From positions 1-37,805 of the forward strand of contig JADHWG010000010.1 of NCBI GenBank assembly GCA_016783605.1: DNA of 37,805 nucleotides, read 5' to 3'. Shown piece after piece: positions 1 to 37,805 of the stretch. Position 1 is the first letter of the stretch. Every line of letters begins with the position of its first letter. The stretch comes from Candidatus Omnitrophota bacterium. GTDB taxonomy: Bacteria; Omnitrophota; Gorgyraeia; Tantalellales; Tantalellaceae. The notes under the pieces were generated by a model. It saw nothing but the letters and a program-made list of their open reading frames with translations. It was not told where the DNA came from and did not search any database. The position numbers and the translations under genes were made by a program.

Positions 1-378
1 GTTCATGTTGATGAATGCGCGTTCATATCCGGCAACGTGGTTTTTCATCAATTTTGCCGGGTTGGGGCATATTCGATGATCGGAGGGTTTACCGGAGTGA
101 ACAAGGATGTGCCTCCATACATGCTTGTTAGAGGGCCGTCCGCGATTAGAGGAGTTAATCTTGTGGGTCTGCGTCGCGGCGGATTCAGCCGGGAGATTAT
201 TAGGGAGATCAAAGACGCATATAAAACATTATATCTTTCGGGTAAAACGCAGAAAGAGGCGCTTTCGATCATTAAGAGTTCTTCCAGTTCAAAAGAAGTA
301 TCTAATTTTGTTTCGTTTATAGAAAATTCAAAACGAGGGATATGTGTGGTTCGTTTTAAAAAAGAAGAATATTTTTAA
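1..378 (+). CDS. lpxA: Acyl-ACP--UDP-N-acetylglucosamine O-acyltransferase (LpxA), 3' part, truncated by window start
   Basis: Frame 1 is open from base 1: VHVDECAFISGNVVFHQFCRVGAYSMIGGFTGVNKDVPPYMLVRGPSAIRGVNLVGLRRGGF, typical of the LpxA left-handed beta-helix end and C-terminal domain. Confidence 0.93.
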   Translation, partial: VHVDECAFISGNVVFHQFCRVGAYSMIGGFTGVNKDVPPYMLVRGPSAIRGVNLVGLRRGGFSREIIREIKDAYKTLYLSGKTQKEALSIIKSSSSSKEVSNFVSFIENSKRGICVVRFKKEEYF

Positions 379-526
379 AATTTGCGCGTTTATCATATTC
401 CGCATTTCTTTTACCCCCTCGCTCCTTTTGTCGACTTCGCCCACTTTTGTCATCCTCGCGAACGCGGGGATCTCATATGACATGTTACTGAAACTCGTAT
501 AGCATTCAAGAAAAGGAGACAAAATA

Positions 527-880
527 ATGAAAAATTCAGACGTGAACAAGTTGTTGAAGAAGTACAAACCGGTTGTGAAAAAGACGGGCAAACAGATGTC
601 AAAAATAGCGAAATCCGCGGAAGAAGATATCACCAAGATATACAAAATAGCTCATACTTATGTGGAAATGCAGATGAAAAATCTCCAGAAAGAAAAGTTG
701 TATCATGAAATAGGAAAACTTGTCGCGGGAAAACTTCTAAGCGGAAAACTGGAGATTCCAGAACTGGAAAAATATAAGAGACGTCTTTCAGCTATCAATT
801 TGCAAGGTTCAAAGATGAAGAAGAAGCTGTCGCAGATATCAAAAAGTGGAAAAACAAAAGCAGCTCCCAAGAAAAAGTGA
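527..880 (+). CDS. Hypothetical small basic, probably coiled-coil protein with a Lys-rich tail
   Basis: 117-aa ORF with an upstream AAAAGGAGAC ribosome-binding site; helical Lys/Glu-rich composition. Confidence 0.7.
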   Translation: MKNSDVNKLLKKYKPVVKKTGKQMSKIAKSAEEDITKIYKIAHTYVEMQMKNLQKEKLYHEIGKLVAGKLLSGKLEIPELEKYKRRLSAINLQGSKMKKKLSQISKSGKTKAAPKKK

Positions 881-1171
881 TTTGCCGGCGAAGACGAGTC
901 GTGGGATCTCAATTAGCGAATGTGCTGACAAATCGTCCTGTGAGCGCCGAAGGCGAATCAAAGGTGCTATTACAAAAGCGCAGTTTCTTTACCGAGCCCC
1001 TTATCCTCCGAGTGTAATAATTCATAGCACAAATCGAGAAATCTCCGTGTGACGGGAATTTATAGGCTGTAAAGCCCCGATAATGAATAAGAACGCGAGG
1101 TTGAAAGAGTTTCGCTAAATACTTAATATTTTTTCGCATCTTAATCGTGTAACCCATTATCGGAGGTGTTT

Positions 1172-2305
1172 ATGATCAGCAGTAATGATTCGAATGTATC
1201 AGCGACAAAAAAATATTCCAGCATAAAAACAAAACTGACCGTTGCGGATATCGTGCTTAACGGCGCGTTGCTTGTTTTGTTTCAATTGTTTTTATCCGGA
1301 ATGCTCGAGCAGACGGTGCAGGCACAATTTGCGAATTTTTACATGGGTTGCTTAGTTTTTTCGTGTATGTTTTTGGCCTATCTTTATATCGGAACGTTTC
1401 CCATTCATTTTTACAGCACTTACATTCTTGAGCATGATTTTGATCTGTCCAGACAGAGTATCGGGGAGTGGTCCTTGGATGAGGTGAAGTCCACGGGATT
1501 GTCTTTCGCGTTTATGATTTTGGGCATTGAGCTTTTTTATTTTGTTCTTCGAGTTTTTCCTTCGGCATGGTGGCTTGTTTTCGCGATTATCTGGATATTG
1601 TTTTCAATAGTGTTGACAAAATTCATGCCGAATTTACTGATCCCGCTTTTCTACAAATATACTCCTCTTAAAAGCGGTTTTTTGAAAGAAAAGATATTAA
1701 CTTTAGCGCGAAACTCAAAAATAGAACTTTTTGACGTTTCAGTGATCGATTTTAGCCGTAAAACACGCAAGGCGAACGCGGCTTTGGTTGGATTGGGCTC
1801 AACAAGAAAAGTGATATTGGCTGATACCTTGGTAGATAAGTTTACTCAAGAGGAAGTGATCGCGGTTGTCGCGCACGAATTTGGACATTTTAAATTTAAG
1901 CACATATGGAAGCTTTTGGGTATGACGAGTGTCATAACCATAACCGGTTTTTATATTTTGTTCAAATTGTCGGGAATGATAACCGCTTTAAGCGGCGCCG
2001 GTACGATCGCTGAGCTAAAATTCTTACCCATTTTCATGCTGTTTTTATTCATTTTTAGTTTGATCCTTGTCCCTTTGCAAAACTTTTTCTCTCGATGCTT
2101 AGAACGCCAAGCGGATAAATTCGCGCTTGAGGCGACCGGGGATCCCGATTCATTTATTAGTGTTATGGACAAATTGGCTGAAATGAATTTAGCGGATAGG
2201 GATCCGTCGTTTCTAAAGAAAATATTCGCGTATGACCATCCTCCCATATCCGAGCGGATTCAAATGGCTGAGGCATGGAAACAGTCGAAAAAGATAATAG
2301 CCTGA
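1172..2305 (+). CDS. M48 family metallopeptidase, Ste24/CAAX protease-like, multi-TM
   Basis: VVAHEFGHFKFKH (HExxH), several hydrophobic segments, C-terminal ERQADKFALEATGD. GGAGG at 1162-1166 supports ATG 1172 over the listed GTG 1166. Confidence 0.9.
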   Translation: MISSNDSNVSATKKYSSIKTKLTVADIVLNGALLVLFQLFLSGMLEQTVQAQFANFYMGCLVFSCMFLAYLYIGTFPIHFYSTYILEHDFDLSRQSIGEWSLDEVKSTGLSFAFMILGIELFYFVLRVFPSAWWLVFAIIWILFSIVLTKFMPNLLIPLFYKYTPLKSGFLKEKILTLARNSKIELFDVSVIDFSRKTRKANAALVGLGSTRKVILADTLVDKFTQEEVIAVVAHEFGHFKFKHIWKLLGMTSVITITGFYILFKLSGMITALSGAGTIAELKFLPIFMLFLFIFSLILVPLQNFFSRCLERQADKFALEATGDPDSFISVMDKLAEMNLADRDPSFLKKIFAYDHPPISERIQMAEAWKQSKKIIA

Positions 2306-2339
2306 AAGAGACCTGATCATTAACAAACTATACGAAAAA

Positions 2340-2951
2340 TTGGAAAAGTATTTTGGAGATTTGGCGTGGTGGCCAGCGGAGACTGATTTTGAAGTTATTG
2401 TCGGGACTGTTTTAACTCAAGGTACATCCTGGCGGGCGGCATCAAAAGCGATTGAAAATTTAAAAGCGAAAAATATATTAACCGCGGAAAAAATATTAAG
2501 TACGAAAGATTCGAGCTTGTCGCGCGTTATTCGTTCCTCGGGATATCATCGAGTTAAAGCAAAACGGCTTAAAGCTATCAGCCGCTTTATTGTTGATGAA
2601 TGCGCCAGCCGTTTGGGAGTTTTAAAAAAACAAAAGACCGAAAACTTAAGAAAAAAACTTCTTAAGACATATGGGATTGGTCCTGAAACGGCAGATTCAA
2701 TATTGGTATACGCGTTAGGTAAGCCTGTTTTTGTTGTTGATGCGTATACTAAACGTATATTTTCGCGGCATAACCTTATTGGGAAGGATGCCTCGTACAG
2801 CGAGATCCAACAGCTTGTGTATAAAAAATTTCCGATAGAGACGAAAAAACTCAATCAATTTCATGCGGTTTTAGTCGAAACCGCGAAAAAATTCTGTAAA
2901 AAGACTTCACCATTGTGTTCCGAATGTCCGCTTGGTGATATTGTGAGGTGA
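2340..2951 (+). CDS. Endonuclease III-like HhH-GPD DNA glycosylase with C-terminal 4Fe-4S motif
   Basis: WWPAETDFEVIVGTVLTQGTSW, GIGPETADSILVYALGKPVFVVDAYTKRI, C-x6-C-x2-C-type end (FCKKTSPLCSECPLG). True start probably lies upstream at a non-AUG codon (2313-2321). Confidence 0.9.
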   Translation: MEKYFGDLAWWPAETDFEVIVGTVLTQGTSWRAASKAIENLKAKNILTAEKILSTKDSSLSRVIRSSGYHRVKAKRLKAISRFIVDECASRLGVLKKQKTENLRKKLLKTYGIGPETADSILVYALGKPVFVVDAYTKRIFSRHNLIGKDASYSEIQQLVYKKFPIETKKLNQFHAVLVETAKKFCKKTSPLCSECPLGDIVR

Positions 2952-2974
2952 GAAGCCGAATATGGGAGCTGTAT

Positions 2975-3775
2975 ATGGATGAAATAAAAAAAATGCTGGA
3001 TTTGGCAGAATCTGCCGCGAAAGAAGCCGGGCGGTTTTCCGCAGGAAACATTGATAAGGTAAAAGAGATTACGTGTAAAGACGGTCCGAATAATCTCGTG
3101 ACAGATATAGATAAACAATGTGAAAAAATGATCCTTGATAAAATAACCGAAGCTTTCCCGACGCACTCGATATTGGCGGAAGAAACCGGTGAACATGGCT
3201 CCGCGAGTGGAAGCAAAATTAAGTGGGTGGTGGATCCACTTGATGGGACAACGAACTTTGCGCATGGATTTCCGGTTTTTTGCGCTTCTGTAGGAATTTT
3301 GATCGATGGCGAGAGCCGAATCGGTGTTGTTTATGATGGGACGCGTGATGAGCTTTTTACCGCGGTTAAAGGGGAAGGCGCTTTTTTAAACGGAAAAAGA
3401 ATAACCGTTTCTTCCACAGCCATTCTGCAGAGTTCTTTAGTGGCAACGGGATTTTCTTATGATGCCGAAGGGAAGATTGCAAATATCGATCATTTTAAAA
3501 CTGCCTTAACCAGAGTTCAGGCGATCAGGCGCGCCGGATCGGCGGCGATTGATCTGTGCTATGTGGCTTGCGGAAGACTGGACGCGTTTTGGGAATTCGA
3601 TCTTGCGCCCTGGGATACTGCGGCGGCATCTTTATTGGTGAGTGAGGCAGGGGGGACGGTTACAATATGTGATAAGGGACGGTTTGATATTTTCAAAAAA
3701 GAAATTGTTGCGACAAATGGTAAGGTGCATGGGGAAATGCTTGATCTATTAAACGAAAATAGGAGTTGTTTGTAA
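2975..3775 (+). CDS. suhB: Inositol monophosphatase family protein
   Basis: DPLDGTTNFAHGFP, WDTAAASLLVSEAGG motifs. GGGAG precedes ATG 2975 (the track start at GTG 2948 is less likely). Confidence 0.92.
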   Translation: MDEIKKMLDLAESAAKEAGRFSAGNIDKVKEITCKDGPNNLVTDIDKQCEKMILDKITEAFPTHSILAEETGEHGSASGSKIKWVVDPLDGTTNFAHGFPVFCASVGILIDGESRIGVVYDGTRDELFTAVKGEGAFLNGKRITVSSTAILQSSLVATGFSYDAEGKIANIDHFKTALTRVQAIRRAGSAAIDLCYVACGRLDAFWEFDLAPWDTAAASLLVSEAGGTVTICDKGRFDIFKKEIVATNGKVHGEMLDLLNENRSCL

Positions 3776-3855
3776 AAATGCAAAAAGGAATAAAGCTTAT
3801 ATAGGATTCACATAATCAGAAAAATGCCCCGCCTCGTTAGCCCCTAAAAAGTTAG

Positions 3856-3884
3856 TTGACAAAAACTATCTCTCCACCTATAAT
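3856..3884 (+). promoter_or_regulatory. Sigma-70-type promoter, exact consensus (TTGACA-17-TATAAT)
   Basis: TTGACA at 3856-3861, 17-nt spacer, TATAAT at 3879-3884. Confidence 0.85.
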
Positions 3885-3950
3885 AACATGGCGATTGAAA
3901 TTAAATACCGATTGACGAAGTATCTTCGAGTGACTATCAAAAGGAGCATT

Positions 3951-4325
3951 ATGAAATACCGGACAGTAATTGAACTCACATGTGACGCACCGAATCGTGA
4001 TGAGGCATGTAACATCGCGGGGGAATATCTTAAGGGGGATCTGGATTTTGGTGTTGATATGAAATGTAAGACAGGTTCATTTCGTTCTCACAAAGCGATA
4101 AAATATGTAACGACATCCCTGGCGGCAGTAATGGTGATATTCTCATCTCTTGTCTTTTTTGAGCCATCAGTCAATTTGGGAGAAAAAGTTAAAAATTCGA
4201 TCGGTTCTCGTTTTAGTTCCACTTTTACGGTTACTCCTGAGCTAAAGACACAGAATGCGGATGGGTTTAAGAAAGAGTGGTCGAAGAAAAAAGACGAAAC
4301 AGTTTTGGATTATATCCGGCAGTAA
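3951..4325 (+). CDS. Hypothetical protein with one predicted TM segment
   Basis: AAAAGGAGCATT-ATG ribosome-binding site at 3951, downstream of the consensus promoter; TM segment YVTTSLAAVMVIFSSLVFF. Confidence 0.7.
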   Translation: MKYRTVIELTCDAPNRDEACNIAGEYLKGDLDFGVDMKCKTGSFRSHKAIKYVTTSLAAVMVIFSSLVFFEPSVNLGEKVKNSIGSRFSSTFTVTPELKTQNADGFKKEWSKKKDETVLDYIRQ

Positions 4326-4335
4326 ATTCAAGTTC

Positions 4336-4896
4336 TCACGAGTATATTTTATGATATTCATTAAACGAGATAGTTTCATTCCGGTGTTTTAAATTTCTTT
4401 TCGGCAATTCCTTACCAGTAGAATATCCAAAAGCGATTAAGAGTTCTATTCTTTTTGAGCGTGGAACTTTGAGAATGCGTTTAAGTTTCTTCTCGTTAAA
4501 CCATCCCAAGATACATGAGCCTATTCCCAGATCTTGTGCAGAGAGAACCAAATGACTACACGCGATCCCGATATCGATTTTCGCGAAATTTGTTCTTCTA
4601 AGGACGCCTCCGACAAAAGCCGGAAGTTTTACTTTTTCAGAAACTATTGCTATGAAGGCGCCGGCGTTTTGAGCGAAACTATTCATTTTGTACGTCCCCG
4701 ACAAAACGGTTTTTATGATTTTTTCTTTTTGCGCGGGAGCGTCGACAATGACGAATTTCCAAGGTTCCGAGTTGCAGGCGGAAGGCGCGTATCTGGCGTT
4801 TTCAGCGCACCGCAGCAGGTCGTGCTTCGGTATCGAGGCGCCATTGTAACTGCGAATACTTCGACGTGATTTTGCGAGAGAGAAAAATGACTGCAT
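4336..4896 (-). CDS. Nitroreductase family protein
   Basis: SRRSIRSY...NARYAPSACNSEPWKFVIV...LGIGSCILGWFNEKKLKRIL...AFGYSTGKE. Confidence 0.9.
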   Translation of the reverse strand: MQSFFSLAKSRRSIRSYNGASIPKHDLLRCAENARYAPSACNSEPWKFVIVDAPAQKEKIIKTVLSGTYKMNSFAQNAGAFIAIVSEKVKLPAFVGGVLRRTNFAKIDIGIACSHLVLSAQDLGIGSCILGWFNEKKLKRILKVPRSKRIELLIAFGYSTGKELPKRNLKHRNETISFNEYHKIYS

Positions 4897-4972
4897 AGCG
4901 TAACCTTTCTTTTTATTTGAACCTGGGTTCGTTCAGTTGAGATTTCGCGTTTTTCCCACTACTTTCATATTA

Positions 4973-5055
4973 TAGATCCCCGCCTCCGCGGGGATGACAA
5001 TGAGGGTTGAGACTCCCGCCTCCATTTTGTCATTCCCGCGGAGGCGGGAATCTCA
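4973..5055. repeat. REP-like palindromes, GTCATTCCCGC/GCGGGAATC family (family A), head-to-head pair
   Basis: atagatccccgcctccgcggggatgacaat ... ttgtcattcccgcggaggcgggaatctca. Confidence 0.9.
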
Positions 5056-5178
5056 ATCCTGTGATTTTACAAGTAGCGATTTTTCTTATTTTTGATTATA
5101 ATATAAATTACCTGGAATAGATATTGTTTTTACTTCGTTGTCGTGGCGGGGGTGTATTAACGAATTTCATAAAGAAAA

Positions 5179-5928
5179 ATGGCAAAAAAAAATAAAATAG
5201 AACATTTCGTTACAAAAAGACTTGGTCTTGCAGTAAATCGCTACGGCATGATTTCCGCGGGAGATAAGGTGCTTGTTGCTGTTTCCGGTGGGAAAGACAG
5301 TTTGGCTCTCCTTCATCTCTTAGAGCGGCGTAAACGCGCTCTTCCGATAGATTATACGGTTATGGCTGTGCATATTACAACAGACTATGACTCCCGCCCG
5401 AAGATCAAGAAAAAAGAACTTACGAAATATTTTAATTCTCTTGGGTGCGAATACGTTTTTAAAGAGATAAAAATAGCGAAAAAGAATAAGCAAAAAGAAC
5501 AAAATTGTTTTTGGTGCTCGTGGAATAGAAGAAAAGTTTTATTTGAAACGGCTGAGGAAGCGGGGTTTAGCAAAATCGCTTTCGGACATCATAAAGATGA
5601 CGCGGTTGAAACCTTCCTTATGAATATGTTCTGGAAAGCGGAGCTTTCCGGTATGAATCCGGTGCAGAGTTTATTCGAAGGTAAAATCGCCATTATACGA
5701 CCGTTGATCCTTCTGGAAGAAAAAGATGTTGCTTCTTACGCGCGTTTTGCGGAACTTCCGGAGCTCAAATCAGATTGTCCCAGGAACTCCGATTCCAAAC
5801 GGGCTTTTATACGGCGTATGATAAAACAGTTGGAGAAAGAAAACCCTGGCGTAAAAAACAATATATGCAAAGCGCCGTATCGAATTAAGAGTGATTATTT
5901 GACGGAAATACATGATGTGAAAAAATGA
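5179..5928 (+). CDS. ttcA: PP-loop ATPase, tRNA 2-thiocytidine biosynthesis TtcA-like
   Basis: VAVSGGKDSLALLHLL PP-loop, NCFWCSWNRRK CxxC, FGHHKDDAVETFLMNMF, LKSDCPRNSD. Confidence 0.85.
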   Translation: MAKKNKIEHFVTKRLGLAVNRYGMISAGDKVLVAVSGGKDSLALLHLLERRKRALPIDYTVMAVHITTDYDSRPKIKKKELTKYFNSLGCEYVFKEIKIAKKNKQKEQNCFWCSWNRRKVLFETAEEAGFSKIAFGHHKDDAVETFLMNMFWKAELSGMNPVQSLFEGKIAIIRPLILLEEKDVASYARFAELPELKSDCPRNSDSKRAFIRRMIKQLEKENPGVKNNICKAPYRIKSDYLTEIHDVKK

Positions 5929-6755
5929 AAAGAAAAAATAATATTGTACGAAAAAAACAAATGGTTTTTGCGGCTATATTAATGTCGGTCCCTTTCATTA
6001 TAGGCGCGTTTTTCACAGTAAATCCGGCAACGAATGAAGAAGAATTGGTGTTGATCCCGGCGGTTAAAGAGCGGAAAATGGGGCAAAATTTTAATGAAGC
6101 CGTAAAAAAGCATTATAAGCTTCCGGTGGATCCGTTAGTCCAAAGCCGTATAAGAGAAGTGGGAGAGAAACTCTCGAAGCATGCTGACCGGAAGGAACTT
6201 GTGTATAGGTTTACGGTTTTAAGCGACAAAAGAGAAAAGAACTATAACGCTTTTGCCGCTCCGGGCGGATATGTATACATATTTGATGATTTGGTGGAAC
6301 TCTTAGAAACCGATGATAATATTGCCGCTGTTTTAGCGCATGAAATCGGACATATTGAAGCCAAACATTCCGTTAAAAGAATGCAGGGAAGTCTTGCCGC
6401 CACCTTACTTGTTTTGGCTTCGGGACAGGCTCAGAAAGAGAAGGGGACACACGCGGCAACCAATATGGCTATCGGACAGTTATTGTCGGCGTATTCACGC
6501 CATGACGAGCGGCAAGCGGATGAATTGTCAGTAAAATATATGCGCCGAGCGGGATTTAATACGGACGGAATTTTAGGCGCGCTTGAAAAATTACGAAAAG
6601 AGCGTCAAAAAGGACCGCGAATGGCATATTTTACATTTAAAAGTCACCCGTACCTATCCGAGCGAATGGCATATATAAAAACACACATAAACGGATACAC
6701 AGATTTTGAATCGTATATAAATCTTGTTTCCAACGAAGGAATAACCGCAAAATAA
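5925..6755 (+). CDS. M48 family metallopeptidase (periplasmic/exported type)
   Basis: FAAPGGYVYIF, AVLAHEIGHIEAKHSVKR, RHDERQADELSVKYMRRAGF. ATGA overlap with the upstream gene. Confidence 0.92.
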   Translation: MKRKNNIVRKKQMVFAAILMSVPFIIGAFFTVNPATNEEELVLIPAVKERKMGQNFNEAVKKHYKLPVDPLVQSRIREVGEKLSKHADRKELVYRFTVLSDKREKNYNAFAAPGGYVYIFDDLVELLETDDNIAAVLAHEIGHIEAKHSVKRMQGSLAATLLVLASGQAQKEKGTHAATNMAIGQLLSAYSRHDERQADELSVKYMRRAGFNTDGILGALEKLRKERQKGPRMAYFTFKSHPYLSERMAYIKTHINGYTDFESYINLVSNEGITAK

Positions 6756-6806
6756 AATATTTTCGTTCGATTTTAAATTTCATAAGCCGATTTATGCGCA
6801 AAAAAA

Positions 6807-6835
6807 ATGACAAACTGCAAAATTTGGACTATAAT
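6807..6835 (+). promoter_or_regulatory. Sigma-70-type promoter (ATGACA-17-TATAAT)
   Basis: -35 at 6807-6812, -10 at 6830-6835, upstream of the flavodoxin gene. Confidence 0.65.
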
Positions 6836-6873
6836 CAAACGGATTTCATAACGAGACAGGAGGCGAGAAGTAA

Positions 6874-7350
6874 ATGAAAAAACTGGCAGTCGTATATTAT
6901 TCGAGAACCGGGAATACCGAATCCATGGCCGAAGCTATAGCGGAAGGGGCGAGGAAAGAATCCGAGGTTAGTGTAGATGTTGAAAAGCTCGAAAATTTTC
7001 CAGCTGAGAAAATGTTGGAATATGACGGTTTGATCGTGGGCTCTCCCACATATTATGGTTCTATGGCATATCAGGTGAAAAAGCTGTTTGATGATTCGGT
7101 AGTGTTTCATGGAAAACTGGCAGGAAAAGTCGGCGGTGCGTTTTCTTCAGCGGCTAATGTCGGCGGCGGGAACGAAACCACTATAACAGGCATATTGAAT
7201 GCTATGCTGATTCACGGAATGATAATTGAAGGCACCTCAAACGGAGATCATTTTGGTCCGGTCGCGATTGGGGCCCCCGACACCCGTGCGAACAGCGGAT
7301 GTAAGGCGTTAGGAAAAAGAGTTGCGGCACTAGTAACAAAACTAACATAA
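6874..7350 (+). CDS. Flavodoxin / WrbA-like NAD(P)H:quinone oxidoreductase family protein
   Basis: VVYYSRTGNTESMAEAIAEGA FMN-binding loop; GLIVGSPTYYGSMAYQVK. Confidence 0.88.
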   Translation: MKKLAVVYYSRTGNTESMAEAIAEGARKESEVSVDVEKLENFPAEKMLEYDGLIVGSPTYYGSMAYQVKKLFDDSVVFHGKLAGKVGGAFSSAANVGGGNETTITGILNAMLIHGMIIEGTSNGDHFGPVAIGAPDTRANSGCKALGKRVAALVTKLT

Positions 7351-7354
7351 GGAA

Positions 7355-7383
7355 CCACCACCAACCTACGAGGTTGGTGGTGG
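7355..7383. repeat. Constant-apex hairpin (family B), possible terminator
   Basis: CCACCACCAACCT-ACG-AGGTTGGTGGTGG: 13-bp perfect arms, 3-nt loop, just after the stop at 7350. Confidence 0.9.
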
Positions 7384-7423
7384 GGCAATTGGATCTTAAT
7401 TAAAATAAGAGAGAGGAGATATT

Positions 7424-8755
7424 TTGAGAAAAACGTTTGTGCTGGATACTAACGTGATATTACATAATCCAAACGCTTTGGTATCATTCGCGGATAATGT
7501 TGTTCTTTTGCCGATTGAAGTTTTGGAAGAGCTGGACAAGTTTAAGCGAAACCATGATGAAAGGGGACGTAACGCGAGAATAGCCATAAGGATGCTCGAC
7601 AGTTTTCGCCAAAAAGGCACGCCAGGTGAAGGATTTCCGCTTGAGAACGGCGGTCGGCTGGAAATTGCTGTTGGCGCGGAGGAAGAGAAAAAAATATCAT
7701 TCGGATTATCAAAAAAAATTGTGGATAACAGAATTCTGCTCGCCGCATACATAAGGAAAAAAAACGGTGAAACTGTTATTTTTGTGTCAAAAGATATAAA
7801 CGCGAGGATCAAAGCGGACGCGCTCGGCATTACGAGCGTGGATTTTGAAAAACAGAAAGTGGATTTCGAACGCCTTTATACGGGATGCCGGCATCTTAAA
7901 GTTTCAAAAAACGAAATCGACACTTTTTATAAAAAGAAAGAATACGATGCTTCCGGGGAAAAGTTTTTTTCAAATGAATTTGCTCTTCTGGTTGACAAAA
8001 ATGACCCGAAACATACGGCGATCGCGCGGTACAAAGAAGATTTCGGTATTTTAATGCCGCTTATTTTCAATAAAATGACGGTCATGTCTCTTAGACCTCG
8101 AAATAAAGAACAGGCGATGGCAATCGAACTTTTGCTGAACAATGATGTGAATTTGGTCACCTTGGTTGGTCCTGCCGGAACCGGGAAAACTCTTTTAGCC
8201 ATCGCCGCCGGACTTCAAAAGGTTGTGAAAGATAAATCATACGCGGGGCTTTTGATCTCACGGCCCGTTATGCCGCTTGGTAAAGATATAGGATATCTTC
8301 CCGGGACAAAGGAAGAGAAATTAGAAAACTGGATGGGGCCTATATTTGACAACTTAGAATATATTTTTCACGCCGAAGGAAAAGAGAAAAAAACAGGCGA
8401 AGGTAAAGGCAAAGGAAAGGCTCGTGTAGAAAAATATATTCAGGAAGAAATCATTGAGCTGGAAGCAATGACCTTCATGCGTGGACGCAGCATTCCGGAT
8501 AGGTTCATCATAATAGACGAAGCGCAGAACTTAACTCCGCATGAAGTAAAAACAGTTATCAGCCGAGCCGGCAATCACACAAAGATGGTTCTGACAGGCG
8601 ATCCATATCAGATCGACAACCCGTATCTCGATTCTTCGAGCAACGGACTTACATATTGTGTTGAAAAGATGAAGGGTCAGAAAATGTTCGGGCATATGAT
8701 CCTGACCAAAAGTGAAAGAAGTTCATTGGCGTCACTGGCCGCGGAACTTCTCTAA
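7424..8755 (+). CDS. PhoH family protein: N-terminal PIN domain + PhoH ATPase
   Basis: TFVLDTNVILHNPNAL (PIN); VGPAGTGKTLLAIAAGL Walker A; FIIIDEAQNLTPHEVKT; TGDPYQIDNPYLD. Confidence 0.95.
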   Translation: MRKTFVLDTNVILHNPNALVSFADNVVLLPIEVLEELDKFKRNHDERGRNARIAIRMLDSFRQKGTPGEGFPLENGGRLEIAVGAEEEKKISFGLSKKIVDNRILLAAYIRKKNGETVIFVSKDINARIKADALGITSVDFEKQKVDFERLYTGCRHLKVSKNEIDTFYKKKEYDASGEKFFSNEFALLVDKNDPKHTAIARYKEDFGILMPLIFNKMTVMSLRPRNKEQAMAIELLLNNDVNLVTLVGPAGTGKTLLAIAAGLQKVVKDKSYAGLLISRPVMPLGKDIGYLPGTKEEKLENWMGPIFDNLEYIFHAEGKEKKTGEGKGKGKARVEKYIQEEIIELEAMTFMRGRSIPDRFIIIDEAQNLTPHEVKTVISRAGNHTKMVLTGDPYQIDNPYLDSSSNGLTYCVEKMKGQKMFGHMILTKSERSSLASLAAELL

Positions 8756-8772
8756 AAATTCCCAAGCGAAAA

Positions 8773-9231
8773 ATGAAGAGTAGAAACGTTATTCATGCGA
8801 TTTTTGTTTTAGTTTTTTTGTGTTTCGCCCCGCGCGCGGTTTTGTGCGAGGAGGTTGCAAATGGCGAAAGAAATGAAACAAAAAAAGTAAAATACACAAA
8901 AATAAAAGGCGGGCTGAAAAATCTCTTAAATTTCGCCCGCAGCCGTAAAGGCATGATTAAGGAACTTAACCAAGAAACAAAAAATTACCAGAAGATAAAA
9001 AAAGCGGTCAAAAAAGGTCAGCTTGAAAAGGGAATGAACGCCTCTCTTGTTAAAAAGCGCTACGGAAAAGGAGTGATCACTCTTTCCTGCGATAAAAACG
9101 CCGAAGAGTGGGTTTATAAAAACGCAGACGAAACATATTTTAATGCCGAGAAAATATACCTGAAGTTTTCTGCCGATGGAAAACTGACAGATTGGAGAGA
9201 AGTTCCGCAGAAGATGCATCCTTCGAAGTAA
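8773..9231 (+). CDS. Hypothetical exported protein
   Basis: 152-aa ORF with signal-peptide-like N-terminus (IHAIFVLVFLCFAPRAVLCEE). Confidence 0.75.
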   Translation: MKSRNVIHAIFVLVFLCFAPRAVLCEEVANGERNETKKVKYTKIKGGLKNLLNFARSRKGMIKELNQETKNYQKIKKAVKKGQLEKGMNASLVKKRYGKGVITLSCDKNAEEWVYKNADETYFNAEKIYLKFSADGKLTDWREVPQKMHPSK

Positions 9232-9240
9232 ACATAATTA

Positions 9241-9690
9241 TCATCCCCGCCACACTATTGTCATCCCCGTCACTATTGTCATCCCCGCTACTATATTGTC
9301 ATCCCCGCGGAAGCGGGGATCCATAATATGAAGTAACAAAAATGTGTCGAAAGAGATTCCCGCGGAGGCGGGGATCCATAATATGAAGTAACGAAAATGT
9401 GTCGAAAGAGATTCCCGCTTCCGCGGGAATGACAAAGGGGTTGTCATCCCCGCGGAGGCGGGGATCCATAATATGAAGTAACGAAAATGTGTCGAAAGAG
9501 ATTCCCGCTTCCGCGGGAATGACAAAGGGGTTGTCATCCCCGCGGAGGCGGGGATCTATAATATGAAAGTAACGAAAATGTGTCGAAAGAGATTCCCGCT
9601 TCCGCGGGAATGACAATATGGGGTAGGGAATGACAATATGGGGTAGGGAATGACAATATGGGGTAGGGAATGACAATGTGGTGGCGGGCG
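9241..9690. repeat. Composite tandem array of family A palindromes (about 90-bp period) flanked by 20-bp-period arrays
   Basis: gtcatccccgcggaggcggggatccataatatgaagtaacgaaaatgtgtcgaaagagattcccgcttccgcgggaatgac repeats starting at 9443 and 9533 with variants upstream; tgacaatatggggtagggaa x3-4 at 9611-9680. Confidence 0.95.
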
Positions 9691-9697
9691 TACGATA

Positions 9698-10768
9698 TTA
9701 CCGCTCTGATGTTTTGTAATGTTCTTCAATGACATTTTGCGCGGATTTGTTCTGTGGTGTAAAATGCCTGTTATTTTCTCCTCCGGCACGTGTGTTTGTG
9801 TCCCATTTCCACCAGTATACACCTGCCAGCCATTTTTCATTCCAAACGGTTTCAAAAAACGCTTTATAACAGTTTGCCTGGATCTTGGGGTCGGCGTTTC
9901 CGCCGGTCGGGTTTTGCCATGGGGCGGAAGCGGCGTGAGAAGTCGAGGGGTAGCCGATTTCGGTAAAAAGGATGGGTTTATTGGTTTTTGCGTGCCATGT
10001 TTTGATCTCTTGCTTCCACCCTCGCCAGCCGTTCTTTAGATCTTCAAGCGAAGGGTTTGTTTTATGCGTAAGCGGGAAATAGGCGTCTATCCCGGCATAA
10101 TCGAGTTTGTCCCAGAAAGTTATATTTTTGTAATTGTCCCAGTTGGAAGCATAGACCAATTTCCCTCCATAAATATTTCGGATTTCATCAATAAGTTCTT
10201 CCCAATAAGAACTTTTTGTCGAAGCAAAAGAAAGTTCTGTTCCTATACAAAAAATTTCGACATTCATCCGTTCCGATAAGGCGGCATAATCGAGTATCAT
10301 TTTTTTGTAGCTCCGGAACCACTCTTTCCAGTCTTCTTCACAGCGGAATCCGATATCAGCTCTCCAATAAGTTCCGTCGAATTTATCTATCAAATCGAGA
10401 TGCGGTTTAAGCATTATTTTTAAATCGAGAGCTCGTGCCGTTGTGATCACATGAATCAGACTTTTTTTTGAGGAAGTTCTCTCAGTTTTATATATTTTTT
10501 TCGAATTATGTTTTTCCTGATAGTGAGTGGGACAAATGGAAACGTATTCTACGCCGAGAGACGTCAATTTTTTTAATGATTCGTCGGAATAATGGGACGC
10601 AAATTGGTTCTTTTCCCATACTGCGTAACACATTCCTTTCTGCATAGGCAGAAAATTTATTGCGGGATAAAATGAATAAGCTGGATTAGTGATAGAGGAT
10701 AGAATTAAAAATAGTGTCGAACAAAAAGCGATGATCTTTCTTCCGGTCAGTTTGTTATGGATATCCAC
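9698..10768 (-). CDS. Glycoside hydrolase, GH113 (endo-beta-1,4-mannanase)-like TIM barrel, secreted or membrane-anchored
   Basis: MLKPHLDLID..WRADI, FCIGTELSF, LVYASNWDNYKNITFWDKLDYAGIDAYFPL, PILFTEIGYPS. GTG start at 10768 preceded by AAGGAG; hydrophobic signal IIAFCSTLFLILSSI. Confidence 0.85.
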   Translation of the reverse strand: MDIHNKLTGRKIIAFCSTLFLILSSITNPAYSFYPAINFLPMQKGMCYAVWEKNQFASHYSDESLKKLTSLGVEYVSICPTHYQEKHNSKKIYKTERTSSKKSLIHVITTARALDLKIMLKPHLDLIDKFDGTYWRADIGFRCEEDWKEWFRSYKKMILDYAALSERMNVEIFCIGTELSFASTKSSYWEELIDEIRNIYGGKLVYASNWDNYKNITFWDKLDYAGIDAYFPLTHKTNPSLEDLKNGWRGWKQEIKTWHAKTNKPILFTEIGYPSTSHAASAPWQNPTGGNADPKIQANCYKAFFETVWNEKWLAGVYWWKWDTNTRAGGENNRHFTPQNKSAQNVIEEHYKTSER

Positions 10769-10838
10769 TTCGCGCTCCTTTTTTTTACCCGACAAGGATA
10801 AGTCTTGCAAAAAGTCAGCCACAGCGAAGCCCATAACG

Positions 10839-10951
10839 TAACCAAGTTCGGCAGTCTGACGACCATATTCTCCGAATTACGAAATAGAGAAGTTAGGTTC
10901 AAAACTTTGCAGTCCTAATCTTTCGATTAGTTTGCCCTTATCGTTCGATTA
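10839..10951 (-). ncRNA. Cyclic di-GMP-I (GEMM) riboswitch in the leader of the GH113-like gene
   Basis: Minus strand: GGGCAAACTAATCGAAAGATTAGGACTGCAAAG, then CCTAAC-TTCTC...GAGAA-TATGG, then GTCAGACTGCCGAA. P2 hairpin capped by GAAA, 11-nt-receptor-like CCTAAC/TATGG, P1 TAATCGA/TTGGTTA. Confidence 0.92.
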
Positions 10952-11067
10952 AACACCTGATTCTTTTTAAAGAACAAAGCCCGTATAATTAAATTTTACT
11001 GTAAATACACAACAAAGCAAGCCTCCCAAGCCAAGTGTTTAATCTTTAACCAAATTCCAGACCGTAA

Positions 11068-11123
11068 CCCACCAACAACCTCGTAGGTTACTACCTGTCA
11101 AGTTTTATGAGGTTGTTGGTGGG
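11068..11123. repeat. Constant-apex hairpin (family B) with an insertion
   Basis: CCCACCAACAACCT (11068-11081) ... AGGTTGTTGGTGGG (11110-11123), 14-bp perfect arms; CGTAGGT after the left arm. Confidence 0.85.
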
Positions 11124-11275
11124 GTGAGAGTGGTGGAGGTGGTAATTTTACGGGTGTTGGCGAAAAAAAGTTATTTATGGAGGCTTTTCTTTTTGCGGGA
11201 AAAGTTGTACAATGTGTCTTAAGCTATTTAAGGTGAGGAAAAGTCAAAACTTGTGTGTGCAATGGAGGTGTCGGA

Positions 11276-14200
11276 ATGAGAAGTAATTTGAAGGGAATGT
11301 CTTTGGGGGTTTTGTTTTGTTTTCTTGTCAATACTGTCGCGGGCGACGCGGCGTTTAGTCAAAACGTATTGGCGGAGGCGGAATATAAACTTGCGACACA
11401 GTCGATTTTTAGCGGATTGGCTGATATGGAATTTAGGGAAAGTGAAAATCTTAAACTTGTGGTTAAGGCGCATTTACTCGAAATTGCCCGTGGCAGTGAA
11501 AAAATAAAAATTAAAGACTTAATCAATTATGCGAAAGATCATTATAAAAACAGTATTTTTGACAAAACCCATGTGTATTTTTCCGAAGAACCCAAACTGC
11601 CCAAAGGTTTTAATTTGCTCGGAGGATATCACGCTCTTAAATGCCGTATTAAGGATGAGAATGACGAGACAAGAACGTATTACGCGGTTTTTTCACTAAA
11701 CAAGGACAGCGACAAAGGGTTCGATATAGAGGTTGTTGCAAGCCGGGAATGGGATAATCTTAAAAAACTATCGAATCCCCTTACAACTCTGCCGCAAAGA
11801 GCTTCTGAAAAACCAAAAGACGCTGAAACGCAAAGAAGGTATTCCGAACTAAATGAAGGCGTGATCGATAAATTTATAAGAGAACATATCGGTACAAAAG
11901 AGAATCCCGGAAGATTTACAGAATTTACGGGAAGAGCAAAAAAACTTGGTTGGAATACAAAATATCCAAATAGAGCAAGACCGGGACGATATTATGAGCC
12001 CATAAGCGGACAGTTCGATAATTTTCTATGGGCGAAAATCGAACAACAGTTAAGAAGGATTAACACTGTTTTTCAATTCGAAATTGCGTTTAAAAATAAA
12101 AATATCGTTTTAATTCCTTTAGAAAAAAATGAAAACCTTCCTGTTATTGAGGAAAGAGACCCGATAACCGGCAAGATCAGAAAGGTTTCGGTATCAAGCC
12201 ATACAAGCAAGAATGCCGTTTATTTTTTTATTAAGCAGGAGTTTTTGAATAAAATTATGACGGATAATAATCCATGGAATGACAATGAAATAATCTCGTT
12301 TTTCAGAAAACGAATAGTCCATGAAATAGGCGAAAGTTTCGGGTTGCCTATTGTTCAAATAACTGAAAATGGTCGCGTTTTAAACGATCTCGATATAATT
12401 TATGAAGCCTTAATTGACGGTTCGTATTATACAAATGCTGATGGGGAATTTGATACAAAAGTGCAAAACCTGAAAAAACTTACCCAAAACGATATTGTAA
12501 ATCTCGATCATCTCAGATGGAAATCTCCGATAACGGGGGAAGATGTGGAACGTGATTACGCGGCAGAGAAATTCGAAGAAATTGACGAAAAGGCAGGTCA
12601 AATACTTCAAAATTTTAAAAACATATCCGATCTTAAAACGCTTGAAATTGTATTTGGTTATGTGATCGGCATGGAAGACTTTTACGAATTTACAAGAGAT
12701 TATCCTGATCAGAATAGATTATTTTGCAGGGCTTTTGGAAATAAAACAGCAATAAATTCAGTCAGAAAAGCGCTTAAAACGGAGCATGGTAAACGTCTCG
12801 TGGCATTCAAGAAGGCTGAACTTGACGCTTGGAAAAAGGAAGTGCAGGATGAGAAAGACAGTCGAATACTTCAAAATTTTAAAAACATATCCGACCTTAA
12901 AACGCTTGACATTGTATTTGGTTATGTAATCCGCATGGAAAACTTTTACGAATTTACGCGAAACTATCCTGAGGAGGATAGATTATTCAGCGGGGCTTTT
13001 GGAAATGAAACAGCAATAGATTCAGTCAGAGACGCGCTTAAGACAGAGTATGGTAAGCGTCTTGTAGCGTTCAAGAAGGCTGAACTTGACGCGTGGGAAA
13101 AAGAAGTTCAGGACGAGAAAGAAAGTCGAATACTTCAAAATTTTAAAAACATATCCGATCTTAAAACGCTTGACATTGTATTTGGTTATGTGATCCGCAT
13201 GGAAGACTTTTACGAATTTACAAGAGATTATCCTGAGCAGAATAGATTATTTTGCAGGGCTTTTGGAGATAAAACAGCAATAAATCCTGTCAGAAAAGCG
13301 CTTAAGACGGAGTATGGTAAACGTCTTGTGGCGTTCAAGGAGGCTGAACTTGACGCTATGAATAAAGATGACGGAAAGGAAAAAGTTTTTAGTGAAGCGT
13401 ATCTGAATTTCCGGAAAGTAGAATTCATAGAGTCGGTTGAAAACGTGTTGAGTATTATGGATTCAAAAGAAGAGGACAATATTTCAGCTAACGAAGATGT
13501 GTTTGAGAATGTTTTCGGTACTACGAACTTGTCTGATATCAGTAATGCTTTAGAAACAAAAGAAGGGAAATTGTTAGTGGAAGCGTATCGTTTTGAAATT
13601 GAACAACACAACGCGCTTTTATCTGAACTCAAACTTAGGGAAATATGTGAGAATTTTAGAAAGGCACAATTCATAGAGTCAGTTGAAAACGTGTTGAGTA
13701 TTATGGATTCAAAAGAAGATGGCAATATTTCAGCTAACAAAGATGTGTTTAAGAACGTTTTCGACACTACGAGCTTGCCTGATATACGCATTGCCTTAGA
13801 AACAAAAGAAGGGAAATTGTTAACGGAAGCGTATCGTTTTGAAATTGCGCAGAATAACGTGGGTAAAGCTGAGAATGCACAGCGGGAAATATGCGAAAAT
13901 TTCAGAAGTGTGGATGACGTAGAGCTACTGGAAGACGCGATAAACGCAATAGATTCGCCGTTGGAAGAAGTTAACTCTACGGAAAACAAAAATATACTAA
14001 AAAGCGCGTTTGGGACGGATGTGCTTGCGACAGCACGTATTGCCTTGGGTTCTTCCATAGGAAAGAACCTCTTAGACGCGAGGCGTACGGAAATTATGGT
14101 TCACAAAGAAAAGAAAAAGGAAGAAAAAAGACAGCTTGTATTCAAAAATTTCAAGAATATTACAAACATGTCGGCGTTGTCTAAGATAATGGAAATAATT

Positions 14201-15064
14201 GACTCCGATCAAGCGACGATTACGGATCCATTTTTGATCAGTTTGTTTTTACGGGAGTTTCCCGGACTTACGGCTGAACTTGAATTTATGCGAAAAGCAT
14301 TAGAAACCAAACAGGGCAGGCTTCTTAAAAAAGTGAAACAAATGGAAATTGAGCGATGGATGGAATGGCTGAATAAGGAGCATGAAAAGAATTTAAAAAG
14401 TGTGGAGGAGAATATAACTCACCAAAACAACATTATCAAAATGGCCAAAAAGGTAGGCACAAAAATCACGCCGCCGAGTTGCCGGTATACGCTATTTACG
14501 TTTAACGACATGTATGTGGGAGATGAGTTTAAAGAAGATAAAAGTGCGTTCGCGAGCCGGTTCAGGCTATTACGAATAGGGACGGGTAAAACAAAAGGGC
14601 TCTCGAGAAGTATTTTGAGCAGGATGACGAAATTGGGGCTTGAGCCGAAAAATGTGATAGTACAGCTTCCATCAAGCATGGCAGATTCGGATGTTTTGAC
14701 CAAAATTAAAGAAAAAGCGCAGGGTATAAAGTTTATAGTTGTTGATACACAAGAATTGAAAGGGATAACGGATGAGTGTTCGCGAGAGCAATACCGCAGA
14801 AATATATATTCCATGATGTATCTTGCGAGGAATATTAATGGCGAAACACGGAAAGATTCAGAATTATACCTTTTTTTACGCCGTTTTGTAAAATGGCATT
14901 TTCCGGTTATGGAAGAGAGAGACGCCGAAATTGGCAAGTATATGCAGGCGTTGATGGAGAATGACCTATTAACCATAATCGGTTTTGCACTTTCATGTAT
15001 GCCCATACAAAAAGTGGCAGAACCGAACGCCGCTTTAACTTCTGCTACGTTTATTTATGCGTAG
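11276..15064 (+). CDS. Large secreted repeat protein of unknown function
   Basis: 1262 aa from ATG 11276 (GGAGGTGTCGGA upstream); signal-like MRSNLKGMSLGVLFCFLVNTVAGDAAFSQ; tandem 88-aa and 82-aa repeats; an isolated VHEIGE motif. Confidence 0.88.
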   Translation: MRSNLKGMSLGVLFCFLVNTVAGDAAFSQNVLAEAEYKLATQSIFSGLADMEFRESENLKLVVKAHLLEIARGSEKIKIKDLINYAKDHYKNSIFDKTHVYFSEEPKLPKGFNLLGGYHALKCRIKDENDETRTYYAVFSLNKDSDKGFDIEVVASREWDNLKKLSNPLTTLPQRASEKPKDAETQRRYSELNEGVIDKFIREHIGTKENPGRFTEFTGRAKKLGWNTKYPNRARPGRYYEPISGQFDNFLWAKIEQQLRRINTVFQFEIAFKNKNIVLIPLEKNENLPVIEERDPITGKIRKVSVSSHTSKNAVYFFIKQEFLNKIMTDNNPWNDNEIISFFRKRIVHEIGESFGLPIVQITENGRVLNDLDIIYEALIDGSYYTNADGEFDTKVQNLKKLTQNDIVNLDHLRWKSPITGEDVERDYAAEKFEEIDEKAGQILQNFKNISDLKTLEIVFGYVIGMEDFYEFTRDYPDQNRLFCRAFGNKTAINSVRKALKTEHGKRLVAFKKAELDAWKKEVQDEKDSRILQNFKNISDLKTLDIVFGYVIRMENFYEFTRNYPEEDRLFSGAFGNETAIDSVRDALKTEYGKRLVAFKKAELDAWEKEVQDEKESRILQNFKNISDLKTLDIVFGYVIRMEDFYEFTRDYPEQNRLFCRAFGDKTAINPVRKALKTEYGKRLVAFKEAELDAMNKDDGKEKVFSEAYLNFRKVEFIESVENVLSIMDSKEEDNISANEDVFENVFGTTNLSDISNALETKEGKLLVEAYRFEIEQHNALLSELKLREICENFRKAQFIESVENVLSIMDSKEDGNISANKDVFKNVFDTTSLPDIRIALETKEGKLLTEAYRFEIAQNNVGKAENAQREICENFRSVDDVELLEDAINAIDSPLEEVNSTENKNILKSAFGTDVLATARIALGSSIGKNLLDARRTEIMVHKEKKKEEKRQLVFKNFKNITNMSALSKIMEIIDSDQATITDPFLISLFLREFPGLTAELEFMRKALETKQGRLLKKVKQMEIERWMEWLNKEHEKNLKSVEENITHQNNIIKMAKKVGTKITPPSCRYTLFTFNDMYVGDEFKEDKSAFASRFRLLRIGTGKTKGLSRSILSRMTKLGLEPKNVIVQLPSSMADSDVLTKIKEKAQGIKFIVVDTQELKGITDECSREQYRRNIYSMMYLARNINGETRKDSELYLFLRRFVKWHFPVMEERDAEIGKYMQALMENDLLTIIGFALSCMPIQKVAEPNAALTSATFIYA
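12601..13370 (+). repeat. Three tandem 264-bp (88-aa) intragenic repeats
   Basis: aatacttcaaaattttaaaaacatatccga at 12601, 12865 and 13129 (period 264). Confidence 0.95.
13404..13895 (+). repeat. Two tandem 246-bp (82-aa) intragenic repeats
   Basis: aattcatagagtc[ga]gttgaaaacgtgttgagtattatggattcaaaagaag at 13422 and 13668 (period 246). Confidence 0.93.
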
Positions 15065-15080
15065 AAATAGACATTTTTAT

Positions 15081-15110
15081 GAGATCCCGGCTCAAGGCCG
15101 GGATGACAAT
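15081..15110. repeat. Family A palindrome, after the repeat-protein gene
   Basis: gagatcccggctcaaggccgggatgacaat. Confidence 0.85.
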
Positions 15111-15166
15111 GTGGTGGATTCCGGGCTCCCTTCGATTGAACTGACCAACCGGTACAAAGTTTTTGT

Positions 15167-15195
15167 TTGTCATTCCTTTATTGTTACTATATAAT
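15167..15195 (+). promoter_or_regulatory. Sigma-70-type promoter (TTGTCA-17-TATAAT) upstream of greA
   Basis: -35 at 15167-15172, -10 at 15190-15195. Confidence 0.7.
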
Positions 15196-15273
15196 CTAAC
15201 TTAGTTGGCATACGGTCATATCGCATAATATTGATGACTTTGGACTTGGTTTTGTTTGTTTTGAGGAGGAGAG

Positions 15274-15750
15274 ATGGGGGAGAGACGGATAATATTGACG
15301 CGTGAAGGGCGTGAGAAGATTTGCCATGAACTTGAGTTCCTGAAAAGAGACAAGCGTCGGGAAATTATTACGGCGATTTCCGAGGCGAGGGCGCATGGGG
15401 ATCTTAGTGAGAATGCTGAATATAGCGCCGCGAAAGAGGCTCAGGCGATCAATGAGAAAAAGATCGCGGAATTGGAAAGCACATTAATGAGGGCTGAGCT
15501 TATGGATGAAGGGGCGATCCCGAAGGATGAAGCGTTTTTGGGAGCGACTCTCAAAATAAAGGATCTGAAAACGGGCGAGGAATTCGAGTATATGCTTGTT
15601 TCCGAAGAAGAGTCTGATTTTGATCTGAATAAGATCTCTATTTCATCTCCGGTTGGAAAGGCTCTTCTCGGGCATAAAGTTGGAGAACGTGTTGAAATAA
15701 AAGCGCCGGCCGGCATTCTTGAATATGAAATTGTCGGTATTGGTCGGTAG
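15274..15750 (+). CDS. greA: Transcription elongation factor GreA
   Basis: LTREGREKICHELEFLKRDKRREIITAISEARAHGDLSENAEYSAAKEAQ; C-terminal SPVGKALLGHKVGERVEIKAP. Confidence 0.97.
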   Translation: MGERRIILTREGREKICHELEFLKRDKRREIITAISEARAHGDLSENAEYSAAKEAQAINEKKIAELESTLMRAELMDEGAIPKDEAFLGATLKIKDLKTGEEFEYMLVSEEESDFDLNKISISSPVGKALLGHKVGERVEIKAPAGILEYEIVGIGR

Positions 15751-15777
15751 AGTGTTTAGGACCGGAAAGGGACGAAA

Positions 15778-16317
15778 ATGCTAAAGGAAATAAATCTTGA
15801 TCTGGCGACGCGTCTTATTAACCACGGACCGGTTGTGCTTATAAGTTCAATGTATGACAAAAAAGTGAATTTGACGCCTGTTGCTTGGCACATGCCTGTT
15901 TCAAAAAAGCCTCCTGTCATTGCGCTTGAGATCGGTAAATCTCATTTTATTTACGATTGCATAATAAAAAGTCGTGATTTTGTGATCAATGTTCCGCCCA
16001 AAGGTTTAGTCGAAAAAGTTGTTAAGTGCGGCTCGTGTTCCGGAAGGGATGTCGATAAACTTCTCGTATGCGGACTTAGTACCGAACCGTCTCTTAAAAT
16101 AAAATCTCCTGCCGTTGGTGGAATGTTGGCGGTTATGGAGTGTGTGCTCGTGGACGCGCCTCGCGTGGCTGAAGAATATGACATTGTTATCGGCGAGGTC
16201 AAATATGCCGCGGTTCGCGAGGAGGCTTTTCAAGATCATTGGTTGTTCGAAAAAGAAGAGTTTAGGACGATACACCATCTTGGGGACCGTAATTTTTGTT
16301 TTCCGGAAACTATGTAA
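15778..16317 (+). CDS. Flavin reductase family protein (FMN-binding split barrel)
   Basis: PVVLISSMYDKKVNLTPVAWHMPVSKKPPVIALEIG...RDFVINVP. Confidence 0.85.
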   Translation: MLKEINLDLATRLINHGPVVLISSMYDKKVNLTPVAWHMPVSKKPPVIALEIGKSHFIYDCIIKSRDFVINVPPKGLVEKVVKCGSCSGRDVDKLLVCGLSTEPSLKIKSPAVGGMLAVMECVLVDAPRVAEEYDIVIGEVKYAAVREEAFQDHWLFEKEEFRTIHHLGDRNFCFPETM

Positions 16318-16340
16318 TCCTCGCCCTTTCTTGTTATTCT

Positions 16341-16400
16341 CGCCCCCCAAGACCACCTCGTAGGTGGCCTAGGCCACCTACGAAGTGGTCTTGGGGGGCG
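16341..16400. repeat. Constant-apex hairpin (family B) containing a 24-bp perfect palindrome
   Basis: Arms CGCCCCCCAAGACCAC (16341-16356) / GTGGTCTTGGGGGGCG (16385-16400); inner CGTAGGTGGCCTAGGCCACCTACG (16359-16382). Confidence 0.93.
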
Positions 16401-16438
16401 GGGGATCTATGTTATAAAATTGGTGAAAGGATGTTAGT

Positions 16439-17458
16439 ATGGCTTTTATGCGTAATAAGTGGATAAAAATCATAATAATCGTTTTTGTCGCGATGGTACT
16501 TTATTCGTTATTGCCGCTTGTTTCTTTTTATTTTGTCAAGGGTGCTTCGAAAAATGACAATAATCAAAATGCGTTAAGCGAGCTTGAAAGCAATAAAGGC
16601 GTGTATTTTTCGTTTATTGTGTTCGGGGATAATCATGCCGGACTTTGCTTTAATGATGCCGCCGCGATCAAAGAAATATGGCATATGAATCGTGAAGATC
16701 GCCATGGCAAGTCTCCGATCGATTTTGTTTTGAATGTGGGGGATGTAAGCTTAGACGGTTCACGGCGCGACTTCCAAAATTATAAAAAATTACAAACCCT
16801 TATAAAATATCCTTTGATATCTGCAATCGGTAATCACGATAAGCCTGGTTTGTTTAAAGAATTTTGCGGGAAGAAAGAATTCACTTTTGTCAATCGCAAT
16901 TCATATTTTATTGTGCTGGATAACGAAGTGGGAGAACTTTCAGAAAAGCAGTTCGAGTTTCTGGAAGAAAAATTAAAAGCCGGTCAGAAATACGACAATA
17001 TATTCGTTGCGATGCATAAACCGCCGTTTGACCCGTATCAACAGGAATGGTATAACATGGATACCAGTCCTTGGGCTTTTCGATTTCGAAAACTTTGCGC
17101 GGAATATAACGTCCGCATGGTTTTCACCGGGCATAAACATATGTTTAAGAGTGAGAAGTTTGACGGAGTGGAGAATATCGTAACCGGTGGCGGCGGGATG
17201 CTTATTGAAATTCCGGAGGCAGATGGCGGGTATCTTCATTATGTCAGAGTTATGGTAAATCATGATTATGTGACATATGAAGTTCGGAAAGTATCGCCGC
17301 CTTTTTGGGAATATGTGACATATTATTTTTGGAAAGAAATGGTGTATAGGGTACGAAACTTTCTCGGCAATGGTTATATCTCCGGTAATGATGTGAAGAA
17401 AGTTCCGCTGAGAGTAAAAGATCTGAATGATCGAGAATATTGGATGATAAAGAAATAG
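16439..17458 (+). CDS. Membrane-anchored calcineurin-like metallophosphoesterase
   Basis: FIVFGDNHAG, LNVGDVSLDG, SAIGNHD, FVAMHKPPFD, VFTGHKHMF; N-terminal TM. Confidence 0.9.
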   Translation: MAFMRNKWIKIIIIVFVAMVLYSLLPLVSFYFVKGASKNDNNQNALSELESNKGVYFSFIVFGDNHAGLCFNDAAAIKEIWHMNREDRHGKSPIDFVLNVGDVSLDGSRRDFQNYKKLQTLIKYPLISAIGNHDKPGLFKEFCGKKEFTFVNRNSYFIVLDNEVGELSEKQFEFLEEKLKAGQKYDNIFVAMHKPPFDPYQQEWYNMDTSPWAFRFRKLCAEYNVRMVFTGHKHMFKSEKFDGVENIVTGGGGMLIEIPEADGGYLHYVRVMVNHDYVTYEVRKVSPPFWEYVTYYFWKEMVYRVRNFLGNGYISGNDVKKVPLRVKDLNDREYWMIKK

Positions 17459-17492
17459 GAATCTCTTCTTTAATCGCAATTGGGGAGGAAAA

Positions 17493-18788
17493 ATGAGCGA
17501 AAAAAAATGGAAAAAACCTACGGTTGCGCTTCACGCGGGTTTTCGATCTGACTCGGCAACCGGAGCAAAGGCGGTGCCGGTATACCTAACGAGCTCTTTT
17601 GTCTTTAAAAACACCGCGCACGCGGCTGACCTTTTCGCACTTAAGGAATCGGGCAATGTTTATTCGCGCCTAATGAACCCGACTAATGACATTTTCGAAA
17701 AAAGGGTGGCGGCGTTAGAGGGGGGTACAAGCGCGGTTGCAACGGCCAGCGGTCAGGCGGCGATCAGTTTGGCAATCTTGAATCTGACCGGTGCGGGAGA
17801 CGAAATAGTTTCTTCGAGCAGTTTATATGGCGGGACGTATACATTGTTTCAATACACGCTTCGGAGATTAGGAATTAAACCAAGTTTTGTAAATCCCCGA
17901 AGTGCGGCTAATTTTCAAAAAGCCATTACAAAAAAAACCAAAGCGGTATATGTCGAAACGTTTGGAAATCCGAAACTTGATACAATTGATTTCGAAAAAG
18001 TCGCGCGTGTTGCGCACAAAAACGGATTGCCGCTTGTCGTGGATAACACCGTCGGCACGCCGTTTTTGGTAAATCCCATTCGTTACGGTGCGGATATTGT
18101 TGTGCATTCGGCGACGAAATATATCGGTGGTTTTGGTAACTCAATAGGCGGGGTGATAGTGGATTCCGGTAAGTTTGATTGGGCGAACGGAAAATTTCCC
18201 CAATTTACTGAGCCTGATAAGAGTTATCACGGCATTAAGTTTATAAAAAAATTCGGGAATGTTCCGGGTGTTGGAAATATGGTATTTTCCGCGCGCTTAC
18301 GTTTGAGCTTTTTGCGGGATTTTGGTTCATGCATGAGTCCGTTCAATGCTTTTCTTTTTCTTGAGGGGCTCAAAACACTTCATCTCAGGATGCCGCGTCA
18401 TAGTGAAAATGCCATGAAGGTCGCGAAATTTCTGCGCGCTCACAAGAAAGTGGGAAGAGTGAATTATCCGGGACTTAAAGACCTTCCTGAGTATCCACTT
18501 GCAAAAAAATATTTTAAGAACGGATGGTATTCCGGCATTATCGGATTCGAGGTTAAAGGCGGTCTTACCGCGGGTAAGAAATTTATTAATTCGCTTAAAT
18601 TGTTCAGTCATTTGGCGAATATTGGTGACGCGGCGAGCCTGGCGATCCATCCTGCGTCAACAACACATGGCCAGCTTTCAAAGAAAGAACTTTCAGCGGC
18701 CGGTGTTTCGGAAAGTTACATACGTTTGTCGATAGGGATCGAAGATGTCGATGATATTATCGCGGATCTTAAGCAGGCGCTTTGTTAG
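17493..18788 (+). CDS. metY: O-acetylhomoserine aminocarboxypropyltransferase (PLP, Cys/Met metabolism)
   Basis: TVALHAGFRSDSATGAKAVPVYLTSSFVFKNTAHAA, YSRLMNPTNDIFEKRVAALEGG, VVHSATKYIGGFGNSIGGV, HPASTTHGQL. Confidence 0.95.
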   Translation: MSEKKWKKPTVALHAGFRSDSATGAKAVPVYLTSSFVFKNTAHAADLFALKESGNVYSRLMNPTNDIFEKRVAALEGGTSAVATASGQAAISLAILNLTGAGDEIVSSSSLYGGTYTLFQYTLRRLGIKPSFVNPRSAANFQKAITKKTKAVYVETFGNPKLDTIDFEKVARVAHKNGLPLVVDNTVGTPFLVNPIRYGADIVVHSATKYIGGFGNSIGGVIVDSGKFDWANGKFPQFTEPDKSYHGIKFIKKFGNVPGVGNMVFSARLRLSFLRDFGSCMSPFNAFLFLEGLKTLHLRMPRHSENAMKVAKFLRAHKKVGRVNYPGLKDLPEYPLAKKYFKNGWYSGIIGFEVKGGLTAGKKFINSLKLFSHLANIGDAASLAIHPASTTHGQLSKKELSAAGVSESYIRLSIGIEDVDDIIADLKQALC

Positions 18789-18799
18789 AAGGGAATTCG

Positions 18800-18985
18800 T
18801 ATGTAGTATATCGCATATCGTATGTCGAAAAAATGCTCGCCAAAGGCGAGCCCGCCTCCCGGCGGAATTTTGTACGATATACGACATACGATATACGACA
18901 TACGATTAAATAAAGGCGAGCCCGCCTCCCGGCGGAATTTTGTACGATATACGATATGCGATATACGACATACGATTAACTAAAG
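18800..18985. repeat. Tandem and inverted intergenic repeat: about 71-bp unit with CGCC/GGCG palindrome plus cgatatacgacatacg microrepeats
   Basis: aaaggcgagcccgcctcccggcggaattttgtacgatatacga twice (about 18844 and 18913). Confidence 0.9.
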
Positions 18986-18995
18986 GCGAGAACAT

Positions 18996-20138
18996 ATGGT
19001 TGGAAAAAATAAAGATCAGCAAATCGGGTTTGTGAAAACGAAATATTATAACGCGCCGGCGAATGAGAAGTTCGTTCTGGAAAGCGGGGCTTCAATTTCG
19101 GAGTTAAAAATTGCCTATGAAACATATGGCGAATTGAACGAGGAACGAGCCAACGCGATCCTTATTTGTCACGCGCTTTCCGGAGACGCGCACGCCGCGG
19201 GATATCATACTGACGAAAAAAAACCGGGCTGGTGGGATGAAATGGTCGGTCCGGGAAAGGCATTTGATACTGATAAGTATTTCGTTATATGTTCCAACGT
19301 TATCGGCGGATGCAAAGGATCAAGCGGTCCGAATTCCATTAATCCTTCAACCGGAAAACCTTACGGATTAAGTTTTCCGATAGTTTCCATAAAGGATATG
19401 GTGCGCGCCCAAAAGAAATTGATAGAGTTTCTTGGAATTAAAAGACTAATGTCGGTTGCCGGCGGGTCGATGGGGGGAATGCAGGCTCTTGAATGGGCTG
19501 TCTCTTATCCGAAAGAGGTTGTTTCTTGCATCCCGATCGCAACTTCTTTTAAACATTCCGCCCAGCAAATCGCGTTTGATGAGGTCGCCAGGCAGGCCAT
19601 AATGGCGGATCCGGTGTGGAACGGAGGGGATTATTACGGCAGGGAACATCCATCGGCAGGTCTCTCGGTGGCACGAATGATAGGACACGTAACATACATG
19701 AGTGATAAGTCTATGGAGGAAAAGTTCGGCCGGGCACTCAAGAAAAAAGAGTTAGGTTATGAATTTACGACAGAGTTTGAGGTTGAAGGGTATCTTCGAT
19801 ATCGAGGTGACAGTTTTGTTAAAAGATTTGACGCCAACACATATCTCTATCTCACGAAAGCGATGGATTATTTTGACATGGAGAACGACAAAGGGATCGG
19901 GCAGGTTTTTAAAGGCGTAAAGTCACGTTTTCTGGTTATCGCTTTCAGTTCGGATTGGCTTTATTTGCCGGAGAAGTCAAAGAAAATAGTTAAAGCGTTA
20001 AAGTTAAATGGTATTGATGTTACATATTGTGAAATAAGTTCCGATTATGGACACGACGCGTTTTTGGTCAAATCTCCGGAGGAAACAAAGCTGATAAAAC
20101 ATTTTTTATCCAGTACGCGGAAAAAAATTAAAAAATAA
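18996..20138 (+). CDS. metX: Homoserine O-acetyltransferase
   Basis: [73 protein letters not shown]. Confidence 0.96.
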
Positions 20139-20153
20139 CATAATTTTAAGTTT

Positions 20154-20188
20154 ACCCTCAATCCCACCTCGTAGGTGGGATTGAGGGT
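20154..20188. repeat. Constant-apex hairpin (family B), after metX
   Basis: ACCCTCAATCCCACCT-CGT-AGGTGGGATTGAGGGT: 16-bp perfect arms, 3-nt loop. Confidence 0.93.
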
Positions 20189-20221
20189 GGGGATGTTTCT
20201 GATAACTGAAAAGGACGAATT

Positions 20222-20827
20222 ATGGTCAGCAGATTAAGAGAAGAACTTAGGCTTGATCACGCGATTATAGGAGACATGGTGCGTTCCGGTGCGAAAGTGC
20301 TTGATGTGGGCTGTGGTAACGGAGATTTGCTGGAATATTTGGTACTCAACAAAGAAATCATCGGCTCGGGCGTGGAAATAAGTGAAGAGGCGATTTATAG
20401 CTGTGTGGAGAAAGGGCTTAGCGTTTCGCATGGTGATATCGATTCAGGATTAAAAGAATACCCGAATGAGCTTTTTGATTATGTTATTTTCAATCAAACC
20501 ATGCAGCAGGTTCATAAACCGCGCGAAGCGATAAATGAGGCGCTAAGAATCGGAAAACGCGTTATAATCGGATTTCCGAATTTTTGTCACATAAAGGCGC
20601 GCCTGCAGATATTTTTTGCCGGTCACGTTCCGATAACGGCGTCACTTCCGTATTCTTGGTTCAATACGCCGAACTCGCATTTTTTAAGCGTTAAAGACTT
20701 CCGGCAGTTTTGCCTGAAAGAGAGGATCGAGATAGAAAAACAAGTTTTTCTATCCCGAAAAAGAGTAATTAATTTCTGGGCCAACATTTTCGCTTTAAAC
20801 GCGATATTTCAAATTTCCAAAAAATAG
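20222..20827 (+). CDS. metW: Methionine biosynthesis protein MetW (methyltransferase fold)
   Basis: GAKVLDVGCGNGDLLEYL, FDYVIFNQTMQQVHKP, VIIGFPNFCHIKARLQIFFAGHVPITASLPYSWFNTPNSHFLSVKDF. Confidence 0.95.
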   Translation: MVSRLREELRLDHAIIGDMVRSGAKVLDVGCGNGDLLEYLVLNKEIIGSGVEISEEAIYSCVEKGLSVSHGDIDSGLKEYPNELFDYVIFNQTMQQVHKPREAINEALRIGKRVIIGFPNFCHIKARLQIFFAGHVPITASLPYSWFNTPNSHFLSVKDFRQFCLKERIEIEKQVFLSRKRVINFWANIFALNAIFQISKK

Positions 20828-23800
20828 TTGCGCAACATGCAGAATGAAAAAAATAACTTTGCCTTCCTGAAACATTATAATCGATTAAATGATGAACAGA
20901 GAGAAACTGTTGACGCGACGGACGGACCCCTTTTGGTCTTAGCCGGACCCGGTACCGGCAAAACTCAATTATTGTCCGTGCGCGCGGCGAATATTATTTT
21001 GCGAAACAAAGCGAAAGCGGAAAATATCCTTATTCTGACTTTCTCAAACGCGGCGGCGGGAGCGATGCGGGACCGCTTGGCGCAAATCGTGGGGTCCGCG
21101 GGATATAGCGTGGAAGTTGAAACGTTTCACAGTTTCGCGAATTCCATTATTTTGGAATCGGAAGAGGCGCTTAAATACACAAAAGATCGCGTAGAATTGA
21201 GTGATGTTGAGCGTCTTCGCGCGATGGAATATGTTTTGGATAATACTCCGGGGCTAAAAAATTTAAGACTTTTCGGCGCGCCGTATTATTTTCGTTCGGA
21301 AATTGAAAAACGTATAAGCGAACTCAAGAAAGAAGCGCTTGACCCGAGAGAGTTTAAAGAAAAACTTAAAACCATTGATCTTTCCGACTCCGCGTTGGAA
21401 GAAAAACATATTCTGCGTTTAGGTGAGCTTGGTCTTATATATGAACAATATGAAAAACTGAAAAATGAAGATTGTCAGATACTTTTTGATAAGAGGGGAC
21501 GCCGTGATTATGACGACATGATATTAGTCGCTCTTAAGGTTTTGCGCGCGGAGGAGAAACTTCGAGATCTTTTTTATGAGCAGTATAAATACGTTATGGT
21601 CGATGAGTTTCAAGATACCAATGGAAGTCAGTTCGAACTTTTGTTGAGCATATTGGACGGCGCGAAAAATAATGTTTGTTGTGTCGGTGATGATGATCAG
21701 TCGATATACCGGTTTCAGGGAGCGTCACTTTCGAATTTTAAACTTTTAAAAGAACGCCTACCAAAACTTAAAACCATCGAGCTGAAAGCCAATTATCGGT
21801 CAAGTTCCGGGATCCTAAAAACCGCGCGGAGCATTATCGATCAGATCCCGCCGAAAGAACGTGTCGCGGTAAAAAAACTTGAATCAAAAAAAGAATACGC
21901 CTTCTCGGAAATAAAGTTTGTTGAATTCGGCACTCCTGAAGAAGAACTTGAGTTCCTCGTCAGCCGCATAAAGAGCCAAGCGGAGGTTATTAGAAAAGAC
22001 GTCTCTCTCAGCGCTGAAGAAAGAGAAAAACCATTTAACAATATCGCGGTTCTTTTGCGCAAAAGGAATGATATCCTTAGAGTTGTTGACGCGTTTTTGC
22101 GCGCGGGGCTTCCGTACGCGACGGACGGGAAAGAAGACATTCGCGCGGAAAAACGCGTAAGACAGATGCTGGATGTGTTGGCGCTGGCCGGGTTCAATGT
22201 TGAGGACACCTCCAAAGCGACGTTATCGCTATATAAAATATTGTCAGCCGATTATATCGGAGCCGCGCATTCGGATGTTGTGAAACTGTTGGAGTATGTG
22301 AACCAAAAGAAGCAGTCCGCTCGAAGAAGCGGCGAGAAACATTGCGGAAGCTTTTTTCAAGAGTTTCAAAACAGCTTTCCCGCGAGCGGTGAAACCGCGC
22401 CTCAAGAGACGGATTCGGAAAAATTAAAGATAAGCACCACTCTCCAGTTGAAAGATCCCCATGCTTTACATAAAGCCGCTTGGGCGATAGATCGTTTATC
22501 TCAGGACGCGCGGGTGAGACCGGTTCATGACTTGGTAATGCGATACATAAGCGATACGGGGCTTTACAAGCATATTTTGGATACTTACGAAAAGGACCGC
22601 GTTCTTAGGATGAGAGATCTTCGTTCTTTGAGTAGTTTTGTCAATAGAATAAAAGAATCAGATCTCGCGGATCCGGCGCTGGGTCTGGATAAATTTACCG
22701 AAGAGCTTTCTCTTATGGAAGAGCATTCGATGGCTCTAAAGGGGGAGCTGGTGACAATGAGTCAGGATGGCGTGAGGGTTTATACGGCGCACGCGTCCAA
22801 AGGGCTTGAATTTCATACGGTATTTGTGCCGTTTTGTCTTGAGAAAAAAAGCTGGCCGAAACTCGCCAAAGGCGACAGCATCCCGCTACCGGCGGAGATC
22901 TTGAAATCTAAAGAAAAGTATGAAGATAAAAATGAGCGAAAATTGCTGACGCTTTATGATGAGACACGTCTTTTTTATGTTGTTTCCACCAGAGCAAAAG
23001 CGTCCATCTTTTATACTGCCGCCCCTGAAAAAAAAGCACGGATCAGTCAGTTTTTTGATCAAATGGATATTGATCGTGAATCTGTCCCCGCGTGTGAGGA
23101 AAAACTTTTATCGAGTTTTCTTTCTTCCGTTAAAGCTCGAGATACGTTTCAAGACGCTTCAGATGTTTTGTCGGATATTGTCAAAGGACTTACCCTTAAT
23201 CCGACGAGTCTTAACAATTATATTTCTTGCCGGCGGAAATTCTTATACGATAATGTGCTCAGGCTTCCGGCCGGAAAAAATCAACATTTGGTCTTTGGTA
23301 ACTCGGCGCACAAGGCTTTGGAAGAGGTGTATTCCATCTATATGAAAACCGGTAATTTCCCGGATTTTAAGGTTTTTGAAAAAGAGTTTAGGACGGAACT
23401 TGAGTATCAGGGCGTAACGGAGAGCATAAAAAGATTGTGTTTGGACAGGTTGGGGGGGGCTCTCAGAAAATGGTATGAAAAAGAGGCGCGTTTTCCAATA
23501 ATGCCGCTAGGGCTTGAAAATAAACTTGAGATTTCACTTCCCGGGGGAGTTCCGTTCAAAGGAACGTTCGATAAAATAGAAAAAGAACCTGACGGAACTT
23601 TGCGAGTTATTGACTATAAAACCGGCAGGCCCGATAAACACATTAAAGCGATAGCAAATTGCCGGGATGTTTCCTCCGGAGACTGTGATGACTATTATCG
23701 CCAGCTTATCGCGTATAAAATGTTGTATGAACTCACGCGCGGGCATCCGGAAAAAATATCAAAAGGGGTTCTTAAATTTTTAGAGCCCGTAAAGGCAAGC

Positions 23801-23998
23801 GTAAAAAAATATGATCTTGAAAAGGGCGAATTTCGTGACGAAGATGTTGAGCTTACAGATCAAATGGTGGAGTCGCTCAAAAATGTTATTGTCTCTGTTT
23901 GGGGAAATATTCAGGAACTAAAGTTTGATAAACTTCCCAAGCGTGACGGCAAAGAACGATGCGCAAGATGCGACTATGATTCGATCTGCTGGGAATAA
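20828..23998 (+). CDS. UvrD/Rep-family superfamily I helicase with C-terminal PD-(D/E)XK nuclease domain
   Basis: LAGPGTGKTQLLSVRA, VDEFQDTNGSQFELL, VGDDDQSIYRFQGAS, VYTAHASKGLEFHTVF, GTFDKIEKEPDGTLRVIDYKTG, ERCARCDYDSIC. TTG 20828 or ATG 20837 start. Confidence 0.95.
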   Translation: MRNMQNEKNNFAFLKHYNRLNDEQRETVDATDGPLLVLAGPGTGKTQLLSVRAANIILRNKAKAENILILTFSNAAAGAMRDRLAQIVGSAGYSVEVETFHSFANSIILESEEALKYTKDRVELSDVERLRAMEYVLDNTPGLKNLRLFGAPYYFRSEIEKRISELKKEALDPREFKEKLKTIDLSDSALEEKHILRLGELGLIYEQYEKLKNEDCQILFDKRGRRDYDDMILVALKVLRAEEKLRDLFYEQYKYVMVDEFQDTNGSQFELLLSILDGAKNNVCCVGDDDQSIYRFQGASLSNFKLLKERLPKLKTIELKANYRSSSGILKTARSIIDQIPPKERVAVKKLESKKEYAFSEIKFVEFGTPEEELEFLVSRIKSQAEVIRKDVSLSAEEREKPFNNIAVLLRKRNDILRVVDAFLRAGLPYATDGKEDIRAEKRVRQMLDVLALAGFNVEDTSKATLSLYKILSADYIGAAHSDVVKLLEYVNQKKQSARRSGEKHCGSFFQEFQNSFPASGETAPQETDSEKLKISTTLQLKDPHALHKAAWAIDRLSQDARVRPVHDLVMRYISDTGLYKHILDTYEKDRVLRMRDLRSLSSFVNRIKESDLADPALGLDKFTEELSLMEEHSMALKGELVTMSQDGVRVYTAHASKGLEFHTVFVPFCLEKKSWPKLAKGDSIPLPAEILKSKEKYEDKNERKLLTLYDETRLFYVVSTRAKASIFYTAAPEKKARISQFFDQMDIDRESVPACEEKLLSSFLSSVKARDTFQDASDVLSDIVKGLTLNPTSLNNYISCRRKFLYDNVLRLPAGKNQHLVFGNSAHKALEEVYSIYMKTGNFPDFKVFEKEFRTELEYQGVTESIKRLCLDRLGGALRKWYEKEARFPIMPLGLENKLEISLPGGVPFKGTFDKIEKEPDGTLRVIDYKTGRPDKHIKAIANCRDVSSGDCDDYYRQLIAYKMLYELTRGHPEKISKGVLKFLEPVKASVKKYDLEKGEFRDEDVELTDQMVESLKNVIVSVWGNIQELKFDKLPKRDGKERCARCDYDSICWE

Positions 23999-24008
23999 AT
24001 AACGCCCG

Positions 24009-24070
24009 CCATTTGTCATTCCCGCCCCCCATTTGTCATTCCCGCGTAGGCGGGAATCTATAATATGAAA
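24009..24070. repeat. Family A palindrome with extended tataatatgaaagta flank
   Basis: catttgtcattcccgcgtaggcgggaatctataatatgaaagta. Confidence 0.88.
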
Positions 24071-24089
24071 GTAAAAGAGGAGAATAATC

Positions 24090-25145
24090 ATGGACAAAAA
24101 ATTCATAGCGGATTTTAAAGTTAACGAAAAAATAGATTCTGTTTTTATTCTCAGAAAAAAGAATCTGAAACTAACCAAATATGACAAACCCTATCTTGAA
24201 ATGACATTCGCGGATAAGACGGGAAAAATAGAGGGGCGTCTCTGGGATAGCGCGGAAAAATTTAATGAATCGGCTGTTACCGGGGATTTTATTCATGTTC
24301 GAGGCACTGTCGACAAATTTAGGGAAGAAAAACAGTTAAAGGTAGACTCTATAGCGAAAGCGGATGAGCGCGCGTTTCAATATGAAGACATGGTAAGAGT
24401 GGCGGAAGAGCGGGACAAATGCTACGATAATATTTTGGACTGTCTGGGCAATATAAAGGATCCGTGGATACTTAAACTCAGCAGGCTTTTCACCGATGAC
24501 GAAAAATTAATGTCGAGTTTTAAAGATGGGATAGGGGGCAAAAGTTGGCATAACGCGTATATCGGCGGATTAATGGAACATACTTACGAAGTGATGTATA
24601 TTTCCGGGCAAATGTGTGACTTGTGTCGGGAAGCTGACAAAGATATTACGCTTTTGGGCGCTTTTATTCATGATATCGGAAAAGTGCTGGAGTTGGACGC
24701 GAAAAAACTTGAATATACGGTTGAAGGCGGACTATTAGGCCATATCACGATCGGATACCGCATACTTACCGAAAAGATCAGAGAAATAAAAGATTTCCCG
24801 TATGATCTGCGCCTGCGCTTGGAACACATAATTCTGTCGCATCACGGTGAATACGAACAGCAGTCCCCGGTCTTGCCGAAAACATTGGAAGCGACTATTA
24901 TTTATCACGCGGATGAGCTTGTTTCTCAAGCCAACGCGATAAAAGAAATACAGGTTAGAGAAAGAGAAGAAGGCAAACTATGGAGCAGTTACGTTTCGAT
25001 CAAAAGACGTAAATATTTTATCAAAGCTCCGGAGATAGTTTCATCTAAAGAAGAAATATCCGCTGAAGCGAAAGAGCCCCCTTCAGACGAATATGAAAGT
25101 CTTCCGGAAGAAAAAAATGAGCCGAATGATCTATTCGAAATGTAG
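24090..25145 (+). CDS. YhaM-like 3'-5' exoribonuclease: OB fold + HD domain
   Basis: MTFADKTGKIEGRLWDSAEKF (OB), GGLMEHTYEVM, LLGAFIHDIGKVLELD, HIILSHHGEYEQQSPV. Confidence 0.9.
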   Translation: MDKKFIADFKVNEKIDSVFILRKKNLKLTKYDKPYLEMTFADKTGKIEGRLWDSAEKFNESAVTGDFIHVRGTVDKFREEKQLKVDSIAKADERAFQYEDMVRVAEERDKCYDNILDCLGNIKDPWILKLSRLFTDDEKLMSSFKDGIGGKSWHNAYIGGLMEHTYEVMYISGQMCDLCREADKDITLLGAFIHDIGKVLELDAKKLEYTVEGGLLGHITIGYRILTEKIREIKDFPYDLRLRLEHIILSHHGEYEQQSPVLPKTLEATIIYHADELVSQANAIKEIQVREREEGKLWSSYVSIKRRKYFIKAPEIVSSKEEISAEAKEPPSDEYESLPEEKNEPNDLFEM

Positions 25146-25156
25146 AGGTATAAAAA

Positions 25157-25525
25157 ATGAACCGCGAGAAATTTGAAAAACTGGTGATGGAGGCGCTTAA
25201 GCGCCTCCCTAAATTTTTTAAAGATAAGCTTAAAAATGTGGATGTTGTTATCGAAGAAGAATCGGTGGACTGCACGGGGGTGTCTTTACCGGGAGCAGAG
25301 AAACGATTAATTTTGGGACTTTATCAAGGAGTTCCCTTACCCAAGAGACATCATCATTACGGAATGGTAATGCCCGACAAAATATCCATTTTTAAGAAAA
25401 ATATTGAAAAAGTATGTAAAACAGACAAAGAAGTCATCCGCCTGGTCGCCCACACAGTTCAACACGAATTAGCCCACCATTTCGGCATCTCAGACAAAAG
25501 ATTAAGGGATTTAGGAGTATACTAG
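25157..25525 (+). CDS. Predicted zincin metallopeptidase (MPN/YjaZ-type small zincin)
   Basis: LVAHTVQHELAHHFGISDKRLRDLG (HExxH), LGLYQGVPLPKR. Confidence 0.88.
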   Translation: MNREKFEKLVMEALKRLPKFFKDKLKNVDVVIEEESVDCTGVSLPGAEKRLILGLYQGVPLPKRHHHYGMVMPDKISIFKKNIEKVCKTDKEVIRLVAHTVQHELAHHFGISDKRLRDLGVY

Positions 25526-25538
25526 TAGGGTGTATATC

Positions 25539-25831
25539 GTCACAATTGAGGTAACCGTTTATAATGGCACCAACGTATAAAGGTTATCAATGATGATGGG
25601 GATAAAAGGGCCGGGCAGGCCCGGCCCCTACGATTTGTTGTGCATGTTTTATATTATTCGTAGGGAAAGGCCTGCCTTGTCCGATTAATTGACGAGGGGA
25701 CAAAATGGTCGGGTGGTCCCGGTCACTATCGATTTGTTACCTGAATTGTGACAATGTGCCCCTACGAAAGGTTTCAACGACGGACGCCCGAATAAAATCA
25801 CGTAGAGGCACATTGCATGTGCCCGTATCAT
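25539..25831. repeat. MITE-like composite of nested inverted repeats and GTAGGGGCA palindromes (family C)
   Basis: GTCACAATTGAGGTAAC (25539-25555) vs GTTACCTGAATTGTGAC (25736-25752), 16/17 complementary; CAATGTGCCCCTACG (25752-25766) vs CGTAGAGGCACATTG (25801-25815), 14/15 complementary. Confidence 0.85.
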
Positions 25832-25840
25832 GTGTCCGTA

Positions 25841-26848
25841 TCAATTTGAAAGCACTTGAATATTGTCAATATAGATGGGACCGGTGTATGGGGTGTTGTA
25901 TGATTCTATTCGTATGGCGACTTTGCGTATGTCGGAAGTGATGTGGTTGTCGATTGTTATATCTTGCCAATCCTGACTGCCTTCGGCTATGTTTGCTTTG
26001 AGTGTGATCCATTTTCCCGGTTCAAGGCGCACACTTCGTTTCATTTCGATAAAATCCCAGTTTTCACCTGATGTAATTATCAGTTTGCCTCTTATTTCAG
26101 CTTTCGGACCGTCAAGCGGCATATAGATGTTCGCGCTAAGTGAATTGTAGTTTGTCAGATCAAGGTATTGTTGTATTTCGACAATGGCGGCTGTCCATTC
26201 TTTTTTTGGAAAATCCGTAAAGATCTTAAGAGAGCCGGTGCCGTTATAGGCGGTAAAGCAGGTCTTTTTGATCGTTCGCGCGACGTGATCTTTTTTGTCT
26301 CTCGCCCAGTGCGGAATTTCCCATCCGTCCAAATCTTTTTCGAAATCATAGAGCGTTTTGTCGGGTCGCAAAACAGGTTTCGGTTTTATTTTTTGTATCG
26401 GCGTTGAAATCGAAGGAATGGCTACTACAAACGATGAATTGTCTGTAGTTGACAACGATGATACCGGAACCGGATTTGCGCTTTTTCCTGGGGCGATTGT
26501 ATTGCCTGCGGTTGAGTTTAAATTTCCATTCTGCGGTTTTTCAACTTTCACGCTGACCGTGAACATGATGTGTTTTTGTTTTATCAGCCACGCGGCGAGG
26601 ATAAAAACGCAGACGACGAAGAGTGTAATAAGGAAGAAAGGCATAAATTGAGCCAAGCTTCCCGATTGTTTTTTCGCCGGGATCTTTTTTGTTATGCTTC
26701 GTTTTGCGATTTTTTTGAAATGATTTTGCTGGAGAAGCTTTCGAATATCGTCGGATTGCTGCGATTTGTCGCCTTTTTTAGAAGTGTTCCGAAAATATGT
26801 TTTCGAAATTTCGAAATCAATCTTGTCTGGAATTTTTGTAGCTTTCAT
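25841..26848 (-). CDS. Single-pass membrane protein with C-terminal carbohydrate-binding-like beta-sandwich
   Basis: Basic N-terminus, TM segment FMPFFLITLFVVCVFILAAWLI, Ser/Thr/Pro linker, then YDFEKDLDGWEIP...GTGSLKIFTDF...LSANIYMPLDGP...GPIYIDNIQV. Confidence 0.8.
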   Translation of the reverse strand: MKATKIPDKIDFEISKTYFRNTSKKGDKSQQSDDIRKLLQQNHFKKIAKRSITKKIPAKKQSGSLAQFMPFFLITLFVVCVFILAAWLIKQKHIMFTVSVKVEKPQNGNLNSTAGNTIAPGKSANPVPVSSLSTTDNSSFVVAIPSISTPIQKIKPKPVLRPDKTLYDFEKDLDGWEIPHWARDKKDHVARTIKKTCFTAYNGTGSLKIFTDFPKKEWTAAIVEIQQYLDLTNYNSLSANIYMPLDGPKAEIRGKLIITSGENWDFIEMKRSVRLEPGKWITLKANIAEGSQDWQDITIDNHITSDIRKVAIRIESYNTPYTGPIYIDNIQVLSN

Positions 26849-27030
26849 AACTGCAAATTTTCTAAAAAGCTGAAGATTTAAATTATCGCCGACTTAACAA
26901 CAAGGAGCGTTCAACAACTATTGTATACCACAGTTCCGCGGAATATACCATAAAAAAGTTATTTTTCTGCGAATTTTACATTTTTGAAAACAGCCGAAAT
27001 TGATCGTGTTTTGTTTTGGTATACATTTCT

Positions 27031-27059
27031 TTGCAGGCGTTGTCGGAATGTGATATACT
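27031..27059 (+). promoter_or_regulatory. Sigma-70-type promoter (TTGCAG-17-TATACT) for the parA-CBM gene
   Basis: -35 at 27031-27036, -10 at 27054-27059, about 60-nt leader. Confidence 0.65.
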
Positions 27060-27127
27060 TTTTTACGAAGTTTGCGTAAAAAAAGAGTATAAGAAGTTTA
27101 TCGAAAGAACGAAGTTGAAGGGATGTA

Positions 27128-28171
27128 ATGCAGGTTATTTCGGTCTCGAATCAAAAAGGGGGATGCGGGAAAACGACACTTGCCGTAAACGTATCCGCGG
27201 CGCTTGCCATGCTTGGCAACGAAACGCTTCTTATTGATCTTGACCCTCAAGCTAACGCGACTTTTGCCATGGGGTTTTCTCAAGAAGCTTCCGAGCGAAA
27301 AACTTTTTATGACGTATTTCGAACACATTTTAGCGCGGAAGATACACAATTTGATGAGATAGTCATAAAGGAACGCAAAAAATTTTCGTTCATACCATCT
27401 AATATGATGCTTAGCGCGGCCGAAATCAATCTAGGAAGCGTGGACGGCGCGGCAACCATATTGTCCAGAACGTTATCTCATCCTTATTTCGAGCGCTACA
27501 AATACGTGGTGATCGATTCTCCTCCAAGTTTCGGTTTTTTGACACTTAACTCGATGTATGCCGCGAATGTTATTCTTGTCCCGTTGGATCTAAGCCATTT
27601 TTCTTTTAATGGGATCAATGGCGTGTATCGTGTGAGAAGTTTACTGAATAGAGAAACAGGGCGAAACCCGCTGGTCTTTTTTGTTCTTAATTCGTATGAT
27701 CGCCGTTCGAGATATTCGAGAAAGGTCGAACAAAATGCCGAAAGCAAACTCGGGAGCTATCTTCTTCCGACCAGAGTGCGTTCAAGCGTGCGGTTGCGTG
27801 AAGCGGTTGGGAAGGGAAAGACGATCTTTGAATATGCCAAGAAAAGTTCCGCGGCTCTTGATGTGTTCAACCTTACGTGTGAACTCTTAGCCTCCGAAAA
27901 AAAGAAAACGAACACAATTATGCAGGAATTTCTTTTTCATGCTCCGGAGGCCGGGGCGGTTTACGTATTAGGCGATTTTAACGATTGGCAGAAATCCGAC
28001 GCCGGCAGAATGACAAGACTCGAAAGCGGACATTGGTCGGGACATGTTACTTTGAAAAAAGGGAAATATCGATATAAATTCCTTGTGGATGACGAATGGA
28101 TCCATGATCCGGATAATACAAAGGTTGAATCCAACACTTTCGGTACACACGATTCCATCCTCAAAATATAA
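27128..28171 (+). CDS. ParA/MinD-type ATPase fused to C-terminal AMPK/CBM48-type glycogen-binding domain
   Basis: MQVISVSNQKGGCGKTTLAVNVSAAL deviant Walker A, LLIDLDPQANAT, YVVIDSPPSFGFLTLNSM; C-terminal EFLFHAPEAGAVYVLGDFNDWQ...GHWSGHVTLKKGKYRYKFLVDDEWIHDPDN. Confidence 0.93.
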   Translation: MQVISVSNQKGGCGKTTLAVNVSAALAMLGNETLLIDLDPQANATFAMGFSQEASERKTFYDVFRTHFSAEDTQFDEIVIKERKKFSFIPSNMMLSAAEINLGSVDGAATILSRTLSHPYFERYKYVVIDSPPSFGFLTLNSMYAANVILVPLDLSHFSFNGINGVYRVRSLLNRETGRNPLVFFVLNSYDRRSRYSRKVEQNAESKLGSYLLPTRVRSSVRLREAVGKGKTIFEYAKKSSAALDVFNLTCELLASEKKKTNTIMQEFLFHAPEAGAVYVLGDFNDWQKSDAGRMTRLESGHWSGHVTLKKGKYRYKFLVDDEWIHDPDNTKVESNTFGTHDSILKI

Positions 28172-28355
28172 CCAAAAAAAACTTGAATTTCGGCGCGGAA
28201 TGTTGTTTAATACAGTGCGAGCGGGCATTGATCATGGATCTATTATCATTTTCGAACTCGCTTTTTGCCATCCCCGGTGCTTGTCCGGCGAAGTCGGGGA
28301 AGAGGGGATCTCATTCAAAAAAAGGATATTAGTCCATTAATCGAAAGGAAAGAAA

Positions 28356-29303
28356 ATGTCTCAACCTGTAATTTATCCGAAAAAAAAAGAAAATATCGTT
28401 ATCCGTTATTCCGGAAATCCGATTCTTACAAAAGATGACGTTCCGGCCGCGGCTAAAGGTGTTTACAACTCGGGATGCGTAAAAACGTTGGAAGGAAAAT
28501 ATGTAATGCTTTGCCGCGTCGAAACGCCGTCTATGAAACAATTTATTTGGCCGGCAGATTCAACCGACGGCATAAATTTTAAGCTCAGAGAGCGTCCCAT
28601 AGAGATGCCGGACACAGATGAATTCAAGGAATATACGACCGGGATGTATTACGATCCGCGTGTAACCCGGATCGAGGGTAAATACTATGTTGTGTTTGCC
28701 TGTCATAGCGGTCATTCCTGTCGGCTTGGTCTTCTTGAGTCGCCTGATATGAACGAATTCAAATGGAAAGGGTTTATTTCCGAAACCGACAACAGGAACG
28801 GAGTTTTATTCCCGGAGAAGATAGGCGGCATGTATTGCCGTTTGGATAGACCCAATACCGGGGATGGAAAAGGATATATGTGGGTATCATATTCACCGGA
28901 TCTTATTCATTGGGGCGGGGCGAAAGCGGTTGCGGTTTCTCAAGACGAGTGGGGCTGGAAGAAAAATGGTCCGGGAGCCGTTCCAATAAGGACGGAAAAA
29001 GGGTGGCTAGTAATATACCATGCGGTTAATGTGCAATGCGCGGCTCAATATGTGTATCACATCGGCGTTATGCTTCTTGACATAAACGATCCGTCAAAGA
29101 TCATCGCCCGTGCCAAAGCGCCGATACTTTCCCCGACAACCGATTATGAACTCACCGGGCTTACATACGCGGTTGTTTTTACCGCCGGAGCTGTTGTAGA
29201 AGACGACGGTGAAGTGAAGCTATACTACGGTGGTGCGGATACGGTGCAGTGCCTTGCAACGGCGAAACTTGATGATCTGGTAGACGCGTGTTTTAATAGA
29301 TAA
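28356..29303 (+). CDS. GH130-like beta-mannoside / mannooligosaccharide phosphorylase family protein
   Basis: RYSGNPILTKDDVPA..VYNSGCVK, YMWVSYSPDLIHWG, GPGAVPIRTEKGWLVIYHAV, GVMLLDINDPSKIIARAKAPILSPTTDYE, LYYGGADTVQCLATAKLDDLV. Confidence 0.92.
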   Translation: MSQPVIYPKKKENIVIRYSGNPILTKDDVPAAAKGVYNSGCVKTLEGKYVMLCRVETPSMKQFIWPADSTDGINFKLRERPIEMPDTDEFKEYTTGMYYDPRVTRIEGKYYVVFACHSGHSCRLGLLESPDMNEFKWKGFISETDNRNGVLFPEKIGGMYCRLDRPNTGDGKGYMWVSYSPDLIHWGGAKAVAVSQDEWGWKKNGPGAVPIRTEKGWLVIYHAVNVQCAAQYVYHIGVMLLDINDPSKIIARAKAPILSPTTDYELTGLTYAVVFTAGAVVEDDGEVKLYYGGADTVQCLATAKLDDLVDACFNR

Positions 29304-29304
29304 T

Positions 29305-29420
29305 GTGCCGTGTGCACGGCACGTTACATGTTGCATGTCTCACGTCACACGCTTTTCCGCCGAAGGCGGACCCGCCTCCGGCGGAAAAACATGAAACGTG
29401 TACCGTGAAACATGTAACGT
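29305..29420. repeat. Nested palindromes: GTGCCGTG-TG-CACGGCAC, 12-bp outer arms, inner CCGCC/GGCGG element
   Basis: ACGTTACATGTT (29321-29332) / AACATGTAACGT (29409-29420); TTTTCCGCCGAAGGCGGACCCGCCTCCGGCGGAAAA (29353-29388). Confidence 0.92.
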
Positions 29421-29449
29421 AAAAAGTGCTGAAAATAAGGCGCGCCAAA

Positions 29450-29863
29450 ATGAAATACAGTGTTTCCACCCGCAAAGAAACAGAACTTAAAGAAAAGATG
29501 CGCCGGTTCGGTGTCAAGGAAGCCGATATCACGGAAAGTTTTATAAAATCTTCCGGCCGAGGCGGACAAAATGTTAATAAAGTTTCCACTTGCGTTTGTT
29601 TGAAACACGAGCCCACCGGGATACGGGTTAAATGCAAAAAAGAAAGAACTCAGGCGCTTAACCGGTTCATCGCTCGAAGAATACTCCTCTCGAAAATTGA
29701 AACCCAAATACTCGGCAAAGCTTCCGCCGAGAAAAAAAGAATAGAAAAACTAAGGCGCCAAAAACGTAAACGCTCAAAACGAGCGAAAGAAAAAATGCTT
29801 GTTGAAAAAAAGAAACAAGCCGAGAAAAAAAATCTCAGAAAACCGGTTGACGGTGATCAGTAA
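29450..29863 (+). CDS. Peptide chain release factor-like (GGQ) protein, putative ribosome rescue factor
   Basis: SSGRGGQNVNKVSTCVCLKHEPTGIRVKCKKERTQALNR, Lys/Arg-rich C-terminal tail. Confidence 0.9.
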   Translation: MKYSVSTRKETELKEKMRRFGVKEADITESFIKSSGRGGQNVNKVSTCVCLKHEPTGIRVKCKKERTQALNRFIARRILLSKIETQILGKASAEKKRIEKLRRQKRKRSKRAKEKMLVEKKKQAEKKNLRKPVDGDQ

Positions 29864-29943
29864 AACTTAAATGAGGACGGCTGTTTACCGGGCAACGATG
29901 GTAACGAATCAGCCGCATGTAATGATCGGATAAAAGGATGTAA

Positions 29944-31506
29944 ATGTCTAAAAAACTACGAGATTCATGGGGGTCACGGCTTGGGATAATTATGGCAGTT
30001 GCCGGGTCTGCTGTTGGATTGGGCAATTTCCTGCGTTTTCCGGTGCAGGCGGCAAACAATGGTGGCGGGGCGTTCATGATCCCGTATTTTATCGCGCTTC
30101 TCCTTGTGGGGATACCTCTAATGTGGGTCGAATGGTCAATAGGCAGGTATGGCGGCGGTTTTGGACATTCGTCGGCGCCGGGCGTTTTTAACAGCTTATG
30201 GAAAAAGAACCGGTTCATAAAATATTTCGGTGTGATCGGCATTTTTGGTCCGTTGGTCATAATGATATATTACACCTATATTGAGTCTTGGACTCTCGCG
30301 TACAGTTTCTTTTCTCTCTCTCAGAAATATTCGGGCATTCTGGATCAGGCATCTATGCAGTCATTTTTGCGTGGATTCCAGGGGCTTGAAAAAAATCAAT
30401 ATTTTACAAGCATCGCGCCGGCATACACCTTTTTTCTTATAACTTTTATCATAAACATTGTTGTTCTGAACTACGGAATTCGCGGCGGAATTGAACGTTT
30501 TTGCAGGATTGCCGTACCGACGCTTTTTATTTTCGGTATTATTTTACTTATCAGGGTATTTACGTTCGGGGTGTTGGACCCGTCGAAGATGGATTGGAAT
30601 GTTTTTAACGGGCTTGGATATCTTTGGAATCCCGACTTCTCACAATTATTGAACGCGAAGGTATGGCTTGCCGCGACGGGCCAAATATTTTTTACGCTGA
30701 GTGTCGGGATCGGTGTTATTTTGACGTATGCCAGTTATCTGAAGAAGGGAGATGACGTGGCATTATCGGGTCTAACTGCGGTAAGTATGAACGAAATCGC
30801 GGAAGTTGTTCTAGGCGCGAGTATAATCATTCCGGCGGCTTTTATATTTTTTGGTCCGGTTGCAATCGGAGATGTCGCCGCGTCCGGCGCGTTCAATTTG
30901 GGATTTGTGACAATGCCGCTAATTATCGGACAGATGCCGCTTCCCGAAGTTTTCGGTTTTTTATGGTTCGGACTTTTGTTCCTCGCGGGGGTTACCTCAT
31001 CCGTTTCGTTAGCACAGCCGGCGATCGCGTTTTTGGAAGACGAGTTCAACATATCACGAAAAAAGTCCGTCGCGATGTTCGGCGCGGTGACGTTTCTCTT
31101 GTGTAACGCGGCCATTTTCTTTCTCGGCAAGGGCGTGGTTGATGAACTGGATTTTTGGGGTGGGACGTTTTGTCTTGTGCTTTTCGCGACGATCGAAGTG
31201 ATACTCTTCGGATGGATATTCGGGATCAATAAGGCATGGGAAGAGGTTCATCACGGAGCGGACATGAGAATTCCGGGAATCTATAAATATATCATAAAGT
31301 ATGTTACCCCGATCTTTCTCTTAGTTGTCTTGGGTGCGTGGTTTTTTCAAGAATGGCTTCCGATCATACGGATGGATAATGTTTCACTGGCGAATCGGCC
31401 GTATGTCATGGCAACAAGAGCCGGACTTTGTCTAATATTTCTCTTATTGGCAATTATGGTCAAGATCGCCTGGGGGAAACGTAAGAAAGGTAAAAAAACG
31501 TTATGA
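29944..31506 (+). CDS. Neurotransmitter:sodium symporter (NSS/SNF) family transporter
   Basis: RDSWGSRLGIIMAVAGSAVGLGNFLRFPVQAANNGGGAFMIPYF; about 12 hydrophobic segments. Confidence 0.96.
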   Translation: MSKKLRDSWGSRLGIIMAVAGSAVGLGNFLRFPVQAANNGGGAFMIPYFIALLLVGIPLMWVEWSIGRYGGGFGHSSAPGVFNSLWKKNRFIKYFGVIGIFGPLVIMIYYTYIESWTLAYSFFSLSQKYSGILDQASMQSFLRGFQGLEKNQYFTSIAPAYTFFLITFIINIVVLNYGIRGGIERFCRIAVPTLFIFGIILLIRVFTFGVLDPSKMDWNVFNGLGYLWNPDFSQLLNAKVWLAATGQIFFTLSVGIGVILTYASYLKKGDDVALSGLTAVSMNEIAEVVLGASIIIPAAFIFFGPVAIGDVAASGAFNLGFVTMPLIIGQMPLPEVFGFLWFGLLFLAGVTSSVSLAQPAIAFLEDEFNISRKKSVAMFGAVTFLLCNAAIFFLGKGVVDELDFWGGTFCLVLFATIEVILFGWIFGINKAWEEVHHGADMRIPGIYKYIIKYVTPIFLLVVLGAWFFQEWLPIIRMDNVSLANRPYVMATRAGLCLIFLLLAIMVKIAWGKRKKGKKTL

Positions 31507-31607
31507 CAAAACTTGGGTTGATATTCATGATCGTTTCCTGGTGCGCCATAATAATTCTCGCGGTTTTTTGTTTTACGAAGGTATTTAAGAAGAAGAATGT
31601 TGATTGA
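31503..31607 (+). CDS. MetS-like small subunit of the NSS transporter (34 aa)
   Basis: ATG overlaps the NSS stop (ATGA, 31503-31506); MTKLGLIFMIVSWCAIIILAVFCFTKVFKKKNVD, single TM with a positively charged C-terminus. Confidence 0.8.
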   Translation: MTKLGLIFMIVSWCAIIILAVFCFTKVFKKKNVD

Positions 31608-31642
31608 CTTCTTTCTCCGGTGGAGTACATTTTACTTTTTTT

Positions 31643-31672
31643 TTGCATTTTAAAAGTTGGTGGTGGTATACT
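31643..31672 (+). promoter_or_regulatory. Possible sigma-70-type promoter (TTGCAT-18-TATACT)
   Basis: -35 at 31643-31648, -10 at 31667-31672. Confidence 0.5.
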
Positions 31673-31692
31673 ATCGTTAATAAAGGGCATGG

Positions 31693-31720
31693 GTAGGGGG
31701 CAGGCATGCCTGTCCCCTAC
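31693..31720. repeat. Family C palindrome (GTAGGGG...CCCCTAC)
   Basis: GTAGGGGGCAGGCATGCCTGTCCCCTAC, near-perfect 28-bp palindrome. Confidence 0.92.
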
Positions 31721-31746
31721 GATTGAAATTCATTAAGGAGGCGCAA

Positions 31747-31980
31747 ATGGAAAAAGACGTAGCTGTTTTTGAAAAAAATAAATATCAGGACGTAAAGGTG
31801 CGGATATCTGAATATCAGGGGAATGATGTCATAGATGTAAGGATCTGGACACAGCCGCCGCAGGGGGAAGATAAAGTTCCGACCGGCAAAGGAATAAACA
31901 TTAACGTGAGGCTTTATTCGAAACTAAAAGAAGCGGTTGACGAATTAGGGAAAGTTCTTAAAGAAAACAACTTGGTCTAG
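31747..31980 (+). CDS. PC4/Sub1-like (transcriptional coactivator p15) ssDNA-binding protein
   Basis: KVRISEYQGNDVIDVRIWTQPPQGEDKVPTGKGININVRLYSKLKEAVDEL; AAGGAGGCGCAA before ATG 31747. Confidence 0.8.
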   Translation: MEKDVAVFEKNKYQDVKVRISEYQGNDVIDVRIWTQPPQGEDKVPTGKGININVRLYSKLKEAVDELGKVLKENNLV

Positions 31981-32155
31981 TGCTAAAATGTCATCGGTGC
32001 TTTCTTTTGTCATTTGCGTTCTTTTATTGTATTCCAGTTCTTTTGTATCATTCAAACAAGCTTGTTCTCGTGTATGCGGGGACGGGGATTTCGGATATTT
32101 TTGGAAGTATCTACGAGTTGTTACATTATCGTTATTATGTCCTCATACATAATCC

Positions 32156-34453
32156 ATGAACCTTAAAAAAACCGTAATTTTTTCAGTGATACTTGCCGGA
32201 GCTACGGCGATGGCGTCTCAAATAGTTTTTTTGAGAGAATGCCTGATCTCATTTTATGGGAATGAAATCTCGGTCGGCATTATTCTTGCCGCGTGGCTTG
32301 TGTGGGGCGCGTTCGGCAGTTGGGTTTTGGGCCGGTTATCAGACAATCTTCGATCAAAGATCCATGTGTTCGCGGTATGTCAAATAATATTGGCAATTAT
32401 CCTTCCGATCACTCTCATCGCGATCAGATCATCAAAAGATTTTTTAGGGGTTGCCCCCGGCGAAATAGTAAGCTACGCGCAAATGTTTACCGCGGTGTTT
32501 ATCATACTAAGCGTTTCATGCTGTATTTTGGGATTTATGTTCAGCTTGGCTTGCCGAATATATCGGGATATTACCTCAGGCGCCGCGAAAAGTGTCGCGA
32601 ACATTTATGTGACCGAAGCGCTTGGAGCTTTGGTCGGAGGAAGCGTTGTAAGTTTTTTTTTGATCAGCCGTGTTCCGGCGTTATGGATATTATTCGTTAT
32701 ATCGTTTCTGAATATCGCCGCGTCCATTATCCTGCAAAGAACTTCTCCTGATTTTCTTCGAAGAAAAATATTTTATTGGGCTACCGTAAGCATTCTTATA
32801 TTGAGTACCGTGGCGGTTTGCGCGGGAGGCGCGCGGATCCTCAGACAATTTTCTCTCTCGCGGTTATGGAAAGGGTTTGATATCCTTGAATCACGCTCTT
32901 CGGTTTATGGGAATATAACGGTTACCGAAAGAGGCGGTCAAACATCTTTTTTTGAGAATGGTTTGCATCTTTATACCGTTCCGGACCATCTTTCTCGAGA
33001 AGAAGCAGTTCATTTTGCTCTTCTTGAAAATGAAGACCCATCAAAAATACTTTTGATCGGCGGAGGAGTGGGAGGGCTTTTGGAGGAAATTTTAAAGCAT
33101 CCCGTGCGTGAAGTGGATTACGTGGAATTGGATCCGATGATCATTACCGTTGCCGAAAAGTTTCTCGGGAACGAAATTAAAGAGGCTCTAAATGATCCAA
33201 GAGTTACCATTATCAATGAAGACGGTCGATTTTTCGTCAAGCAGACCAAAAAAAAGTATGATTGCATAATTATAAGTCTTGGAGATCCATATACGATCCA
33301 ACTTAACCGGTTTTATACAAAAGATTTTTTTGATGAACTCAGTCATATTTTGCGCAAACGTGGAATTTTGTCGTTCGCGTTAACGTCTTCAGAAAATTAT
33401 ATCGGAGGTGAGTTAAAAGATTATCTCAATTCGATCTATCTCAGTTTAAGCGCGAGTTTTCCGGACGTTTTGCTTATCCCGGGAGATACGATGTATTTTC
33501 TCGCGTCAAATAGCCGCGGTATTTTGACAAGCGATACGGATACGCTTATTGCTCGTCTTAACGAGCGCGATATCGATACGCGATATGTCAGGGAATATTA
33601 CCTGTTTGATAAACTTTCGAAAGAAAGGATAGAATACGCGACTAAAGCGGTCAGTGAGAATTCGGATGGACTTATAAACAAAGATTTTAGGCCGATCTCT
33701 TATTATTACGCCACCCGATTTTGGGGTACGCATTTTGACGCGCCGTTTTTTAGACGATTTACGGATACCATTAAAACACACGCTGTTTGGGCGGCGGTAT
33801 CGGTAATATGTGTTTTAATACTGATTTTCGGTATTTTTGACAGAAAGCGGCGCGGGAGGAGAACTGTTTTATTGTCGCTTATGACGACCGGTTTCGCGGA
33901 GATCAGTTTCCAGATCGCGGTTATTCTTTCGTTTCAGGTGATATATGGTTATATGTTTTACAAAATGGGGATCATCCTGACTTGTTTTATGGCCGGACTT
34001 GCGGCCGGAGGCTGGATCGCGTCAAAAAAATTGGACAAGATTAAAGATCTTAGAAAGACGTTTTCCCGGACGCAATGCGCGATTTGTGTGTATCCTCTCA
34101 TTTTGCCTCCCGTATTTTTCTGGCTCGCGCGTTCAGAGTCGAATGTCGTTTCATTTATGGGCGCAAATGTAATTTTTCCGGTTTTGCCGATCGTGGCGGG
34201 CATTATCGGAGGGATACAGTTTCCGCTAGCGAACAAGATATATTTGACACGTGAGGAGGATACCGGCCGAGTAGCCGGTATAAGTTACGGATTGGATCTT
34301 TTGGGAGCCTGTTTCGGGTCGTTTCTCGCCGCGGCGTTTTTAGTGCCCATTTTGGGCATTTTTGAAACCTGCATTTTGGTTGCGGTCATTAACGCCGCCG
34401 TATTGGCAAGTCTATTGATCAGCCGTTGGTCTTTGGTCAATAGCGAATCGTAG
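32156..34453 (+). CDS. Fused multi-TM / spermidine-synthase-like methyltransferase-fold membrane protein
   Basis: N- and C-terminal TM blocks around ILLIGGGVGGLLEEILKHPVREVDYVELDPMIITVAEKFLG...DPRVTIINEDGRFFVKQTKKKYDCIIISLGDP. Confidence 0.9.
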   Translation: MNLKKTVIFSVILAGATAMASQIVFLRECLISFYGNEISVGIILAAWLVWGAFGSWVLGRLSDNLRSKIHVFAVCQIILAIILPITLIAIRSSKDFLGVAPGEIVSYAQMFTAVFIILSVSCCILGFMFSLACRIYRDITSGAAKSVANIYVTEALGALVGGSVVSFFLISRVPALWILFVISFLNIAASIILQRTSPDFLRRKIFYWATVSILILSTVAVCAGGARILRQFSLSRLWKGFDILESRSSVYGNITVTERGGQTSFFENGLHLYTVPDHLSREEAVHFALLENEDPSKILLIGGGVGGLLEEILKHPVREVDYVELDPMIITVAEKFLGNEIKEALNDPRVTIINEDGRFFVKQTKKKYDCIIISLGDPYTIQLNRFYTKDFFDELSHILRKRGILSFALTSSENYIGGELKDYLNSIYLSLSASFPDVLLIPGDTMYFLASNSRGILTSDTDTLIARLNERDIDTRYVREYYLFDKLSKERIEYATKAVSENSDGLINKDFRPISYYYATRFWGTHFDAPFFRRFTDTIKTHAVWAAVSVICVLILIFGIFDRKRRGRRTVLLSLMTTGFAEISFQIAVILSFQVIYGYMFYKMGIILTCFMAGLAAGGWIASKKLDKIKDLRKTFSRTQCAICVYPLILPPVFFWLARSESNVVSFMGANVIFPVLPIVAGIIGGIQFPLANKIYLTREEDTGRVAGISYGLDLLGACFGSFLAAAFLVPILGIFETCILVAVINAAVLASLLISRWSLVNSES

Positions 34454-34478
34454 GGACAGTCCCCTGTGCTTGTCCCTA
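34450..34478. repeat. Family C element (degenerate)
   Basis: GTAGGGACAGTCCCCTGTGCTTGTCCCTA. Confidence 0.75.
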
Positions 34479-34488
34479 ATGAAGAAAC

Positions 34489-34515
34489 CCAATTGCACCT
34501 CGTAGGTGCAATTGG
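34489..34515. repeat. Constant-apex hairpin (family B)
   Basis: CCAATTGCACCT-CGT-AGGTGCAATTGG, 12-bp perfect arms. Confidence 0.92.
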
Positions 34516-34554
34516 ACGAGGTGGAACCAGTGGCAGGTGGAATGTTGGGTTATA

Positions 34555-34580
34555 GGGCACGGCATGCCGTGCCCCTACGG
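34555..34580. repeat. Family C palindrome
   Basis: GGGCACGGCATGCCGTGCCCCTACGG. Confidence 0.88.
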
Positions 34581-34655
34581 AATACAATAAAACCTTGTTC
34601 AAAGGATTGATACGATATATAATTGGAATTCGGAAGTGTTTTTTAAACCACCATC

Positions 34656-34698
34656 AACCTCGTAGGTTCACAAGTGGGCACATGCAATGTGCCCCTAC
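34656..34698. repeat. Truncated family B apex abutting a family C palindrome
   Basis: AACCT-CGT-AGGTT (34656-34668) then GGGCACATGCAATGTGCCCCTAC (34676-34698). Confidence 0.8.
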
Positions 34699-34713
34699 TA
34701 ATTTGGAGAAGGT

Positions 34714-35373
34714 ATGATAATTACCAGAAGAAAAGAGTTGCAGCAGATATTGGATTCCGTTAAAGGCAAAAAGAAAATTTATTTAATAGGGTGCACGTTA
34801 TGTGCCACTGTTTGTAAAACCGGCGGTGAAGCGGAATTGGAGGAGATGAAGAAAAAACTCGCCTCACACGGGAAAACGGTTATAGGTGAGGAGATACTTG
34901 ATCCGGCGTGTAATCTTCTTGAATGCAAACGTTTATCGCGGCGTGAAGCAAAAAAAATAAGTCAGGCGGACGTAATATTGAGTTTGGCGTGTGGGGGCGG
35001 AACTCAGGCGATAGCTGAAATTTTTAAAGATAAAAAGGTTTGTCCCGCGAACGATACGATCTTTCAGGGTGAAATTACGTCACTAACTCTAAAAAAATCC
35101 CGGTTCGAACAGAAATGTTCTCTTTGTGGAGAGTGTGTTCTGGCCGAAACGGGAGGCATTTGTCCGGTAACACTTTGCCCTAAGGGTTTGGTGAACGGTC
35201 CGTGCGGGGGGATGAAAAATAAGAAATGTGAAGTTTCAGATGAATTGGATTGTGTTTGGATACTGATATACGAGCGTCTGAAGAAATTGGGTGAGCTAAA
35301 AAATCTAAAGCGTATCAAGCCGATAAGAGATAATAGTGTTAACAGAAAACCCCAAACATTCGAGACAAAATGA
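34714..35373 (+). CDS. Methylenetetrahydrofolate reductase C-terminal-domain (MetV-like) zinc/Fe-S protein
   Basis: YLIGCTLCATVCKTGGE, DPACNLLECKRL, LACGGGTQAIAE, CSLCGECVLAETGGICPVTLCPKGLVNGPCGG. Confidence 0.85.
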   Translation: MIITRRKELQQILDSVKGKKKIYLIGCTLCATVCKTGGEAELEEMKKKLASHGKTVIGEEILDPACNLLECKRLSRREAKKISQADVILSLACGGGTQAIAEIFKDKKVCPANDTIFQGEITSLTLKKSRFEQKCSLCGECVLAETGGICPVTLCPKGLVNGPCGGMKNKKCEVSDELDCVWILIYERLKKLGELKNLKRIKPIRDNSVNRKPQTFETK

Positions 35374-36035
35374 GCCTTGACACAATAGCCTGCCGAGTTC
35401 AGGAAATATTAAAAGAAATTCCTCCGCACGTTATTTTGGTGGCGGCCGGGAAGACGAGGACGCCTGATGAGTTGGCCAAAGCGATAGAGGGCGGGGTACG
35501 GGCTGTGGGAGAAAATTATGTTCAAGAAGGGCTCCGCGCGTTCGATGCTGTCGGTGATGCCGTTAAGTGGCATTTTATCGGACACTTGCAAAAAAACAAA
35601 GTGAAAAAGGCAGTTAAGATGTTTGACTTGATAGAGACGGTTGATTCGGTAAAAATCGCGGAAGAGATCGATAAAAGATGTGCTGAAATAAAAAAAATAA
35701 TGACGCTATTGATAGAAATCAATAGCGGTAGAGAGAGACAAAAAACCGGGGTGTTCCCGGAACAAGCGGAAACTATAATCCGGGAGGTATCGAAATTAAA
35801 AAATGTTAAAGTTGAAGGATTAATGACGATGGGACCGTTTTCGGGTGAGCCCGAAAACGCGCGGTCGTATTTTGCCCGGACGAAAAAACTTTTCGAAAAC
35901 ATTAAGCAGAAAAATATTCCCGGGATTAATATGGAATTTCTTTCGATGGGTATGACGAACTCTTACAGAATTGCGATAGAAGAAGGCGCGAATATTATAC
36001 GCCTTGGAACGAAAATATTCGGAGAAAGAGAATAG
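35370..36035 (+). CDS. YggS/PLPBP family pyridoxal phosphate homeostasis protein
   Basis: VILVAAGKTRTPDELAKAIEGGVRAVGENYVQEG, WHFIGHLQKNKVKKAV, MEFLSMGMTNSYRIAIEEGANIIRLGTKIFGERE. ATGA overlap with the upstream gene. Confidence 0.95.
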   Translation: MSLDTIACRVQEILKEIPPHVILVAAGKTRTPDELAKAIEGGVRAVGENYVQEGLRAFDAVGDAVKWHFIGHLQKNKVKKAVKMFDLIETVDSVKIAEEIDKRCAEIKKIMTLLIEINSGRERQKTGVFPEQAETIIREVSKLKNVKVEGLMTMGPFSGEPENARSYFARTKKLFENIKQKNIPGINMEFLSMGMTNSYRIAIEEGANIIRLGTKIFGERE

Positions 36036-36067
36036 TTGGCTGACTGTTAACAAATTAGGGAGAACTT

Positions 36068-36778
36068 ATGTATGTAAAAGTGCTGTACGATAATAAGGCG
36101 AAGAAGGGGCTTCTTCCGGGGGAAGGGTTTTCGTGTCTGGTAGACGGAAAAATATTGTTTGATACCGGTGGAACCGGAGGAGATCTTGTCGCGAATATGG
36201 ACCGCATGATGGTGGCGGTGGAAGATCTGGAAGCTGTGGTTATTTCACATGATCATTGGGATCATACGGATGGATTATGGGAAATATTGAAACGAAAAAA
36301 GGGGTTAAAGGTTTATGTGTGTCCTGAAACTGACGAAACTTTCCAAAAGTGCATCAGAGAGCTTGGCGGCAAAGTTGCTATCGTAGAAGAACCTACCGAA
36401 ATTTTTGATAACGTGTTCATAATAGGTGGTCTTAAAGGACGGCACAATGAAACCGATATATACGAACAAGTGTTGGTTATAAAAGGAGATAACGGACTTT
36501 CCGTCATAACCGGGTGCGCTCATCCCGGAATTGTGAATGTATTGCAAACAGTCAAAGACAAGATCGGTGTGGATGAACTATATATGGCGTTCGGCGGGTT
36601 TCATTTGGATAATTTGGAGAAAACGGATATCGAAAAAATTATTATGGATCTGAAAAAAATGAAACTGTTAAAAGTCGGACCGACGCATTGTACCGGAGAA
36701 AAAGCGCGCAGGATGTTTAGCGGAAGATATCAAAAAGACTACATTTCGATAGAAGCGGGGCATATAATTCATTTATGA
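36068..36778 (+). CDS. MBL-fold metallohydrolase
   Basis: VVISHDHWDHTDGLWEIL (HxHxDH-like), ITGCAHPGIVNVLQ, AFGGFHLDN, GPTHCTGEKA. Confidence 0.9.
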   Translation: MYVKVLYDNKAKKGLLPGEGFSCLVDGKILFDTGGTGGDLVANMDRMMVAVEDLEAVVISHDHWDHTDGLWEILKRKKGLKVYVCPETDETFQKCIRELGGKVAIVEEPTEIFDNVFIIGGLKGRHNETDIYEQVLVIKGDNGLSVITGCAHPGIVNVLQTVKDKIGVDELYMAFGGFHLDNLEKTDIEKIIMDLKKMKLLKVGPTHCTGEKARRMFSGRYQKDYISIEAGHIIHL

Positions 36779-37716
36779 AAAACGAAACTTATGATCTGAT
36801 CATTATTGGTGGCGGCCCTGCGGGTATAACCGCGGGGATATATGCCGCGCGCGCTCGGATGAAAACTCTGCTTATTGAGAGTATCAGCGTAATGGGGCAA
36901 GTGATGATGACCGATAGAATCGAAAATTATCCCGGAGTGGCGGAGATTCCCGGGTTCGAGCTTATTGAGAAGATGAAAACGCAAGCCCAGTCTTTCGGGT
37001 TGGAATCCCGGCAGGATACGGTTAAGAACATAAGCAGAATGAACGGTGAGTGTTTGCTGGTTGAGACGGAAAATTGTCGGTGTGAAACCACGTCCGTTAT
37101 TGTTGCGACCGGAGCACGGCCGAAGAAGCTCGGTGTGCCGGGGGAAGAAAAATTTATCGGCAAGGGAATTTCTTTTTGCGCGACTTGTGACGGAGTTTTT
37201 TTTAGGGATAAACAGATTTTAGTTATAGGCGGGGGAGATACCGCGGTGGAAGAAGCGCTTTTTTTGACAAAGTTCGGCAAAAAAGTGACCATTGTGCATC
37301 GGCGTGATAGATTGAGAGCCGCTAAAATTTTACAGGAGCGCGCGTTCGAGCACGAAAAAATAGATTTTGTTTTGGATTCAATAGTTGAGGAGATAACCGG
37401 TTCCGCGATTGTTGATGGCGTCGTAATAAAAAATGTCAAAAACGGTAAAAAACTAAATTTTAAATGCGACGGTATATTTATGTTTGTCGGCTGGACCCCC
37501 AATACGGATTTTTTAAAAAATTTTATTAAACTGAATGAGAACGGCGGGATCATTACGGATGAGGAAATGAAAACATCCGAGCGAGGCATATTCGCCGCTG
37601 GTGATTGCCGAAAAAAACTTTTGCGTCAAGTTGTAACCGCTTGCGGAGACGGTGCCGTAGCCGCATATTCCGCGGGGCAATTCGTGGATGAGGTTAAGGG
37701 GACTGTGTATAAATAA
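36775..37716 (+). CDS. trxB: Thioredoxin reductase family protein
   Basis: DLIIIGGGPAGITAGIYAARARM, FCATCDGVFFRDKQILVIGGGDTAVEEALFL, GIFAAGDCRKKLLRQVVTACGDGAVAA. ATGA overlap with the upstream gene. Confidence 0.95.
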   Translation: MKNETYDLIIIGGGPAGITAGIYAARARMKTLLIESISVMGQVMMTDRIENYPGVAEIPGFELIEKMKTQAQSFGLESRQDTVKNISRMNGECLLVETENCRCETTSVIVATGARPKKLGVPGEEKFIGKGISFCATCDGVFFRDKQILVIGGGDTAVEEALFLTKFGKKVTIVHRRDRLRAAKILQERAFEHEKIDFVLDSIVEEITGSAIVDGVVIKNVKNGKKLNFKCDGIFMFVGWTPNTDFLKNFIKLNENGGIITDEEMKTSERGIFAAGDCRKKLLRQVVTACGDGAVAAYSAGQFVDEVKGTVYK

Positions 37717-37753
37717 AATAAAAAATGGGGACACCCCTTGTAACCCCTTTAGC

Positions 37754-37805
37754 GGTAGGTGGTTAGGGATAAAAGGATGTACCCTTTTATCTCTATCCAC
37801 CTACC
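37754..37805. repeat. Large intergenic inverted repeat at the window end
   Basis: GGTAGGTGGTTAGGGATAAAAGG (37754-37776) / CCTTTTATCTCTATCCACCTACC (37783-37805): 21/23 complementary, 6-nt loop. Confidence 0.9.

Follow-up and report, generated by a model that had tools for sequence, protein, structure and literature searches.

A candidate c-di-GMP-I OFF riboswitch in the leader of a secreted, mannanase-like GH113 gene of Omnitrophota

The GbpA protein of Vibrio cholerae binds chitin and GlcNAc. Its gene follows a GEMM-I aptamer, Vc1, and its product has been found in culture supernatants; Vc1-dependent expression is reduced when c-di-GMP is lowered, and Vc1 has neither a terminator nor an anti-SD element (PMC4744006). 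In the transcriptional OFF switch Cd1 of Clostridioides difficile, the aptamer and the OFF hairpin can coexist, competing with an alternative fold (PMC9262584). BoxA elements are known in mRNA leaders, for example that of E. coli suhB (PMC5725501). For the phylum Omnitrophota, no mention of a riboswitch or of c-di-GMP was found in the literature searched.

The window analysed here is a stretch of 37,805 nucleotides from an Omnitrophota contig (JADHWG010000010.1). Its minus strand carries an aptamer that has in common with Vc2 of V. cholerae (RF01051) the full aptamer, the tetraloop and its receptor, G20 and A47, and P1; it falls within the range of the family, and the difference is in the host phylum. 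The layout of the leader matches that of Cd1, but the window platform looks translational and its anti-aptamer would pair with the J1/2 strand. Unlike the Vc1-controlled gene, the gene downstream is predicted to be repressed, not raised, by c-di-GMP. A further element shares the GYTCTTT core with the boxA of rRNA leaders and suhB, but directly precedes a riboswitch aptamer. We read the locus as a c-di-GMP riboswitch of class I that lies in the 5′ leader of a mannanase-like, secreted GH113 gene and acts as an OFF switch, and give this reading a probability of about 0.7.

Aptamer and host

Rfam cmscan matched positions 10847-10946 (minus strand) to the c-di-GMP-I family RF01051 at 67.2 bits (E 3.2e-11). 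The match exceeds the gathering cut-off of 35 bits and covers the complete model (1-87 of 87). Every one of the 22 model pairs is standard, and RF01051 is the sole family above its cut-off in the whole window. The order on the minus strand is GGGCAAAC, P2 with its GAAA tetraloop, GGACTGCAAAG, receptor, P3, GTCAGACTGCCGAA, P1; the tetraloop receptor CCTAAC/TATGG is in P3, whose arms are TTCTC/GAGAA. P1, which is not part of the Rfam model, closes the aptamer with 7 bp, two of them G-U, between 10945-10951 and 10839-10845 (minus strand). Across 17 orthologous leaders, P1 arms pair more strongly with their native partners than with those of other leaders (p 0.01). An earlier note, made from the letters, had called a c-di-GMP-I riboswitch here, listed its minus-strand elements and named an RF01051 search as a check; the search agrees over the complete model, and the listed elements are all present, including the 7-bp P1, far beyond chance.

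The equivalents of the ligand contacts are G20 at 10936 and A47 at 10908. Both were located from the distance of 27 nt that is reported for Vc2, Vc1 and Bc1 (PMC4744006, PMC11218506), allowing for one inserted nucleotide in the window aptamer. G20 is kept in the window and in all 17 GH113-linked aptamers. The window RNA is a genuine member of the RF01051 class, for which c-di-GMP binding is predicted. The class is already known; the window aptamer is a new, well-conserved member in a little-known phylum, and the support for its gene linkage and expression platform is unusually good.

The host assembly is a MAG of 1.65 Mb, 95% complete, with five RF01051 aptamers. MAGs of Candidatus Omnitrophota, Ca. 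Aadella gelida and Ca. Tantalella remota among them, hold the closest relatives of the GH113 protein. The host genome has six GGDEF and six PilZ matches. Four distinct GGDEF domains were read, and in these the GGEEF or GGDEF motif is intact and the Asp is present. That Asp in GGDEF domains is associated with the synthesis of c-di-GMP, not of cGAMP. RF01051 matches, 1-12 per genome, were found in 36 of 39 genomes from the family and from other families of its class.

Some of the genes that follow c-di-GMP-I aptamers in the host genome (contig C20) and its relatives encode Y1 transposase-type proteins (IS200-like/RAYT-type), called by Pfam domain at L003, L005 and L108 and by eye at L117 and L120. 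At L003, L005 and L120 the HUH motif seems to have lost its first His (LIH/FIH), which suggests domesticated, non-cutting proteins under riboswitch control. Elsewhere (L016, L018) the aptamers stand before large secreted TPS-domain proteins, adhesin-like; the downstream proteins of L102, L107 and L122 start similarly, judged by eye.

The GH113 gene and its linkage to the aptamer

The gene behind the aptamer (9698-10768, minus strand) encodes a 356-aa GH113 glycoside hydrolase. Its residues 52-336 match PF22612, the Pfam family for GH113, at 218.4 bits (E 1.7e-64; cut-off 27), and the endo-beta-1,4-mannanase 4cd6 in the PDB is hit at E 6.7e-31. The segments IFCIGTELSFA and ILFTEIGYPS align with the catalytic Glu motifs of 4cd6 and 3civ; we take both Glu to have the catalytic roles. 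The window enzyme is homologous to the GH113 endo-beta-1,4-mannanases (4cd6, 3civ, 5ylh, 7dv7) across the catalytic domain. It differs from them in its N-terminal signal peptide, and its mannanase activity is a prediction. That the N-terminus is signal-peptide-like was read from the sequence by eye. Breakdown of matrix or surface polysaccharide by this enzyme is conjecture.

The start codon is most likely the GTG at 10768. It is preferred over the listed ORF start, an ATG at 10834 within the leader just before a hairpin, because a Shine-Dalgarno sequence, AAGGAG (10775-10780, minus strand), precedes the GTG by 6 nt and the signal peptide follows it.

Aptamer-bearing GH113 loci number 17, of which 16 are in the family of the window and one (L099) is in another family. 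In each of the eight complete GTDB Omnitrophota orthologues with upstream DNA, the aptamer sits in the corresponding position and scores 46.7 bits or more; the Bacteroidota homologues do not have it there. In the GH113 tree the aptamer-linked genes of the family form one clade of 19 rows (f1, support 100/98), which otherwise contains just two tandem copies directly behind aptamer-linked genes. Four tree rows labelled "no group" (L051_+0_0, L057, L073, L075) are the same genes as L093, L094, L095 and L096. The aptamer is absent from all searched loci of the GH113 paralogue clade (about two dozen paralogues). The host genome has four GH113 matches, and three of them are without it. The aptamer is thus tied to one orthologous group.

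Because the pair is conserved in 17 loci, the window GH113 gene is very likely under the control of its upstream aptamer. The earlier note had proposed as much without giving a direction or naming the expression platform, the boxA-like element or the host. Its other claim on this gene, a secreted GH113-like glycosidase, fits the PF22612 and 4cd6 matches and the signal-peptide-like N-terminus.

Expression platform and direction of the switch

Between aptamer and gene, two elements co-vary across orthologues, a hairpin at the Shine-Dalgarno (SD) sequence and an anti-aptamer. When the downstream leader is folded alone, the hairpin (10767-10830, minus strand) closes the SD region together with the start codon. 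Its arms pair at a mean of -19.0 kcal/mol in 16 orthologues, against -12.4 kcal/mol (sd 0.8) when swapped among them; 0 of 20000 permutations reach the native value (p 5e-5), and the window pair ranks 1 of 16. Taken singly, the window hairpin is unexceptional (z -1.42, p 0.10; whole leader z -1.34).

The anti-aptamer, CCTTGTCG at 10790-10797 (minus strand), lies about 50-60 nt 3′ of the aptamer. It is complementary over 8 bp, one of them G-U, to CGATAAGG at 10936-10943 (minus strand), which comprises J1/2 and G20. The window duplex is worth -13.7 kcal/mol (p 0.012 against shuffles), and p falls below 0.05 individually in about half of 16 orthologues (mean z -2.2). In 13 orthologues the co-variation score in this register is 0.215 against 0.124 when shuffled (0/500), values that are optimistic because the register was picked by complementarity, which inflates the score; slid registers give at most 0.097. 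Four pairs are altered on both sides among these 13, and examples include GAAAAGG/CCTTTTC (L023), GACAAAG/CTTTGTC (L032) and GCGATAAAGGC/GCCTTTGTCGC (L094). Anti-aptamers swapped between species pair almost equally well, and the swap test is not significant (p 0.21), since both strands are conserved. A clean anti-aptamer is absent in five orthologues (L021, L096, L097, L099 and L020, the last with a shifted register). It was also considered as a general feature of GEMM-I leaders in the class and rejected, as 43 other loci average z -0.3.

Three GH113 loci have insertions within the aptamer (L094, L096, L106). At L106 more than 100 nt of repeat-like sequence stand between P2 and P3, and the anti-aptamer is still perfectly complementary.

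Seven orthologues (L009, L023, L032, L093, L095, L097, L098) have an extra hairpin and U-run between aptamer and SD sequence, which are terminator-like and may be intrinsic terminators. Unlike in these relatives, a simple terminator scan found no intrinsic terminator for the window gene. The window platform looks translational, with a terminator probably added in only some orthologues.

Taken together, the SD hairpin, the anti-aptamer and the orthologue terminators lead us to predict an OFF switch. When c-di-GMP is bound, the aptamer would retain its own 5′ strand (CGATAAGGGC), and the downstream hairpin would hide the SD sequence and the GTG start; in several relatives the intrinsic terminator would form too. 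In the absence of c-di-GMP, CCTTGTCG, aided by TTTGC, would pair with the aptamer 5′ strand and break the SD hairpin, and the enzyme would be made. The aptamer can coexist with the SD hairpin or terminator, and the anti-aptamer excludes the aptamer and extends into the hairpin, so the ligand should favour a closed SD sequence. Forced folds of the window come to -51.3 kcal/mol with the aptamer and -50.6 kcal/mol with the anti-aptamer, and this near equality fits the need of a ligand-driven switch. We infer both ligand binding and the direction of repression from sequence. The enzyme might serve matrix release or surface polysaccharide breakdown when c-di-GMP is low.

The opposite sign has to be weighed, since c-di-GMP-I switches of both kinds exist (PMC9262584) and the window does contain a pairing of the ON type. 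There, GTCAG of the P3 3′ strand (within 10866-10847) could pair with CTGAC before TTTTT (near 10814-10818) at -11.2 kcal/mol, the five U completing a ligand-free terminator that ligand binding would prevent. We hold such a design to be unlikely: its stem is short and its loop long, most orthologues reach just -2.5 to -6.8 kcal/mol (L093 -8.1), several have no U-run at the site, and the conserved CTTTTT makes better sense as the arm facing the SD sequence. If the aptamer were a relic beside the gene, decayed or without regulatory function, that would suit the aptamer insertions in some relatives and recall Bc1, a good-looking c-di-GMP-I aptamer that may hardly respond in vivo (PMC11218506), but the high-scoring, complete aptamer in nearly every orthologue and the co-varying platform make a relic highly improbable.

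The ligand might also be another cyclic dinucleotide, for example 3′,3′-cGAMP. In a few GEMM-I aptamers of the class, position 20 is an A (L013, L101, L110, L122, L132), a change that has been linked to cGAMP binding (PMC6274999). The same was suspected for the window, as orthologues differ in the base preceding GGCAAAC; this reading was dropped because the 27-nt spacing makes G20 the opening G of GGCAAAC, a base that is invariant in all GH113-linked loci. With G20 kept throughout these loci, and with the Asp that marks c-di-GMP synthesis present in the host GGDEF domains that were read, a different ligand is very improbable.

If c-di-GMP does repress the gene, an uncultured phylum gains a concrete c-di-GMP output, namely a family-wide secreted polysaccharide-degrading enzyme predicted to be off at high c-di-GMP. 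Such a rule would be in keeping with detachment from surfaces or matrix as c-di-GMP falls.

Promoter, boxA-like element and flanking sequence

A candidate promoter (10993-11020, minus strand) has a -35 element TTGCTT (11020-11015), a 16-nt spacer and a -10 element TAAAAT (10998-10993); from its match to consensus, the transcript likely starts near 10986. Seven of the 17 GH113 leaders match the pattern CTTGC...[AG]TA[AT]A[CA]T, at positions -63 to -80 relative to the aptamer.

Between promoter and aptamer, about 11 nt 3′ of the predicted transcript start, lies GTTCTTT (10969-10975, minus strand), with the GYTCTTT core. We call it boxA-like, a putative NusB/NusE site; it could alternatively pair with the SD sequence. 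In the 40 nt that precede the aptamer, G[CT]TCTTT is present at 13 of 17 GH113 loci (0.3 in shuffles) and at 17 of 56 other GEMM-I loci of the class (0.45 expected). A general habit of placing GYTCTTT before genes was rejected: 8 of 188 upstream regions, drawn from about 0.41 Mb of the host genome in 20 stretches, have it, fewer than on the opposite strand. In 16S rRNA leaders of relatives the motif is present about 53 nt before the 16S rRNA in L135, L136 and L138, and farther upstream of it in L133, L137 and L139.

The literature searched gave no case of boxA combined with a c-di-GMP riboswitch, and this leader is the newest part of the finding and the likeliest to interest specialists. The frequency of the boxA-like element before aptamers suggests that one leader may combine a riboswitch with Nus-complex transcription. 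We tentatively propose, at somewhat less than even odds, a composite Omnitrophota leader in which an rRNA-type boxA would recruit the Nus complex ahead of the c-di-GMP riboswitch, the GH113 leaders adding a co-evolved dual OFF platform (translation and termination). If true, polymerase modified for rRNA-like transcription, or for RNA folding, would transcribe the switch and the long genes for surface or secreted proteins that follow it.

Upstream of the promoter, between the divergent genes, is an 18-nt inverted repeat, CCCACCAACAACCTCGTA, with a 20-nt spacer (11068-11123). The divergent gene (11255-15064, plus strand) encodes a 1269-aa protein with a signal-like start and internal repeats (QNFKNISDLKTLDIVFGYVIRM...), for which no convincing Pfam family was found. 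Directly 3′ of the GH113 gene, a repeat cluster (9237-9685) holds 90-nt units with ATTCCCGCGGAGGCGGGGAT-type palindromes and 20-nt tandem units of GGGAATGACAATATGGGGTA.
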